A DNA stretch of 64,000 bases from an uncultured Bacilli bacterium (GCA_947625505.1 CANQON010000002.1:1-64000), one strand, 5' to 3'. Shown: positions 1 through 64,000, counted from the first letter of the stretch. Made by a program: numbers and translations. Notes: generated by a model from the letters alone, not told the origin.

Positions 1-198
1 ATGCGTGTATGAATCTCAAGAAATTTGCGTTACATCATTACGCATAATCTAGGAGAATATCCTAGATTTTTCATTTTCTGTGAAAAAAAGACAAATAAGT
101 AAAAATATTTACCTATTTGTCAACAGTCTGAGATAGTTAATTAATTAACTATCTTTTTTTGGGAGTATATGATATCATTGTCTATGTATGGTGATATT
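1..198. other. Non-coding leader at the window start with three hairpins
   Basis: No gene is visible here. Three inverted repeats follow one another. The first is a 9-bp stem (46-54 with 60-68) followed by a short T run. The second is an imperfect stem pairing GACAAATA near 91-98 with TATTTGTC near 114-121. The third is a strong terminator-like stem at 132-153. The first and third may end a gene lying left of the window. No riboswitch or T-box consensus could be recognised. Confidence 0.5.
132..160 (+). terminator. Rho-independent terminator
   Basis: GATAGTTAA (132-140) pairs with TTAACTATC (145-153) around a 4-nt loop, followed by a run of T. It lies about 40 nt upstream of the YlbL-like gene and probably ends an upstream transcript outside the window. 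Confidence 0.65.
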
Positions 199-1239
199 AT
201 GGATAAGATAAATGATAGTTTATTTGAAGATAATAAAGAAAAGATAACAGTTAAAAGAATAATTGGTCATGTCTTACTTATAATTTTTGTTTTATTTATT
301 AGTTTTTATGAATTTCCTTATTATATAGATACTCCTGGAGGATTAGATAATCTTAATGAACGTATACCTATTGAAGATGGATATAAAGCTAAAGGATCTA
401 TTAATTTAACTTATGTTAGTGAAGTAAAAGGAACTCTTCCTTTACTTTTAATTGCGGCTATTTTACCTGATTGGGATATTGAGCCAAAAGAAAGTGTTGA
501 TTTGGGAACATTAGATTATAAATCTAATATGGTAAGACAACGTATATTAATGAAACAATCATATACGACTGCTATTAAACTGGCTTATGAAAAAGCTCAT
601 AAAGATATAAAAGTAACGAAAGAAAATTGTTATGTTATTTATGTTTTTGACGAAGCTAAAACTAATTTAGAAGTAGGAGATATGATTGTTAAAATAGATG
701 ATATAGATATTAAATCAGCTACAGATATTACGGATATTCTTTCAAAACATCAAATAGGCGATAAGATTACTATTACCATTTTAAATAATGATAAAGAAAA
801 GAAAAAAGAAGCAACATTAATAGATGATGGAACAGGTAAAGTATCAATTGGCTTACAAGTTACTTCGGAATATATTCTAGAAAGTAATCCTAAGTTTAAA
901 TTAGATTATAATAATATGGAGTTTGGACCTAGTGGAGGCTTAATGATAAGCTTAGCTGTCTATAATTCTTTAGTAAAAGAAGATATTACAGGAGGAAAAG
1001 TTATCGCAGGAACAGGTACTTTAAATGATAATGGATATGTAGGTCCTATTGGAGGTATTGAATACAAATTAAAAGGCGCTGTTAATGCTCATGCTGATAT
1101 CTTTTTTGTACCTAGTGAAGAGAACTATGATGAAGCTATAAAAATAAAAGAAAAGAAACATTATAAAATAAAAATAGTTAAGGTTGATACATTCGATGAT
1201 GCCTTAGAATACCTAGAAAAAAACGTTATGAAAAAATAG
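199..1239 (+). CDS. ylbL: YlbL-like membrane-anchored PDZ/Lon-type serine protease
   Basis: About 346 aa. One N-terminal membrane helix (about residues 22-40 from this start) is followed by the YYIDTPGG segment typical of YlbL. A PDZ-like region follows, then a C-terminal S16 (Lon-type) domain. The catalytic Ser is in GPSGG and the Lys is in GGIEYK, 45 residues later. The protease part should lie outside the membrane. The ATG at 199 is preferred over the in-frame ATG at 169, because GGTGAT at 190-195 gives the same start geometry as many neighbours. In B. subtilis ylbL sits close to ylbD-ylbE-rsmD; here those genes lie 13 kb away. The stop codon lies inside a terminator stem. Confidence 0.85.
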   Translation: MDKINDSLFEDNKEKITVKRIIGHVLLIIFVLFISFYEFPYYIDTPGGLDNLNERIPIEDGYKAKGSINLTYVSEVKGTLPLLLIAAILPDWDIEPKESVDLGTLDYKSNMVRQRILMKQSYTTAIKLAYEKAHKDIKVTKENCYVIYVFDEAKTNLEVGDMIVKIDDIDIKSATDITDILSKHQIGDKITITILNNDKEKKKEATLIDDGTGKVSIGLQVTSEYILESNPKFKLDYNNMEFGPSGGLMISLAVYNSLVKEDITGGKVIAGTGTLNDNGYVGPIGGIEYKLKGAVNAHADIFFVPSEENYDEAIKIKEKKHYKIKIVKVDTFDDALEYLEKNVMKK

Positions 1240-1256
1240 ACTTTTGTCTATTTTTT
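1232..1256 (+). terminator. Terminator overlapping the ylbL stop
   Basis: A 10-bp stem (1232-1241 with 1246-1255) with a TTTT loop runs into T residues. The TAG stop at 1237-1239 is in the left arm. Confidence 0.75.
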
Positions 1257-1284
1257 ATGTTAAAATAATTAATGGTGAGATATT

Positions 1285-3822
1285 ATGAAGATGTCGGATG
1301 TTGATTTAAACAAAATAACGCCTATGATGCGTCAATACATCGATATAAAGAATAAAAATAAAGACATTATTATAATGTTTCGTTTAGGGGATTTCTATGA
1401 AGTCTTTTTTGAAGATGCTGTTACAGTATCACGAGAATTAGAATTAACACTAACAGGTCGTAGTGCAGGATTAGAAGAAAGAGTACCTATGTGTGGAGTT
1501 CCTCATCATGCTGTTAGTATATATATAGAAAAATTAGTTGATAAGGGATATAAAGTAGGTATATGTGAACAATTAGAAGATCCTGCAACAGCTAAAGGAT
1601 TAGTTGATAGGGGATTAATTCAAATAATTAGTAAAGGTACGATGACATCAGGGGAAACATTACAAGAAAATGATTTTAATTATATAGGTAGTGTTTTAGA
1701 TGTTGGTAGTGCATATGCTATTAGTTATACAGATATTACAACAGGAATATTTTATGTAACATTACTTAGTCATAATGCTAGTAATTTAGTTAGTGAAATT
1801 GTTTCTCTTGATTTAAAAGAAGTCGTAACTAATTCTAAGTTAGATAATAATATTATAAATATTCTTAGAAATCAGTTTAAAATAGTTATAAGTATTAATG
1901 ATGAAATAAGTGATAATCAAGACTATTATTATGTATATGAAGATATTACAGATAGTCGTATGGTAGAAGTTATTAAACATTTACTTACTTATATAACAGA
2001 AACACAAATGCGATCTTTGTCCCATATTCAAAAAGCTATTATTAAGGAAAATAAAAATGTTTTAAAGATGGATATTCATACGAAACGTAATCTAGAATTA
2101 ACTGAAACATTAAGACTTAAACAACGTAATTATTCTTTAATATGGGTTCTTGATAAAACGAAAACTGCTATGGGAGCTCGTTTACTTAAAAATTATATTG
2201 AAAATCCTTTAATTAATATTGAAGAAATAAATGCTCGTTATGATATCGTAGATAAATTACTAAAAGAATTTATTTTACGTGAAGATTTAAAAAATCTATT
2301 ATATGAAGTATATGATTTGGAAAGATTATCAGGTAGAGTTGCTTTTGGTAACGCTAATGCTAGAGACTTATTACAACTTAAAACTAGTTTAAAAGTATTA
2401 CCAGATATAACTTTAATTCTTAATAGTTTAGGATATCATACTTTTGAACCTTTAAATGATTTATATGATTTATTAGAACAAAGTATTTATGAGAATCCTC
2501 CAATTGGTTTAAAAGAGGGTTATCTAATTAAAGAAGGCTTTAATAGTGAATTAGATGAGTTAAAAGAATTACGTAAAGGGGGAAAAGACTTTATCGCTCG
2601 CTTTGAAGCTGAAGAAAAAGAGCGTACAGGTATTAAGACATTAAAAGTTGGATATAATAAAGTCTTTGGTTATTATATTGAAATATCTAAAGGCGCTATT
2701 AAAGAAGTAAAAGAAGAATATGGCTATGAAAGAAAGCAAACTTTAACTAATTGTGAAAGATATATAAGTCCTATTCTAAAAGAAAAAGAAGCTTTAATAT
2801 TAAATGCTGAAGAACGTATTATCGAACTTGAATATAATTTATTTGTAGAAATAAGAGATAAAGTAAAGGAATATATTCCTAAATTACAAGAGGCATCACG
2901 TATTATTAGTGAAATAGATGTATTACAGTCTTTTGCAACCATATCTGAAGAAAATAACTATGTAAGACCTACATTAACTAATGAACGTAATCTTTATTTA
3001 AAGGATAATCGTCATGCTGTTGTAGAAAAAGTTTTAGATAGTGAATATGTATGTAATGATATTGTTATGGATGAGAATACCAATATTGAATTAATTACAG
3101 GTCCTAATATGGCAGGTAAAAGTACTTATATGCGTCAACTTGCTATTACAGTTATTATGGCTCAAATAGGATGTTTTGTTCCTTGTAGAGAAGCTATTTT
3201 ACCTATTTTTGATGCTATATATACACGAATAGGTGCTAGTGATGACTTAGTTAGTGGAGAATCTACTTTTATGGTTGAAATGAAAGAAGCTAATTATGCT
3301 ATTAGTAATGCTACTAGTAATAGTTTAGTTTTATTTGATGAATTAGGTAGAGGAACAGCAACCTTTGATGGTATGGCTTTAGCGCAAGCTATTATTGAAT
3401 ATATTCATGATGAGATTAAATGTAAGACATTATTTTCAACCCATTACCATGAATTAACAGATTTAGAGAATAATTTAAAATATTTAAAAAATATTCATGT
3501 TAGTGCTCATGAAGAAGATGGAGAAATTACTTTCTTACATAAGATTAAACCTGGAAGTATTGATAAGAGTTATGGTATTCATGTTGCTGCTTTAGCAAGC
3601 CTACCTAAAAAATTAATTAATCGTGCTTCATCTATTTTAAAAGTATATGAGTCGAAAGAAGAAAAAAGAGATATTCGTATTCAAGAAGCATTACCTATCG
3701 ATGATTTAATTGATAATAAAGAATCAGAAGTAGAGAAAAGAATTAAAGAGATAGATCCTATGAATATTACACCTATGGAGGCTTTAACGATCTTAACAGA
3801 ATTAAAAGAGTTAACGAAATAA
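1285..3822 (+). CDS. mutS: DNA mismatch repair protein MutS
   Basis: 845 aa, the usual length for MutS1. The mismatch-contact motif F-x-E is seen as GDFYEVF (residues 35-41). The ATPase Walker A GPNMAGKST is at residues 606-614, followed by DELGRGT and a downstream STHYHELT signature. It recognises base mismatches and small loops and recruits MutL. mutL, normally next door in Bacilli, is not in this window. The start at 1285 has GGTGAG just upstream; Met3 is an alternative. A TGTTAAAAT extended -10 at 1258-1266 directly follows the ylbL terminator. The stop is nested in a terminator, so mutS appears to be monocistronic. Confidence 0.97.
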   Translation: MKMSDVDLNKITPMMRQYIDIKNKNKDIIIMFRLGDFYEVFFEDAVTVSRELELTLTGRSAGLEERVPMCGVPHHAVSIYIEKLVDKGYKVGICEQLEDPATAKGLVDRGLIQIISKGTMTSGETLQENDFNYIGSVLDVGSAYAISYTDITTGIFYVTLLSHNASNLVSEIVSLDLKEVVTNSKLDNNIINILRNQFKIVISINDEISDNQDYYYVYEDITDSRMVEVIKHLLTYITETQMRSLSHIQKAIIKENKNVLKMDIHTKRNLELTETLRLKQRNYSLIWVLDKTKTAMGARLLKNYIENPLINIEEINARYDIVDKLLKEFILREDLKNLLYEVYDLERLSGRVAFGNANARDLLQLKTSLKVLPDITLILNSLGYHTFEPLNDLYDLLEQSIYENPPIGLKEGYLIKEGFNSELDELKELRKGGKDFIARFEAEEKERTGIKTLKVGYNKVFGYYIEISKGAIKEVKEEYGYERKQTLTNCERYISPILKEKEALILNAEERIIELEYNLFVEIRDKVKEYIPKLQEASRIISEIDVLQSFATISEENNYVRPTLTNERNLYLKDNRHAVVEKVLDSEYVCNDIVMDENTNIELITGPNMAGKSTYMRQLAITVIMAQIGCFVPCREAILPIFDAIYTRIGASDDLVSGESTFMVEMKEANYAISNATSNSLVLFDELGRGTATFDGMALAQAIIEYIHDEIKCKTLFSTHYHELTDLENNLKYLKNIHVSAHEEDGEITFLHKIKPGSIDKSYGIHVAALASLPKKLINRASSILKVYESKEEKRDIRIQEALPIDDLIDNKESEVEKRIKEIDPMNITPMEALTILTELKELTK

Positions 3823-3830
3823 CTCTTTTT
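3805..3830 (+). terminator. Terminator overlapping the mutS stop
   Basis: AAAGAGTTA (3805-3813) pairs with TAACTCTTT (3820-3828), followed by T residues. The TAA stop (3820-3822) forms the start of the right arm. Confidence 0.75.
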
Positions 3831-3862
3831 CTTATTAAATAAGCCTTAATTAGGTAATTTAT

Positions 3863-3891
3863 TTGAAAACCAATTTTATTTTTGTTATAAT
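3863..3891 (+). promoter_or_regulatory. Sigma-A promoter of parE-parC
   Basis: TTGAAA (3863-3868), a 17-bp spacer, and TATAAT (3886-3891). GGTGAT begins 6 nt after the -10 box and the ATG is 15 nt after it, so the predicted leader is only about 9 nt. Confidence 0.75.
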
Positions 3892-3906
3892 GATATAGGT
3901 GATGAT

Positions 3907-5817
3907 ATGGCAAAATATGATGAATCTTCAATTAAGATATTAGAGGGCTTAGAAGCAGTAAGAAAAAGACCTGGTATGTATATTGGGTCAACAGATAAAA
4001 AAGGCTTACATCATCTAGTATGGGAGATTGTTGATAACTCTATAGATGAAGTTATTAATGGTTATGGAAATAGAATTAAAATAATTATTCATGCTGATCA
4101 TAGTGTTAGTGTGGAAGATGAAGGAAGAGGTGTTCCTGTAGGTAAACATGCCTCAGGTAAAGATACTCCTGAAGTTATTTATACTGTTTTACATGCTGGA
4201 GGTAAATTTGAATCAAGTGGTTACTCAGTATCTGGAGGACTACATGGTGTAGGTGCATCTGTTGTTAATGCCTTATCTAAATGGATGCAAGTAACAATTA
4301 AAAGAGATGGCTATGAATACTTTATTTCTTTTAAAGATGGAGGTAAAGTAGATCAAAAACTTACAAGATTAGATAAAACATCTAAAACAGGTACTAAAGT
4401 AAGATTTATGCCTGATGATGAAATATTCTCTACAACTAATTTTTCTTTTACAACAATATGTGAAAGAATGCAAGAAAGTGCTTTTTTACTTAAAGGATTA
4501 ACAGTAGAAGTTATTGATGAAGAAGATAAAAAGCAAGAGACATTTCATTATGATAATGGTTTAGAATCTTTTGTTGAATATATTAATGATGATAAGACTC
4601 CTCTTCATAAGGTAGTACAATTTAGTGGTGTTAAAGATAAAATTGAAGTTGAAGTTGCTTTTCAATATACCAATACATATAATGATAATATTGTATCATT
4701 CGTTAATAATGTTAAAACAATTGATGGAGGATCTCATGAGGTAGGATTTAAAACAGCTTTAACGAAAGTATTTAATGATTATGCACGTAATAATGGACAT
4801 TTTAAAACGAAAGATAAAAATTTTGAAGGACCAGATACAAGAGAGGGATTAACAGCTATTTTAAGTTTAAAAATTCCTGAATCTTTATTACAATTTGAAG
4901 GACAAACAAAATCAAAATTAGGTACACCTAGTGCTCGTACTGTTGTGGAAAGTATCACAACTGAAAAGTTACAATTCTTCCTTGAAGAAAATAAAGAAGT
5001 AGCTACAAAGATATTAGAAAAAATGGTAAAGAGTAAAAATGCACGTGAAGCAGCTCGTAAAGCTCGTGATGAAGCACGTAATGGTAAAGATAAAGGTAAA
5101 AAAGAACGTATTATTAGTGGTAAATTAACGCCTGCCCAAACACGTAATCCTAAAATTAATGAATTATTCTTAGTTGAGGGTGATTCAGCAGGAGGAAGTG
5201 CGAAAACAGGACGTGATCGTAAGTATCAAGCTATTTTACCTTTAAGAGGTAAAGTTTTAAATACAGAAAAGGCAAGTCTAGATGAAGCATATAAGAATGA
5301 AGAAATAAATACCATGATTCATGCGATAGGGGCAGGAGCAGGTAGTGACTTTGACATTGAAGATAGTAATTATGATAAAGTTATTATTATGACTGATGCT
5401 GATGTTGATGGATCACATATTCAAATTTTATTACTTACTTTCTTCTATCGTTATATGAAACCATTAATTGAGACAGGACATTTATATATAGCGATGCCTC
5501 CTTTATATAAGATAGAATGTGGTAAAGAAGGAGAATATGCTTGGACAGAAGAAGATCGTAAGTTTTTATTAGAGAAGTATAAAGGTAAGCCAACTAAAAC
5601 CCAAAGATATAAAGGTTTAGGAGAAATGGATGCTACCCAATTATGGGAAACAACAATGGATCCTAAAACACGTAGTTTAATTAAAGTAAGTATTAATGAT
5701 GCTGCTTTAGCTGAAAAGAGAGTATCCGTTTTAATGGGAGATAAAGTTGATCCTAGAAAGGATTGGATAGAAGAAAATGTTGAATTCTCTCTAGAGGATA
5801 ATTATAAAATAAATTAG
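3907..5817 (+). CDS. parE: DNA topoisomerase IV subunit B
   Basis: 636 aa. GHKL ATPase motifs are present (VDNSIDE, DEGRGVPVG, GGLHGVGASVVNALS). The TOPRIM domain has EGDSAGG (residues 424-430) and the acidic TDADVDG (496-502). ParE rather than GyrB is chosen because of PEVIYTVLHAGGKF, LLQFEGQTKSKLGT and QRYKGLGEMDATQLWETTM, and because parC follows after 9 nt. The enzyme decatenates daughter chromosomes. Start ATG 3907 has AGGTGATGAT immediately upstream. It forms an operon with parC. Confidence 0.95.
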   Translation: MAKYDESSIKILEGLEAVRKRPGMYIGSTDKKGLHHLVWEIVDNSIDEVINGYGNRIKIIIHADHSVSVEDEGRGVPVGKHASGKDTPEVIYTVLHAGGKFESSGYSVSGGLHGVGASVVNALSKWMQVTIKRDGYEYFISFKDGGKVDQKLTRLDKTSKTGTKVRFMPDDEIFSTTNFSFTTICERMQESAFLLKGLTVEVIDEEDKKQETFHYDNGLESFVEYINDDKTPLHKVVQFSGVKDKIEVEVAFQYTNTYNDNIVSFVNNVKTIDGGSHEVGFKTALTKVFNDYARNNGHFKTKDKNFEGPDTREGLTAILSLKIPESLLQFEGQTKSKLGTPSARTVVESITTEKLQFFLEENKEVATKILEKMVKSKNAREAARKARDEARNGKDKGKKERIISGKLTPAQTRNPKINELFLVEGDSAGGSAKTGRDRKYQAILPLRGKVLNTEKASLDEAYKNEEINTMIHAIGAGAGSDFDIEDSNYDKVIIMTDADVDGSHIQILLLTFFYRYMKPLIETGHLYIAMPPLYKIECGKEGEYAWTEEDRKFLLEKYKGKPTKTQRYKGLGEMDATQLWETTMDPKTRSLIKVSINDAALAEKRVSVLMGDKVDPRKDWIEENVEFSLEDNYKIN

Positions 5818-5826
5818 GAGTGAAAT

Positions 5827-8376
5827 ATGAGAAAGAAACAAGATGAAACGGCAGAAGTATTAGGAAAAATTTATGATTATACTTTAGAAGAAATCATGGG
5901 TGAAAGATTTGGAGAGTACGCTAAAGATATTATTCAGAATCGTGCTATACCAGATGTTCGTGATGGCTTAAAACCTGTTCAAAGACGTATCTTATATGCT
6001 ATGTTTAGAGATCATAACACATATGATCGAGCTCATAAAAAGTCTGCAACAGCTGTTGGTAATGTTATGGGACATTATCACCCACATGGTGATTCAAGTA
6101 TATATGAAGCTATGGTTCATATGAGTCAATGGTGGAAACAAAATGAATGTTATATTGATATGCATGGTAATAATGGTTCTATGGATGGTGATGGAGCTGC
6201 TGCTATGCGTTATACAGAAGCAAGACTATCTAAAATAAGTGGGGAACTATTAAAAGATATTGATAAAGATACGATTGAATGGGCGCCTAACTTTGATGAT
6301 ACTTTATATGAACCTACGGTTTTACCTGCTAAATATCCTAATTTACTTGTTAATGGTGCTAAAGGTATTAGTGCAGGATATGCAACAGAAATTCCTCCCC
6401 ATAATTTAGGAGAAGTAATAGAAGCTACAATTAAACGTATTGATAGTCCTAATTGTCGTTTAGATACCATTTTAGATATTATTAAAGGACCTGATTTTCC
6501 AACAGGTGGTATAGTTGAAGGACATAAACAAATAGTTGAAGCTTTAACAACAGGTAAAGGAAGAATTGTTGTTCGTGCTAGTTATGATATCGTCGAAGAA
6601 AAAAGTAAAAAGCAAGTTATTTTTCATAGTATTCCTTTTGAAGTTAATAAAGCTTTACTGGTTAAAAAAATAGCTGATTTAATTTATGATAAAAAGATTG
6701 ATGGAATAATTGAAGTACGTGATGAATCCGATCGTGAAGAAGCTGTACGTATTGTTCTTGATATTCGTCCATCTGCTAATATCGATAATATTTTAAATTA
6801 TTTATTTAAAAATACAGAGTTACAGATTAATTATACTTATAATATGGTTGCGATTGTTAACCGTCGCCCAATGTTAGTTGGTATTATGGATATTTTAGAT
6901 GCATATATTAAACATCAAAAAGAAGTTATCTTAAGAAGAACACGTTTTGATTTAGAACATGCTAAAGCTCGTATGCATATTGTTGAAGGTTTAATTAAAG
7001 CTTTAGATATATTAGATGAAGTAATTCATACTATTCGTAAAAGTAAAAATAAGGCTGACGCTATTGAAAATTTAGTTAAAGAATATGAATTTACTAGTGC
7101 TCAAGCTGAAGCTATTGTTAATTTACAATTATATCGTTTAACTAATACGGATGTTAATACTTTAATAGAAGAACGTAATAATTTATTATTAATTATTAAA
7201 GGATTAGAAGAAATATTAGCTAGTGAGGAACGCTTAAAAGGTGTTATGAAGGAAGAATTACGTAAGATTAAAAATGAATATGCAACGCCTCGTATTACAG
7301 AAATACGAGATGAAATAACTGAAATAAAAGTCGATACAACAGCTATGATACCTAAGGAAGATTGTATAGTTGCTGTTACTAAAGAGGGATACGTAAAAAG
7401 AGTATCACTAAGAAGTTATTCGGCTAGTGATGATATTACAAATTTAAAAGAGGGAGACTATCTATTAGGTTTATATACGCTTAATACGATGGATACTATT
7501 TTACTATTTACTAATCTAGGTAATTATTTATATCTTCCTGTTTATGAACTTCCTGATATGAAATGGAAAGATTTAGGTAAACATGTTAGTAATATAATAA
7601 AGGTAAGTTCTGATGAAAGTATTGTGGAGTGTTTACCTGTCATTAATTTTGATGAAGAAAAATATATTACGTTATTTAGTAAAAATGGTATGGTTAAGAA
7701 AACATTATTATCTGAGTTTAAAGTTCAACGTTATACGAAACCTATTACTTGTATGAAGTTAAAAGCTGATGATGAAGTTGTTAGTGTTGACTTTAATAAT
7801 GGAGAGAATGTCTTTATTACTTCCCATTATGGATATGGTTTAAAATATTTGGCTTCTGAAATACCTGTTACAGGTTTACGTAGTGCAGGTGTTAAAGCTA
7901 TTTCTTTAAAGAATGACTTTGTTGTTAGTGCTTGTACATATCATGATGAAGATATGTTAACGGTTATTACATCTAAAGGTACAGGTAAGAGAGTACGTTT
8001 AAGTGAATTTGAACAGACTAGTCGTGCTCGTAAAGGTGTATTAGTCATAAGAGATGTTAAGACTAATCCATATTATGTCTTTAAAACGTTTATCTTAAAT
8101 AATCATCATCATTTAATGTATAAGACAAAAGATGAGATTGTAGAAATGAAGATTACAGAGCTTCCAATTGTTGATCGTTATAGTACAGGATCACAATTTA
8201 CAAAACAAGCTTTATTAGATGCCTTTATAAAGAAAGAACTAGAAAATCCTAGTGAAGTAATATCTGATATTCCTAAAGAAGTAAAGGAGAATAAAGAAGT
8301 ATCTTTAGAAACAATTGATGAGAGAATTATGACAATAGATGATTTTCTTGATAATTTTGATATAAAAAGTGATTAA
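5827..8376 (+). CDS. parC: DNA topoisomerase IV subunit A
   Basis: 849 aa. The DNA-breaking tyrosine is Tyr129 in AAAMRYTEAR. The quinolone-resistance region is HPHGDSSIYEA with Ser90 and Glu94, so the usual wild-type residues are present. The C-terminal third (about residues 500-800) shows the repeated beta-strand pattern of the GyrA/ParC pinwheel. There is no clear GyrA box, consistent with ParC. Pairs with ParE encoded 9 nt upstream. The tail after about residue 800 is acidic and low in complexity. The stop codon lies within the terminator loop. Confidence 0.95.
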   Translation: MRKKQDETAEVLGKIYDYTLEEIMGERFGEYAKDIIQNRAIPDVRDGLKPVQRRILYAMFRDHNTYDRAHKKSATAVGNVMGHYHPHGDSSIYEAMVHMSQWWKQNECYIDMHGNNGSMDGDGAAAMRYTEARLSKISGELLKDIDKDTIEWAPNFDDTLYEPTVLPAKYPNLLVNGAKGISAGYATEIPPHNLGEVIEATIKRIDSPNCRLDTILDIIKGPDFPTGGIVEGHKQIVEALTTGKGRIVVRASYDIVEEKSKKQVIFHSIPFEVNKALLVKKIADLIYDKKIDGIIEVRDESDREEAVRIVLDIRPSANIDNILNYLFKNTELQINYTYNMVAIVNRRPMLVGIMDILDAYIKHQKEVILRRTRFDLEHAKARMHIVEGLIKALDILDEVIHTIRKSKNKADAIENLVKEYEFTSAQAEAIVNLQLYRLTNTDVNTLIEERNNLLLIIKGLEEILASEERLKGVMKEELRKIKNEYATPRITEIRDEITEIKVDTTAMIPKEDCIVAVTKEGYVKRVSLRSYSASDDITNLKEGDYLLGLYTLNTMDTILLFTNLGNYLYLPVYELPDMKWKDLGKHVSNIIKVSSDESIVECLPVINFDEEKYITLFSKNGMVKKTLLSEFKVQRYTKPITCMKLKADDEVVSVDFNNGENVFITSHYGYGLKYLASEIPVTGLRSAGVKAISLKNDFVVSACTYHDEDMLTVITSKGTGKRVRLSEFEQTSRARKGVLVIRDVKTNPYYVFKTFILNNHHHLMYKTKDEIVEMKITELPIVDRYSTGSQFTKQALLDAFIKKELENPSEVISDIPKEVKENKEVSLETIDERIMTIDDFLDNFDIKSD

Positions 8377-8388
8377 TATCACTTTTTT
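8365..8388 (+). terminator. Terminator over the parC stop
   Basis: AAAAGTGAT (8365-8373) pairs with ATCACTTTT (8378-8386) around TAAT, followed by T residues. The TAA stop at 8374-8376 is in the loop. Confidence 0.75.
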
Positions 8389-8437
8389 CTTTGACATATG
8401 ATATACTATTGGTAGTTTTTTTAGAAAGGTGACTTGT

Positions 8438-10621
8438 ATGAGACGTTTACGTTTAACAGGAATACAACAAATGGATAACTTATCTAATGATGAATTATTA
8501 GATTTTATGATGATGCCTAACTTTCGTATACTAGGTAGTATGAGTCATCAACGTTTAATTTCCTTTATTAATGATTTAAGAGTAAAAAACTTTTTATTTG
8601 AAAATATTACTTATTATAGTTCAACATCAGCTCTTAGTAAATTATTAAGAAGATTAAGTAATGAAGAGTTTAATCATTTTATAGATAGTGAATCTTTAAA
8701 TATAATTAATAATTCACCTAGAAAGTTTGTTTTAATTCAAACAATCTTTTTAAATGATAATCCAGCTATAGCTGAAAGTTTAAAGGATTCAGCTTTAGCT
8801 AGTTATATCTTAGATAATTTTCATATTTATAGTAGTTTTATTGAACAGATGAATGAAGAAAAAGCTATTAGTTTATTTCAAAATATTATGCAAAAGCATC
8901 CTGAAAAGGTAGGATATATTGTACATTTAAATACGCGTAATCAATTAGCTGTTATTAAATATATAGGTATTTATAATTTTTATCATATTTGTGAAAATGA
9001 AAATATTTTTCTTTATTTAGCTAATGAAGTTATAAGTACTTTAATATGTAAGGAACCTTTCTATCAATATTTTGCTGATTTACCTACTAATAAGATTATA
9101 GAATTAATAAATAGGGGATTAATATTACCTGCTGTTTTTTCAAGTAATAAAGAATTTATTAAGAAGATAGCAACACTTAAAGATCCTAATGAATATCGTT
9201 TATTAGATTGTTCGATTATGAATTATGCTTATAATAATTTTCGTCGTAGTCGTTTATTACATTTAGAACAATGTATTACTTATTTAGAAGAGAATGGAAG
9301 AACATATAATGAAAGTGATATATTACCTTATTATTTAATAGAACCTACTTTAAGTGCTGAAATTTATGATCATTTATTTTATGATGATCATTTAGAAGCA
9401 GCACGTGAAAAATACTATGATGAACAAGTTAGTCTTATTCCTAATTGCTTTGGTTTATTAAAAGAATATTACGATTATTATATGAATCCAAATAGTGATG
9501 TACAAGCTATTGATAGTAATGTTAATTTTCAATCAAGTATGCGTATGTGGCAAACAAGTGGTGGAAGTAAAGAAGAGTTATATCAAATATTATTAAAAGC
9601 AAGTACTAAAAGATTTGAAGAAATACTTATTGATCGTTATTATAAAGATGTCGCTTATAACTTCTTAGCTAACTTATCTAATGCTTTAGCGTTTTTAAAA
9701 AGAGCATCACAAAGTGATTTAAAATTAAATGATGAAGAATATGCATCTTTAAAAGAAAGATTACAAAGATATGAAACAATACTTAATTTTCCTAATCTCT
9801 CATTAGAAGAACAATTAGCTTTCTATTATAGTTTTGATCCTAGTATTAATTATGCCTACTTATTTTATGAAGATTATCGTTTAGCTAAAGATACATCATA
9901 TGAAGATATGAATAGGGAAGTATTTAAACCTAGTCATACTTCTAATTTATATAATGAAGAACTATCTCAAAAATTAGGTATTGATATATATGAATTAAAG
10001 GGAGAACCATTCTATGCTTTTATTCATTTAACATCAATTAAGAGATCAGAAGCTAGTCGTGATAGTGGTTTATGGCAAGATAGAATTAGTATTTTCCTTG
10101 AAGATCCTTTAAGTGATATTGAATTTCCTATAGGGTCATCTATTTCTTTAGCCAGTGATCGTAAATTAGAAGCTTTAAGATCGGTTAATGAATATGTTAC
10201 TTTTGGCTATAATCATTTAGAGCCAAATCGTATTGCGCATGTATATCATGCTGATTCATATTCTTCTTTTAGAAGATCTGGTGTTGGTATGTGTAAAATT
10301 TGTGATATTGATACAGCAGAAGACCTAACTAGTAAAACAAGAAGATATAGTGAAATACTATATCAGGAAGTATCTAATATTGTTTTAGATCCTGATGTTT
10401 TAGCGCGTTATTCTAAATTTAAACCTAATTATTTATATTGTTATGATGAAATAACAATTTGGGATATGAGCGTTGCTCAAAGATTAGGTATACCTATCTT
10501 ACTTGTACATACTAATTGTTATTATCAAGAAATAGATGATTATATTGATTATAATCGCGATAATGAATATATTACATCATTAGATCAAGCAATGAAAATT
10601 AAGAGTTATCAAAGAAAATGA
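8438..10621 (+). CDS. Large soluble protein of unknown function
   Basis: About 727 aa from ATG 8438, which has AAAGGTGA at 8425-8432. A GTG at 8429 in the same frame is overlapped by that site and is unlikely. I do not recognise the family. There is no signal peptide or membrane helix. The first 500 residues are helix-rich and look like an irregular repeat scaffold. The last 200 residues are more alpha/beta in character. They contain a Tyr/Asp-rich stretch (GYNHLEPNRIAHVYHADSY), a CKICDIDTAED segment and a closing YDEITIWDMSVAQRLGIPIL segment resembling the end of a Rossmann-like fold. It appears to be a single-gene unit: an extended -10 (TGATATACT, 8399-8407) precedes it and a terminator covers its stop. 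Confidence 0.7.
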   Translation: MRRLRLTGIQQMDNLSNDELLDFMMMPNFRILGSMSHQRLISFINDLRVKNFLFENITYYSSTSALSKLLRRLSNEEFNHFIDSESLNIINNSPRKFVLIQTIFLNDNPAIAESLKDSALASYILDNFHIYSSFIEQMNEEKAISLFQNIMQKHPEKVGYIVHLNTRNQLAVIKYIGIYNFYHICENENIFLYLANEVISTLICKEPFYQYFADLPTNKIIELINRGLILPAVFSSNKEFIKKIATLKDPNEYRLLDCSIMNYAYNNFRRSRLLHLEQCITYLEENGRTYNESDILPYYLIEPTLSAEIYDHLFYDDHLEAAREKYYDEQVSLIPNCFGLLKEYYDYYMNPNSDVQAIDSNVNFQSSMRMWQTSGGSKEELYQILLKASTKRFEEILIDRYYKDVAYNFLANLSNALAFLKRASQSDLKLNDEEYASLKERLQRYETILNFPNLSLEEQLAFYYSFDPSINYAYLFYEDYRLAKDTSYEDMNREVFKPSHTSNLYNEELSQKLGIDIYELKGEPFYAFIHLTSIKRSEASRDSGLWQDRISIFLEDPLSDIEFPIGSSISLASDRKLEALRSVNEYVTFGYNHLEPNRIAHVYHADSYSSFRRSGVGMCKICDIDTAEDLTSKTRRYSEILYQEVSNIVLDPDVLARYSKFKPNYLYCYDEITIWDMSVAQRLGIPILLVHTNCYYQEIDDYIDYNRDNEYITSLDQAMKIKSYQRK

Positions 10622-10640
10622 ATTTATTTCATTTTTTTTC
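10615..10640 (+). terminator. Terminator over the stop of the unknown 727-aa gene
   Basis: AAAATGAA (10615-10622) pairs with TTCATTTT (10628-10635), followed by T residues. The TGA stop (10619-10621) is in the left arm. A TATAAT at 10650-10655 follows for the next gene. Confidence 0.65.
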
Positions 10641-10671
10641 ATTTTAATATATAATTGATATGGGTGATGAC

Positions 10672-11880
10672 ATGAAAGTATTTATTATTGGTGGAGGAGC
10701 TTCAGGACTTGTATGCGCTATTAAAAGTAAAACAAGTAATAACGAAGTAACAATATTAGAAAGAAATAATAAATGTGGCAAAAAAATATTAATGACAGGT
10801 AATGGACACTGTAATTATTTTAATGAAGATTTTACTACTAGTCATTACCATAGTTCTAATTTAGATATATTAGGTAAGATAATTAATGATGAAAATAAAA
10901 AAGAAATATTATCTTTCTTTGATAGTATAGGAATTGTTCCTAAAATACAAAACAATTATTATTATCCAATAACTAATCAAGCTATTACGATTCAAGAATC
11001 TTTAGTTAGAGAAGCTAAAAGAGTAGGTGTTAATATTATTAATGATGTCTTAGTAAGTAAGATTACTTATAAAGATAAATATTATATTGAAACAAATAAA
11101 GGTATTTATGAAAGTGATATTGTTGTTTTAGCTTCAGGATCTAAAGCTGCCCCTAAGACAGGATCAGATGGTATAGGTTATGAAATATCTTCATCATTTA
11201 ATCATCATATTCTTAAACCTTTACCTAGTTTAGTTCAGTTAAAAGGTAGTGAACATTATTTAAAAGAATGGCAAGGTATTAGAACAGACGCTAAATTATC
11301 TTTAGTCATTGATAATAAAGTTGTAAAAGAAGAGGTAGGAGAAATCCAATTAACTGATTATGGTATAAGTGGCATAGTTACATACCAATTAAGTAGTATA
11401 GCTATTAGAGCTTTAAAGGAACATCAAGTATGGATTAATATTAACTTTTTACCTTGGATAGATGATATTAAAGCGTATTTAGATGAAAGAGATAAAAAGT
11501 TAGATTTAAATATTAGTGAATTATTAGATGGAATCTTAAATTATAAATTAAGCAATTTAATATTAAAAAAGAATAAAATTAATTATGAAAAAAAATATCA
11601 TGAACTTAGTGATATAGAAAAGAATAATTTAATTCGTGATTTAACCAGTTTTAGATTTGTAGTTCAAGGCTATAATGACTTTGATAGTGCTCAAGTATGT
11701 TCAGGAGGTATTCCTCTTAAGGAAATAAATATAAATACGATGGAATCTTTATATCAAACTAATTTATATATTATAGGTGAATTATTAGATGTCGATGGTG
11801 AATGTGGAGGATATAATCTAGGCTTTGCTTGGCTTACAGGTATATTAGCTTCATTAGATATAAGGAGTAAACATGATTAG
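10672..11880 (+). CDS. FAD-dependent oxidoreductase, BaiN/HI0933-like family
   Basis: About 402 aa from ATG 10672, chosen because GGGTGATGAC precedes it; an ATG at 10660 would sit over that site. The N-terminal dinucleotide motif GGGASG begins the Rossmann fold. The family signatures GNGHCN and, near the C-terminus, CGGYNLGFAWLTG are present. The family is flavin-dependent; some members reduce bile-acid intermediates, but most have unknown substrates, so the substrate here is open. It overlaps the next oxidoreductase gene by 8 nt, implying co-translation. TATAAT (10650-10655) lies 16 nt before the start. Confidence 0.85.
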   Translation: MKVFIIGGGASGLVCAIKSKTSNNEVTILERNNKCGKKILMTGNGHCNYFNEDFTTSHYHSSNLDILGKIINDENKKEILSFFDSIGIVPKIQNNYYYPITNQAITIQESLVREAKRVGVNIINDVLVSKITYKDKYYIETNKGIYESDIVVLASGSKAAPKTGSDGIGYEISSSFNHHILKPLPSLVQLKGSEHYLKEWQGIRTDAKLSLVIDNKVVKEEVGEIQLTDYGISGIVTYQLSSIAIRALKEHQVWININFLPWIDDIKAYLDERDKKLDLNISELLDGILNYKLSNLILKKNKINYEKKYHELSDIEKNNLIRDLTSFRFVVQGYNDFDSAQVCSGGIPLKEININTMESLYQTNLYIIGELLDVDGECGGYNLGFAWLTGILASLDIRSKHD

Positions 11881-13447
11881 ATTAAGAGAAATTAAGCTTA
11901 ATATTAATGAAGATATAAGTTTGTTAAAAAAGAAATGTGCAGCTAAGTTAAAGATTAAAGAAGAAGATATCTTAAAGATAAATATTCATAGTGAATCATT
12001 AGATGCTAGACATAAGCCTAACTTATATTTCGTTTATACTATTGATATAAAAACTAATAAAGAAGATGAATTACTAAAAAAGAATAAAGATTTAATCGTA
12101 ACTCCTAAAGAAGAATATATTTTTCAGGTTGAAGGTAACACGAAATTAAAACATCAACCTATTATTGTAGGATCAGGTCCTGCAGGATTACTATGTGCTT
12201 ATTTACTTGCTTCTCATGGCTATCATCCTCTTATTATTGAAAGAGGAGAAGAAATTAGTAAGCGTATTCAAACAGTTGAAACTTTCTTTAATACAGGTAA
12301 GCTTAATCCTGAATCAAACGTTCAGTTTGGTGAAGGAGGAGCAGGAACATTCTCTGATGGTAAACTAGTATCCCAAGTAAAAGATACTTCTTATCGTCGT
12401 AAAAAAGTATTTGATTTTTTTATCAAATGTGGAGCAGATAATTGTATTGCTTATCAAAGTAAACCCCATATTGGTACGGATAAACTTAGAGTTATCGTTA
12501 AAAAGATGCGTGAAGAAATTATCCGTTTAGGAGGAGAATTTCGCTTTAATACTTGTTTAACAGATATTGAAGTAGTAGATAACCAAATAAAAAAGATAGA
12601 AATAAATCATAAAGATTGGATAGAAACAGATGTCTTAGTTTTAGCACTTGGACATAGTGCTCGTGATACTTTTGAAATGTTATATAATCATAATATTAAT
12701 ATGGAGGGTAAACCTTTCGCAATGGGTATTAGAATTCAACACCCTCAAAGTTTAATAAATAAAAATCAGTATGGTATAAATCATCCTAAATTAGGAGCAG
12801 CTAGTTATAAATTAACATATAAAGCTAGTAATAATAGAGGTGTATATAGTTTTTGTATGTGCCCTGGAGGCTTTGTCGTTAATGCTTCATCGGAATTAGG
12901 ACGTCTTGCCATAAATGGGATGAGTAATGCTAATCGTGATGAAGAAAATGCGAATAGCGCTATTGTTGTAACAGTTAGCCCTAATGACTTTGGAAATCAT
13001 CCTTTAGATGGTATGAAATTTCAAAGAGAATTAGAAGAAAAAGCTTACCTTTTAGGACAAGGTAATATACCTATACAATTATTTAAAGATTATAAAAATA
13101 ATCAAGTATCAACAAGTTTAGGAAGTATTAAGCCTATTTTTAAAGGAAACTATTCTTTAACGAATCTTAATACTATTTTTCCTAATTATATTAATGATGC
13201 TTTAAAAGAAGCTATTACATCATTTGATCATCAAATAAAAGGATATGCTTGTGATGACGCTATTATAGCTGCTATAGAAAGTCGTACTTCATCACCTATA
13301 AGGATTATTCGTGATGATAATGGAGAATCTAATATTAAAGGGATATACCCTTGTGGTGAAGGAGCAGGTTATGCTGGAGGTATAACAAGTGCTAGTATCG
13401 ATGGAATTAAAGTAGCAGAATGGATAGCTAAAAAATACATTCCATAA
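11873..13447 (+). CDS. NAD(P)/FAD-dependent dehydrogenase (COG2509-like)
   Basis: 524 aa. A short N-terminal alpha/beta domain (about residues 1-95) precedes the FAD-binding GSGPAGLLCAYLLASHG motif. Typical family segments follow: NVQFGEGGAGTFSDGKL and, near the end, PCGEGAGYAGGITSAS. The predicted protein is cytoplasmic and flavin-dependent with unknown substrate. The start overlaps the previous gene by 8 nt, and the lysozyme gene follows 9 nt after the stop, so the three probably share one transcript. Confidence 0.85.
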   Translation: MIRLREIKLNINEDISLLKKKCAAKLKIKEEDILKINIHSESLDARHKPNLYFVYTIDIKTNKEDELLKKNKDLIVTPKEEYIFQVEGNTKLKHQPIIVGSGPAGLLCAYLLASHGYHPLIIERGEEISKRIQTVETFFNTGKLNPESNVQFGEGGAGTFSDGKLVSQVKDTSYRRKKVFDFFIKCGADNCIAYQSKPHIGTDKLRVIVKKMREEIIRLGGEFRFNTCLTDIEVVDNQIKKIEINHKDWIETDVLVLALGHSARDTFEMLYNHNINMEGKPFAMGIRIQHPQSLINKNQYGINHPKLGAASYKLTYKASNNRGVYSFCMCPGGFVVNASSELGRLAINGMSNANRDEENANSAIVVTVSPNDFGNHPLDGMKFQRELEEKAYLLGQGNIPIQLFKDYKNNQVSTSLGSIKPIFKGNYSLTNLNTIFPNYINDALKEAITSFDHQIKGYACDDAIIAAIESRTSSPIRIIRDDNGESNIKGIYPCGEGAGYAGGITSASIDGIKVAEWIAKKYIP

Positions 13448-13456
13448 AGGAGTAAT

Positions 13457-14674
13457 ATGAAAAAGAAAATAATAATTATTGTTAGTAGTATCGTTATATT
13501 AGTTATTTTACTTCTTACAATTTATTTTTTATATCAAAAAAATAAGAAGCAAAAAGAAATCGAAGAAGCAAAAGAATCTTTAATCGTTAATAAAGAAATT
13601 AAAGTATCTTTTAATAGTAAGAGTAAAGTGTCAGATAATATCGAATCTATCGATGGAGAAATAATTGATGATTATGATATCGATACAACTAAATTAGGTA
13701 AACAAACGATTAATTTTAAGTTTAAAACTAGTAATGATATAGAAATACCTTATAGTTATAATATTGAAGTAGTAGATAATACACCTCCTGTTATTTGGGT
13801 AAGTAATAGTTATAGTGTTAAAAAAGGTAGTAGTAAAGATTTCTATAAAAAAATATTATGTGGTGATGATACTGATCCTAATCCTAATTGTTATATAGAA
13901 GGGGATTATGATTTAAATAAAGTAGGTAATTATCCTGTTGTTTTTAAAGCTATTGATAAAAGTGGTAATATTAAAGAAGAACCTATTACTTTAAAAGTAT
14001 ATGAAAGTAAAGGTAGTAGCTCAAGCAGTTCTAAACCTAAACTATTAATTCAAGATGTCATAAAAAATTATAAAACAGAAAATACCAGAATAGGTATTGA
14101 TGTTTCATCATGGCAAGGCGATATTGATTATCAAAAAGTAAAAGATGCAGGAATAGAATTTGTTATTATTCGTGTTGGAAGTACAAGAGGCACTAATGGT
14201 GAATACTTTGTTGATAGTAAATTTAAACGTAATATTGAAGAAGCTAAAGCTCATGGTTTATTAGTTGGTTTATACTTTTATTCTTATGCTGATAGTGAAG
14301 AATCTGCTAAAAAAGATGCTCTATGGCTTATTGATCAAATAAAAGGTTATGATATAGATTTACCTATTGCTTTTGATTGGGAAGATTGGTCACACTTTAA
14401 TACCTATAATATAAGTTTTTATACTTTAACTAATATGTCTCAAGTATTTACTGATACCTTAGAAGCTCATGGATATCAAGGTATGTTATATGGTAGTAAA
14501 TTATATTTAGAACAACTTTTCTTACCTAATAATCAAATTAAATGGTTAGCGCATTATACTAATAAAACGAATTATCAAGAAGACTATTTATTTTGGCAAA
14601 TGTCTAGTGTTGGAAAAGTAGATGGTATTAAAGGAAATGTTGATATCGATATTATGTATTTAAAAAATAGTTAA
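13457..14674 (+). CDS. Membrane-anchored GH25 lysozyme with a bacterial Ig-like domain
   Basis: 405 aa. An N-terminal hydrophobic helix (about residues 5-26) anchors it to the membrane. Residues about 45-185 form Ig-like/bacterial adhesion-type strands (one repeat reads DNTPPVIWV). A Ser-rich linker follows. Residues 210-403 are a GH25 muramidase: GIDVSSWQG with Asp215 and AFDWEDW with Asp307/Glu309 as the likely catalytic acids. It should cleave MurNAc-GlcNAc bonds in peptidoglycan outside the membrane. It is the last gene of the FAD-oxidoreductase operon and its stop is buried in a terminator. Confidence 0.88.
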   Translation: MKKKIIIIVSSIVILVILLLTIYFLYQKNKKQKEIEEAKESLIVNKEIKVSFNSKSKVSDNIESIDGEIIDDYDIDTTKLGKQTINFKFKTSNDIEIPYSYNIEVVDNTPPVIWVSNSYSVKKGSSKDFYKKILCGDDTDPNPNCYIEGDYDLNKVGNYPVVFKAIDKSGNIKEEPITLKVYESKGSSSSSSKPKLLIQDVIKNYKTENTRIGIDVSSWQGDIDYQKVKDAGIEFVIIRVGSTRGTNGEYFVDSKFKRNIEEAKAHGLLVGLYFYSYADSEESAKKDALWLIDQIKGYDIDLPIAFDWEDWSHFNTYNISFYTLTNMSQVFTDTLEAHGYQGMLYGSKLYLEQLFLPNNQIKWLAHYTNKTNYQEDYLFWQMSSVGKVDGIKGNVDIDIMYLKNS

Positions 14675-14690
14675 AATAACTATTTTTTTT
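14662..14690 (+). terminator. Terminator over the GH25 stop
   Basis: A 12-bp stem (14662-14673 with 14677-14688), AAA loop and T run. The TAA stop (14672-14674) is at the tip. The next -10 box (TATAAT, 14693-14698) starts just after the T run. Confidence 0.8.
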
Positions 14691-14692
14691 CA

Positions 14693-14713
14693 TATAATAT
14701 GTTAGGTGATATT
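14693..14713 (+). promoter_or_regulatory. Compact promoter and ribosome site of ylbD
   Basis: TATAAT (14693-14698), 6 nt, then GGTGATATT directly before ATG 14714. No good -35 box is seen. This is one of several identical -10/ribosome-site arrangements in the window. Confidence 0.55.
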
Positions 14714-15052
14714 ATGGCTAAAGAAGAGTTTAAAAAATTTGTTAGTAATAATCCCCATTTAATTAAATATATTAAAAATAATGAAATGACATGGCAATCT
14801 TTTTATGAAATGTATGATATGTATGGTGAAAATGAAGAAATATGGAAACCTTATCTAAAAGAAGAAAAAGTAACTAATAAAGGGAGTATTGATTTTATGA
14901 GTTATTTAAAAAGTATTGATCTTGATGCTTTACAAGAATCCATTAATAGTATTCAAAGAGTACTAGGTGTGGTAAGTGATCTATCATCTAGTAATAAAAC
15001 AAGTAATCCAGAATATGAAACTAAACCTTTATACCAACATTTGGATGATTAA
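14714..15052 (+). CDS. ylbD: YlbD-like small protein
   Basis: About 112 aa from ATG 14714 (GGTGATATT upstream; an ATG at 14699 lies over the promoter). The opening FKKFVSNNPHLIKYIKNNEMTWQSFYEMY matches the start of the YlbD family, called a putative spore-coat protein in Bacillus. The YlbE-like and rsmD genes follow, as in the B. subtilis ylb cluster. No membrane helix is visible; the middle contains a predicted amphipathic helix. Its presence does not prove sporulation. Its stop overlaps the next start by one base. Confidence 0.75.
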   Translation: MAKEEFKKFVSNNPHLIKYIKNNEMTWQSFYEMYDMYGENEEIWKPYLKEEKVTNKGSIDFMSYLKSIDLDALQESINSIQRVLGVVSDLSSSNKTSNPEYETKPLYQHLDD

Positions 15053-15273
15053 TGCCTTTAGAAGTTCAATTTAAATTAAAAGAAAATCCTTTATATATAA
15101 AATATTTAAGGGAACATAATATATGGTATAAAAGGTTAATACGTCATCCTGAGGACTTTAAAATATTTGTGGAAGAAATGAAAACTAATTATAAATTAAG
15201 AACAAGTGATAAAATAAATAAAGTTGTTGATACAATTAACATCATTAGTAATTTATTTAGTAATATGGTATAA
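15052..15273 (+). CDS. ylbE: YlbE-like small protein
   Basis: 73 aa. The conserved core REHNIWYKRLIRHPEDF corresponds to the IWYRKLSRNP motif of the YlbE family, whose function is unknown. It starts in the overlapping TAATG at the ylbD stop, so translation is coupled. No signal or membrane segment is seen. The ylbD-ylbE-rsmD order is the main support. Confidence 0.75.
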   Translation: MPLEVQFKLKENPLYIKYLREHNIWYKRLIRHPEDFKIFVEEMKTNYKLRTSDKINKVVDTINIISNLFSNMV

Positions 15274-15289
15274 TTTTTTTGGTGATATT

Positions 15290-15826
15290 ATGCGTGTTAT
15301 TAGTGGTAAATATAAAGGTAAAAAATTAAATGGATTCGATATTGATGGTACTCGTCCAACTATGGATCGCATAAAAGAATCACTATTTGCTAGCATCCAA
15401 AAATATATACCTAATAGTAAAGTCTTAGATCTTTTTGCGGGAAGTGGCTCTTTAGGTATCGAAGCATTATCTAATGGTAGTAAAGAATGTATATTTGTTG
15501 ATAATAATAAAACAGTAATAAAAATATTAACTCTTAATACAGCTAATATGGAAGGTGTTAAAATAATCCATAGTGATTATCAAGACGCTTTAAATAAATT
15601 TAATAAGGAAAAAACAAGATTTGATTTAATTTTATTAGATCCTCCATACAAAGATAATCTTATTAATGACTGTTTAGATAAAATATATCAATATGATTTA
15701 TTAAATATTAATGGAATAATAGTTTGTGAATTTGAATTTGAGCCTGTTCAAACTGATCATTTTGAAGAAATAAAAAGGAAAAAAATAGCAAGTAAATGTA
15801 TAGTAGTGTATAAAAGAGTAAAGTAA
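15290..15826 (+). CDS. rsmD: 16S rRNA (guanine966-N2)-methyltransferase RsmD
   Basis: About 178 aa from ATG 15290; the longer in-frame reading from 15224 runs over ylbE and the promoter. MRVISGKYKGKKL is the classical RsmD N-terminus. The SAM-binding loop DLFAGSGSLGIEAL and catalytic DPPY are present. It methylates G966 of 16S rRNA. TATAAT (15269-15274), overlapping the end of ylbE, and GGTGATATT at 15281-15289 suggest an additional own promoter with a very short leader. The stop lies in the loop of a terminator. Confidence 0.92.
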   Translation: MRVISGKYKGKKLNGFDIDGTRPTMDRIKESLFASIQKYIPNSKVLDLFAGSGSLGIEALSNGSKECIFVDNNKTVIKILTLNTANMEGVKIIHSDYQDALNKFNKEKTRFDLILLDPPYKDNLINDCLDKIYQYDLLNINGIIVCEFEFEPVQTDHFEEIKRKKIASKCIVVYKRVK

Positions 15827-15849
15827 GTTTTATTATTTACTCTTTTTTT
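15812..15849 (+). terminator. Terminator over the rsmD stop
   Basis: AAAAGAGTAAA (15812-15822) pairs with TTTACTCTTTT (15836-15846), followed by T residues. The loop holds the TAA stop (15824-15826). The extended -10 TGATATAAT (15849-15857) of the next operon abuts the T run. Confidence 0.75.
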
Positions 15850-15857
15850 GATATAAT
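15849..15857 (+). promoter_or_regulatory. Extended -10 promoter of the dockerin/cohesin operon
   Basis: TGATATAAT immediately follows the rsmD terminator. No convincing -35 is present. AGGTGAT lies at 15870-15876 before ATG 15881. Confidence 0.55.
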
Positions 15858-15880
15858 ATATAGGAGAGTAGGTGATTAAG

Positions 15881-17983
15881 ATGACTAAAAAGAAAATAAT
15901 ATTTATCTTTGTTTTCATAGTATCTTTTTTCACTTTTTATAAAAATGTAAGTGCTGATTATTTAGCAACTTTCTATTCAGATAATAAGTGTGCTTTAACA
16001 AAAGGCGCAACAGGAAATTGCTTTTATAAAAATACTTCTTTTACTAGTGCAGGACCAATATGGTTAGATACAGGAGATATGATAACAGTTCATACTAATG
16101 TAACACCTATTCCTGCTCCAACTAAAGGTAATGGTAGTGAATGTAAAACAACATTCTCATATGTATCTAATACTTATAAAAATAAAACATATAATGGATA
16201 TGTATGTACTGCTAATATACGTAGAATTGATAGTACGGATGGTATATCAGAAGAAATAAAAACAGAATTTAAAAATAATAAATTACCTGAAAGTTATTGG
16301 GCTAAATTAGCCATATTAAAAGAAAAACATCCAAATTGGACTTTTGTAGGTATTGATACAGGTTTAGATTTTAATACAGCAGTATCTAAGGAAGATTCTG
16401 GTAAAAAAAGTTTAATTCAATCAACTAGTACAGCATCTCAAGGATATTTATCTACTAAAGAAACAAATTATAATTGGAAAACGAATAAATTTACAGCTTA
16501 TGATGGTAGTACTTGGTTTGCTGCTAATAAAGAAACAATAGCTTATTATATGGATCCACGTAATTTCTTTTCCGAAATGTATATCTTCCAATTTGAATTA
16601 TTATCATATGATCCTAATATTCATACTTTAGAAGGAGTTAAAGAAGTACTTGGTAATTCTTATATAAGTAAATTTGCAGAATTATTTATTAAAGCAGGAG
16701 AACAAGAAAAAGTAAATCCTATTTATTTAGCTTCTTTATCAAGGCAAGAAGTAGGAGGAGGTACGACAGCAGGACGTGCTGTATCAGGAAAAGCTTTTAC
16801 TTATAATGGTGTTACCTATAATCATGCTGTTTATAATTTCTATAATATTGGAGCAACTAGTGGTAGTGATGGCTTGTCAGCTATTAGAGGATTAGTATAT
16901 GCTAATGGAGGAGAAAATAAATCAGGAGGTTATGGCTCTAATACTTCTTATAAGTTACCTTGGACGACTGAAGAAAAAGCTATTATTGGAGGAGCTGCCT
17001 GGATATCTAAAGGATATATAAGTAGAGGACAAGATACAAGTTATTTTAAAAAATGGGATGTTCAATCTATAAAAAGAGATGGTTCTAAATATACAGATCT
17101 ATATAGTCATCAATATATGCAAAATATTATGGCTCCATACTCTGAAGCTATTACATCATTTAATTCATATTATGATCGTAAAGCTTTAGATTCTAATTTT
17201 ACTTTTTATATTCCTGTTTATTCTCATATGCCTGAATCGACTAGTTTACCTCCACAAGGAAATCCTAATAATTATTTATCTACTCTTCAATATAATGATG
17301 GTACTGGAAATAAAAACGTTAATAACTTTAGTGGTGATGTAACTATTTATGAATTCCATGTCGCTAATGGTGTTACTAATGTTACTTTTACAGCTAAAGC
17401 TATTGCTAGTACTTCTAAGGTTGCTATTAGTGGAGGAACTAATTTAGTAGTAGGAGATAATACGGCTACTATTAAAGTAACAGCAGGTAATGGTAGTGTT
17501 AAAAATTATACGATTAAAATTATTCGTGATGAAGCATTAGGTGATATTAAACCTTTAAAACAAATTATTGAAGAATCTAAATTCAATATTGATGGTGAAT
17601 ATTTAACAGGATTAACACTTACAACATCAGTTGATAATATTAAAGCTGTTATTAATAAAGTTGAATCAAGAGCTAGTGTAACTATTAAACGTAGTGATAA
17701 AGAAATTACATCAGGAAATGTAGTAACAGGTGATATTGTAACAATATCTAATGGAAATGAAAGTATTAACTATACAGTTGTTTTATATGGTGATACTAAT
17801 AGTGATGGTAAAATTAATGCTTTAGATTTATTAAGAGTTCAAAAACATATTTTAGGAACTAATAAATTAACAGGTGTTTATTATAAAGCAGCTGATGTTA
17901 GTAAAGATGGTAATATAAATGCTTTAGATTTATTAAAAGTTCAAAAACATATTTTAGGTAGTGCTTTTATAGTACAACAATAG
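15881..17983 (+). CDS. Secreted beta-N-acetylglucosaminidase with C-terminal dockerin
   Basis: About 700 aa from ATG 15881; the upstream GTG 15872 lies inside the ribosome site. A signal peptide ends near VSA. Residues about 125-420 match the LytD/GH73 glucosaminidase region (HPNWTFVGIDTGLDF, ASLSRQEVG with a candidate catalytic Glu, NFYNIGA). It should cut the glycan strands of peptidoglycan. A cadherin-like beta-sandwich follows (about residues 485-550). The C-terminal 60 residues form a type I dockerin: two Ca-binding loops, GDTNSDGKINALD and ADVSKDGNINALD, each followed by a near-identical helix with VQKHILG. No wall-anchor sorting signal is seen, so the dockerin is the likely attachment device. 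The next gene encodes a matching cohesin-like anchor. Confidence 0.85.
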   Translation: MTKKKIIFIFVFIVSFFTFYKNVSADYLATFYSDNKCALTKGATGNCFYKNTSFTSAGPIWLDTGDMITVHTNVTPIPAPTKGNGSECKTTFSYVSNTYKNKTYNGYVCTANIRRIDSTDGISEEIKTEFKNNKLPESYWAKLAILKEKHPNWTFVGIDTGLDFNTAVSKEDSGKKSLIQSTSTASQGYLSTKETNYNWKTNKFTAYDGSTWFAANKETIAYYMDPRNFFSEMYIFQFELLSYDPNIHTLEGVKEVLGNSYISKFAELFIKAGEQEKVNPIYLASLSRQEVGGGTTAGRAVSGKAFTYNGVTYNHAVYNFYNIGATSGSDGLSAIRGLVYANGGENKSGGYGSNTSYKLPWTTEEKAIIGGAAWISKGYISRGQDTSYFKKWDVQSIKRDGSKYTDLYSHQYMQNIMAPYSEAITSFNSYYDRKALDSNFTFYIPVYSHMPESTSLPPQGNPNNYLSTLQYNDGTGNKNVNNFSGDVTIYEFHVANGVTNVTFTAKAIASTSKVAISGGTNLVVGDNTATIKVTAGNGSVKNYTIKIIRDEALGDIKPLKQIIEESKFNIDGEYLTGLTLTTSVDNIKAVINKVESRASVTIKRSDKEITSGNVVTGDIVTISNGNESINYTVVLYGDTNSDGKINALDLLRVQKHILGTNKLTGVYYKAADVSKDGNINALDLLKVQKHILGSAFIVQQ

Positions 17984-17992
17984 GAGGTTTAT

Positions 17993-19321
17993 ATGAAAAA
18001 GATATTTAAAATTATAAGTTTTTCGATAACGTTCTTTATATCCTTTTTATTTATTAATAATGTTTATGCAGCTACAGCTAATATTAAAATTAAAACTAAT
18101 AAATCAACCTATATAGTAGGTGATACGGTTACAGCAACGATAACATTATCTTCAAGTCAAGCATTAGGTTCTTGGGATTTTGTTGTTAAATATGATAGTG
18201 CTTATCTAACCTTTCAATCATCTAATTTAGAGGGTAGTGATCAAGCTGTTAATACAGTTTATAATAATACAACGAAATCTAAAAGTTATACGATGAAATT
18301 TAAAGTAAAAAAAGCAGGAACGACTAAATTATCTATTCAAAGTGGAGGAGAAGTATATGCTTATAATGAATCAAAAATGACGATTTCTTCTAATTCTGTT
18401 TCATTAAAAGCTATAACGCGTACTGATTATGAAAATTCTCTTTCTAAAGATAATACTTTGAAGAGTCTATCAGTTGATGGATATGAATTAACGCCTAAAT
18501 TTGATAAGAATACTACTAGTTATAGCTTAACAGTACCTAATGATGTTCGAAGTATTAAAGTAAACGCTACTAAAAATGATAGTAAAGCTACCTTACATGG
18601 TGGAGGTACTATAAAGTTAAATGAAGGAGTTAATAAAGTATCTATTGAAGTAGAAGCTGAAAATGGTAATTCTAAAACTTATGTTATTAATGTTACTGTA
18701 GCTGAATTAGATCCTATTGAAGTAGAAGTAGATGGTAAGACATATACTATTGTAAGAAAAAGAGAAAACATGACAGCTCCATCTAATTATAGTGAAGCAA
18801 TAACTACAATTGATGGTGAAGAAGTACCTAGTTATGAAAGTGAGATTACAGGTTTTACTTTAGTAGGTCTTCTAGATAGTGATGGTAATATTAATTTATA
18901 TATTTATAAAGATAATAATTATACATTATATAATGAAATTAAATTTAATGGGGTAATTTTATATTCTAGTAAGATAGATGATATTCCCTTTGATGATTAT
19001 AAAACCCAAAAAGTAACGATAGGTAATGAAGAGTTAGATGGTGTTATCTTAGAAGGATTAAATTATCCTTTAGTATATGGCATGAATGTTGAAACGGGTA
19101 AAAGTGATTGGTATACGTTTGATGAAAAAGAAAATACGTTACAGAGATATGTTGCTACAGAAGTAAAAAAAGTAGTAGCAAATGATAAATATCAGACTTT
19201 AGCGATTATTTTAGGTTGTACTTCAGGATTACTTTTCATCTTTCTTATCATATTAACTATTAAGCTTTCCCATTCTAAAAAAAATATTAATGTAGAAAGC
19301 AAAATAAAAGAAGAAAAATAA
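17993..19321 (+). CDS. Membrane-anchored surface protein with a cohesin-like domain
   Basis: 442 aa. Signal peptide about 1-26 (cleavage after VYA). Residues 28-140 have the cohesin pattern: the strand with GDTVTATITLSSSQALGSWD, then VVKYDSAYLTFQS and a C-terminal beta sandwich. Residues 148-237 are a cadherin-like beta-sandwich domain. An unassigned beta-rich region occupies 240-395. A membrane helix (about 401-425) with a lysine-rich cytoplasmic tail holds the protein on the cell. AGGAGG lies 4 nt before the ATG and the gene starts 9 nt after the dockerin-autolysin stop, so both are made together. I infer that it binds the partner's dockerin. The cohesin call rests on pattern, not on a search. 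Confidence 0.7.
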   Translation: MKKIFKIISFSITFFISFLFINNVYAATANIKIKTNKSTYIVGDTVTATITLSSSQALGSWDFVVKYDSAYLTFQSSNLEGSDQAVNTVYNNTTKSKSYTMKFKVKKAGTTKLSIQSGGEVYAYNESKMTISSNSVSLKAITRTDYENSLSKDNTLKSLSVDGYELTPKFDKNTTSYSLTVPNDVRSIKVNATKNDSKATLHGGGTIKLNEGVNKVSIEVEAENGNSKTYVINVTVAELDPIEVEVDGKTYTIVRKRENMTAPSNYSEAITTIDGEEVPSYESEITGFTLVGLLDSDGNINLYIYKDNNYTLYNEIKFNGVILYSSKIDDIPFDDYKTQKVTIGNEELDGVILEGLNYPLVYGMNVETGKSDWYTFDEKENTLQRYVATEVKKVVANDKYQTLAIILGCTSGLLFIFLIILTIKLSHSKKNINVESKIKEEK

Positions 19322-19335
19322 TTTTCTTCTTTTTT
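19302..19335. terminator. Bidirectional terminator between convergent genes
   Basis: AAAAGAAGAAAA (19306-19317) pairs with TTTTCTTCTTTT (19322-19333), with A-rich and T-rich flanks on the two sides. It contains the plus-strand stop at 19319-19321 and touches the minus-strand stop at 19334. Confidence 0.75.
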
Positions 19336-20104
19336 AATATACTTTTGTTTCTGTATCTTCACTTTGATGATAGCCTAACTTTAATGATTCTTCTAATTTT
19401 TCTTTTAATTGTTCAATTTCGACTTTTAGTTTTCCACGTTCAGGATTTACAATATAGATTGTTGTTCCATCACGTAAGAAAGAATTACTTAAGTTATTTT
19501 TTCTCATGATTTGATCTTTTATTGCGTAGGCTTCGTTGGTATTACCTGCTCCTAAATAGGCTAATCCTAAAATTGAATCGCCTGGTTCAACAACATATTC
19601 AACCCATTCAGGCAGTTGTTCTAATTCAGCTCTTTTAGCATTTATCTGTGTTAAAAAGATATTATCTTCGTTAATTAAAGCAGGTATTTGTAAACTTTGA
19701 TAAGGAGTTATATGTCCTCCTTTAGCGTTATTTAATTCCTTAATATCATCTACATAATCATTAAAACTTTCATAATATGAATCATAGAGTTCAGCATCAT
19801 AATATTCTTTAGCAATATCATATATCGTATCTCCACGTTCTACTTGATATGATGCATATACTTGTTGATATCCCTCAGGCATAACAGGATTAAATGGTTC
19901 TTTACCATGACTAAATAATCCTGTAATAGCGCCTATTGATATAACTGATGCTGCTGCAATAGCGATAAATCTATTTCTTCTTTGAATACGAAGTCTTTCT
20001 TTTCTTCTTAAACGAGCTTGATTAAGCTTTCTTAAACGTATGCGTTCTTCTTCAGAAACTCTTTGATAAGTATCTTCAAATGTTTCTCTTTCTCTATATT
20101 CCAT
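19334..20104 (-). CDS. Membrane protein with two LysM domains
   Basis: 256 aa. A long, basic, Arg/Glu-rich cytoplasmic N-terminus (about residues 1-45) is followed by a single membrane helix (about 46-64), then an outward-facing part. It has two LysM-like domains: YQVERGDTIYDIAKEYY (about 87-145) and YVVEPGDSILGLAYLGA (about 170-220). A short coiled-coil tail (KLKVEIEQLKEKLEESL) ends it. LysM binds GlcNAc-containing glycan, so this is probably a type II membrane protein attached to peptidoglycan. No catalytic domain is seen. It lies 60 nt downstream of the SpoVB-like gene on the same strand. Confidence 0.8.
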   Translation of the reverse strand: MEYRERETFEDTYQRVSEEERIRLRKLNQARLRRKERLRIQRRNRFIAIAAASVISIGAITGLFSHGKEPFNPVMPEGYQQVYASYQVERGDTIYDIAKEYYDAELYDSYYESFNDYVDDIKELNNAKGGHITPYQSLQIPALINEDNIFLTQINAKRAELEQLPEWVEYVVEPGDSILGLAYLGAGNTNEAYAIKDQIMRKNNLSNSFLRDGTTIYIVNPERGKLKVEIEQLKEKLEESLKLGYHQSEDTETKVY

Positions 20105-20164
20105 AAAACACCTCTATCTTACTAATATCATTATATAATATTATCTAAGATTATTAAAGCTTTT

Positions 20165-21463
20165 TTACTTTTTTTGACATTTTATTTGTTTATTAATAAT
20201 AAGGTATGAATAAAAACATGTAAAAATGATATTTATAGATAATACAATTATTAAACTATATATGCCTATATTTAAAGAAGTAAAGAATATTAATCCTAAG
20301 GTTCTAATTAACATATTAACTATAGATATTTTAAGATTTATTTTAGCTTTATTCATAGCTTGTAAGGTACTTAGTAAAGGCTGTTCTAAATAGTGAAAGA
20401 TAAAGATGGGTAATAAAATTAATAAATAGTTATAGCCTTGATTAGTTTTATATAATACTTTTAATAGAAAAGAACCTGAGAAAAAGAAAAGAGATGTAAA
20501 TGTTATTCCTAGTATTAAAGCAATAAATAATGCTTGATTTAATTTTCTTTTTACTTCTTTTATATTACCTTTCGCATAATTAGAACTTATATTAGGTATT
20601 AAAGCTTGAGATATGGCATTAGTAAAAAATGAAGGTAATAAAATAATAGGTAAGACATATCCATTAATAATACCATATTCAGTAATTATATAGTTATTAT
20701 TATATCCTAGTTTAAGTAATATTGTTGTTAAAATAATAGGTTCAAAAAAGTAAGATATTGATCCTATTAATCTTGATATAACAGTAGGTATAGATATATT
20801 AAAGATAGCTTTTAAATTATGAATATTTAATTTTAAGTCATCTTTCGTAATATTAAATTTGGGAAAACAAGTAAGAAAGATAATAATTGAAGATGATTCA
20901 CAGAAGATATTAGTTAAAAGAATAAAAGTTAGTGTTTTTTCAAAACTATCTAAAAAGTATTTAGTAAAGAAGATAATTAATAATAATTTAATTAAATCTT
21001 CTAAAACATTACTTATGACATGAGGATACATTCTTTCTTTAGCGAAATAATAACTTCTAAATATATTTGAAATTGTTATAAATGGTAGGATAAATCCCAT
21101 CGATATAATAGGATAATAAAATATACTATTTTTTAGTAAGTTATGTGCAATTACATGTCCAAAGAGTATTAGTAAAATAATTAAGATAAAGTCTATAGTT
21201 AAAGAAAGAAGTAAAGAATAAAAGATTAAGTTTTTATTATTGTATTTATTAGATGCTATTAAGACATTTAAAGAGGTAGTAAGTCCCATACCACTTATGG
21301 ATATTAATAATCCAAAAGTGGGACTTAAAAGGGAATATAAGCCTATTCCTTGGGTACCTATTTGTCTTGTTAGGATAATTTTAATTAACATTCCTAGTAT
21401 TTTAGTACAAAATCCTCCAATAATTAGAATGATACTAGATTTAATAAATTTGCTTTTTTTCAT
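20165..21463 (-). CDS. SpoVB/MurJ-like polysaccharide flippase (MATE superfamily)
   Basis: 432 aa, almost entirely hydrophobic, with about 12 membrane helices. The start, with GGFCTKILGMLIKIILTRQIGTQGIGLYSL, is the typical SpoVB/YtgP opening. It is shorter than B. subtilis SpoVB (about 518 aa), lacking roughly the last helices. Members flip lipid-linked wall precursors across the membrane. In B. subtilis spoVB lies beside comN and secDF, which are divergently placed here. It may serve in wall synthesis rather than sporulation, since no sporulation gene is visible. Confidence 0.85.
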   Translation of the reverse strand: MKKSKFIKSSIILIIGGFCTKILGMLIKIILTRQIGTQGIGLYSLLSPTFGLLISISGMGLTTSLNVLIASNKYNNKNLIFYSLLLSLTIDFILIILLILFGHVIAHNLLKNSIFYYPIISMGFILPFITISNIFRSYYFAKERMYPHVISNVLEDLIKLLLIIFFTKYFLDSFEKTLTFILLTNIFCESSSIIIFLTCFPKFNITKDDLKLNIHNLKAIFNISIPTVISRLIGSISYFFEPIILTTILLKLGYNNNYIITEYGIINGYVLPIILLPSFFTNAISQALIPNISSNYAKGNIKEVKRKLNQALFIALILGITFTSLFFFSGSFLLKVLYKTNQGYNYLLILLPIFIFHYLEQPLLSTLQAMNKAKINLKISIVNMLIRTLGLIFFTSLNIGIYSLIIVLSINIIFTCFYSYLIINKQIKCQKK

Positions 21464-21530
21464 TATTCTCCTTTAAAAATAAAGTTATTTGATATATAAT
21501 AGTGTATGTGAAAAGTTGAGGGAATAGTCT

Positions 21531-21764
21531 ATGGATTTAAAAAATAAAGATATTGATGAAGTATATGACTTTTTATTACCTGCTTTAGAAGTTAAAGAAA
21601 TTAACTTAAGAAGAAATGATTATTTAGGTATAACAAAAAAAGATATATGGCAATATCTTTTAGAGACTAAATGGCATAATAAGACTGATGGACATTTATA
21701 TCAAATGGTAGATGATATTATGTCTGCTGATAATGAAGCTATAAGTCGTCATAATGAATATTAG
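21531..21764 (+). CDS. comN: ComN-like post-transcriptional regulator
   Basis: 77 aa. The KKDIWQYLLETKWHNKTDGHLYQMVDDIMS segment matches the small ComN family (post-transcriptional regulator domain). In B. subtilis ComN controls comE mRNA and localises with DivIVA. The gene sits between spoVB and secDF as in B. subtilis, which is the strongest support. TATAAT lies at 21495-21500. It ends 12 nt before secDF, so the two are probably co-transcribed. No com genes are in the window, so its role here is unknown. Confidence 0.75.
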   Translation: MDLKNKDIDEVYDFLLPALEVKEINLRRNDYLGITKKDIWQYLLETKWHNKTDGHLYQMVDDIMSADNEAISRHNEY

Positions 21765-21776
21765 AGGAGGGTACTT

Positions 21777-24191
21777 ATGAGTAAAAAAACAACAAAAAGT
21801 GATGTTAAAGTAAATACTTCAACTAAAGAAGTAAAAAGTAAGAAAAAGACATCAGTAAAAAAAGAAGTTGAAGAAACAAAAAAAGAAGATGTAGTTACTT
21901 TATCAAAAAAAGATAAACGTGATAAAAGTAAAAAGAAAGCTATTCGTAAGAAGTTTTCGGTAGCGTTAGTTATTTCCTTAATTATTTTAATAATATCAGG
22001 TAGTTTATTATATCCAATGCTTACCAATACAAAATTTGGATTAGACTTACAAGGAGGATTTGAAATACTATATCGTGTTGAAAATCCTGATGGAAGTGCT
22101 GCTGATAAGAGCGCTGTAGAAAGTACTTATCGTACTATTTTAAAGCGTATTGATATCTTAGGTGTTAGTGAGCCTGAAATAACAATAGAAGATAAGAATA
22201 TTCGTATTCAACTTGCAGGTGTAACTGATAAAGAAGAGGCTAAACAAACATTAAGTAGTATGGCAAGACTTTCTTTTGCTACTACTGATAATAAAGAAGT
22301 TATGACTGCTGATGTATTAAAGCCTAATCGAGCTAGAGTACAAAATAATCCTGATGTTCCAGGTCAGTACATTATATCATTAGAGGTTAAAGATACAGAT
22401 AAGTTCTATGAAGAAACAGAAAAGATTCGTAAATCTGATAATCCTATTATGGTAACTTGGTTAGATTTTGATCCAGAAGTAGATAAATATGAAGAGGGAA
22501 AATGTGGAGCACTAGGAGATAGTAAATGTATTTCAGCTGCGCAAATAATTAATCCTCTTACAACATCAGATATTATGATTACAGGTGACTTTAGTTATGA
22601 TGAAGCTAAAAGTTTAGCTGATTTAATTAATTCTGGTAGTTTAGATACAAAATTAGTAGAATTATCTAGTAAAACAGTTGATGCTTCATTTGGTGATGAT
22701 GCCTTACGTAATACTTTTATTGCTGGTATTATTGCTGTAACATTAATTATCTTATATATGATTTATATTTATCGTTTTAGTGGCTTTATTGCTTCTATTG
22801 GTATTATTACATATACAATGTTAATCTTTATGGTTTTTAACTTAGTTGGAGGAAGACTTACTCTTCCATCTATTGCCGCTGTTGTTATTGGTATTGGTAT
22901 GGCAGTAGATGCAACTGTCTTAAGTTTTGAAAGAATTAAAGATGAATTACGCGATAAAAATAATTTAGATCATGCCTTTAAACAAGGTAATAAAGGATCA
23001 TTAGTATCTATTATTGATGCTAATATAACAACTTTAATTGCGGCTGTTATCTTATTTATCTTTGGTGAAAGTAGTGTTAAAGGTTTCGCCACAATGTTGA
23101 TTATTAGTATTGCTGTTACAATGTTAGTTATGGTTTATCTTGTACGTTTCTTATTAAGAAAGTTTGTTAATAGTAATATGTTTGAAGATCACCCTAAAGC
23201 TTTTATAGGTTTAAAATCATTAGATAATAAACCATATGTTACAAAGCTTAATTATGTTAAACATAACTTTAAATTTGCGATGTTAAGCTTATTAATTATA
23301 TGTGGAGGTATGATTTACTTATACTTTAATGGCTTAAACTTAAGTATTGATTTTAAAGGAGGATCTAGTATTACTTTAATAGCTGAAGATAAATTAGATA
23401 CTAAAGTAATATCTAAAGAATTAAAAGAACTAGGATATGAAGTAGAAAATATTGATGCTTTAGAAGATAATCAAGTGTATGCTACTTTAAATAATACTTT
23501 AGAAAGTAAAGATAATGAAAAAATAGAAAAATATTTTAGTGAGCATTATAAAAAGGCGACAGCTAGTATTGGTTCTGTGTCACCTGAAGTTAAGAAAGCA
23601 TTAGTTCGTAATGCAATTATGGCTCTTATTTATGCTGCTATTGGTATTATCATTTATGTATCTTTACGTTTTACTTTAAGATATGGTATATCAGCTATTA
23701 TTACTTTACTACATGATGCTTTAATTGTTGTTGTATTATTTACAATCTTCAAATTAGAAGTATCATCAATCTTTATTGCTGCTATTTTATCAATTATTGG
23801 ATATTCAATTAATGATACAATTGTTATCTTTGATCATATTCGTGAAAATCGTAAAAATGTTTTCCATGGTAAGATTAATACATATAAAGAATTAAAAGAA
23901 TTAGTTAATATGAGTGTTAAAGGTACTGTCGTTCGTAGTATTGTTACATCTATTACAACGATTATTCCTGTAGTATGTTTATTAATATTAGGATCTCATG
24001 AAATTAATACCTTCAATTATGCTTTATTAATTGGTTTAGTAGCAGGTACTTATTCATCAATCTTTATTGCTCCTTATATTTGGATGTTATTAGAAAAGAA
24101 ACATGTTGGTAAAGAAGAAAAGAAAAAATGGTATGAAGTTGATGATAAGGATGAAGTTGAAGAGTTAAAAATAAAAGGAATTAATTGCTAA
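21777..24191 (+). CDS. secDF: Fused protein-export membrane protein SecDF
   Basis: 804 aa, a single-chain SecD-SecF fusion as in many Bacilli. The SecD half has GLDLQGGFEILYRV after the first helix. The SecF half has LSIDFKGGSS (about residue 525). Twelve membrane helices are expected. It uses the proton gradient to help Sec-dependent secretion. Unusual is a cytoplasmic N-terminal extension of about 60 residues that is extremely rich in Lys/Glu/Thr before the first helix (FSVALVISLIILIISG). The stop is in the loop/right arm of a hairpin shared with the convergent ATP-grasp gene. Confidence 0.95.
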   Translation: MSKKTTKSDVKVNTSTKEVKSKKKTSVKKEVEETKKEDVVTLSKKDKRDKSKKKAIRKKFSVALVISLIILIISGSLLYPMLTNTKFGLDLQGGFEILYRVENPDGSAADKSAVESTYRTILKRIDILGVSEPEITIEDKNIRIQLAGVTDKEEAKQTLSSMARLSFATTDNKEVMTADVLKPNRARVQNNPDVPGQYIISLEVKDTDKFYEETEKIRKSDNPIMVTWLDFDPEVDKYEEGKCGALGDSKCISAAQIINPLTTSDIMITGDFSYDEAKSLADLINSGSLDTKLVELSSKTVDASFGDDALRNTFIAGIIAVTLIILYMIYIYRFSGFIASIGIITYTMLIFMVFNLVGGRLTLPSIAAVVIGIGMAVDATVLSFERIKDELRDKNNLDHAFKQGNKGSLVSIIDANITTLIAAVILFIFGESSVKGFATMLIISIAVTMLVMVYLVRFLLRKFVNSNMFEDHPKAFIGLKSLDNKPYVTKLNYVKHNFKFAMLSLLIICGGMIYLYFNGLNLSIDFKGGSSITLIAEDKLDTKVISKELKELGYEVENIDALEDNQVYATLNNTLESKDNEKIEKYFSEHYKKATASIGSVSPEVKKALVRNAIMALIYAAIGIIIYVSLRFTLRYGISAIITLLHDALIVVVLFTIFKLEVSSIFIAAILSIIGYSINDTIVIFDHIRENRKNVFHGKINTYKELKELVNMSVKGTVVRSIVTSITTIIPVVCLLILGSHEINTFNYALLIGLVAGTYSSIFIAPYIWMLLEKKHVGKEEKKKWYEVDDKDEVEELKIKGINC

Positions 24192-24200
24192 TTCCTTTTT
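24173..24200. terminator. Bidirectional terminator after secDF
   Basis: AAAAGGAATTA (24173-24183) pairs with TAATTCCTTTT (24189-24199). The secDF TAA stop is 24189-24191; the minus-strand stop begins at 24200. Confidence 0.75.
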
Positions 24201-25186
24201 TATTTTAAATATTTTTGAAATTGGGGAAGAACACCAATACCATTAGTACGATGTTCTGGAAGTTGATAGATATCATGTCCTGGAAAGTCATTTCCTTCAA
24301 TTAAGCAAGGCCCTTTCGTAGATAAAGCGACATCCCAACCTATATATCTTACTTCAGGTACTATTTTGCTTGCTTCAGTTACAAGTTTTTTTACTTCATC
24401 AAACATCGGTATTTTAAAACCAACAATACTTGTATTAGTAGTAGGATGTTTAGGATAAACATTACGGGCTTTATCAACAGCAGGATATTTTATAGTAGCG
24501 TCTGTTACATCGATAGGGACTACCATACCTCCACCATTAAAATTATCAACAACTCGATTATTACCAATACGTAAATAAGCTACAACAACATGAATATCAT
24601 TGTGATCATTTAAAGTTATAACTCTTATGGTATTAACACTACTAGGATTTAATTTATTCATTTCTGGTACTTGTTCAATTACTTCTTCAACTAATGTTGT
24701 TTTATTATTCAGTAATTCTTGATAAGTATTTTTATTAGGTTTGATTTTTCTTATACCATCACCATGGGTTCCATTAGTTGGTTTAACAATAATTTCTTTT
24801 TTATTTTTAACAAATTTATTAAATTCTTCTTCATTATTCCCATCAATAATCATCCAATCTCTTTTAATGAAGTCTTTAAATTTCTCATTAAAACAATCTT
24901 TATTTAAGAAAATAGGAGTAAATGAAGGATCATTATATTTTTTGACAAAATGATTATTGATGCCTCTTGTTAAAATCGTTTTTCTTTGATTATGATTTAA
25001 AGTATACATTTCAAATAATTCATAGTCTAAGTATCCTGCTTGATATTTTAATCCACATATAATAATATCAAAAAATAAATATAAACGATTTTTACCTGTC
25101 TTCTTATGAATACGATTAATAACTGTAAAAAATAATTTATAGTTCATATTGAATATTCTTTTCATTAAGTATTTTATTTTTTCCAT
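24200..25186 (-). CDS. ATP-grasp protein, sugar-transfer-associated family
   Basis: 328 aa. It resembles the ATP-grasp family found in polysaccharide loci (sugar-transfer-associated). VKPTNGTHGDGI (about residues 135-146) is the nucleotide-binding strand-loop. VEEVIEQ and the C-terminal IGWDVALSTKGPCLIEGNDFPGHD supply the probable Mg/ATP ligands (Glu and Asn). The family probably ligates a carboxylate to an amine, but no substrate is established. It is alone on the minus strand between secDF and rel, away from the sugar genes. On the minus strand AGTAGGTG lies upstream of its ATG. Confidence 0.8.
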   Translation of the reverse strand: MEKIKYLMKRIFNMNYKLFFTVINRIHKKTGKNRLYLFFDIIICGLKYQAGYLDYELFEMYTLNHNQRKTILTRGINNHFVKKYNDPSFTPIFLNKDCFNEKFKDFIKRDWMIIDGNNEEEFNKFVKNKKEIIVKPTNGTHGDGIRKIKPNKNTYQELLNNKTTLVEEVIEQVPEMNKLNPSSVNTIRVITLNDHNDIHVVVAYLRIGNNRVVDNFNGGGMVVPIDVTDATIKYPAVDKARNVYPKHPTTNTSIVGFKIPMFDEVKKLVTEASKIVPEVRYIGWDVALSTKGPCLIEGNDFPGHDIYQLPEHRTNGIGVLPQFQKYLK

Positions 25187-25273
25187 TTTTTAGCACCTAC
25201 TTCTTGATAAAGTATAACATATCTAAAATAGAAAATAAAGTAAGAAAAATGTTTGCTATAGAGTTTGAATACG

Positions 25274-25282
25274 TGATATAAT
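25274..25282 (+). promoter_or_regulatory. Extended -10 promoter of rel
   Basis: TGATATAAT (25274-25282) is followed 40 nt later by the rel ATG. The -35 region (TTTGCT at 25254-25259) is weak. Confidence 0.5.
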
Positions 25283-25322
25283 TTGATTGTATAATTAATA
25301 AATATGAATAGAGTGTGATATT

Positions 25323-27491
25323 ATGCGAAAGGATAATCCTAATATAACTTTTGATGAATTATATGAAAAAGTTAATACATATATAACTGATGAAAAAGAA
25401 TTAAAACAACTATCTAGTGCTTATTTATTTGCTTATGAAAAGCATTTTGGACAGAAGAGATTAACAGGTGAAGATTATATAACACACCCTTTAAATGTAG
25501 CTTATATCTTAGCTGAGATAAATGCTGATTCTAGTACTTTATGTGCAGCTTTATTACATGATACAATCGAAGATTGTGATGTAACAGAAGAAGAATTAAT
25601 AGATAAGTTTGGTAAAGAAATAGCTAGTCTTGTTAATGGGGTAACCAAAATTAATAAGTTAAAATTTACTTGTGATAATGAAGCTGTAATTGCTAATCAT
25701 CGTAAGATTTTAGTTGGATTATGTGAAGATGTACGTATTTTAATTTTAAAACTTGCTGATCGTTTACATAATATGCGTACCTTATGGATATTATCTGAAA
25801 AGTCACAAAAAGAGAATGCTAAAGAAACATTAGATATTTTAACACCTATTGCGCATCGCTTAGGTATGAATAAAATAAAAAGTGAATTAGAAGATTTATC
25901 ACTTCGATATTTAAAACCTGATGTTTATTTTTCCATTGTTGAGAAATTAAATCAAACACGTAAAGAAAGAGATCGTATTGTCAATGAAATGATGGAAAAA
26001 GTATCAGAATTACTTAATGCTCATAATATTAAGCATGAGATTAAAGGTCGAGCTAAAAGTATTTATAGTATTTATAAGAAACTTGATAAAGGTAAACGTT
26101 TTAGTGATATTTATGATTTGCTTGCCTTAAGAGTATTTGTTGATTCTGTTGAAGAATGTTATCAATGTTTAGGTATTATTCATTCAAAATATCGTCCTAT
26201 ACCTAAAAGATTTAAAGACTATATTGCGATGCCTAAAACAAATATGTATCAATCATTACATACAACGGTTTTTGGCTTAGAAGGTTACTTATTTGAAATT
26301 CAAATACGTACTTATGAAATGGATCAAGTAGCTGAACATGGTATCGCATCCCACTGGTCTTATAAAGAGCATGGAAGTAATGTTAAAGCTAGTATGCAGA
26401 GTGCTATGGAACAAAAACTTCAATTCTTTAGAGAAATAATGGAATTAAAAGAAGAAAAAAATGATGAGTTATTTGTCCATAATGTTCAAGAAGAAGTCTT
26501 AAGTAATACAATATACGTCTTTACACCTAAAGGAGATGTTATTGAGCTTCCTCAAGGATCAACTCCTATTGACTTTGCTTATCGCGTACATAGTGGTGTA
26601 GGAGATACCATGGTTGGAGCTTTAGTAAATGGTAATATTGTATCATTAGATTATCAATTAAATGATGGGGATATTATTAAGATAAATACTAATAAGAATT
26701 CATCAGGGCCTTCTCGTGAATGGATAGATATGGCTTTTACAGCGCAAGCTAAGAATAAAATAAAAAGTTTCTTTAATAAGATTGATAAGGAAGAAAATCT
26801 TAAAAAGGGAACAGAAATGCTCCAAAAAGAGGTAAAGAAACGTAAGATACCATATGCCGAATTTTATAGTAATGATAATATTGAAAAAATATTAGATGAA
26901 TTAAAATTCAATGATATGACTGATTTACATATTAATATTGGTAATGGCAAAATAACACCTACTCAAGTTATTAATACGATATATAACGATGCTAAATCAA
27001 AACAAGAAATGGTTTTAGATCGTGTCATTAATAATGATGAGAAAAGTGTTATTGTTAAAGGAGATATCGTTGTTGATAATATCGATAATATTAAAATTAA
27101 TGTAGCATCTTGTTGTAAACCGATACCAGGTGATGATATTGTTGGATATATAAGTAAGGGACATGGTATCAACGTTCACCGTACGACATGTCCTAATATA
27201 GCTGAATTAGAAGAACGTATTATTGATGTTAAATGGAATACAGAAATAGGTAAAAAATACGCTACTAATATTTTAATTACAGCTAATGAAAATCAAAATT
27301 TACTAATTAATATTATTAATAAAACATCTAATAGTGATATAACAATTCAAAGTATTAATACAATTAATACATCAGGTAGATATATGTTTGATATTAATTT
27401 ACTTGTTGATAATGTTGAACGCTTAGATAAATTTATCAATGATATTTATTCTATTAGTGGTGTTGTAAATGTTGAAAGGATTATAAAATAA
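25323..27491 (+). CDS. rel: Bifunctional (p)ppGpp synthetase/hydrolase Rel
   Basis: 722 aa with the complete long-RSH layout. The hydrolase HD domain has HDTIED with His79-Asp80. The synthetase domain has RFKDYIAMPKTNMYQSLHTT. A TGS domain (about residues 395-455) is followed by a zinc-finger-like element with SCCKPIPGDDIVGY and HRTTCPN, then a C-terminal ACT domain. Both catalytic centres look intact, so it should make and degrade the stringent-response alarmone. The stop overlaps the dtd start by one base (TAATG). Confidence 0.96.
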   Translation: MRKDNPNITFDELYEKVNTYITDEKELKQLSSAYLFAYEKHFGQKRLTGEDYITHPLNVAYILAEINADSSTLCAALLHDTIEDCDVTEEELIDKFGKEIASLVNGVTKINKLKFTCDNEAVIANHRKILVGLCEDVRILILKLADRLHNMRTLWILSEKSQKENAKETLDILTPIAHRLGMNKIKSELEDLSLRYLKPDVYFSIVEKLNQTRKERDRIVNEMMEKVSELLNAHNIKHEIKGRAKSIYSIYKKLDKGKRFSDIYDLLALRVFVDSVEECYQCLGIIHSKYRPIPKRFKDYIAMPKTNMYQSLHTTVFGLEGYLFEIQIRTYEMDQVAEHGIASHWSYKEHGSNVKASMQSAMEQKLQFFREIMELKEEKNDELFVHNVQEEVLSNTIYVFTPKGDVIELPQGSTPIDFAYRVHSGVGDTMVGALVNGNIVSLDYQLNDGDIIKINTNKNSSGPSREWIDMAFTAQAKNKIKSFFNKIDKEENLKKGTEMLQKEVKKRKIPYAEFYSNDNIEKILDELKFNDMTDLHINIGNGKITPTQVINTIYNDAKSKQEMVLDRVINNDEKSVIVKGDIVVDNIDNIKINVASCCKPIPGDDIVGYISKGHGINVHRTTCPNIAELEERIIDVKWNTEIGKKYATNILITANENQNLLINIINKTSNSDITIQSINTINTSGRYMFDINLLVDNVERLDKFINDIYSISGVVNVERIIK

Positions 27492-27934
27492 TGCGTGTTT
27501 TAGTACAAAGAAGTAAAGAATCAAAAGTAACAATTGATGGTAAAGTAAATGGTAAAATTGATAAAGGATTAGTCCTATTGGTAGGATTTACTGATGGTGA
27601 TAATATAAATAATATTAAGTATCTAGCTCGTAAAGTAGTTAACTTAAGAATATTTGATGATGAAAATGGTGTGATGAATAAATCTATTTTAGATGTTGGA
27701 GGTAAAATCTTATCCATATCCCAATTTACTTTATATGGAGATGCTACTAAAGGCAATAGACCTAGTTATATTAAAGCCATGAAAGGGGAATTAGCTACCA
27801 AGTTATATGATGACTTTAATAATGAATTAAGAGAATATAATATTGAGGTTGAAACAGGTATTTTTGGTGCTGATATGTTAGTTAATATAAATAATGATGG
27901 ACCAATAACAATTTGGTTAGAAAGTGAGGAATAA
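27491..27934 (+). CDS. dtd: D-aminoacyl-tRNA deacylase
   Basis: 147 aa, normal length. The active-site signatures SQFTLYGDATKGNRPSY and NDGPITIWLES (the Gly-cisPro loop) are present. It removes D-amino acids mischarged on tRNA. It follows rel directly, the conserved order in Bacilli, with a one-base overlap, and its 3' end contains the ribosome site of the next gene. Confidence 0.95.
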   Translation: MRVLVQRSKESKVTIDGKVNGKIDKGLVLLVGFTDGDNINNIKYLARKVVNLRIFDDENGVMNKSILDVGGKILSISQFTLYGDATKGNRPSYIKAMKGELATKLYDDFNNELREYNIEVETGIFGADMLVNINNDGPITIWLESEE

Positions 27935-27935
27935 T

Positions 27936-29018
27936 ATGTTAAAAAAAGATAGTATTGATTATAAATTAGTTAATTTAGGTATTCTTGCTTTAATCGTTTA
28001 TCTAATGTATCATACAGGTCATTTATGGATAGGAATATTTAATAAGATTATTGCGATAGTTATGCCATTTATCATCGGATTTGCTGTTGCTTATGCAATT
28101 CATCCTTTAGTTTTGAAATTACGTAATAAAGGGATACCTAAAGGAATATCGGTAGCTATTGTCATTATAGGTTTAGTATTAGTATTTGGTTTTACAGGCT
28201 ATTTAGTAAGTAAAACTTGTGTATCACAAATATCAACTTTATTTGAAAGTATTAATACTTTTATTACTGAATTATCTACCCATGACTTTAATATTAATAT
28301 CAGTAGTATTCAAGAAACGATTAATGGATCTTTTCAAGATATTTTAAATGGCCTTACCAAATATGTATCTGATGGCGCTATTAATTTAGTATCGTCATCT
28401 ATTAATTTCTTAGGTAACTTGTTAATAGGTTTTGCGGCATTTATTTATTTCTTAATTGATATGGATAAAATAAGAGCTGCTGTTAAAAAATTCTTTAAAG
28501 GAAGAAGTAAAAAAACATATCGCTTTGTTAAAGTATTAGATACTGAAATGCGTAATTACTTAGGAGGACTTGTCCAAGTAGTCATAATATCTATGTTTGA
28601 ATATGGTATTGCTTATTCTATTATTGGACATCCTAATGCTATTATGTTAGGCTTTTTAGCAGGTATGGCTAACTTTATACCTTACTTTGGAGGTATTGCT
28701 AATAACATAGTTGCAGCTATTACAGCCTTTATTATTAGTCCTGCGTTATTTATACGTACTTTAATAGTTTTCTTCTTATTATCTAGTTTAGATAGTTATG
28801 TTATTAATCCTCATGTATATGGTAAAACAAATTCAATGCATCCATTAGTAACTATCTTTGCTTTATTTGCTGGAGGTATTATCTTTGGACTAATGGGAGT
28901 CTTAATCTCATTCCCACTTGCAATATTTATTGTATCTTTATTTAAATTTTATAAAGCTGATATTAGTTCAGGAATTGAAAAGATAAAAGAGAATTCTAAG
29001 AAAGAAGCAACTTCATAA
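27936..29018 (+). CDS. AI-2E family transporter
   Basis: About 360 aa from ATG 27936, which has GAGGAA inside the dtd end; a GTG at 27924 would overlap it. There are seven to eight hydrophobic helices. The conserved C-terminal half of the family is present (FLAGMANFIPYFGGIANNIVAAI and SLDSYVINPHVYGK). Family members export signalling molecules or act as ion antiporters; the substrate cannot be told from sequence. It sits in the rel-dtd operon, where B. subtilis carries other genes. The stop is at the tip of a terminator. Confidence 0.88.
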   Translation: MLKKDSIDYKLVNLGILALIVYLMYHTGHLWIGIFNKIIAIVMPFIIGFAVAYAIHPLVLKLRNKGIPKGISVAIVIIGLVLVFGFTGYLVSKTCVSQISTLFESINTFITELSTHDFNINISSIQETINGSFQDILNGLTKYVSDGAINLVSSSINFLGNLLIGFAAFIYFLIDMDKIRAAVKKFFKGRSKKTYRFVKVLDTEMRNYLGGLVQVVIISMFEYGIAYSIIGHPNAIMLGFLAGMANFIPYFGGIANNIVAAITAFIISPALFIRTLIVFFLLSSLDSYVINPHVYGKTNSMHPLVTIFALFAGGIIFGLMGVLISFPLAIFIVSLFKFYKADISSGIEKIKENSKKEATS

Positions 29019-29032
29019 GTTACTTCTTTTTT
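29001..29032 (+). terminator. Terminator over the AI-2E transporter stop
   Basis: A stem of 12 pairs with one mismatch (29001-29013 with 29017-29029) and a CAT loop runs into T residues. The TAA stop is 29016-29018. Confidence 0.75.
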
Positions 29033-29085
29033 ATTGTAAAAATAAAGAAAAAATGATATTATTATGCATATGGAGATGATAGTAT

Positions 29086-30399
29086 ATGGCAAATAAAGTA
29101 CAACCTAAGATATTACCAGGTTTTATGGAATTATTACCTGAAGATCAAATTTTATTTAATAGTATGGTAGATAAAATAAGAAGTGTCTATGAAAAATTTG
29201 GCTTTTTACCTTTAGATACTCCTGTAATTGAATATTCGGAAATATTATTAGCCAAAGCAGGAGGAGAAACAGAAAAACAAATATATCGTTTTAATAAAGG
29301 CGATAATGATTTATCATTACGTTTTGATTTAACGGTTCCTTTAGCACGTTATGTTGCGCAACGATATCCTTATTTAACTTTTCCATTTAAAAGATATCAA
29401 ATTGGTAAAGTTTTTAGAGGAGAAAGGCCTCAAAAAGGACGTTTTAGAGAATTTTATCAATGTGATATTGATGTAATTGGTAATGAAAATTTACCATTAG
29501 TTTATGATGCTGAAATACCTGCTATTATATATGCTATATTTAAAGAATTAGATTTTGGACCTTTTATTATTCGAATTAATAATCGTAAAGTTTTAAATGG
29601 CTTCTTTAAATCATTAGACTTAACTGATGAAGCAACAGAAATTCTACGTATTATTGATAAAATAGATAAAATAGGTGAAGATAATGTTAAAGAAGAATTA
29701 ACTGATATGCATATAGATGCTCAAAAAATAGAAACAATACTATCATTTATTCGTATTAAAGGTAGTAATGAAGAAATTATTAAGTCTTTAAAAAATAATG
29801 GTATTAATGATGAAACTTATTTAGAAGGTGTTAATGAATTAGAAGAAGTAATTAAATTAATTAGTTCTTTTGGTTTAGATAAAGATGCATACACTATTGA
29901 TTTAACTATTGCACGTGGATTAGACTATTATACAGGCACAGTCTATGAAACTAATTTAAAAGAATATCCCAAACTAGGAAGTATATGTTCTGGAGGAAGA
30001 TATGAGAATTTAACGGGCTATTATACTGATCAAAAACTACCAGGAATTGGAATATCTATTGGATTAACAAGATTATTTTCCCAACTAAAAGAAGAAGGAA
30101 TAATATCTACTACTAAAAAAAGTTTAATTGATACTTTAATCGTACCTTTAGATGAAGAAAATATGGATTATGTTCTAGAGGTTGCTAACAGATTAAGAGA
30201 TAAAGGACTTAAAGCTGATGTATACTATGGTACTAAAGGTATGAAACAAAAAATGAAATATGCTGATAAATTAGGTGTACCATATGTTATTGTTATAGGT
30301 TCTGATGAAGTAAGTAATAAAGTTGTAACTTTAAAAAATATGGTTACAGGGGAGCAAGAAGTTGTTCAAATTGACAGCCTTACCTCTAAATTTTGTTAA
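29086..30399 (+). CDS. hisS: Histidyl-tRNA synthetase
   Basis: 437 aa. Class II motifs: FDLTVPLARYVAQ (motif 1/2 region), YQIGKVFRGERPQKGRFREF (motif 2) and the histidine-specific RGLDYYTGTVYE at residues 277-288. The C-terminal anticodon-binding domain is complete. It charges tRNA-His. No T-box leader is recognised upstream: the 67 nt before the ATG lack the tRNA-acceptor bulge consensus. An extended -10 (TGTTAAAAT, 30394-30402) near its stop may serve the next gene. Confidence 0.96.
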   Translation: MANKVQPKILPGFMELLPEDQILFNSMVDKIRSVYEKFGFLPLDTPVIEYSEILLAKAGGETEKQIYRFNKGDNDLSLRFDLTVPLARYVAQRYPYLTFPFKRYQIGKVFRGERPQKGRFREFYQCDIDVIGNENLPLVYDAEIPAIIYAIFKELDFGPFIIRINNRKVLNGFFKSLDLTDEATEILRIIDKIDKIGEDNVKEELTDMHIDAQKIETILSFIRIKGSNEEIIKSLKNNGINDETYLEGVNELEEVIKLISSFGLDKDAYTIDLTIARGLDYYTGTVYETNLKEYPKLGSICSGGRYENLTGYYTDQKLPGIGISIGLTRLFSQLKEEGIISTTKKSLIDTLIVPLDEENMDYVLEVANRLRDKGLKADVYYGTKGMKQKMKYADKLGVPYVIVIGSDEVSNKVVTLKNMVTGEQEVVQIDSLTSKFC

Positions 30400-30453
30400 A
30401 ATGCTTTATCTTATTTAAAAAATATGTTATAAGTATATTAGGAGGATATGAAT

Positions 30454-31095
30454 ATGTCTTGGTATAGTAATTTCGTAACACATACAAGTGATGATTTAGA
30501 AGATGAAGAAGAATTAGAAAGAGAAGATAGTGAAGAAAGTACTAAACCTAAAAAACCTGGTTTAGGGAAAAAAATCGCTATTAAATTTAGAGAAACACCT
30601 AAAACAAAATTTGCCTTGAGACAAGTAAAAGATACAGTTATAGCGGGATCTGCTACATTACTTTTAGCTACAACAGTCTTTTCACCTAGTGCTTTAGGTA
30701 TGGTTGTTATTGGTGCTGCATCTTTTGCTGCTACAAAATTAGTTCGTGCAGGATATAATTTTGGTAAAAAACATATTATAAAATCACGTGAAAAAGCATC
30801 TTTAGGCTCAGCAATTGCGGGAAAAGTAGTAGCAACTACAATTACAGCTGCAGGAGCTGTATTACCACTTACTATGGCAGGCTTAACGCCACCAGGTATC
30901 ATTGCTGCAGGAACAGCAGCCTTAGTTTTAGCTAAAGCGACACATTTATTTAAAAAACCAAATGTCAAGAAAAGAGAAAAAAAAGCAAAAGAGTCAAAAA
31001 AGGAAAAACGCAAAAGAAGTGAAGACGATGAGTATGCTGATTCTGCTACTGAAAAAGCTGAAGATGAACATGGACACGGCATGCATCGTGGTTAG
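30454..31095 (+). CDS. Unknown protein with hydrophobic centre and charged tails
   Basis: About 213 aa from ATG 30454, 8 nt after AGGAGG (30440-30445); the ATG at 30448 is only 2 nt from it. I do not recognise the family. The first 40 residues are very acidic. A basic stretch follows. Two long Ala/Gly/Thr-rich hydrophobic segments (about residues 60-98 and 118-160) could be membrane hairpins. The tail is Lys/Arg/Glu-rich and ends in a short His cluster (HGHGMHRG). It lies between hisS and aspS, which are adjacent in B. subtilis. A long minus-strand reading frame here is a shadow caused by this composition. Confidence 0.7.
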   Translation: MSWYSNFVTHTSDDLEDEEELEREDSEESTKPKKPGLGKKIAIKFRETPKTKFALRQVKDTVIAGSATLLLATTVFSPSALGMVVIGAASFAATKLVRAGYNFGKKHIIKSREKASLGSAIAGKVVATTITAAGAVLPLTMAGLTPPGIIAAGTAALVLAKATHLFKKPNVKKREKKAKESKKEKRKRSEDDEYADSATEKAEDEHGHGMHRG

Positions 31096-31104
31096 GAGGA
31101 TAAT

Positions 31105-31338
31105 ATGATTGAACAAGGGGAAATACTTACATTAGAAGATGATGTAAAATATGTAGCAGTTGCTACAACAATGCTAGATGGTATTAATTATGTTTATTTA
31201 ATGTGCCCAGATGATTATAGTAAATTTATGTTTTGTGCTTTTGATCAAGCTGATGGGTTATATGAAGTTGAAGATGAAGAACTTTTAAATAAACTATTAG
31301 AAATATTTAATGAACAACTAAATGGCAATAAAGAATAA
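31105..31338 (+). CDS. DUF1292-like small protein
   Basis: 77 aa, acidic and soluble. The alternating pattern GEILTLEDDVKYVAVATTML...YVYLMCPDDYSKFMFCAFD resembles the DUF1292 family of small Firmicute proteins of unknown role. AGGAGG precedes the ATG and the gene starts 9 nt after the previous stop, so the two are co-transcribed. The similarity is by pattern only. Confidence 0.65.
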   Translation: MIEQGEILTLEDDVKYVAVATTMLDGINYVYLMCPDDYSKFMFCAFDQADGLYEVEDEELLNKLLEIFNEQLNGNKE

Positions 31339-31370
31339 GAATCTATAATATAGAAGAATCTATAATATAG
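31337..31370 (+). repeat. Exact 17-bp tandem duplication before a terminator
   Basis: AAGAATCTATAATATAG occurs at 31337-31353 and again at 31354-31370. The second copy is the left arm of the terminator stem with 31367-31376. Confidence 0.85.
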
Positions 31371-31382
31371 ATTCTTTTTTTC
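31354..31382 (+). terminator. Terminator of the 30.4-31.3 kb operon
   Basis: A 10-bp stem (31354-31363 with 31367-31376) and AAT loop are followed by T residues. The duplicated left arm at 31337 could compete for pairing. Confidence 0.7.
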
Positions 31383-31411
31383 TAGACTTTATAAAATTAC
31401 TGATGTAAAAT
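31383..31411 (+). promoter_or_regulatory. Probable promoter of aspS
   Basis: TAGACT (31383-31388), 17-bp spacer, TAAAAT (31406-31411). AGTGGAGGAA lies before the ATG at 31450. The 39-nt leader has no T-box. Confidence 0.5.
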
Positions 31412-31449
31412 ATAGATGTTGGTGATTCAATAAATAGTGGAGGAATAAA

Positions 31450-33192
31450 ATGAAGAAGATAGAAAATAATTCTTTATCCATAAAGAATGTTGGAGAAGAA
31501 GTAGAATTATATGGATTTGTTAGTAAAAAAAGAAATCTTGGAGGATTAATATTTATTGATTTACGTGATCGAAGTGGCATTGTTCAATTAGTTATTAGAC
31601 CTGAGGATAATGCTTATACTATAGCGGAAGAATTGCGTAATGAATATGTTATTAAAGTAATAGGAACAGTATCTGAAAGAGAAAGTAAAAATGATAAATT
31701 AGCAACTGGAGAAATTGAAATAATTGTTAAAGAATTAACTTTATTAAATACATCTTTAGAGGTACCTTTTACTATTAGTGATGATACGACAGCCTTAGAA
31801 GATACTAGATTAAAATATCGTTATTTAGATTTAAGACGTAATAGCTTACAAAATAATTTAAAAATTAGGCATAAAATAACTATGGCTACTCGAAATTATT
31901 TAGATAGTATTGGATTTATTGAAGTAGAAACACCTGTTTTATGTAAATCAACTCCTGAAGGAGCAAGAGATTATCTTGTACCATCAAGAGTTAATGAAGG
32001 TAAATTTTATGCATTACCTCAATCACCTCAGATATTTAAACAATTATTAATGGTTGGAGGATTAGAAAAATATTTCCAAATTGCTAAATGTTTCCGTGAT
32101 GAAGATTTAAGAGCTGATCGTCAACCTGAATTTACACAAATAGATATAGAAGCTAGTTATGTTGATGAAAATGATGTAATGACTATTGGTGAAGGATTAG
32201 TTGCCCATATATTTAAAGAGATTAAAAATATTGATATAGAATTACCACTTCGTCGTATGCCATATAAAGAAGCTATGGATACTTATGGAAGTGATAAACC
32301 TGATTTAAGATTTGAAATGCCTATTATGGATATAACAGAAATATTTAATAATACATCGTTATCTTTTATTAAAGATGTTATTGATAATGGAGGTATTGTT
32401 AATTGTTTAGTTGCTAAAGGATGCGCTTCTAAATATTCTCGTAAAGAATTAGATAAACTAACAGAATATGTTAAAACATACAAGGCTTCAGGTTTAGCTT
32501 ATTTAAAAGTTGAAGAAGAATTAACAGGTAGTATTGCTAAAGGACTAAATGATAAGGAAATAAATTCTTTAAAAGATAAGTTAAATCTTAGTAAAGATGA
32601 TTTAGTATTAATTATTTGTGGTAAATATAATATAGTTAAAGTAAGCTTAGGTGCTTTAAGATGTAAATTAGGTCGTGACTTAGATTTAATTAAAAAAGGT
32701 GATTATAAGTTATTATGGGTTACAGACTTTCCAACTTTTGAATATAGTGAAGAAGAGGGAAGATATGTATCATGCCATCATCCATTTACTGCTCCTAAAG
32801 ATAGCGATGTTGATAAATTAATTGATGATAAAGCTAATTGTTATTCTAAAGCTTATGATATCGTTATTAATGGATATGAAGCAGGAGGAGGAAGCATAAG
32901 AATTCATAATCAAGAAGTACAATCTAAAGTATTTGAAGCTTTAGGCTTATCTGATGAAGAAATACGTGAAAAGTTTGGATTCTTTGTTGATGCTTTAAAA
33001 TATGGAACACCACCACATGGAGGAATGGCTTTTGGGTTAGATCGTCTTGTTATGCTATTAACGGAAACAGATAATATTCGTGATGTTATCGCATTTCCTA
33101 AAACAGCTTCAGCTTCATGTTTAATGAGTGAAGCTCCAAATACGGTTTCTGAAAGTCAATTAAAAGAACTACATATAAAATTAGATAAATAA
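31450..33192 (+). CDS. aspS: Aspartyl-tRNA synthetase
   Basis: 580 aa, bacterial type. An N-terminal OB-fold anticodon domain (RNLGGLIFIDLRDRSGIVQ) precedes the class II core. Motif 2 is FRDEDLRADRQPEFTQID. The bacterial GAD insertion spans about residues 290-400. Motif 3 ends in GLDRLVMLLT. It charges tRNA-Asp, possibly also tRNA-Asn; the sequence alone does not settle this. It follows the hisS block as in B. subtilis, separated here by two extra genes, a terminator and a promoter. Confidence 0.96.
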   Translation: MKKIENNSLSIKNVGEEVELYGFVSKKRNLGGLIFIDLRDRSGIVQLVIRPEDNAYTIAEELRNEYVIKVIGTVSERESKNDKLATGEIEIIVKELTLLNTSLEVPFTISDDTTALEDTRLKYRYLDLRRNSLQNNLKIRHKITMATRNYLDSIGFIEVETPVLCKSTPEGARDYLVPSRVNEGKFYALPQSPQIFKQLLMVGGLEKYFQIAKCFRDEDLRADRQPEFTQIDIEASYVDENDVMTIGEGLVAHIFKEIKNIDIELPLRRMPYKEAMDTYGSDKPDLRFEMPIMDITEIFNNTSLSFIKDVIDNGGIVNCLVAKGCASKYSRKELDKLTEYVKTYKASGLAYLKVEEELTGSIAKGLNDKEINSLKDKLNLSKDDLVLIICGKYNIVKVSLGALRCKLGRDLDLIKKGDYKLLWVTDFPTFEYSEEEGRYVSCHHPFTAPKDSDVDKLIDDKANCYSKAYDIVINGYEAGGGSIRIHNQEVQSKVFEALGLSDEEIREKFGFFVDALKYGTPPHGGMAFGLDRLVMLLTETDNIRDVIAFPKTASASCLMSEAPNTVSESQLKELHIKLDK

Positions 33193-33200
33193 AATGCAAG

Positions 33201-33229
33201 AACATGTTTATAATTAAACATGTTTTTTA
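33201..33229 (+). terminator. Terminator after aspS
   Basis: AACATGTTTA (33201-33210) pairs with TAAACATGTT (33215-33224), followed by T residues. Confidence 0.8.
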
Positions 33230-33258
33230 TTGAATTCAAGATAAATTTATGGTAAACT
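33230..33258 (+). promoter_or_regulatory. Promoter of the zinc-ribbon operon
   Basis: TTGAAT (33230-33235), 17-bp spacer, TAAACT (33253-33258), directly after the aspS terminator. Confidence 0.6.
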
Positions 33259-33288
33259 ATGTATAGTGTAGAATAGTGGGATGGTAAT

Positions 33289-35418
33289 GTGACTAGTTAT
33301 GTAGTTAGTTTTCTTAGACTCATTGATGAAAATATTATTATTGTCATAGCGTTAGCACTGATTTTTTATATTATTGTTTCCACTTCTTTATACTTTATAT
33401 ATGGAAAGGTTGGAATAGATAAGAAAAAGGCTATAGCTCCAATTTATAATATCATTAGTTTTTTGAAATTAGTATCTCTTCCAACTTGGATGATTATCTT
33501 AATATTTATACCTTATATTAATTATATTGGTATATTTGCTATGAGCTTATTAATGGGTTGGCGTGTAGGAAAAGTCTTTAAACAATCATTATTATTCCGT
33601 ATTGGCTTATGCTTATTACCTTTTATCTTTTTACCTATACTAGCTAAGAAGGATTTAGTTTATCAAAAGTATTCTGAATCAGCTAAATTAATAGGTGAAA
33701 AAAAGGTTATTATAGAAGATAATAAAGAAGTTGTTGTTGATATACCAGAATATGAAATTGAAATTGACGAAGATGTTTCAGCCATAGATATTAATGAATA
33801 TATCGATAAAAAACTTTATTTATCTAATAAGACTATTAAGCAAATTAAAAAAGAAGAAAATAATGAAGTAGCAGATTTAACATATAATTATAATGATTTG
33901 TATAATAAAAAAGAGTCAGAAGATAATCATGAACAAAATATTGATTTAGAAGGTGAGTTAGAGATGAATCAAGATTTAAATACAATGCCAGAAAATGTTA
34001 ATCAAGATTTTCCTGTTCCTTTTACACCTGTTATTCCTAATGTTATTGGTGATCCAGTAGTTAATCAAAATCAAACAGGTATGATGACAGATAATATTAA
34101 TAATGAAATGCCACAAAGTGTATCTGAAGTAAGTACTGTTCCAGAAGTACCAATGGCACCAGTTCCTGATATGAATATGGTAGCTACTCCAGAAGTAGCA
34201 ATGCCTCAAGTTATGCCACAAAGTGTACCTGAAGTAAATGCAGTGCCAGATGTACCAATGGCACCAGCTCCAAATATGAATATGGGTGTTACTCCAGAAG
34301 TACCAATGCCTCAGGCAGTACCACAAAGTGTACCTGAAGTAAGTACTGTTCCAGAAGTATCAATGGCACCAGCTCCTGATATGAATATGGGTGTTACTCC
34401 AGAAGTGCCAATGCCTCAAGTTATGCCACAAAGTGTACCTGAAGTAAGTACTGTTCCAGAAGTACCAATGACACCAGTTCCTGATATGAATATGGTAGCT
34501 GCTTCAGAAATGCCAGTAGCACCAGTTCCAAATATGAATATGGTAGCTGCTTCAGAAATGCCAGTAGCACCAGTTCCTGATATGAATATGGGTGTTACTC
34601 CAAGTAATGATGTGGTAGCTCCTGTACAAGAAATAGCTGATGTATCAAATATGGTTGATAGTACACCTGGTGTATCAGTTATGTCATCACAAGAGTCATT
34701 TAATACTTTACAGATGGCAGCACCTCCTAGCTTTGAAGTAATAGAAGAAAAGGTGGAAGAGCCTGAAGTTCAAGCAGCTCCTCCAATACCTGAAGTAAGT
34801 AAAGAAGATTTAGTTAGTATTGATATAGTAGAGCCTGATGCTTTACCTGTTGGAAATGCTGTTAAAAATAGTATGAATGAAAAGCCAATTGATTATAATG
34901 ATATTATGGGACCTAGTAATACTATACAAAGTAGTGTTGTAGAACCAACTCTTGATCCTGCTACGCAAATGAATCCATTTAGTTCTAGTAGTAATATGAC
35001 TAATCAAGAAGTTGTTCCTACACCACAAGTTACAAATACCTTAATGAATAATAATGAGTTTGTAAATAATGAACCATTGTTAAGAGAAAACGCTGAAGAT
35101 CGTGCTGCTATGAGTGCTGAAAAGCCTCCAGCTAATTCTAAATTTATTGTTAATGAAGAAACTAAATATACATTACCTAAAGAAGAACCTATTCCTGTAG
35201 CAATGCCTACTGATCCTACGTTGGTAGCTGATCCAATGGCTATATTTGGTTCTACGCAAGGAGCTCTTAGACCTACAGCTAGTGAGGCCTTACAGGAGGT
35301 AAAGAAAGAAGAACAACCAAAGAAACAAGAAAAAATTTCTGTATGTCCAAATTGTGGATTTGTTGTAAAAGAAGGACAACCTTCGTGTGTTGTTTGTGGA
35401 TATAGGTTTGATAAATAA
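33289..35418 (+). CDS. Membrane protein with Pro/Val/Met repeats and C-terminal zinc ribbon
   Basis: 709 aa with a GTG start. Three to four membrane helices at the N-terminus (about 14-115) resemble the DUF5684-type block with the KAIAPIYN motif. An acidic stretch follows. Residues 274-434 carry a low-complexity repeat of 35 residues containing MPQSVPEVSTVPEVPMAPVP, and then a 16-residue unit. The last 20 residues form a zinc ribbon (CPNCG and CVVCG). Two further zinc-ribbon genes follow, the first overlapping by one base. A cytoplasmic flexible linker carrying a terminal zinc ribbon is the best structural reading; function is unknown. Confidence 0.75.
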   Translation: MTSYVVSFLRLIDENIIIVIALALIFYIIVSTSLYFIYGKVGIDKKKAIAPIYNIISFLKLVSLPTWMIILIFIPYINYIGIFAMSLLMGWRVGKVFKQSLLFRIGLCLLPFIFLPILAKKDLVYQKYSESAKLIGEKKVIIEDNKEVVVDIPEYEIEIDEDVSAIDINEYIDKKLYLSNKTIKQIKKEENNEVADLTYNYNDLYNKKESEDNHEQNIDLEGELEMNQDLNTMPENVNQDFPVPFTPVIPNVIGDPVVNQNQTGMMTDNINNEMPQSVSEVSTVPEVPMAPVPDMNMVATPEVAMPQVMPQSVPEVNAVPDVPMAPAPNMNMGVTPEVPMPQAVPQSVPEVSTVPEVSMAPAPDMNMGVTPEVPMPQVMPQSVPEVSTVPEVPMTPVPDMNMVAASEMPVAPVPNMNMVAASEMPVAPVPDMNMGVTPSNDVVAPVQEIADVSNMVDSTPGVSVMSSQESFNTLQMAAPPSFEVIEEKVEEPEVQAAPPIPEVSKEDLVSIDIVEPDALPVGNAVKNSMNEKPIDYNDIMGPSNTIQSSVVEPTLDPATQMNPFSSSSNMTNQEVVPTPQVTNTLMNNNEFVNNEPLLRENAEDRAAMSAEKPPANSKFIVNEETKYTLPKEEPIPVAMPTDPTLVADPMAIFGSTQGALRPTASEALQEVKKEEQPKKQEKISVCPNCGFVVKEGQPSCVVCGYRFDK
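34108..34590 (+). repeat. In-frame tandem repeats (105 bp, then 48 bp units)
   Basis: Units begin at 34108, 34213, 34318 and 34423, each exactly 105 bp apart, with the fourth merging into two 48-bp units at 34495 and 34543. The reading frame is kept. Units differ at scattered positions, so the array is not freshly made. The repeats generate a false minus-strand reading frame at 33976-34326. Confidence 0.9.
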
Positions 35419-36173
35419 TGATGAATGCATTAATTATCTTTCTAGGTGTTGTTATTGGTATAATTTTATTCCTTGGAATTATAGCCTTAATAATATGGTC
35501 AAAAATAAAAGCATCAGCTCGTGCTGTGGGTATTAATGATGTAAGTATCAAAAATATTACAAGACAGATGCATCAAATCAAAGAAGAAGATAGTACAAGA
35601 CATCGTAGTGCATCTGGTATGACCGAATTACTTTTACCAAATATTATAAGAGATTTTCCTGAATTTAATGAAAATCAAATATATAATATGACGGAAAGTA
35701 GTTTACGTACAATATTTGAAAGTATAACTAATAAAGATACAAGTGGATTAAATAAAGTACCTTTATTAAAAGAAAGTCTTAATAGTTTAATAAATGATTA
35801 TCGTAATAATGGTATTGATGTTGAATATCGTGATATAATATTTCATGAGTTTGCTATTAAAGATTATACTAAAGAACAAGGAGTTGCGACAGTAACCATT
35901 AGTACAACTTTAGAATATTATTATAAGAAAACAAATAATGGAAATGTTGTTATTGATGATAGATATAAAAAACAAACAAGGTATGCTTGTAAGTTTATTT
36001 ATATATATAATGAATCTTTATTTAAAGATTATGAAAAAGTAATAGTTACTAATTGTCCAAACTGTGGTGCAGTAATTAAAGGCCTGGGTCATAAATACTG
36101 TGAGTATTGTGGTACTGCAATTAAAGAAATAAATTTAAAAGCTTGGACATTTAGTAATTATGAAGAGTATTAA
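35418..36173 (+). CDS. Membrane-anchored Tim44-like protein with zinc ribbon
   Basis: 251 aa. One N-terminal membrane helix (about 4-28) is followed by a basic linker. Residues about 70-200 look like a Tim44-like NTF2-fold domain (EFNENQIYNMTESSLRTIFESI...DVEYRDIIFHEFAIKDY...VTISTTLEYYY). The C-terminal zinc ribbon has CPNCG and CEYCG. It starts in the TAATG of the previous gene and is followed by the SPFH gene after 17 nt. In B. subtilis the ydjG-ydjH-ydjI proteins combine zinc ribbons, membrane segments and an SPFH protein in envelope stress; a similar role is inferred here, not shown. Confidence 0.7.
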   Translation: MMNALIIFLGVVIGIILFLGIIALIIWSKIKASARAVGINDVSIKNITRQMHQIKEEDSTRHRSASGMTELLLPNIIRDFPEFNENQIYNMTESSLRTIFESITNKDTSGLNKVPLLKESLNSLINDYRNNGIDVEYRDIIFHEFAIKDYTKEQGVATVTISTTLEYYYKKTNNGNVVIDDRYKKQTRYACKFIYIYNESLFKDYEKVIVTNCPNCGAVIKGLGHKYCEYCGTAIKEINLKAWTFSNYEEY

Positions 36174-36190
36174 GAAAGAAGGTTATTTTA

Positions 36191-37375
36191 ATGGGATTAA
36201 TTAAAGCTGCAATTGATGCTGCAAAATCAACTCTCCAAGATCAATGGGAGGATTATATTACATGTGATAGCATGGATAATAATACTTTAGTTGTTAAGAA
36301 AACAACTAAATCTGGACAAATTTCTGCTAAAAGTAGAATTCAAGTTAATCCAGGACAAGTAGCTATTATTTTTGACTCAGGAAAAATATTAGATGCTACT
36401 GCTGAAGATGGAATTTATACATTTGATGCTTCATCATCTCCATCATTCTTTGCTGGACAATTTGGACAACCTTTTGTTGAATTTGCTCAAAGATTTACAT
36501 ATAATGGTACACCTGCAAAGGAACAAGCTATTTATTATGTAAATGTTAAGGAAATTATGGATAATAAATTTGGTTCATCATCTCCAATTCCTTATGATGA
36601 TCCAATTTATCATGATATTAGAATTAAATACCATGGACAATATACATTTAAGATTACTAATCCATTAGTTTTCTTCCAAAATGTTGTAGGAAATGTTACT
36701 TCTGTATTCACAAAAGAACAATTAATGGAACAAGCTGATGCTGAATTCTTACAAAGTATTGCAGGAGCACTAGGTAGATGTGCTGCTGATGGTATTAAAT
36801 ATAGCGCTCTTACTGTTGAACAAGAGAGAATTGCTAATTACATGAATGATGCCTTAGATGAAAAATGGCGTAATTTAAGGGGTATGGAAGTTGTATCTGT
36901 TGCTTTAGATACTCCAGTACCTGATGATAAATCAGCTGAAAGAATTGAAAAATTTGCTGATTCTAGATTCTATAGTGTTCAAGAAAATGCTGCAGGACGT
37001 ATGGTTACTGCTACAGCTAATGCTATGGAAAATGCTGCTAGTAACGAAAATGGTGCTGCTACAGGATTTATGGGATTAGGAATGATGAATATGGCTGCAG
37101 GTAATATGATGGGAGGACAATCTCCATTAGCATATACAACTCCTGCTGCTGCCACTACTCCTGCTACACCAGCTCCAGCAGCTGCTACAGAAACTGCTCC
37201 AGCTAATGAAAAACATTGTACTAATTGTGGAAGTGTTGTAACTGGTAAGTTCTGTGCTAACTGTGGTACAAAAGTAGAAGAAGAGGTACCAGAAGTTAAA
37301 AAGTGTCCTAACTGTGGAGCTGAAGCCCAAGATGGAGCTAAGTTCTGTGGTGAATGTGGTACTGCTTTAAATTAA
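36191..37375 (+). CDS. YdjI-like SPFH protein with two zinc ribbons
   Basis: 394 aa. The opening MGLIKAAIDAAKSTLQDQWEDYI and the body with QVNPGQVAIIFDSGKI match the stomatin/prohibitin-like family called virion core protein (COG4260; YdjI in B. subtilis). A helical SPFH tail runs to about residue 290. An Ala/Pro/Thr-rich linker precedes two C-terminal zinc ribbons: CTNCG/CANCG and CPNCG/CGECG. It is probably a membrane-associated oligomeric scaffold. It is the last gene of the zinc-ribbon trio and is closed by a terminator at 37381. Confidence 0.85.
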   Translation: MGLIKAAIDAAKSTLQDQWEDYITCDSMDNNTLVVKKTTKSGQISAKSRIQVNPGQVAIIFDSGKILDATAEDGIYTFDASSSPSFFAGQFGQPFVEFAQRFTYNGTPAKEQAIYYVNVKEIMDNKFGSSSPIPYDDPIYHDIRIKYHGQYTFKITNPLVFFQNVVGNVTSVFTKEQLMEQADAEFLQSIAGALGRCAADGIKYSALTVEQERIANYMNDALDEKWRNLRGMEVVSVALDTPVPDDKSAERIEKFADSRFYSVQENAAGRMVTATANAMENAASNENGAATGFMGLGMMNMAAGNMMGGQSPLAYTTPAAATTPATPAPAAATETAPANEKHCTNCGSVVTGKFCANCGTKVEEEVPEVKKCPNCGAEAQDGAKFCGECGTALN

Positions 37376-37380
37376 TAATT

Positions 37381-37407
37381 AACTACTTCAAAAGAAGTAG
37401 TTTTTTA
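37381..37407 (+). terminator. Terminator after the SPFH gene
   Basis: AACTACTTC (37381-37389) pairs with GAAGTAGTT (37394-37402), followed by T residues. Confidence 0.8.
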
Positions 37408-37444
37408 TTGATAAGGTATGTTATAATTTTATTATGGTGATAAT

Positions 37445-38317
37445 ATGAATGGAGTTTTCTTAATTGATAAAGACATGGACTGTACAAGTCGTGATGTTGT
37501 TAATGAGATTGTTAAGAAAGTAGAAACTAGTAAAGTAGGGCATACAGGTACGCTTGATCCTATGGCAACAGGTGTTTTAATGGTATGTGTTGGTAAAGCT
37601 ACAAAACTAGTAGATATATTAACAAGTAAGACAAAAGAGTATGAAGCAGAAATTACTTTAGGAATAGATACCGATACTTATGATATTACAGGTAATGTCT
37701 TAAAAAGAGAAAGACCTAATGTTAGTGATGATGAAATAATTAATACTTTAAAATCTTTTATTGGTGAATATAATCAAGAAGTTCCTATTTATTCGGCTGT
37801 TAAAGTAAATGGTAAAAAATTATATGAATATGCAAGAGAAGGTATAAAAGTTGATTTACCTAAAAGATTAGTATCTATTTATAACTTAGATTTAATTAGT
37901 CCTATAAAAAGAGAAAATAATCAAATTATTTTTAAGATAAAAGTCTTAGTAAGTAAGGGTACTTATATTCGGTCTTTAGTTCATGATATTGCTTTAAAAT
38001 TAGGAACTTGTGGTATTATGAGTTCCTTAAGAAGAACTAAATTAGGTAATATATCCATAGATCAATGTAAAAAAATTGATGATTTAAGATTAAGTGATAT
38101 GTTATCCTTAAAAGAAGTATTAGCTGATTATCCTTGTATCCTAACTGATGAGCTATTGAAAAAAGATATATTAAATGGTAAAATTATAGAGAATACATAT
38201 GGTAAAGACTATATTGTTTTTATGGATAATGAAGAAAATATTTTAGCGCTTTATCATACATATGAAAAAGATCATACAAAGTTAAAACCTTTAGTAATGT
38301 TAGGAGGAATAAAGTGA
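37445..38317 (+). CDS. truB: tRNA pseudouridine(55) synthase TruB
   Basis: 290 aa. MNGVFLIDKDMDCTSRDVVN is the classical TruB start. The catalytic Asp is in HTGTLDPMATGVL. PIYSAVKVNGKKLYEYAR is also present. It forms pseudouridine at position 55 of the T-loop in tRNA. An extended -10 TGTTATAAT ends at 37427, then 8 nt, then GGTGATAAT before the ATG. The stop overlaps the next GTG start (GTGA). Confidence 0.95.
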   Translation: MNGVFLIDKDMDCTSRDVVNEIVKKVETSKVGHTGTLDPMATGVLMVCVGKATKLVDILTSKTKEYEAEITLGIDTDTYDITGNVLKRERPNVSDDEIINTLKSFIGEYNQEVPIYSAVKVNGKKLYEYAREGIKVDLPKRLVSIYNLDLISPIKRENNQIIFKIKVLVSKGTYIRSLVHDIALKLGTCGIMSSLRRTKLGNISIDQCKKIDDLRLSDMLSLKEVLADYPCILTDELLKKDILNGKIIENTYGKDYIVFMDNEENILALYHTYEKDHTKLKPLVMLGGIK

Positions 38318-39201
38318 CATTAGTTATATTAGCGGCAGGATTGGGAAGCCGTTTTGGAGGATTAAAACAAATTACACCTGTTGGTCCAAATGGGGAATTT
38401 ATTATTGATTATTCAATATATGATGCTATAAAAGCAGGATTTAATAAAGTTGTCTTTATAATTAAAGAAGAAAACTATGAATTATTTAGAACAACAATAG
38501 GTAAAAGAGTAGAAAATAAGATTGATGTAGAATATGTATTTCAAAGTAATGATACATTACCTATTGATATAAAGATACCTGAAGAAAGAGGAGCTAAACC
38601 TCTTGGAACAGCTCATGCTATATACTGTTGTAAAGATACTGTAACTGAGCCATTCTTAGTTATCAATGCTGATGATTTCTATGGCTATGATGCATATGCC
38701 AAAGCTAGTGAATTTATTAAAAATAACACTGATGATCATAATTATGCCTTAATTGGTTACAAAGTAATTAATACTTTAAGTGAGCATGGCTTTGTTAAAA
38801 GGGGAGTTATTACTACTGAGGGTAATCAATTAGTAAGTATTACTGAATCTAAAGTAGAATTAATTAATGATGAGTTAGTTGCTGAACCTTTATCTGGAAA
38901 GCCTAAATTTATTGTTCCAAAAGATGGCAAAGCTGCAGTTAATTTATTTGTTTTTTATCCTAACATTTTTAATTATTTAGAACAGGATTTAATTAAATTT
39001 TTACAAACAGAGGATTTAACTAAAGAAGAAATATATCTTCCTATGCAAGTGTTTGAACATACTAAAACGCATGATATAACTTGTGAAGTTATTGATACTG
39101 ATGCAGTATGGAAGGGTATTACTTATGCTGATGATTTAGATAGCTTTAAAGCTTTTATTAAAGATGAGATAGAAAGGGGAGTCTACCCTGTAGACTTATG
39201 A
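38314..39201 (+). CDS. Nucleotidyltransferase of the sugar-1-phosphate type
   Basis: 295 aa with a GTG start overlapping truB by 4 nt; AGGAGG lies upstream. The N-terminal LAAGLGSRFGGLKQITPVGPNG is the nucleotide-binding loop of nucleoside-diphosphate-sugar pyrophosphorylases. GTAHAIYCC and VINADDFYGYDAY supply the catalytic metal-binding region. The protein is shorter than RfbA or GalU and the substrate is not clear; a UTP- or CTP-dependent sugar nucleotide for wall polymers is plausible. The teichoic-acid locus begins 1.8 kb further on. Confidence 0.8.
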   Translation: MTLVILAAGLGSRFGGLKQITPVGPNGEFIIDYSIYDAIKAGFNKVVFIIKEENYELFRTTIGKRVENKIDVEYVFQSNDTLPIDIKIPEERGAKPLGTAHAIYCCKDTVTEPFLVINADDFYGYDAYAKASEFIKNNTDDHNYALIGYKVINTLSEHGFVKRGVITTEGNQLVSITESKVELINDELVAEPLSGKPKFIVPKDGKAAVNLFVFYPNIFNYLEQDLIKFLQTEDLTKEEIYLPMQVFEHTKTHDITCEVIDTDAVWKGITYADDLDSFKAFIKDEIERGVYPVDL

Positions 39202-39205
39202 TGAT

Positions 39206-40192
39206 ATGTTTACTGATATAGAATTATTTAAAGAAGAACGTCAAAAATTTTTTGATAAATTACGTGAATTAAATGAATCTAATGTATCTGATAAAGATGT
39301 TAGAGTAAGAGAGTTAAACGTTAAATTTCGTGACGATATAAGAAAATATTTGCCTACTTGTTTAAATATTATTAATACTAATTATAATTGTCATTTTTCC
39401 ATATATAAAGTAGGTAAAGATTATGATTCATCATTTAATGTTATTGAAACTAACGTTAAGAAAACTAGAGGAGAAATAGAATGTGAACTTACGAATTATC
39501 GTAGTTTATTAAATACTAATGCTTTAACCGAAACAGAACAAGAAAAATTAGATTTAGCTACAGAGATTATCTTAACTTATGTAGATGATCCTACAGATCC
39601 TAAAAATAAAGAAGATAAATTTTTAGAGAATGCTACACCTACAGCTAGTAGTATTATTAATACAACTCCTCGTATGGCTCCTTCTTTAGTTGAAAAACAA
39701 GAAGAACAAGGAGGAGAAATACAATATAATCCATATGCTAATCAACCTATTAATTTTGATGAAGGTAATGATACTAGTGAAGATAATAATAATTTAAATA
39801 TTTTTGCTAATATGATGTCAGGTGATACAACTACTGATGTTAATACTTTACTTAGTAGTAATGAACCTGCACCACAACCTCAAGAAACTAGTAATATGGG
39901 AATATTCTTTGATCAAGATTATATTAATCAACCTCCTGATGTACAAACGGTTGAACAAACAACTAGTACAAGTCGTTTCTTTAATATGATGGATGAACCA
40001 CGTAATGAAGCTACTGATGATGCTATATTTGAGGGACCAAAACCTTATATAGCTAGTAATAATCAAGCTATGTTAAGTGCTGCTGAACCTCAGGAAACAA
40101 CAGGAGCAGGTATGGAATTAGGAATGAATAATCCTGATTTATCACCTAAAAAGGATATTAATGATTTATTAGCGCCTATGAGTGGACAATAA
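39206..40192 (+). CDS. Unknown acidic protein with helical head and disordered tail
   Basis: 328 aa. I do not recognise it. The first 130 residues are charged and helical (coiled-coil-like, VRVRELNVKFRDDIRKYL). The remaining 200 are rich in Asn, Thr, Gln, Pro and acidic residues and look disordered. No signal peptide, membrane helix or Cys motif is seen. It starts 4 nt after the nucleotidyltransferase stop without a clear ribosome site, suggesting translational coupling. It ends in a terminator shared with the convergent membrane-protein gene. Confidence 0.65.
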   Translation: MFTDIELFKEERQKFFDKLRELNESNVSDKDVRVRELNVKFRDDIRKYLPTCLNIINTNYNCHFSIYKVGKDYDSSFNVIETNVKKTRGEIECELTNYRSLLNTNALTETEQEKLDLATEIILTYVDDPTDPKNKEDKFLENATPTASSIINTTPRMAPSLVEKQEEQGGEIQYNPYANQPINFDEGNDTSEDNNNLNIFANMMSGDTTTDVNTLLSSNEPAPQPQETSNMGIFFDQDYINQPPDVQTVEQTTSTSRFFNMMDEPRNEATDDAIFEGPKPYIASNNQAMLSAAEPQETTGAGMELGMNNPDLSPKKDINDLLAPMSGQ

Positions 40193-40221
40193 AAAAATTA
40201 GAAAATTTTCTAATTTTTTTT
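40191..40221. terminator. Bidirectional terminator
   Basis: A near-perfect palindrome of AAAAATTAGAAAA with TTTTCTAATTTTT, centred on 40205/40206, with A and T runs outside. It separates convergent genes. Confidence 0.75.
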
Positions 40222-40871
40222 TATTTTGCTTTAACACATGTCATTTGATATAACTCTTCATCATGTAACTTATCATAATATAAGAGTTTATTATCAATAA
40301 TATCTTTATATTTATTAATATCTATATCATCAATATTATATGTATAAGTAAGAGTTATATCATCATTAATATTTATCTCACCATATATAGCTTCTGTATC
40401 TTGATATTTTTCATTAAAAGCTAATACTTCGTTATTTAATTTATCTTCTTGTCCTAATGGATAAGTATAAGTATATATAATATTATTAATATTATTATTA
40501 GTATATGTAACATCTATTTTGGTATTATCATAAGAACAAGTAATACTTCTTTTTATTGCAACTTCTTTAGGTGTTTCTTTAGGTTCTTCTTTTTCTTCTT
40601 TAGGTATAAAATCCATAATAGTTAGTCCTATTAAAAATAAGATGATGATGAAGTCAAAGATATTAAAAAATAATGATATACTTTTATTAGTTACGATTGT
40701 GAGACCAAGTCCTAATAACGCAACAAAAAATAAAATTAATTTAAATAGATTTACTTTATTATTGAAATCATAATCAGTAGTAATATAACTATAAATAAAA
40801 TAGATAAAATAACTAATTATAAGAACAAATAAACATATTTTGGATATTAAATCATTTTTCTTATCATTCAT
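40221..40871 (-). CDS. Small membrane protein with an extracytoplasmic domain, unknown
   Basis: About 216 aa from the ATG at 40871, chosen over one 24 nt upstream because on the minus strand TATAAT (40892-40887), 6 nt and GGTGATAAT lead straight to it. Three membrane helices lie in residues about 8-95. A Glu/Lys-rich stretch follows, then a domain of about 110 residues with alternating Thr/Tyr strands (NIIYTYTYPLGQ, DDITLTYTYNID) and two Cys. That domain is slightly reminiscent of DUF1307-type lipoprotein domains. Function unknown. It is divergent from tagO. Confidence 0.65.
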   Translation of the reverse strand: MNDKKNDLISKICLFVLIISYFIYFIYSYITTDYDFNNKVNLFKLILFFVALLGLGLTIVTNKSISLFFNIFDFIIILFLIGLTIMDFIPKEEKEEPKETPKEVAIKRSITCSYDNTKIDVTYTNNNINNIIYTYTYPLGQEDKLNNEVLAFNEKYQDTEAIYGEININDDITLTYTYNIDDIDINKYKDIIDNKLLYYDKLHDEELYQMTCVKAK

Positions 40872-40918
40872 ATTATCACCATACTCATTATACAATATTT
40901 TAAGTTATAAATATAGTA

Positions 40919-40947
40919 TTGCTTTTAAAAATATGCTATCATATAGT
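40919..40947 (+). promoter_or_regulatory. Probable promoter of tagO
   Basis: TTGCTT (40919-40924), 17-bp spacer, TATAGT (40942-40947). It lies back to back with the promoter of the divergent minus-strand gene. Confidence 0.5.
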
Positions 40948-40966
40948 TAGTGAAAGAAGTGTATTT

Positions 40967-42010
40967 ATGGAAAAAGAAATATTAATTAAGATTATGGAAT
41001 TAATTTTAGTACCTTTCTTAGTTGTAGCGCTTATAATGCCTTTTATTAAGAAAATAGCTATTCATGTTGATGCTTTAGATAAACCTGATGAACGTAAAGT
41101 TCATAAAGTGCCTATTCCCCGTTTAGGAGGATTAGGGGTTTATATCGGATTCTTAGTAGGATATATGCTATTTGGAGAAGCAACACCTATTATGAATTCT
41201 ATATTAATAGGTAGTTTCTTAATTATTATTACAGGTGTTATTGATGATATCAAACCTTTAAAACCTCTTACGAAATTTATAGGCCAATTAGGTGCTGCTT
41301 TAGTAGTGGTTTTATATGGAGGATTAATAATAAAAGATATTAGTGCTTTTGGTATCTATCTTAATTTTGGAATATTTGCTTATCCATTAACTATTTTCTT
41401 TATCTTAGGATGTATTAATTGTATGAATTTAATTGATGGTTTAGATGGATTATCTAGTGGTATATCTGCTATCTTCTTTTTAGCTATAGGTATTGTAGCT
41501 GCTTGTCGTTTTCAAACAGATTTATCATTTACTTTAACATTTATTATGTTAGGATGTTGTATAGGATTTTTATTACATAATTTTCATCCAGCTTCTATAT
41601 TTATTGGTGATTCAGGATCAATGTTTTTAGGATTTATTATTTCTGTAATTACTATGTTAGGATATAAGAATGTTATGATGTCTTCTTTAATTATTCCTTT
41701 ATTAATACTTAGTGTTCCTATATTTGATACTTTATTTGCTATTGTAAGAAGAAAACTTAAAGGAGAAAGTATTTCTAAACCTGATAAATCACATATTCAT
41801 CATCAGTTTTTAAAAAGAGGATTTAGTCATGTTGGAACTGTTTTAACTTTATATCTAATTACTTTCTTATTTGCTACAGCATCAGTTATTTATGTCTTAG
41901 TTAATGCTGTGTTAGGATATATTATCTATGGTATATTGTTATTTGCTTTAATTATATTTGCTTTAAAGACTGATATATTATTACCTAATCGTAAAAAGAA
42001 AGATAAATAA
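40967..42010 (+). CDS. tagO: Undecaprenyl-phosphate GlcNAc-1-phosphate transferase
   Basis: About 347 aa from ATG 40967; a longer reading from 40919 runs through the promoter. A polytopic protein with about ten helices. Family motifs: DERKVHKVPIPRLGG, GVIDDIKPLKPL, NCMNLIDGLDGLSSG and HIHHQFLKRG. This set identifies the WecA/TagO group rather than MraY. It makes undecaprenyl-PP-GlcNAc, the first step of wall teichoic acid, matching the genes that follow. A hairpin beginning at its stop (42009-42029) closes the transcript. Confidence 0.92.
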   Translation: MEKEILIKIMELILVPFLVVALIMPFIKKIAIHVDALDKPDERKVHKVPIPRLGGLGVYIGFLVGYMLFGEATPIMNSILIGSFLIIITGVIDDIKPLKPLTKFIGQLGAALVVVLYGGLIIKDISAFGIYLNFGIFAYPLTIFFILGCINCMNLIDGLDGLSSGISAIFFLAIGIVAACRFQTDLSFTLTFIMLGCCIGFLLHNFHPASIFIGDSGSMFLGFIISVITMLGYKNVMMSSLIIPLLILSVPIFDTLFAIVRRKLKGESISKPDKSHIHHQFLKRGFSHVGTVLTLYLITFLFATASVIYVLVNAVLGYIIYGILLFALIIFALKTDILLPNRKKKDK

Positions 42011-42032
42011 AGTTCTTAAAAAGAACTTTTTT
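42009..42032 (+). terminator. Terminator after tagO
   Basis: AAAGTTCTT (42009-42017) pairs with AAGAACTTT (42021-42029), followed by T residues. Confidence 0.75.
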
Positions 42033-42034
42033 TA

Positions 42035-42064
42035 TTGAATTTACTATGATAAATCTATTATAAT
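42035..42064 (+). promoter_or_regulatory. Promoter of the GtrB-GtrA-acyltransferase operon
   Basis: TTGAAT (42035-42040), 18-bp spacer, TATAAT (42059-42064), right after the tagO terminator. Confidence 0.65.
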
Positions 42065-42096
42065 ATTTGTATAGGGAAAGTGAGTGATTAGGAATA

Positions 42097-43056
42097 ATGA
42101 AAAAGCAAATATCTATTAAAACATTATATTTAGTTATTCCTTGTTATAATGAGGAAGATACTATTGATGTATCAGCTCAAGTCTTTAAAGAAAAAATGCA
42201 TACTTTAATTTTAGATAAGAAGATATCTAAAGATAGTAAAGTATTATTTGTTGATGATGGATCTAAAGATAAGACATGGAATCTTATTGAAAAGTTACAC
42301 GATGATGATAAAATGTTTATAGGGCTTAAATTAGCTCATAATGCAGGGCAACAGAATGCATTATTAGCAGGTTTACATTTTGCTAAAGAACATAGTGATA
42401 TTGCAATTACAATGGATGTTGATTTACAAGATGATATAAGTGTTATAGATGATATGTTAAAACAAAATATGGATGGTTCAGACATTGTTTATGGTGTTCG
42501 TAGTTCACGTAAAAAAGATTCCTTTTTTAAAAAGTTTCCTGCCTTATCTTTTTATAAATTAATGCATCTTATGGGTATAGATATAGTTTATAATCATGCT
42601 GAATGCCGTTTGATGAGTAGAAGAACTATTGAGGCATTAGAAGAGTATACAGAGGTTAATTTATTCTTAAGAGGTATAGTTCCCCAGTTAGGATTTAAGA
42701 CTTCTATTGCTTATTATGAAAGACAAAAAAGAGTGGCAGGTAAAACAAAATATTCTTTAAAGAAAATGATTAAGCTCGCTATTGAATGTATTACATCTTT
42801 TAGTATTAAACCTTTAACTATGATTACTTTTGTTGGACTTATGATGTTTTTAGTAAGTTTAGGTATGTTGGCTTATTGTCTTTTTGTTAAAGTAACAGGT
42901 AATACTATTGATGGATGGACGTTTATTGTATCTTCTATTTGGTTAGTAGGAGGAATACAATTATTATCTTTAGGTGTGATTGGTGAATATATTGGAAAGA
43001 TATATACTGAAACCAAAAGAAGACCTAGATATATTATTGAAAAAGAATTAAATTAA
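42097..43056 (+). CDS. GtrB-like polyprenyl-phosphate glycosyltransferase (GT2)
   Basis: 319 aa. The GT2 fold opens with LYLVIPCYNEEDTID. The metal-binding region is MDVDLQDD. The C-terminal part has two membrane helices (about 240-262 and 275-297) and ends in YIGKIYTETKRRPRY, the typical DPM/GtrB ending. It should load a sugar onto undecaprenyl phosphate on the inner membrane face. The GtrA-like gene follows after 14 nt, the usual partner. Together they would provide sugar for decorating teichoic acid outside the cell. Confidence 0.88.
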   Translation: MKKQISIKTLYLVIPCYNEEDTIDVSAQVFKEKMHTLILDKKISKDSKVLFVDDGSKDKTWNLIEKLHDDDKMFIGLKLAHNAGQQNALLAGLHFAKEHSDIAITMDVDLQDDISVIDDMLKQNMDGSDIVYGVRSSRKKDSFFKKFPALSFYKLMHLMGIDIVYNHAECRLMSRRTIEALEEYTEVNLFLRGIVPQLGFKTSIAYYERQKRVAGKTKYSLKKMIKLAIECITSFSIKPLTMITFVGLMMFLVSLGMLAYCLFVKVTGNTIDGWTFIVSSIWLVGGIQLLSLGVIGEYIGKIYTETKRRPRYIIEKELN

Positions 43057-43070
43057 AAGGGAAGAAAAAA

Positions 43071-43505
43071 ATGAATTTAATTAAAAAAGTTTATCAAAAA
43101 AATGAAGAAGTAATTAGATATTTAATTGTAGGAGTTTGTACAACTATTATTTCTTTATTAGTTAAATATTTATTATTATTTACCATTTTAAATCCTAAAG
43201 AAGCTTTAGAACTTCAAATTGCTGTTGTTACTTCTTGGATTATATCGGTTTTATTTGCCTATATAACTAATAAAATTTTTGTTTTTAAGAGTAAAGAAAA
43301 TAAAATCATAAAAGAAATATTCCTTTTTTTTAGTTCTAGAATTGTAACTTTACTTATGGAATCATTTATAATGTGGTTTTTTGTTACTTTACTTAAATTA
43401 AATAGCAATATTTTTATAATTATTTGGAGTTTATTTGCTCAATTAATTGTTATAGTAGGTAATTACATTTTAAGTAAATTTTTCGTTTTTACTAGAAAAA
43501 AATAA
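43071..43505 (+). CDS. GtrA-like membrane protein
   Basis: 144 aa with four membrane helices. RYLIVGVCTTIISLLVKYLL and a central ITNKIFVFKSK (about residue 70) are typical of the GtrA/DPMS family. These proteins are thought to flip the polyprenyl-linked sugar made by GtrB-type enzymes. It is directly downstream of the GtrB-like gene and upstream of an acyltransferase in one operon. Confidence 0.88.
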   Translation: MNLIKKVYQKNEEVIRYLIVGVCTTIISLLVKYLLLFTILNPKEALELQIAVVTSWIISVLFAYITNKIFVFKSKENKIIKEIFLFFSSRIVTLLMESFIMWFFVTLLKLNSNIFIIIWSLFAQLIVIVGNYILSKFFVFTRKK

Positions 43506-43523
43506 AGAGCAGGAGGTATGGGG

Positions 43524-44621
43524 ATGAAAAAGAAAGAAGAAAAAAGACATAATGGAAATATTAGTATTTGGAAGTTTATATTTGCGTTACTAATACTTAC
43601 TCATCATTGTACCTATTTGTATGGTTATAATAGTAAATTGTTTGCAGCGGCTTCTATTGGTGTTGAATTTTTCTTTATTGTTTCAGGCTATTTATTAGCT
43701 AAAAAGGTTTACCAAGAAGATTTACATAAAGATAAGAGAACTTTATATCAAGCTACCTTACAATATATATTTAAGAAAATTAAATCATTCCTACCATATT
43801 TATTATTTGCTTATTTTATATATGTTCTTATCGATATTATTTTTACATCTCATGGTTTAACTTATTGGCTTCAAACTCTTTATTCGATTAGTCTTATTCA
43901 AATGGCAGGTACGAGTGAACCATCGTTTGTATCAGCTTTTTGGTATTTATCTGGTTTAATTCTTGGTATGAGTATCATTTATCCTCTTTTAAAAAAATAT
44001 AAAAAGAATTTTTCTTGTTTATGGGCACCCATTATCGCTATCTTTATTCTAGGTTTCTTACTTCATCCGATTAATGGAAGATATTATTTAAGATCATATT
44101 ATTATTGGTATGGTTTTGCTTACGTAGGAATGCTAAGAGCTATTATGGAACTACTTTTAGGTGTTGTTGCTTATGAACTATGTGAAAAACTTAAAACAAT
44201 TAAATTTTCAAAGATAGGGTTATTGATGTTATCATTAATTCAAATAGGTTGTTTTGGATTTGTAATAATTGCGAATTCCTTATGGGATAAACGTAGTCTA
44301 GATGGTATATATATCCTGCTAATTTTGATAGGAGTAATTATTGGTTTCAGTGAAAATACACTTTTCTTTGAAAAGTGTAATAATAAAATATTTTATTATC
44401 TTGAAAAACTTTCACTTCCAATATTCTTAAATACTTTTATTTTTCAAAGAATACTAAGTTATCTTAAACTAGCTGATATAATTAATATCTGGTATGTTGT
44501 AATATTAAATATTGTTTTAACAATATTATTTGCTATCTTTGAATTATGGATTTTGCCTTATATATTGAAATTATTAAATTATATTAAAAATAAATTTTTA
44601 AAAGTTATAATACTTAACTAG
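43524..44621 (+). CDS. Acyltransferase family 3 membrane protein
   Basis: About 365 aa from ATG 43524, 8 nt after GGAGG; ATG 43518 is too close. It has about ten helices. The opening NISIWKFIFALLILTHHC carries the His pair of the acyltransferase-3 family, and VEFFFIVSGYLLAKK follows. It probably acetylates or otherwise acylates an extracellular glycan, teichoic acid being the likely target from context. A promoter for the next gene begins right after its stop. Confidence 0.85.
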   Translation: MKKKEEKRHNGNISIWKFIFALLILTHHCTYLYGYNSKLFAAASIGVEFFFIVSGYLLAKKVYQEDLHKDKRTLYQATLQYIFKKIKSFLPYLLFAYFIYVLIDIIFTSHGLTYWLQTLYSISLIQMAGTSEPSFVSAFWYLSGLILGMSIIYPLLKKYKKNFSCLWAPIIAIFILGFLLHPINGRYYLRSYYYWYGFAYVGMLRAIMELLLGVVAYELCEKLKTIKFSKIGLLMLSLIQIGCFGFVIIANSLWDKRSLDGIYILLILIGVIIGFSENTLFFEKCNNKIFYYLEKLSLPIFLNTFIFQRILSYLKLADIINIWYVVILNIVLTILFAIFELWILPYILKLLNYIKNKFLKVIILN

Positions 44622-44622
44622 T

Positions 44623-44651
44623 TTGCACATCTTAAAGTCAAATGTTATAAT
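44623..44651 (+). promoter_or_regulatory. Promoter of the first teichoic-acid polymerase operon
   Basis: TTGCAC (44623-44628), 17-bp spacer, TATAAT (44646-44651) with TG upstream of the -10. Confidence 0.65.
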
Positions 44652-44675
44652 GAGAAAAGGAGTGTGATTAATAAT

Positions 44676-46361
44676 ATGAAATTTGCATATGATATATCTA
44701 TTATTATTCCGTGTTATAATTGCAGTAAGTTTGTAGATGAGACAATGAAATCATTAAGAGAACAAACTTATGATTATAATAAGATGGAAATATTATTAAT
44801 TAATGATGGTTCGAAAGATAACACTTTGGATGTTTTAAAAAAGTATGATGACAAAAATGTTATTGTTATAGATAAAGAAAACGAAGGCGTAAGTAAAACT
44901 AGAAACTTAGGAATTCAAAAATCGCATGGTAAATATTTACTGTTTTTGGATCCTGATGATTATTTATCTAAAAATGCGATTGAAGATATTATTAAATTTT
45001 TTGATAAACATTATGATGAAATAGATATGGTTACTTATCCTATGATATTATTCTATCCTAATGGACGTAAGAAGATGCACTCTCGTTATAAAAAAGATTT
45101 TGATAATTCAAATCATATATATGATTTAAATGATAACTATTTACTAGTTCAAGCTACAATCAATGTATGTATTAAAAATAATAAAGAATATGCCTTTGAT
45201 ACTAATCAATTCTATTCTGAAGATGAACAATTTAATACAAAAATTTTAATGAATAAGAAAAAATTAGGTTATGTAGCATCTGCTAAATACTTTTATCGAC
45301 AACATGCTAGTAGTATTACAGCTCGTAAAGAAAATTTTGATTTTGAAGGTGTCTATTCCTTTCATGATGAATATTTAAGAAAGTATAATAATCATCCTTA
45401 TGTTCAAAGCGTTGTAATCAATAATTTACGTTGGCGTATTAATGAGGATTGCTTATATCCTTATGATTTGAAAAAAAATAAAATTGATAAATATTTAGAA
45501 TCCGTAACTAATAGACTATCTAATATAGATTTTTCTTTATATAAGGAATATTTAAAAGAAAGAATGTTACTTAATTTAATATCTTTATCAAGGCAAAAAT
45601 GTGTTGTTAAAAAGAATGATGATAGTTATTCTTTATTATGTAATGATAAAGTTGTAATAGACGAAATAACATCTAATAATTATATTTATTCTTATGAATT
45701 AAATAATGATAAATTAAAATTATATGGAAGAGTAGATACAGCTTTATATTATTATGATAATGTTAGATTAATGGCAAAGTTTTACTATAAAGATAAACAG
45801 GTTATTGAAAGAGAAATACCTTTATCATATACCATTGATGCTTTTAAATATTATGAAAGAGAATATGTTTTAAACCTTGATTTAACAAGAATAAAAAAAA
45901 TAAGTTTTTATTTATTAGTTAATGATGAAAGAGTAAAATTAAATACTCTACCAGAAGATTGGTGTTCTAAAAATAAAGTAATAAATAAATACAATATGAA
46001 AATTAAGAATGGTATTAAATTTAAAAATAAACTTTTAAGAAAATTTACTAATCGTTTTGTTTGGTCAAAGAACCTTAATTTTTATATTATTAATTTTTTA
46101 AGTTTCTTTATGTTTAAATATTATCATAAAGTTGTATACTTTGGTGATAAAGATTCTCTTATATATGAAATGTATCGTAAAGATAAAGATACTAATAAAA
46201 TCTTTATTAGTAACGCTAAAGGAATTAAATATAAACTTTTAATATTAAGTTGTCAAAAAGTGATTACAAATAAAAAATATAAGGAAGTATTGCCTTTTGG
46301 TGGTATGTGTGAAAAATATGTTCAAGCTAGTCGCTTTATTGTAGAAATAGTTGGTGAATAA
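44676..46361 (+). CDS. GT2 glycosyltransferase with a truncated polymerase-like tail
   Basis: About 561 aa from ATG 44676; GTG 44664 overlaps the ribosome site. Residues 1-220 are a GT2 domain (SIIIPCYNCSKFVDET, FLDPDDYLSK, SEDEQFN). A beta-rich middle follows. The last 90 residues (YYHKVVYFGDKDSLIYEMY...) resemble only the first part of the TagB/TagF catalytic domain, lacking the His-Gly, HP and DYSS motifs seen in the neighbours. So it is either a GT2 with a remnant of a fusion, or one that docks on the next protein, whose ATG follows the stop directly. It would add sugars or an alditol unit to teichoic acid. Confidence 0.75.
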   Translation: MKFAYDISIIIPCYNCSKFVDETMKSLREQTYDYNKMEILLINDGSKDNTLDVLKKYDDKNVIVIDKENEGVSKTRNLGIQKSHGKYLLFLDPDDYLSKNAIEDIIKFFDKHYDEIDMVTYPMILFYPNGRKKMHSRYKKDFDNSNHIYDLNDNYLLVQATINVCIKNNKEYAFDTNQFYSEDEQFNTKILMNKKKLGYVASAKYFYRQHASSITARKENFDFEGVYSFHDEYLRKYNNHPYVQSVVINNLRWRINEDCLYPYDLKKNKIDKYLESVTNRLSNIDFSLYKEYLKERMLLNLISLSRQKCVVKKNDDSYSLLCNDKVVIDEITSNNYIYSYELNNDKLKLYGRVDTALYYYDNVRLMAKFYYKDKQVIEREIPLSYTIDAFKYYEREYVLNLDLTRIKKISFYLLVNDERVKLNTLPEDWCSKNKVINKYNMKIKNGIKFKNKLLRKFTNRFVWSKNLNFYIINFLSFFMFKYYHKVVYFGDKDSLIYEMYRKDKDTNKIFISNAKGIKYKLLILSCQKVITNKKYKEVLPFGGMCEKYVQASRFIVEIVGE

Positions 46362-47516
46362 ATGTATAAAAAAGATCATGTAAGAATTATTCTTCAAACC
46401 ATAAGAATGGGTTTTTATGTTATAATGTATCCTATTGTTCAGTTGTTTGTTAGAACTAACGATAAGTATGTTTTGTTTTTATCTGATTCGCGAAATGATT
46501 TTTCAGGTAATTTTGCTTTTGTACGTGATGAGTTAGTCAAAAGAAATAAGTATAAAATCATTGGCATTTTTAAAAAATCTTTGAAAAAGAAAAGAAATAT
46601 TAAAGATATTTTTAGACTTTTATATTATTTTGCTAAATGCAAATATATCTTTGTAGATGACTTTTATCCTGCTATATATCCTGTTCATTTTAGAAAAAAC
46701 AAACGTATTGTTCAGTTATGGCATGCCATGGGAGCATATAAAACAGTAGGGTATGCTCGTATGGGAAAACCAGGAGGTCCTAAAGGATTAACTTTAACGC
46801 ATCGTAATTATACTGATACTATAGTTAGTAGTGAATCAATTAGAAAAGATTATGCTAAAGCGTTTGGTATAAGTATAGATAAAGTACATGCTTGGGGTAT
46901 ACCAAGAACAGATATCTTTTTTGATGAAGAATATGCTAAGAATATTAAAAAATCATTATATAAAAAATATCCAAAATTAAAAAATAAGAAAGTTATTTTG
47001 TTTGCTCCTACATTTAGAGGAGTAGGGCAAGGAAGTGCTTATTATGATTTTAATTGGATTGATCTAAAAAGAATAAAAAAAGAATATAACAAAGATTATG
47101 TTTGTATTTTTAAATTACATCCTTTTATTAAGAATCGTCCTGAATATGATTTTACAAAAGATGATTTTTATCTTGATTTAAGTAGTGAAAGAGAAATTAA
47201 TGATTTGTTATTTATTACCGATGTTTTAATTACTGATTATTCATCTGTTATCTTTGAATATAGTTTATTTGAAAGACCTGTTATTTTCTTTACACCTGAT
47301 TATGATGATTATATAGCGCATCGTGATTTCTTCTATGATTTTGATAAATATAATTATGGTATTAAAGCTACTAATATGGATGAGTTAATAGAGGCTTTAA
47401 GAGTTAAGAAAGTTGATACAAAAAAAATAAAAGAATTTAAAGATTACTTTTGTTCAGCATGTGATGGTAAGGCAACTAAAAGAGTTGTTGATTCAATATT
47501 AGGTGATGAAAAATGA
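46362..47516 (+). CDS. CDP-alditol polymerase/primase-like (TagB/TagF family)
   Basis: 384 aa. CDP-glycerol glycerophosphotransferase family. Key segments: VQLWHAMGAYKTVGY with the catalytic His, FAPTFRG, FKLHPF and ITDYSSVIFEYSLF. An N-terminal amphipathic region would sit on the inner membrane face. The single domain and length suit a TagB-like primase or short polymerase rather than long TagF. It starts immediately after the preceding stop and overlaps the next gene by 4 nt. Confidence 0.85.
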   Translation: MYKKDHVRIILQTIRMGFYVIMYPIVQLFVRTNDKYVLFLSDSRNDFSGNFAFVRDELVKRNKYKIIGIFKKSLKKKRNIKDIFRLLYYFAKCKYIFVDDFYPAIYPVHFRKNKRIVQLWHAMGAYKTVGYARMGKPGGPKGLTLTHRNYTDTIVSSESIRKDYAKAFGISIDKVHAWGIPRTDIFFDEEYAKNIKKSLYKKYPKLKNKKVILFAPTFRGVGQGSAYYDFNWIDLKRIKKEYNKDYVCIFKLHPFIKNRPEYDFTKDDFYLDLSSEREINDLLFITDVLITDYSSVIFEYSLFERPVIFFTPDYDDYIAHRDFFYDFDKYNYGIKATNMDELIEALRVKKVDTKKIKEFKDYFCSACDGKATKRVVDSILGDEK

Positions 47517-48664
47517 TGTTACTAATATTAAAGCTAGCTATAGTGTTTTTAAATATTATTTATTTCTTTATTAAATTATTTCCAACGAAAAATAAAATTA
47601 CTATGATTAGTAGACAATCAGATAAGATTACGACAGATTTTAAGTTATTAAAAAAGGAAATAAATAAATGTACTGATTATCAAGTTGTTATTTTAACTAA
47701 AAAGTTAAAGCCTGGTATTAAAAATAAGATAAGTTATGTTTTTCATATGTTTAAACAAATGTATCATATAGCTACTTCTAAATGTGTTATTTTAGATAGT
47801 TATTGTATACCTATTAGTTTATTAAAGCATAAGAAAAAGTTAGTTGTTATTCAAATGTGGCATGCTATGGGATGTCTTAAAAAGTTTGGATATAGTATTG
47901 AAGAAACAAATAGTTCAACATCTGCTTTTGATAAAGAAATGACTATTGAAAAGAAAAAGAAAATAAATAAAGTTATGCGTATGCATAAAGGATATAATTA
48001 TATTTTTGCCAGTAGTGAGAGTTCAGCACCACATTTTGCTGAAGCATTTGGTTATGATATAGATAGTATGGTAGTAATGCCATTACCTATAGTAGACTTA
48101 TTAACAGATTCTAATTATAAAGAAGAAGTTAATAAAAGGATAAAAAATACTTATCCTATAATGAAAAAGAAGAAGAATATAGTTTATGTTCCTACTTTTA
48201 GGCCAGAAGAAAAAGAAGAAAAAATACAAGAATTAATTGATTCTATTGATTATAAAAAATATAATTTAATTATTAAATTACATCCTTTAACTAATTTAAG
48301 TAATTATGATGAACGTGTTATATGGGATAAAAAGTTTTCATCACAAGATATGATGATTGCAGGAAACTATATAATTACTGATTATTCAGCTATTGTATAT
48401 GAAGCTTCTTTACTTAATAAACCATTATTCTTTTATACTTATGATTATGATGAATATGTTAATAAAAGAGATTTTTATACAGATTTTAAAAAAGAACTAC
48501 CTGGATTTATAAGTACTAATTCTAAGGATATTATTGAAGCCATAGAACATGATAATTATGATTTAACAAGAATACATAAGTTTAGAAACGAATATATCGA
48601 TATGAATAATGATACAGTGTGTCATCGTATTGTTTTATTTATTAAGAAAGTTATTAAAAGATAA
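47513..48664 (+). CDS. CDP-alditol polymerase/primase-like (second TagB-type copy)
   Basis: 383 aa, the same family as its upstream neighbour: IQMWHAMGCLKKFGYS, YVPTFRPEEKE, IKLHPL and ITDYSAIVYEASLL. It starts in the ATGA overlap with the previous stop. Two consecutive single-domain copies suggest sequential priming of the chain, as with TarB and TarF. The stop lies in the left arm of a terminator whose sequence is repeated after the next gene. Confidence 0.85.
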   Translation: MMLLILKLAIVFLNIIYFFIKLFPTKNKITMISRQSDKITTDFKLLKKEINKCTDYQVVILTKKLKPGIKNKISYVFHMFKQMYHIATSKCVILDSYCIPISLLKHKKKLVVIQMWHAMGCLKKFGYSIEETNSSTSAFDKEMTIEKKKKINKVMRMHKGYNYIFASSESSAPHFAEAFGYDIDSMVVMPLPIVDLLTDSNYKEEVNKRIKNTYPIMKKKKNIVYVPTFRPEEKEEKIQELIDSIDYKKYNLIIKLHPLTNLSNYDERVIWDKKFSSQDMMIAGNYIITDYSAIVYEASLLNKPLFFYTYDYDEYVNKRDFYTDFKKELPGFISTNSKDIIEAIEHDNYDLTRIHKFRNEYIDMNNDTVCHRIVLFIKKVIKR

Positions 48665-48684
48665 AAGAAATTTTATCTTTTTTT
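48656..48684 (+). terminator. Terminator over the second TagB-type gene stop
   Basis: AAAAGATAAAA (48656-48666) pairs with TTTTATCTTTT (48671-48681). The TAA stop is 48662-48664. Confidence 0.8.
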
Positions 48685-48727
48685 GATAGCTTTATATTTT
48701 ATTTCATTTTTGATATAATGAATTTAG
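48658..48727 (+). repeat. 70-bp terminator-promoter module, copy 1
   Basis: It matches 51420-51489 at 65 of 70 positions by direct comparison. It contains the terminator and the extended -10 TGATATAAT for the next gene. Confidence 0.85.
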
Positions 48728-48777
48728 TCGTAATGAAGAATATAAGCAAAAAAACATATAGTAGAGGGTGATATAAA

Positions 48778-51426
48778 ATGCAGAAATTTAAATACAATAT
48801 GTCAGTAATTATCCCAATATACAATATGGGTAAATATTTAAGAGAATGTTTGAATTCAATTATTAACCAAGATACAGATTTAAATAAGATAGAAATAATT
48901 GCTATTAATGATGGTTCTTCTGATGATAGTTTAAATATTTTAGAAGAATATGCAGATAAGTATGATAACATAGTTGTTATTAATCAAGAAAATCAAGGAT
49001 TATCAAAAACACGAAATAATGGAATTAAAATTGCTCAAGGTAAGTATATAATGTGCTTAGATCCTGATGATACGATTAGTAAGGATACAGTTGGAAGTTT
49101 AGTTGAGTTCTTTGATAAACATTATGATGAAATTGATTTATTAGCTTACAAGATAATACCTGTTACCAATGGTAAATTAAGTAAGAAGTTACACTATCGA
49201 TACCAATATTTAAATCATGATGGTATATATGATTTAAATAAATATATTTATGCATGTATAACAACTATTAATCATTGCGTAAAAAATTTAGGTAAGGATA
49301 GAATTTATTTTGATGAGACTCCTGGCTTTAGACAAGAAGATCAAAAATATGCTTTAGATGTTATTAATAGAAAAATGAAAATAGGTTATATTACCAAGGG
49401 TACATATTATTATTTGCAGCATGAAAGTAGTGTAGTTCATTCAAAATTTCATGCCTATTATGTTTGGGATAAATCCATTGCTTTTTGGGAAAAAGAATTT
49501 TTAAGAAATCCTTGTTCTTATTTACAAGCAATGTTTATGCATGATTTATCATGGAAGATGAGTCAAAATAAATTATTTCCTTATCAATATGAGGGAGAAG
49601 AATACGATAAGCAAATTATTCGCTTACAAAAATTATTGAATCAAGTATCTGATGATGTTATTTTGAATCATCCTGGAATACCTAATGATTATAAATATTT
49701 TTTTATAAACATGAAGACTAATAATCATTTCATTATATCTTTAGATAATAATCTTTTTGCAGTAGCAAATAATGATAAAATAATCTATTCTACTAATAAG
49801 TTAAAGTTAAATATTTTAAAGATGAAAATAGAGGAAAAGTGTATTAAATTAATTGGTTATATATATGATCCTATTTTTAGTTATACATCTAAACCACAGC
49901 TATTTTTAGTAGATGCCTATGAATCAAACAAGAAGAAAGAAGTAGCGCTACGAGAATCATCTTATTCTTATATTAATTCTAGTAATAAAATAGGTAATGC
50001 ATTTATGTTTGAAACAATAATTAATACGGATGAAACAAAAGGATTTAATTTTGAAGTTTGTATTGATGAAAAAATAATTAATTGTGAATTTTGGGTTAAA
50101 ACAAGTATATGCCCATTTGGTTCTGATATTGGTCGTAATGTTATATTTAAATATCATAAAAAATATGAACTTACACGTGATAGAAAAAGTATTTTAATTA
50201 CTAATTATCGATTGAAAGAAAAAATATATAATAGAAGAATTATTAATAATTATTATTTTTATAATGATATTAAAAGATATATTTTTCGTAAAATAATATT
50301 ATTATTTAAATTTTTTAAACATAAAAATACATGGTTATATTATGATTGTAAGGGTGTTGAAAAAGATAATGCCTATTATCAATTTATTCATGATATAAAT
50401 AAAAAAGATGGTGTTAAAAGGTATTATGTAAGCGCTAATACTAAAGAGGATATAAACAAATTATTTAGTTTTAAGAATAGAAGAAAAGTAATTCGTTTTA
50501 AATCTTTAAAACATAAACTATATTATACTATAGCTAGTAAGATTATAACTGCTTACTCAGAAGACTATAACTGTCAACCATATACCCAATCTTCTTTAAA
50601 AAAATATAATGATCTTTTTGAGCAACCAGAAATAATTTATTTACAACATGGTATATTACATGCTCACACACCAGATAAATATCACTTTGATCGTTTGTTT
50701 ATTGATAAAGAAGTAATATCATCTAATTATGAAAAAGAAAATTTAATTAATAATTATGGCTTTACTCTAGAACATTTAATATTATCTGGTATGCCACGTT
50801 ATGACTTTATTTCACAAAATAATGAATCTAAAAAAGTTATATTATTTGCTCCTTCATGGCGATCATGGTTAATCGGTAGAATAAAAAATGAATGGAAACC
50901 TACCATAGATATATTTAAAGATTCATCTTTTTATGATGAAGTAAATGCTTTTTTAAATTCTAAAGAGTTAAATGAATTACTTGAAAAATATGATTATATC
51001 TTAAATTTCCAATTACATCCAATATTTAAGCCATACAAAAAGTTATTTAATATTAATAATAGTCGTATTAAAATTAATGATAATAGTTTTAAGGAATCTG
51101 ATTATAAAGTTTTTATTACTGACTTTTCAAGTTATGTATTCGATTTTGTATATTTAAAAAGGTCTATTTTATATTTTTTCCCTGATTATGATTTATTTAA
51201 AGCTGGATTTAATTATTATCGCGAACTTGATTTAAAGTTTGAAGATGGCTTTGGGCCATTTACCAAAACTGCTAATGAATTAATAAGTAATTTGGAAAAG
51301 TTATTAAAAAATGATGGTAAGCCAGAAAAAAAATATTATGATAGAGCTAATAACTTCTTTTTATACAATGATAATAATCAAAGAGAACGTATATATGAAG
51401 AACTTATTAAAAGTGAAGAAAGATAA
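48778..51426 (+). CDS. Bifunctional GT2 plus CDP-alditol polymerase fusion
   Basis: 882 aa. The N-terminal GT2 domain (SVIIPIYNMGKYLRECL, CLDPDDTISK, RQEDQKYAL) is followed by a beta-rich linker. The C-terminal TagF-type domain (about residues 515-875) has IYLQHGILHAHTPDKYHFDR, FAPSWRSW, NFQLHPIFKPY and ITDFSSYVFDF. The two domains in one chain should add both a sugar and alditol-phosphate units to teichoic acid. GGTGAT precedes the ATG. The same architecture occurs in the gene at 53.3 kb, consistent with duplication. Confidence 0.85.
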   Translation: MQKFKYNMSVIIPIYNMGKYLRECLNSIINQDTDLNKIEIIAINDGSSDDSLNILEEYADKYDNIVVINQENQGLSKTRNNGIKIAQGKYIMCLDPDDTISKDTVGSLVEFFDKHYDEIDLLAYKIIPVTNGKLSKKLHYRYQYLNHDGIYDLNKYIYACITTINHCVKNLGKDRIYFDETPGFRQEDQKYALDVINRKMKIGYITKGTYYYLQHESSVVHSKFHAYYVWDKSIAFWEKEFLRNPCSYLQAMFMHDLSWKMSQNKLFPYQYEGEEYDKQIIRLQKLLNQVSDDVILNHPGIPNDYKYFFINMKTNNHFIISLDNNLFAVANNDKIIYSTNKLKLNILKMKIEEKCIKLIGYIYDPIFSYTSKPQLFLVDAYESNKKKEVALRESSYSYINSSNKIGNAFMFETIINTDETKGFNFEVCIDEKIINCEFWVKTSICPFGSDIGRNVIFKYHKKYELTRDRKSILITNYRLKEKIYNRRIINNYYFYNDIKRYIFRKIILLFKFFKHKNTWLYYDCKGVEKDNAYYQFIHDINKKDGVKRYYVSANTKEDINKLFSFKNRRKVIRFKSLKHKLYYTIASKIITAYSEDYNCQPYTQSSLKKYNDLFEQPEIIYLQHGILHAHTPDKYHFDRLFIDKEVISSNYEKENLINNYGFTLEHLILSGMPRYDFISQNNESKKVILFAPSWRSWLIGRIKNEWKPTIDIFKDSSFYDEVNAFLNSKELNELLEKYDYILNFQLHPIFKPYKKLFNINNSRIKINDNSFKESDYKVFITDFSSYVFDFVYLKRSILYFFPDYDLFKAGFNYYRELDLKFEDGFGPFTKTANELISNLEKLLKNDGKPEKKYYDRANNFFLYNDNNQRERIYEELIKSEER

Positions 51427-51447
51427 AAGAAATTTTATCTTTTTTTG
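51419..51447 (+). terminator. Terminator over the GT2-TagF stop
   Basis: AAAGATAAAA (51419-51428) pairs with TTTTATCTTT (51433-51442), followed by T residues. The TAA stop is 51424-51426. Near-identical to the terminator at 48656. Confidence 0.8.
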
Positions 51448-51489
51448 ATAACTTTATTATTTAATTCATTTTTGATATAATGGATTTAG
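51420..51489 (+). repeat. 70-bp terminator-promoter module, copy 2
   Basis: Second copy of 48658-48727, with five substitutions and no gaps. Its TGATATAAT drives tarI. Confidence 0.85.
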
Positions 51490-51504
51490 AAAGAAGTTGA
51501 TTAG

Positions 51505-52221
51505 ATGATATATGCAGAAATACTTGCTGGTGGAGTAGGTAAAAGAATGGGTAATACAGATATGCCCAAACAATTTTTAATGTTAGGAAATAAACCTATT
51601 ATCATTCATACACTAGAACAATTTTTATTAGCTAATGAAATAGCTAAAATAATTATTGGATGCCCAAAAGATTGGATGGGATATATGAATGATTTAGTTG
51701 CAAAATATATTGGTAAAGATGATCATATCGTAGTTATTGAAGGAGGAGCAGATCGTAATGGTACAATTATGAATGCTTGTCATTATATCGAAGATAACTA
51801 TGGATTAACAGATAAAGATATTATTATAACTCATGATGCTGTTAGACCTTTTGTTGATTATCGTATTATTGAGGATAATATTAAGGCTGCTAAAAAGTTT
51901 GATGCTGTTGATACTATTATTCCTGCTGCGGATACAATTGTAGAATCAACAGATGGTAAGGTTTTAAGTAGTATTCCTGTAAGAGATTATTTATATTTAG
52001 GACAAACACCACAAACTTTTAAAATTAAAGAATTAGTTGAAACTTATGATTCATTAACAGATGATGAAAAGAAAATTTTAACAGATGCATGTAAGATGTT
52101 TGTTATTAAAGATAAAAAAGTAGGTTTCATACGTGGTGAAGAATATAATATGAAAGTTACAACTATGCATGATTTAAAATTAGCTAATGCCATATTGGAA
52201 GTTGGTTTAAATCATGATTAA
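51505..52221 (+). CDS. tarI: Ribitol-5-phosphate cytidylyltransferase
   Basis: 238 aa. IspD-superfamily nucleotidyltransferase: MIYAEILAGGVGKRMG, MPKQFLMLG, HDAVRPFVD, FIRGEEYNMKVTT. TarI rather than IspD is chosen because tarJ follows with an 8-nt overlap and the gene lies among teichoic-acid polymerases. It makes CDP-ribitol from CTP and ribitol-5-phosphate. An IspD role cannot be excluded from sequence alone. Confidence 0.87.
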   Translation: MIYAEILAGGVGKRMGNTDMPKQFLMLGNKPIIIHTLEQFLLANEIAKIIIGCPKDWMGYMNDLVAKYIGKDDHIVVIEGGADRNGTIMNACHYIEDNYGLTDKDIIITHDAVRPFVDYRIIEDNIKAAKKFDAVDTIIPAADTIVESTDGKVLSSIPVRDYLYLGQTPQTFKIKELVETYDSLTDDEKKILTDACKMFVIKDKKVGFIRGEEYNMKVTTMHDLKLANAILEVGLNHD

Positions 52222-53233
52222 TTGTCATTATCGATTACATTCACCTAAAAGAATAGGTGTCGACTTTGTTGAAGAAGAACTTACTGATGATAAAGTAATA
52301 GTTAAACCATTATATTTATCTATATGTGCTGCTGATGAAAGATATTATCAAGGAAAAAGAGATCCTAAGGTATTAGCTAAAAAATTACCTATGTCATTAA
52401 TTCATGAGGCCGTAGGTGAGGTATTAAAAGATCCTAAAGGAGAGTTTAAACCTGGTACTAAAGTTGTATTAATACCTAATACACCTGTTGAAACAGATGA
52501 TATAGTAAAAGAAAATTATTTAAGAAGCAGTAAATTTAGAGCCAGTGGTTTTGATGGTTTCATGCAAAGTATTGTTCTAATGGATCGTGGACGTATTATT
52601 CCTTATGAAAATGTTGAAGATCGTGTAGCTGTTCTATTAGAATTAATGAGTGTTACAATGAATGCTTTAGAGCATTTTGATAAATATAGTCATTTAAAAA
52701 AACAAACTATTGGTGTATGGGGATGTGGTAACGTTGGATATGTTACTTCCTTAATATTAAAAAAACTATATCCAAATGCCAAAATAATTGTTTTTGGTAC
52801 TAATACTAATAAGCTACATTATTTTCAATTTGCTGATGCAACTTATTTAGTAAGTGATATTCCAGAAGATTTAACTGTTGATCATGCCTTTGAATGTGTT
52901 GGAGGTAGGGGAGCAGAATCAGCTATTAATCAAATGATAGATATTATAAACCCTCAAGGATCTATTGCTCTTATGGGTGTATCTGAAGAGTTAGTAGGCA
53001 TTAATACTAGAATGGTATTAGAAAAAGGTATTACTTTATTAGGTAATAGTCGTAGTGGCTATGAAGACTTTGATGCTGCTATTAAGTTTTTAAATAATTT
53101 CCCAGAAACAATTGATTACTTAAAGAGAATTATTTCTGAGGAAGTTGTTGTACATTCTATTGGTGATATGACAAAAGCTTTCGAACTTGATAGTAATGTT
53201 GATTTTAAAACAATTATGAAGTGGGAAATATAA
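52214..53233 (+). CDS. tarJ: Ribulose-5-phosphate reductase TarJ
   Basis: 339 aa. Medium-chain zinc dehydrogenase fold. CAADERYYQG (Cys38) and IHEAVGEV (His64, Glu65) provide catalytic zinc ligands. The Rossmann motif GVWGCGNVGYVTS starts near residue 161. TarJ reduces ribulose-5-phosphate to ribitol-5-phosphate with NADPH. Together with TarI it predicts poly(ribitol phosphate) teichoic acid. The start overlaps tarI by 8 nt. Confidence 0.9.
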   Translation: MINCHYRLHSPKRIGVDFVEEELTDDKVIVKPLYLSICAADERYYQGKRDPKVLAKKLPMSLIHEAVGEVLKDPKGEFKPGTKVVLIPNTPVETDDIVKENYLRSSKFRASGFDGFMQSIVLMDRGRIIPYENVEDRVAVLLELMSVTMNALEHFDKYSHLKKQTIGVWGCGNVGYVTSLILKKLYPNAKIIVFGTNTNKLHYFQFADATYLVSDIPEDLTVDHAFECVGGRGAESAINQMIDIINPQGSIALMGVSEELVGINTRMVLEKGITLLGNSRSGYEDFDAAIKFLNNFPETIDYLKRIISEEVVVHSIGDMTKAFELDSNVDFKTIMKWEI

Positions 53234-53262
53234 AAAATAAATAGAAACAGGAGGATTAATAA

Positions 53263-55905
53263 ATGAATAATAAATTTAAGATATCCGTCATTGTTCCTAT
53301 ATATAATGTTGAGAAATATTTAGAAGAATGTATTGAAAGCGTAATACATCAAACAATTGGATTCAAAGAGAATATTCAACTGATATTAGTTAATGATGGA
53401 TCACCTGATAATAGCGAGCAAATATGCTTAAAATACAAAGAAAAATACCCAAATAATGTTATTTATATTAAGCAAAAAAATGCAGGGGTATCAGCTGCTA
53501 GAAACAACGGTTTGAAGCATGCTGAAGGAAAATATGTTAACTTTTTAGACTCTGATGATAAATGGGATTATGGAGCCTTACAAAAAGGTTACAATATGTT
53601 AGAAGAGAATGATGAAATAGATTTAGTAGGCTTTCGTTTAAAATTTTTTGATCATCAAAAAGGTTATCATGCTCTTGATTATAAATTTACTAAAGACGGC
53701 ATAATAGACATTAATGATGAACCTGAAAATATTTTATTACATATTAATTCTGCATTAATAAGAAAAGATGCTTTAAATGGTAAAGAATTTTGTGAGAGTT
53801 TAAAAATAAGTGAAGATACAAGACTTCTTTATGAAATTATTTTTGAAAAAGAAAAATATGGTATTATTTCAAGTTTAAATTATAACTATCGTAAGAGAAG
53901 TGATGAATCAAGTGCTATTCAAACGTCAAAGACTAAAAAATATTGGTATTTAGATACATTAGAATTGGCTCATAAATACTTAATGGACTATTCTATCAAG
54001 AAGTTTAAGGTTGTTCATCCTTATCTACAACATTTTTTAGCATATGATTTGTTTTGGCGTATATATGCTCAGATTGCTATTAAACTTTCTGATGAAGAAC
54101 GAAAAAAATATATTGATTCTATTAAATATTTAATCGATAATATTGATGATAAAGTACTAGCTTTTCAATTTAAAAATCGTGTTGATAGATTATTAATGGT
54201 ATATCAAATTAAATATGGAAAGAATCTTGAAGAAAAACTGGTATTTAAAGATAATGCAATCTACATTGATAATGATAAAGTTATCGATTATGCTCAATTT
54301 CAAAATACGATTAATTTATTTGAAATGCATGATGATAAGTTAATGATAGTTGGAGAAGTAAATAGTACTTTACCTATATCTTTGTTTTATACTTATGATA
54401 ATAAAAAAATTAATATTGAAACATTTTTAATGACTAATGAAGAAGATTTTGGAATAAATAATCAAAAATATGGTTATCGTATCTATATCAATCTTGATCA
54501 ATCTAGTACATTATCTTTTTCTATGAATTTATTTGGACATGATATTCCTTTAACAAATTATTTTACGCATTTTTCACGTCTAAATGAATTAAAAAAAGGA
54601 TATTATTATGAAAATAAGTACTTGTTTGTTAAAAGTAAAAATCATCAGAGTATTATTATTGAACGAAAACCATCAGTGTTTAAAATTATAAAACATGAAT
54701 TAATTTATTTAATTTCTATTTTATGCAGTTTTAAATTGAAAGCTTTTATTATTCGCTTTCTTTATTGGATAACTAAACCTTTTATTAGAAAAAATATTTG
54801 GTTGTTTTGTGATAGAGAGTTTATGGGAGAAGATAGTGGTGAAATCTTCTTTAGATACTTCAATAATCATAATAAAGATAAAAAAATTAAAACTTATTTC
54901 ATCATAGATAAACATTATGATGATTATAAAAGAATGCAACAATATGGTAATGTTGTTAGTTATCATACTTTTAAATTTATGTTGTTATTTTTACATTCAA
55001 AAGTTTTAATTTCATCACATGCTGATGGATATATTAATAATCCTTTTGGTTCTTTTAGACCTTATTATGTAGATTTATATCGTTTTAAGTATATTTATTT
55101 AACACATGGAATATTGTTACATGATTCTTCTAGTTGGTTAAATAGAATTAATAAGAATTTTGCTTTAAATGTTACTACTAGTCCTATGGAATATGAAAGT
55201 ATTATTAAAGGTAAATATTATTTTGAAGATGATGAATTATTAAAGACAGGTATACCTAGATATGATAATTTAAAAAATTTAGATATCAAGGAAGAGAATA
55301 AAATATTATTTATGCCTAGTTGGCGTAGTTTGTTAGTTCCTAATATTATACCTGGAACTCAAAGGAGAGAATATAATCCTGAATTTAAAGATAGTGAATA
55401 TTATAAATTTTATGATCGATTACTTAATGATAAAAAATTACTTGATGTTCTTAAAGAAAAAAATCTAAAAATTAAATTCTGCGTTCATCCAAGTTTTCGA
55501 GCTCAATTTAAAGACTTTATTGGTAATGATTATGTTGAATTTGCTATTGATGTAAATTCACAATATGAAACATTATCTAGTAAAATGTTAGTAACTGATT
55601 ACTCATCAGCTGCTTGTGATTTTGCTTATTTAAATAAACCTGTTATATATGCTAACTTTGATTTAGATCATATCTATGATGTACATTATTATAATAAAGG
55701 ATATTTTGATTATGATAGAGATGGATTTGGCCCAAATTGTCAAAGTTATGATGAAACATTAAACGAAATAATCAAAGTAATTAATAATAATTTTAAAGTT
55801 GAAGAAAAATATAAAAAACGAATGAAAAATTTCTTCTTTTATCGAGATAATAAAAATTGTGAACGTATTTATAATGAAATTATTAAACGTTTACATAATA
55901 AATAA
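53263..55905 (+). CDS. Bifunctional GT2 plus ribitol/glycerol-phosphate polymerase
   Basis: 880 aa with AGGAGG before the ATG. The GT2 domain opens with SVIVPIYNVEKYLEECIESV and has FLDSDD. The C-terminal polymerase domain (about residues 500-875) has IYLTHGILLHDSS, FMPSWRSLL, FCVHPSFRAQF and VTDYSSAACDFAYL. Position after tarI-tarJ makes this the best candidate for the TarL/TarK-type ribitol-phosphate polymerase, with an attached glycosyltransferase. The OLE-type RNA gene begins 80 nt downstream; no clear terminator is seen between them. Confidence 0.85.
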   Translation: MNNKFKISVIVPIYNVEKYLEECIESVIHQTIGFKENIQLILVNDGSPDNSEQICLKYKEKYPNNVIYIKQKNAGVSAARNNGLKHAEGKYVNFLDSDDKWDYGALQKGYNMLEENDEIDLVGFRLKFFDHQKGYHALDYKFTKDGIIDINDEPENILLHINSALIRKDALNGKEFCESLKISEDTRLLYEIIFEKEKYGIISSLNYNYRKRSDESSAIQTSKTKKYWYLDTLELAHKYLMDYSIKKFKVVHPYLQHFLAYDLFWRIYAQIAIKLSDEERKKYIDSIKYLIDNIDDKVLAFQFKNRVDRLLMVYQIKYGKNLEEKLVFKDNAIYIDNDKVIDYAQFQNTINLFEMHDDKLMIVGEVNSTLPISLFYTYDNKKINIETFLMTNEEDFGINNQKYGYRIYINLDQSSTLSFSMNLFGHDIPLTNYFTHFSRLNELKKGYYYENKYLFVKSKNHQSIIIERKPSVFKIIKHELIYLISILCSFKLKAFIIRFLYWITKPFIRKNIWLFCDREFMGEDSGEIFFRYFNNHNKDKKIKTYFIIDKHYDDYKRMQQYGNVVSYHTFKFMLLFLHSKVLISSHADGYINNPFGSFRPYYVDLYRFKYIYLTHGILLHDSSSWLNRINKNFALNVTTSPMEYESIIKGKYYFEDDELLKTGIPRYDNLKNLDIKEENKILFMPSWRSLLVPNIIPGTQRREYNPEFKDSEYYKFYDRLLNDKKLLDVLKEKNLKIKFCVHPSFRAQFKDFIGNDYVEFAIDVNSQYETLSSKMLVTDYSSAACDFAYLNKPVIYANFDLDHIYDVHYYNKGYFDYDRDGFGPNCQSYDETLNEIIKVINNNFKVEEKYKKRMKNFFFYRDNKNCERIYNEIIKRLHNK

Positions 55906-55951
55906 TTGTAATAGCATTAAAATATGCTTTTTGCATATACTATAAGTGAAT

Positions 55952-55980
55952 TTGACTTTTATAGGCAAATTTGCTATAAT
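55952..55980 (+). promoter_or_regulatory. Strong promoter of the OLE-type RNA
   Basis: TTGACT (55952-55957), exactly 17 bp, TATAAT (55975-55980) with a TGC extension before the -10. It is among the best promoters in the window. Transcription should start near 55987. Confidence 0.85.
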
Positions 55981-55986
55981 GTATCT

Positions 55987-56606
55987 CGTTAATGGCGCAT
56001 TATTCTAGTCAATAACATTTGTTACGAAGGCGGGGGTAAAAGACCGCAAAAGAGCATATCTGTGAAACTTTTGGTGTTTGCTTTTTACGCCCAGTTTAGG
56101 GTGAATGCTGGAAGGTAGAGTGTTGGGCATCCACAATGGCATGTGCAAATGACCCACCATTCATGGAGACCTATTTATGTGTTAAGCCTATACGTACCAT
56201 ACTGATGGACTTAATATGGAATAGGATTGAACCTATCATGTGACGCAAGTTATGGGTAGTGTAGCTTGTCTTGAGTGGTTATTGGGGATAACTCTAGTGT
56301 TAATAATAACCGTAGCTAAGTTTTATTAACGAATTACTGATTTGAAACAATAATTGCAAAAAAGAACTATGAACAAGTGTGTTGGGGAGGAAATCTCCTA
56401 GAGTGTTTGTTAACGTGGGATTCCAGTGCGTACTTAGTGGTAATCAAGCCATACATACAGTGATGTAGTATTGATTTCTTTAAAGGGGAACCGCAATTTG
56501 GTAACGAATTGTAGAAATTAGAGAAACTCTGCTTGACCTATGACGTAAAGTTAACTATGTTAATTGCCATATAATAAGATAAGAAGAAAGGACTTAGTCC
56601 TTTTTT
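55987..56606 (+). ncRNA. ole: OLE RNA (large structured non-coding RNA)
   Basis: This 755-nt gap between genes has no reading frame of note. It is visibly richer in G and C than its surroundings: 56101-56160 is 30/60 GC against 10/60 at 55861-55920. A promoter and a terminator bound a transcript of about 620 nt, close to the known OLE length of about 610 nt. The ends pair: 55989-55996 (TTAATGGC) with 56566-56574 (GCCATATAA, one bulge). Inside, 56032-56042 pairs with 56081-56092, enclosing a CAAAAG/CTTTTG hairpin (56047-56052 with 56068-56073). Another hairpin lies at 56386-56398. The next gene encodes an OapA-like protein, the defining OLE partner. OLE forms a membrane ribonucleoprotein linked to stress and Mg2+ responses. 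ROOL/GOLLD-type RNAs were considered, but they lack this partner. Confidence 0.85.
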
Positions 56607-56609
56607 GTT
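56587..56609 (+). terminator. Terminator of the OLE-type RNA
   Basis: AAAGGAC (56587-56593) pairs with GTCCTTT (56597-56603) around TTA, followed by T residues. It separates the RNA from the oapA promoter. Confidence 0.85.
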
Positions 56610-56612
56610 TCG

Positions 56613-56641
56613 TTGACAAATATTACTAAATAAGATAAAAT
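56613..56641 (+). promoter_or_regulatory. Promoter of oapA-tagG-tagH
   Basis: TTGACA (56613-56618), 17 bp, TAAAAT (56636-56641). AGGAG at 56652-56656 precedes ATG 56662. Confidence 0.8.
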
Positions 56642-56661
56642 TATTATGGTTAGGAGTTAGT

Positions 56662-57231
56662 ATGAAAAAGGAAATAAAAAATCAACTAGAGGACAAGAAA
56701 AAAGCTAAACTTAAAGCTAATTTAAAATGGAGTTTAAGTTTAACTGTAGTAGCAGCTATTATATCTGTTACTTTATCATTTATATCGGAAATAGCTATGA
56801 AAGATGTAAGTTTATTAATTGGTGTTATTGTTATATTATCTTTCATTGGTATTGGTATTATATTTGATATGGTAGGTGTTGCTGTTACATCAGCTGATGA
56901 AGCACCTTTTCATGCTATGCGTTCTAAAAGAGTTAAGGGTGCTAATATGGCAGTTACTTTAAAGAAAAGTGCTAATAAAGTATCATCATTTTGTTGTGAT
57001 GTTATTGGTGATATCTGTGGTATTATATCAGGTGCTGCAGGAGTAGCTGTTGCAGCCCAAATAACTAAAATATTTGGTATATCTACTTTAGTTAGTAGTT
57101 TAATTGTTACAGGTATGATTGCTGCTTTAACGATAGGTGGAAAATCATTAGAAAAGCCTGCAGCTATAAATAATGGAAATAAAATATTATATCAATTTGC
57201 TAAAATCCTTAGTATATTTAGTAAAGCTTAA
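56662..57231 (+). CDS. oapA: OLE-associated membrane protein OapA
   Basis: 189 aa. Four hydrophobic helices at about 23-43, 50-75, 115-133 and 138-158, with a Lys-rich N-terminus. The motif FDMVGVAVTSADEAPFHAM (68-86) and the following SKRVKGA and CCDVIGDICGIISG segments are what I recall of the OapA family. The family is related in part to the DUF21/CNNM Mg2+-transport proteins. OapA binds OLE RNA and holds it at the membrane. The gene sits just downstream of the RNA, the usual order, but has its own promoter. The stop overlaps an ATG, and the GGAGG for tagG lies across the junction, so co-transcription with the teichoic-acid exporter is likely. Confidence 0.87.
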   Translation: MKKEIKNQLEDKKKAKLKANLKWSLSLTVVAAIISVTLSFISEIAMKDVSLLIGVIVILSFIGIGIIFDMVGVAVTSADEAPFHAMRSKRVKGANMAVTLKKSANKVSSFCCDVIGDICGIISGAAGVAVAAQITKIFGISTLVSSLIVTGMIAALTIGGKSLEKPAAINNGNKILYQFAKILSIFSKA

Positions 57232-57242
57232 TGGAGGATTAT

Positions 57243-58043
57243 ATGAGAAAGTTTTTTTATAACATTAGAAAGTATTTTAAATATGCCATTTATTCAGCTA
57301 AAGCAGAATTAAAAAGTGAAGTTGCTGACTCATATCTTAACTGGTTATGGTGGGTAATTGAACCAATCTGTTTTATGTTAATATATTACTTTGTTTTTGG
57401 TGTTATATTTCCAAATAATGAAAAGTATTTTGCATCTTTTGTTTTTATTGGTTTATCAGCCTGGGAATTTTTTAATCGAATGATTAATGGTAGTGTTAAA
57501 TTAATAATTAATAATCGTGATTTAGTTACTAAAGTATATATTCCTAAATATATATTATTACTATCTAAATCATTTACTTATTTATTTAAATTAGGTATTT
57601 CTTTATTAATTGCGTTTGCTCTTATGCTTTATCAAGGAGTACCATTTACTTGGCATTTCTTACTATTTATACCAATTTTAATAATATTATATCTTTTATC
57701 TTTTGGCATTGGATTATTATTAATGCATTTTGGTGTTTCATTTAATGACTTAGCTAATTTAACAGAAATTGGTTTAAGAATGGTATTCTATGTATCTGGT
57801 GTCTTCTATAATATAACATCACGTTTAGGTAATAGACATGTTGGACCTATTAAGATAGGTGGCTTTTTACTTAAAGCTAATCCAGTAGCTTTTTGTATGG
57901 ATTCATTACGTAGAGTCATGTTATATGCTAAATTACCTGATTTTAAATTTTTACTTATATGGTTAGTGATTAGTATATTATTATGTGCATGGGGAGTACA
58001 TGTAATTCATAAGAATGAAAATAGTTATGCGAAGGTGATATAA
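57243..58043 (+). CDS. tagG: Teichoic-acid ABC exporter permease
   Basis: About 266 aa from ATG 57243, 5 nt after GGAGG (57233-57237); the ATG at 57231 precedes that site. ABC-2 type permease with six helices. The DSYLNWLWWVIEPICFMLIYYFVFG segment is typical of TagG/RfbA-type permeases. It exports lipid-linked teichoic acid with TagH. One base separates its stop from the tagH GTG. It starts 11 nt after oapA. Confidence 0.9.
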   Translation: MRKFFYNIRKYFKYAIYSAKAELKSEVADSYLNWLWWVIEPICFMLIYYFVFGVIFPNNEKYFASFVFIGLSAWEFFNRMINGSVKLIINNRDLVTKVYIPKYILLLSKSFTYLFKLGISLLIAFALMLYQGVPFTWHFLLFIPILIILYLLSFGIGLLLMHFGVSFNDLANLTEIGLRMVFYVSGVFYNITSRLGNRHVGPIKIGGFLLKANPVAFCMDSLRRVMLYAKLPDFKFLLIWLVISILLCAWGVHVIHKNENSYAKVI

Positions 58044-58044
58044 A

Positions 58045-58782
58045 GTGGCAGATAAAAAAAAGATTGCCGTTACGGTTAAAGATCTTCATATTACATATCG
58101 TGGACTTAAGAAGACATCCATTCGTGCTTCTTGGAAAAACTTTGGTAATAAAATCGAATTGTTTCATGCTTTAAAAGGTGTAAGCTTTGAGATAGAAGAG
58201 GGTAAAATATTAGGTATTATTGGTACTAATGGTGCTGGTAAATCAACTATGTTACGTGCTATAGCAGGTATCTTCTCTCCTGATAAAGGTAAAATTGATT
58301 TACATGGTAATACAATTTCTTTACTATCAATAGGTGTTGGTTTTAATAAAAAGTTAACAGGACGTGAAAATATTTTCTTATCAGGTATGTTACTTGGGTT
58401 CTCTGAAGATGATATTAGAAAAAAAGAAAAAGATATAATTGAATTTGCTGATATAGGTGATTTTATTGATAAACCTGTTAAGACTTATTCATCAGGTATG
58501 TATTCTAAATTAGCATTTGCTATTACAGCTATTTTAGAGACTGATATTATGCTTATTGATGAAGTATTATCAGTAGGAGATGCTAAATTTAAAGAGAAAA
58601 GCTATAATAAAATGAAAGAGTTAATTAGCGATGAACATCGTACCGTTATTATTGTTTCTCATAGTCTTGATACTATTGAAGAGTTATGTGATGAAGTATT
58701 ATGGCTAAATGAAGGTGAAGTTGTTAAAATAGGAAAACCTAAAGATATTTTACCTGAATATCGTGAATTTATGAAAGACTAA
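58045..58782 (+). CDS. tagH: Teichoic-acid ABC exporter ATPase
   Basis: 245 aa with a GTG start (AAGGTGAT upstream). Walker A GTNGAGKST at residues 60-68, ABC signature YSSGMYSKLAFA, Walker B with D-loop MLIDEVLSVGDAKF, and a His switch in VSHSLDTIE. It lacks the long C-terminal extension of B. subtilis TagH, so it is closer to the short Wzt-like forms. It powers TagG. Its stop lies in a terminator. Confidence 0.9.
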   Translation: MADKKKIAVTVKDLHITYRGLKKTSIRASWKNFGNKIELFHALKGVSFEIEEGKILGIIGTNGAGKSTMLRAIAGIFSPDKGKIDLHGNTISLLSIGVGFNKKLTGRENIFLSGMLLGFSEDDIRKKEKDIIEFADIGDFIDKPVKTYSSGMYSKLAFAITAILETDIMLIDEVLSVGDAKFKEKSYNKMKELISDEHRTVIIVSHSLDTIEELCDEVLWLNEGEVVKIGKPKDILPEYREFMKD

Positions 58783-58798
58783 TATAGTCTTTTTTCTT
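58774..58798 (+). terminator. Terminator over the tagH stop
   Basis: AAAGACTA (58774-58781) pairs with TAGTCTTT (58785-58792), followed by T residues. TAA is 58780-58782. Confidence 0.75.
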
Positions 58799-58841
58799 TA
58801 CACTATTTTATGTAAAATTTTGTAAAATTAACGATTTTTGT

Positions 58842-58868
58842 TTGAAACTTAAGTAAATTTGCTATAAT
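58842..58868 (+). promoter_or_regulatory. Promoter of folD
   Basis: TATAAT (58863-58868) with TGC before it; TTGAAA at 58842-58847 gives a short 15-bp spacer. The 15 bases ending in the -10 match the OLE promoter at 14 positions. The roughly 50-nt leader contains no recognised riboswitch. Confidence 0.5.
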
Positions 58869-58921
58869 TAAGTTAGTGATAGGGTATTAGAAGCCTACAC
58901 AAATTATAATGAGGTGAAATA

Positions 58922-59761
58922 ATGAGTGTTATTATAGATGGAAAAGAAGTAAGTGCTAAGGTACAAGAAAATGTTAAAGCTGAAATTAAAAATTGTATGA
59001 TTAGACCTAGTGTTGCTGTTATTCAAGTGGGGGATAATCCAGCTAGTAACTCTTATATAAGTAATAAAGAAAAAGTATGTGGTGCAGTAGGTATTTACTT
59101 TAGATTATATAAATTTGATGATGGAACTCCTGAACTTACAATTATTAATAAGATAAAAGAATTAAATAATGATGAATATGTTAATGGTATTATGGTTCAA
59201 TTACCTTTACCTCCTCAATATAATGAAAAAAGATTACTTAATACGATAAGTAATGCTAAAGATGTTGATGGTTTAACAGATATTAATACAGGAAGATTTA
59301 TTAATGGTAAGAAAACATTAATACCTTGTACAGCTTTAGCTGTTATGCGTGTTTTAGAGGAGTATGGTATTGATGTAGCAGGTAAAGATGTTGTTATTGT
59401 AGGACGTAGTCGTTTAGTAGGAAGACCTTTAGCGACTTTAATGCTTAATAATAATGCAACAGTAACGACTTGTCATAGTGCTACTACTAATTTAAAAGAA
59501 CATACTAAAAGAGCTGATATTTTAGTTGTTGCTACAGGTGTACCTAAATTAATTACAGAAGATATGGTTAAAGATGGAGCTGTTGTTATTGATGTAGGTA
59601 TAAATCGTGTTGATGGTAAATTATGTGGTGATGTTGATTTTGCTAAAGTAGAAAAGAAAGCATCATATATTACTCCAGTACCTGGGGGAATAGGTCCTAT
59701 GACTGTGGCAATGTTATTAGAAAATATCTTATTATGTTATAATGCTAAAAATAGTAAATAA
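58922..59761 (+). CDS. folD: Methylenetetrahydrofolate dehydrogenase/cyclohydrolase FolD
   Basis: 279 aa, the normal length. Motifs: VGDNPASNSYISNKEK with the catalytic Tyr and Lys, QLPLPPQYNE, DVDGLTDIN, GRSRLVGRPLATLML and PVPGGIGPMTVAMLLEN. It interconverts methylene-, methenyl- and formyl-tetrahydrofolate using NADP. GAGGTGA precedes the ATG. It converges on lexA with a terminator between. Confidence 0.96.
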   Translation: MSVIIDGKEVSAKVQENVKAEIKNCMIRPSVAVIQVGDNPASNSYISNKEKVCGAVGIYFRLYKFDDGTPELTIINKIKELNNDEYVNGIMVQLPLPPQYNEKRLLNTISNAKDVDGLTDINTGRFINGKKTLIPCTALAVMRVLEEYGIDVAGKDVVIVGRSRLVGRPLATLMLNNNATVTTCHSATTNLKEHTKRADILVVATGVPKLITEDMVKDGAVVIDVGINRVDGKLCGDVDFAKVEKKASYITPVPGGIGPMTVAMLLENILLCYNAKNSK

Positions 59762-59762
59762 A

Positions 59763-59790
59763 AAGAGCTAAGTTTTCTTAGTTCTTTTAT
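59763..59790. terminator. Terminator between folD and lexA
   Basis: AAGAGCTAAG (59763-59772) pairs with CTTAGTTCTT (59777-59786), including one G-U pair for the plus transcript. It is followed by T residues. It probably also helps end lexA, with a C-A mismatch on that strand. Confidence 0.65.
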
Positions 59791-60404
59791 ATTTTACGAT
59801 ATAAACCAATAGCTTTACCTAGAATAAAGACATTATCTAAGATAATAGGTTCCATAGTCTTATTTTCAGGTTGTAATCGAAAATGATCTTTTTCTTTATA
59901 ATATCTTTTTAATGTTACTTCATTATCTTCTGTCATAGCGACAACAATTTCACCATTATGGGCATTTTTACATTTTTCAACGATAACAATATCACCATCT
60001 AATATACCTGCATCAATCATACTTTCACCACTGACATTTAAAGTAAATACTTCTTTATTTTTAGGAATTAAATAAGCAGGTAGGGAAAAGAATTCATTAG
60101 GATTTTCAATAGCTTCAATAGGAGAACCTGCAGTTACTTTACCTAAAAGAGGAACCTCAATAACATTCTCACTAACAGGCATAAATTCATTTTCTACCAT
60201 TAATTCAATAGTACGATTTTTATTAGATCCTTTCTTAATATATCCTTTATCTGCTAATTGATCAAGATGTGCTTGAACAGTTGCAGGTGATGATACATCT
60301 ATAGCTTGAGCTATTTCTCTTACAGTTGGTGGATACCCATGTGATACAATATATTCTTTAATATATTTTAAAGTATCTTCTTGACGTTTCGTTAGTTTTT
60401 CCAT
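59787..60404 (-). CDS. lexA: SOS repressor LexA
   Basis: About 205 aa from the ATG at 60404, which has GGAGG upstream; the ATG 12 nt earlier overlaps that site. The N-terminal winged helix (PTVREIAQAIDVSSPATVQAHL) binds DNA. The Ala-Gly cleavage site is in VTAGSP (A92-G93). The Ser-Lys dyad is Ser128 (SGESMID) and Lys166 (VTLKRYY). It represses DNA-damage genes until RecA triggers self-cleavage. A palindrome at 60457-60470 over its own -35 suggests autorepression. tkt and yneF follow divergently, as near lexA in B. subtilis. Confidence 0.95.
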   Translation of the reverse strand: MEKLTKRQEDTLKYIKEYIVSHGYPPTVREIAQAIDVSSPATVQAHLDQLADKGYIKKGSNKNRTIELMVENEFMPVSENVIEVPLLGKVTAGSPIEAIENPNEFFSLPAYLIPKNKEVFTLNVSGESMIDAGILDGDIVIVEKCKNAHNGEIVVAMTEDNEVTLKRYYKEKDHFRLQPENKTMEPIILDNVFILGKAIGLYRKI

Positions 60405-60430
60405 AAATACCTCCATTTTTATCTACTAAA

Positions 60431-60459
60431 ATTTTATCATATCTTGTTGTTAATGTCAA
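60431..60459 (-). promoter_or_regulatory. Promoter of lexA (minus strand)
   Basis: On the minus strand TTGACA (60459-60454), 17 bp, TAAAAT (60436-60431). The -35 is overlapped by the candidate LexA box. Confidence 0.7.
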
Positions 60460-60470
60460 ACATTTGTTTG
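60457..60470. promoter_or_regulatory. Candidate LexA operator (SOS box)
   Basis: CAAACATTTGTTTG, two perfectly inverted 5-base arms around a 4-bp centre. It resembles the Firmicute SOS box (CGAAC-N4-GTTCG) with A/T in place of the G/C at the second arm position. It overlaps the lexA -35 and lies between lexA and tkt. Confidence 0.65.
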
Positions 60471-60490
60471 TTTAAATAACAAGGGATATT

Positions 60491-60499
60491 TGTTATAAT
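60491..60499 (+). promoter_or_regulatory. Extended -10 promoter of tkt
   Basis: TGTTATAAT (60491-60499); the -35 (TTTAAA, 60471-60476) directly abuts the LexA-box palindrome. GGTGATTGT precedes the ATG. Confidence 0.55.
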
Positions 60500-60521
60500 A
60501 AATTGTAAGATAGGTGATTGT

Positions 60522-62504
60522 ATGAATGATAATGAAATAATAGCTAATATAAAGTGTTTAGGTATAGATATGATTGATCATGCTAGAAGTGGACATCCTG
60601 GTATTGTTTTAGGAGCAGCGCCAATTCTTTATAGTTTATATGCTAATCATTTAAATATTAATGTTAAAGATCCTAATTGGTTCTCCCGTGATCGTTTTGT
60701 TATGTCAGCAGGACATGGTTCTGCTTTACTATATGCTACATTATTTATGTGTGGTTATTCTTTAGATATTGATGATTTAAAAGCTTTTCGTCATATTAAT
60801 TCTAAAACACCTGGACATCCTGAAGTAGGAGTAACTCCTGGTGTCGATTGTACAACAGGTCCTTTAGGACAAGGTATAGCGACTTCTGTAGGTATGGCTT
60901 TAGGTGAAAAGATATTAAAAGAAAGATATCGTATTACCTCTAAAGATAGTTTAATCGATTATAAAGTATATTGTTTAGTTGGTGATGGCGATTTAATGGA
61001 GGGTATCTCTTATGAAGCTTGTTCTTTAGCAGGTACTTTAAAATTAAATAATTTAATCGTTTTATATGATTCTAATGATGTATCTTTAGATGGACCTACT
61101 GATAAAACTTTTAAAGAAAATGTAAGAGGACGCTTTGAAGCGATGGGATGGACGACTTATCTAGTTCGTGATGGAAATAACTTATCAGAATTAAATCGCG
61201 CTATTAATAAAGCTAAAAATGCTAAAACACCTGCCTTTATTGAGGTTAAAACTAAAATTGGTTATGGATCATTATTAGAAGGTAAATCAGATGTTCATGG
61301 TAAATGTTTAACGAAAGAAGATATTGCTCAGTTAAAAGCTAAATTAGGAGTAACAAGTGAACCTTTTGGATATAATACGGAATATATTGATTATTTAAGA
61401 GGTAAAATAAGTGAACGTGTCGATACTAAATATAAAAAATCAACAGAAGAATATAATAAATATATATCTAGTATGGGTGATGAAAGTAAAACTTTAGCTA
61501 GTTATATGTTTAATAATGAATTTCATTATAACTTATTAGATATAACTTGGCCTATGGATGAACATCAAAAAGAAGCTACTCGTGATACTAATAATATGTT
61601 TATGGATTATTTAACACATCATATTAAAACTTTTGTTGGAGGAAGTGCTGATTTAGGTAGTTCTACCAAAACATATGTCAAATACTCTAATGATATTAGT
61701 GCTGACAACTTTGATGGCAATAATATTTGGTTTGGCGTTAGAGAACATGCTATGGGAGCTATATGTAATGGTTTAGCGCTTGTTAACTTAAAACCTTATT
61801 GTTCAACTTTCTTAAGTTTTAGTGATTATGTAAAACCTGCAATGCGTATGTCTAGTTTAATGCATTTACCTGTTACATATATCTTTTCTCATGATTCTAT
61901 TAATGTAGGACCTGATGGACCTACTCATCAACCAATTGAACAATTAGCGATGATAAGATCTATACCAGGTATGAAAGTATTTAGACCTGCTGATGTTAAT
62001 GAACTTTTAGGATGTTGGCAAGTAATACTAAATTCTAATCATAATCCTAGTACTTTAGTATTAAGTCGTAATGAAGTAGAAAGACATCCTAATACTAATC
62101 CTAAAATGAGTATTTTAGGAGGATATATTTACTATAATGAAAAAGAAAAGTTAGATACGATAATTATAGCCAGTGGAACAGAACTTTCTTATGCTCGTAA
62201 TATTGGTTATGAATTAGCTACTAAAGGATATAAAAACTTCCGTATTGTTAGTATGCCTTCTATTGAACAATTCTTAGAATGTGATGAAGAATATCGTCAA
62301 AATGTTTTACCAAATAATGTTCGTAAAATTGTTATTGAAGCTGACTCATCTTTTGGATGGCATCGTATATGTCAAAATAATACTTATTATTTAACAGTTG
62401 ATTCTTTTGGTAAAAGTGGTAGTAAAGAAGAAGTATTAGAGTATATGCATTATACTTTAGATGATATTAAAGAAAAAGTCTTTAATATTATGAATATTAA
62501 ATAA
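60522..62504 (+). CDS. tkt: Transketolase
   Basis: 660 aa. The thiamine-diphosphate motif runs from GDGDLMEGISYEA to NNLIVLYDSNDVSLDG. The catalytic Glu is in WFGVREHAMGAI. The C-terminal domain is complete. It exchanges two-carbon units in the pentose-phosphate pathway. That pathway also yields ribulose-5-phosphate, the substrate of TarJ in this window. Placement next to lexA and yneF matches B. subtilis. Confidence 0.96.
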   Translation: MNDNEIIANIKCLGIDMIDHARSGHPGIVLGAAPILYSLYANHLNINVKDPNWFSRDRFVMSAGHGSALLYATLFMCGYSLDIDDLKAFRHINSKTPGHPEVGVTPGVDCTTGPLGQGIATSVGMALGEKILKERYRITSKDSLIDYKVYCLVGDGDLMEGISYEACSLAGTLKLNNLIVLYDSNDVSLDGPTDKTFKENVRGRFEAMGWTTYLVRDGNNLSELNRAINKAKNAKTPAFIEVKTKIGYGSLLEGKSDVHGKCLTKEDIAQLKAKLGVTSEPFGYNTEYIDYLRGKISERVDTKYKKSTEEYNKYISSMGDESKTLASYMFNNEFHYNLLDITWPMDEHQKEATRDTNNMFMDYLTHHIKTFVGGSADLGSSTKTYVKYSNDISADNFDGNNIWFGVREHAMGAICNGLALVNLKPYCSTFLSFSDYVKPAMRMSSLMHLPVTYIFSHDSINVGPDGPTHQPIEQLAMIRSIPGMKVFRPADVNELLGCWQVILNSNHNPSTLVLSRNEVERHPNTNPKMSILGGYIYYNEKEKLDTIIIASGTELSYARNIGYELATKGYKNFRIVSMPSIEQFLECDEEYRQNVLPNNVRKIVIEADSSFGWHRICQNNTYYLTVDSFGKSGSKEEVLEYMHYTLDDIKEKVFNIMNIK

Positions 62505-62529
62505 TTAATAGTATATAATTTACTAAGTC

Positions 62530-62558
62530 TTGTAATTTTAGTCATTATCTAGTAAAAT
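62530..62558 (+). promoter_or_regulatory. Probable promoter of yneF-murF
   Basis: TTGTAA (62530-62535), 17 bp, TAAAAT (62553-62558). Confidence 0.5.
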
Positions 62559-62584
62559 AACTTATATATGAAAGGACTGATATC

Positions 62585-62806
62585 GTGGGAGCATTTCTAA
62601 TCGATATGTTACAAGTATTAGTAGGAGTATTAATTGGAGGAGTAATTGGTTTCTTTGTAGCTCGTCATTATATGCAAAAGATGATGAAGAAAAATTCACC
62701 AATTAATGAACAAATGATTAAAGCAATGATGACACAAATGGGTAGAACACCAAGTCAAAAACAAGTTAATCAAATGATGAAACAAATGACTAAGTACATG
62801 GACTAG
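62585..62806 (+). CDS. yneF: YneF family small membrane protein (UPF0154)
   Basis: 73 aa with a GTG start preceded by AAAGGA. One membrane helix (about residues 9-27) is followed by [20 protein letters not shown] and [18 protein letters not shown], the signature of the YneF family. The function is unknown; the family is found across Bacilli and mollicutes. It follows tkt as in B. subtilis. murF begins 21 nt downstream. Confidence 0.92.
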
Positions 62807-62827
62807 TCATTTTTTTTAGGAGGAAAG

Positions 62828-64000
62828 ATGTTTTTATCAGAAATTTATAATTTATTAGGAAAAGAATTTCAAGGTAATGATAAAAATATTAAAGGTATTA
62901 AAATTGATAGTAAAGAGTTAAAAAAAGGGGATGTATTTGTTTGTATTAATAAAGGATATTTATATATTAAGGAAGCAATCAAGAAGAAGGTATCTTTAAT
63001 TATTATGGATAAAGATATTTCTATTGATAAGTCTATTAATGTTATACAAGTTAAGGATGCTGTTAAAACTTTAGGAATGCTTGCTTCTTTTATGAGAGAT
63101 AAATATCAAGGAAAAGTGATTGCTATTACAGGTAGTAATGGAAAAAGTACAACTAAAGAAATAATTAGTCATATATTAAAAGGTAAATATAAAGTACTAA
63201 GTAATATAGGTAGTGAAAATAATCATATTGGTGTACCTAAAACATTACTTAAATTAAATAATAGCTATGATTATGTCGTATTAGAATTAGGTACTAATCA
63301 TCCAGGGGAGATAACATACCTAAGTGATATTGTTAAACCAGATATAGCGATTATCACAAATATTGGTAATGCCCATATTGGCAATTTTGGTAGTAAAAGA
63401 AAAATCTTAAAAGAAAAATTATGTATTAAAAAAGATAAGACTATTTTATTTGTTAATGCTAAAGATAAATTATTAAAAGATGTAGAGGGAATAAAAGTTG
63501 ATTATACAAAATACTCTTTTGATAATGAAGATATATGTTTAGCTTATGTATTATGTCTATATCTTGGTATGACGAAAGAAGAAATAAATAAGCGTTTAAA
63601 ATCATTAAAGTTATTACCATCTAGAATGTATCACTATAATATTAATAATATAACAATCATTGATGACGCTTATAACGCTTCTTATGAATCATTTATTTAT
63701 GGAATAAATAAGTTAGATAAAATAAAAAGAAAGATTATTATTTATGGTGACATGTTAGAACTAGGTAGATATAGTAATTTATTACATAAAAAAGTCTATA
63801 AAGAGTTATTAAAACTAGATAATAAAATTATTATAACGATAGGAAGTAATACTAAGAAGTTAAATAATAAGTTACATTTTAATACTTTAGAAGAAATAAT
63901 TAATTATTTTAAAGACTTTAATTTTGAGGATAATGATATCATTTATCTTAAAGGATCACATAAGATGGAATTGTTTAAATTAGTTGATCCTTTAAAGAAA
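62828..64000 (+). CDS. murF: UDP-MurNAc-tripeptide D-Ala-D-Ala ligase MurF (partial)
   Basis: 391 codons are open from ATG 62828 to the window edge with no stop, so the 3' end is missing. AGGAGG lies just upstream. Features: IKIDSKELKKGDVFV at the N-terminus, the ATP-binding ITGSNGKSTTKE, NHIGVPKTLL, LELGTNHPGEI, DDAYNASYESF and the MurF-typical GDMLELG. It adds D-Ala-D-Ala to the peptidoglycan precursor in the cytoplasm. The full protein is normally about 450 aa, so some 50-60 residues are probably beyond the window. Confidence 0.92.
   Translation, partial: MFLSEIYNLLGKEFQGNDKNIKGIKIDSKELKKGDVFVCINKGYLYIKEAIKKKVSLIIMDKDISIDKSINVIQVKDAVKTLGMLASFMRDKYQGKVIAITGSNGKSTTKEIISHILKGKYKVLSNIGSENNHIGVPKTLLKLNNSYDYVVLELGTNHPGEITYLSDIVKPDIAIITNIGNAHIGNFGSKRKILKEKLCIKKDKTILFVNAKDKLLKDVEGIKVDYTKYSFDNEDICLAYVLCLYLGMTKEEINKRLKSLKLLPSRMYHYNINNITIIDDAYNASYESFIYGINKLDKIKRKIIIYGDMLELGRYSNLLHKKVYKELLKLDNKIIITIGSNTKKLNNKLHFNTLEEIINYFKDFNFEDNDIIYLKGSHKMELFKLVDPLKK

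Follow-up and report, generated by a model that had tools for sequence, protein, structure and literature searches.

A Predicted Membrane-Anchored Cohesin Receptor for a Dockerin-Bearing Wall Glucosaminidase in Uncultured Bacilli

Introduction

Cohesin-dockerin pairs are best known from cellulosomes. What such a pair might do when the dockerin is carried by a putative cell-wall hydrolase, and the cohesin by a membrane protein encoded in the very next gene, is the question raised by two adjacent genes, here termed A and B, in a 64,000-nucleotide stretch of DNA from an uncultured Bacilli bacterium (the window). The reading favored here, to which a probability of roughly 0.8 is assigned, is that A and B form a dedicated receptor-ligand pair that holds one GH73-like glucosaminidase at the membrane. 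Its likeliest use there would be on near-membrane glycan.

The Dockerin-Bearing Enzyme

Gene A occupies 15881..17983 on the plus strand, as do all features described for A and B, and its open reading frame and domain matches describe a secreted GH73-like glucosaminidase with an X-like module and a dockerin. The longest frame opens with a GTG codon at 15872; counted from the ATG at 15881, the product is 700 residues long. Its first 28 codons (15881..15964) read as a probable signal peptide, with a basic start, a hydrophobic run and the residues NVSA. The GH73-like catalytic region (16469..17173) matches staphylococcal glucosaminidases of known structure (6fxo, E 3.5e-8; also 6u0o and 6fxp). The match to the NCBIfam SagB model is weak, at 40 bits against a model cut-off of 425, and a Pfam scan at E 0.1 reported no PF01832 (GH73) in this protein. 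The presumed catalytic glutamate is encoded at 16748 (residue 290 from the ATG) and is kept in 98/98 aligned relatives. Hydrolysis of peptidoglycan glycan by A is presumed from the GH73 similarity and this residue.

The catalytic region is followed by a cadherin-like domain (17267..17533; PF12733, E 6.2e-8) and by a module resembling the X-modules that precede some dockerins (17543..17776). The latter is recognized by its conservation, which extends even to relatives with a different enzyme part, and by X-dockerin chains from type II systems (2b59, 3kcp and 5g5d), which align with A starting at residue 609-610. The protein ends in a type I dockerin with two calcium-loop repeats (17780..17980), which matches PF00404 (Dockerin_1) at E 4.8e-17 over positions 1-57 of 57, and whose recognition helices read LDLLRVQKHIL and LDLLKVQKHIL. 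The original description of A as a secreted glucosaminidase with a C-terminal two-loop type I dockerin is thus borne out by the PF00404 match, the similarity to 6fxo and the hydrophobic N-terminus.

The Membrane Cohesin

Gene B (17993..19321), defined by its open reading frame, profile matches and neighborhood in relatives, encodes a predicted membrane-anchored cohesin receptor of 442 residues with a signal peptide at its N-terminus. The N-terminal domain (18068..18406) is assigned to the cohesins by profiles and predicted fold. It is followed by a cadherin-like domain (18440..18700; PF12733, E 3.3e-12) and by a conserved membrane-proximal domain (18698..19165), which serves here as the ortholog marker for B; this 155-residue domain has no Pfam or NCBIfam family match. 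A transmembrane helix, LAIILGCTSGLLFIFLIILTIKL, is read from the sequence at 19199..19267 and is followed by a short basic tail. The B sequence has no LPXTG motif before this helix, as sortase anchoring would call for.

The cohesin assignment comes from several lines of comparison. In the genome search, B matches PF00963 at 27.7 bits, just above the cut-off of 24.1, and hmmscan of the whole protein does not list this family. A profile built from 13 B orthologs finds solved scaffoldin cohesins as its best PDB matches (top E 7.6e-7). In the AlphaFold model the domain has a pLDDT above 90, and its closest PDB neighbors are mainly cohesins, the nearest being the Clostridium perfringens GH33 cohesin 2vo8 (TMt 0.70). 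The N-terminal domain is, on this modeled fold, a cohesin beta-sandwich. Residues 28-140 had been predicted to fold as a cohesin within a membrane protein, and both the fold comparison and the C-terminal helix agree with that prediction.

Genomic Context

The two genes meet at TAGGAGGTTTATATGAAA (17981..17998), where the stop codon of A overlaps the ribosome-binding site of B. The same overlap is found in 58/103 loci, which is consistent with a single operon.

The window itself holds two neighbors that may also be of interest. Shortly upstream of A, on the plus strand at 13457-14674, lies a gene for a GH25 lysozyme (PF01183, E 2.2e-31) whose N-terminus is hydrophobic, and a similarly sized and similarly ending gene is found upstream of A in the genus relatives L099, L100, L101 and L106. 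After B, on the minus strand at 19334-20104, lies a convergent gene whose product shows a membrane helix and, by eye, LysM-like repeats; it is possibly another wall protein.

The host genome surveyed (1.66 Mb, 95% complete) contains one match to PF00963 and one to a family-specific cohesin profile, both of them B. There are three matches to PF00404, the one strong match being A (66.8 bits, followed by 35.3 and 26.4 bits). Neither a multi-cohesin scaffoldin nor a set of dockerin enzymes was found in this genome with PF00963, the family profile and PF00404, and a cellulosome or scaffoldin was rejected as an explanation, since the genome has one cohesin, by two profiles, and one strong dockerin. 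A hand count over sampled genomes of the host's family gives 90 with dockerins, 54 of them with exactly one.

The two weaker dockerin matches lie in large proteins. One (L003, G000:C1 about 113090, plus strand) is a secreted protein of 1725 residues; close to its N-terminus it has a segment resembling a dockerin, in which A-type recognition residues are missing. The other (L004, G000:C25 about 9256, minus strand) is a giant of about 2400 residues. Its N-terminus is cohesin-like; two membrane helices come next, then a weak dockerin, and the long remainder is multidomain. Giants of this kind, also cohesin-like at the N-terminus, occur in several genus relatives, and the giant could be an intramolecular cohesin-dockerin pair. 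The claim that A and B pair one to one therefore stands for the strong dockerin and for the sole cohesin of B's family, and is qualified by the giant, with its weak dockerin and weak cohesin-like N-terminus.

Conservation of the Pair

With the membrane-proximal domain as marker, B was found in 184/291 sampled genomes of the host's family, representing 100/150 genera, and also in three other families of the class Bacilli (f13, f16 and f19). In the host's family, a dockerin reading frame directly adjoins B on the same strand in 106/107 loci from about 90 genera; at the one exception (L139), an A-type neighbor without a detectable dockerin lies beside B. In the other families, a dockerin gene neighbors B in 16/18 loci (16 genomes). 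Among these 18 loci, the two without a dockerin neighbor are exactly the two (L201 and L202) in which the B ortholog starts at the cadherin-like domain, its N-terminal domain gone. By their sequences, L201 and L202 are natural losses of B's socket together with the dockerin.

The same association holds at the level of genomes. Among 117 genomes, dockerins are present in 78/79 with B and in 12/38 without it (Fisher p 9e-16). The wall-synthesis gene murG is present in the host and in 110/117 of the genomes (105 above the cut-off), so loss of the wall is unsupported as an explanation for absence of B. B is missing from about a third of the host's family, in which murG is nearly universal; the pair is therefore not required for having a wall.

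The enzyme part is also largely constant. A GH73-like profile matched 100 of the 122 A proteins. Two of the remaining 22 are cut by contig ends, two (L205 and L212) lay outside the domain scan, and the 18 scanned comprise 15 PF01832 glucosaminidases and three other proteins. At these three loci the partner of B is a GH25 lysozyme (L199), an M6 peptidase encoded in reversed gene order (L060) or a protein of metallo-beta-lactamase fold (L210), the last two not being wall hydrolases. As judged from their sequences, these are cargo swaps on the same B socket, and the dockerin partner of B is nearly always assigned to a wall-hydrolase family.

Whether several dockerins share one socket was also considered. 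As a general arrangement this was rejected, because in dockerin-rich genomes most of the extra dockerins lack A-type recognition residues. In each of two genomes (G108, locus L229; G105, locus L231), one additional dockerin, encoded away from the pair, does have them, and a single B socket may receive two or more cargoes there.

Proposed Mechanism

The domain order of the two proteins suggests how they would work together. B would be a type I membrane protein, its cohesin carried outward by the cadherin-like stalk. A would be exported by its signal peptide, and its C-terminal dockerin would be captured by the B cohesin at the membrane, which would confine the glucosaminidase to the space that separates membrane from wall. 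There it could work on near-membrane glycan, shortening new strands or setting them free in the manner of SagB-SpdC, and the tether would also prevent the enzyme from escaping the cell. In Staphylococcus aureus, SagB-SpdC sets glycan length and has been described as releasing nascent strands (PMC12272431). It is likely, from the anatomy of both proteins, that B tethers A at the membrane. The proposal that a one-to-one pair tethers a peptidoglycan hydrolase there is upheld as far as the domain order of A and B goes, and remains a prediction with regard to binding and membrane location.

A non-covalent anchor may suit these organisms. Orders related to the host are inferred to be thin-walled, and two of them, RFN20 and ML615J-28, are inferred to be without sortases (PMC10868615); a thin wall and the lack of sortase may, by extension, favor such an anchor.

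The controlled placement of an autolysin, the function originally suggested for the pair, would be one possible use. The natural substrate of a tethered A may be the cell's own nascent peptidoglycan, a suggestion drawn from analogy and given not far short of an even chance. The main alternative accepts that the pair binds and holds that A is a digestive enzyme displayed at the surface for foreign peptidoglycan or glycans from neighbors, debris or the host, with the tether keeping products near. Surface display of single dockerin enzymes is known (PMC5429695), the cargo swaps at L060, L199 and L210 fit a display socket, and the orders RF39, RFN20 and ML615J-28 are predicted to be short of peptidoglycan precursor steps, possibly scavenging muropeptides (PMC10868615). 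However, B would be anchored in the membrane beneath the wall, with poor reach to outside substrates, and its partner, instead of varying among many digestive enzymes, is almost always a glucosaminidase. Display for digestion is accordingly held to be a tentative reading, with clearly less than an even chance.

Co-diversification and Binding

Both the near-membrane reading and surface display depend on A binding B. The dockerins next to B fall into recognition helix types, DLLxVQK, DYVxIKN, SADLLxxRQ and DALAxLR, and these types correspond to types of B N-domain. When N-domains are clustered by similarity (E<1e-10), 56/56 DLLxVQK loci fall in one cluster and 6/6 DALAxLR loci fall together, while 11/14 SADLLxxRQ and 17/21 DYVxIKN loci form clusters of their own; a rerun of the clustering joined the DALAxLR group with the SADLLxxRQ group. 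The best N-domain match belongs to the same dockerin class in 93/106 cases, compared to a mean of 36 and a maximum of 53 after shuffling.

Distances between dockerins correlate with distances between B N-domains (r 0.64), and the correlation hardly falls after control for the other parts of B and for A's X-module (partial r 0.62; 0/999 permutations, maximum 0.17). Down the columns of the dockerin, it is positions 10, 11, 13, 14, 17, 18 and 21 of each repeat that track the N-domain (r 0.27-0.62), while calcium-ligand and linker columns reach 0.17 or below; in this column-by-column run the control was B sequences that are cut short in some loci. The tracking columns include or adjoin positions 10, 11, 17, 18 and 22, which are known to contact cohesins.

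These patterns bear on the possibility that there is no binding at all, in which case the N-domain would serve general adhesion, the two genes would be adjacent simply as envelope genes, and the covariation would reflect shared ancestry. The sequences are indeed related by descent, and structure prediction gave no confident interface. For the latter, A and B were fused in one frame, with the intervening stop read as a residue. A 540-residue fusion modeled as a single chain gave good domains whose relative placement was not confident (pTM 0.43), and a 220-residue dockerin-cohesin fusion reached a pTM of 0.56 with dockerin pLDDT mostly 60-77 and no confident interface, the linker being B's hydrophobic signal peptide and the weights being those for single chains. 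These models were counted neither for nor against binding. As for descent, this ancestry is shared by the remaining parts of B and by A's X-module, which show much weaker tracking (dockerin versus rest of B, 0.10; X-module versus N-domain, 0.20), only the recognition columns track the N-domain, and close relatives that differ in N-domain type, such as L115 and L116, differ in dockerin type as well. An absence of binding is thus regarded as improbable. More improbable still is that the A dockerin binds another receptor, such as the 2400-residue giant, and the B cohesin something else, for although giants with a cohesin-like N-terminus recur in genus relatives, the family cohesin profile misses the giant in the window's genome, dockerin type follows B N-domain type across genera, and the two are lost together.

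Taken together, adjacency, co-occurrence, co-loss, covariation of recognition residues and the cohesin fold make it very likely that the A dockerin binds the B cohesin. The cohesin-dockerin pairing originally proposed is supported on each of these points, with physical binding as the part that is still predicted.

Two further features of the pair concern its specificity. The two dockerin repeats agree at 91% of tracking positions, compared to 52% of other variable positions, and in the window's dockerin they agree at 7/7. From this near-identity at recognition positions, a dual binding mode is predicted. In addition, the N-domain types appear to be related to each other. The DYVxIKN- and SADLLxxRQ-type N-domain profiles find no solved cohesin in the PDB by sequence, and hhalign links the cohesin-type N-domain to the DYVxIKN type at 97.8% and to the SADLLxxRQ type at 94.1%; given these links, the view that they are unrelated folds is unsupported. 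They are probably diverged, undescribed cohesin subtypes. DYV-type N-domains occur at L053, L054 and L056-L060, and SADLL-type N-domains at L116, L163, L178, L179, L185 and L188.

Relation to Known Systems

Type I dockerin and cohesin modules are common to A-B and to the cellulosome, the mucinolysome (PMC12997984) and the amylosome, all scaffoldin systems with which the A-B genome differs in having neither a multi-cohesin scaffoldin nor a set of dockerin enzymes. In Ruminococcus champanellensis, cell-wall hydrolases bear dockerins as A does (PMC6403190), but they join a cellulosome scaffoldin, while A has the dedicated receptor B.

Closer parallels are found outside scaffoldins. The cohesins and dockerins of Clostridium perfringens are borne by secreted enzymes themselves. 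Its cohesin-dockerin glycoside hydrolases resemble A-B in that the pairing is non-cellulosomal, and they supply the nearest cohesin folds (2vo8, 2jh2 and 2w1n); B differs from them in being a predicted membrane receptor without a catalytic domain. The OlpA and OlpC cohesins (3ul4 and 4dh2) are also among the fold matches of the B N-domain. In one cellulosome organism, surface cohesins are anchored to the S-layer and take plant-wall cargo. There, a dockerin enzyme is captured by a cohesin at the surface and not by the scaffoldin; its binding is single-mode, as it is in the one-to-one pairs outside cellulosomes that have been described to date (PMC5429695). A-B differs from that capture in its membrane-helix anchor, its wall-hydrolase enzyme, its arrangement in one operon and its symmetric repeats.

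In function, the nearest parallel is SagB-SpdC (LyrA) of Staphylococcus aureus, in which a membrane protein holds a glucosaminidase, as is proposed for A-B (PMC12272431). SpdC is an integral membrane protein of the CAAX-protease family, whereas B is a single-pass cohesin protein, with one membrane helix and no CAAX-protease-family Pfam match.

Implications

Each of the components has precedents: cohesins, dockerins and GH73 enzymes, the recruitment of single dockerin enzymes to the surface, and wall hydrolases that bear dockerins. The literature searched, which left most subscription journals outside, yielded no membrane-anchored cohesin devoted to a single wall glucosaminidase, conserved through a large lineage and co-diversified with its partner in specificity. 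With slightly better than even odds, the cohesin-dockerin pair is a standard membrane socket for one wall glucosaminidase across reductive Bacilli, replacing a fused anchor or sortase and occurring in at least four matched types.

About 100 natural matched pairs with varied recognition residues constitute a data set for orthogonal protein connectors, and L201 and L202, with their N-domains lost, are a useful natural control. The symmetric dockerins found here also make the view that dockerins in one-to-one pairs are single-mode directly testable. If the proposed role is true, the pair would join SagB-SpdC as a second means by which a glucosaminidase is kept at the membrane, and the cohesin-dockerin interaction would move from the digestion of plant fiber and glycans to the ordinary envelope biology of a large uncultured gut lineage.
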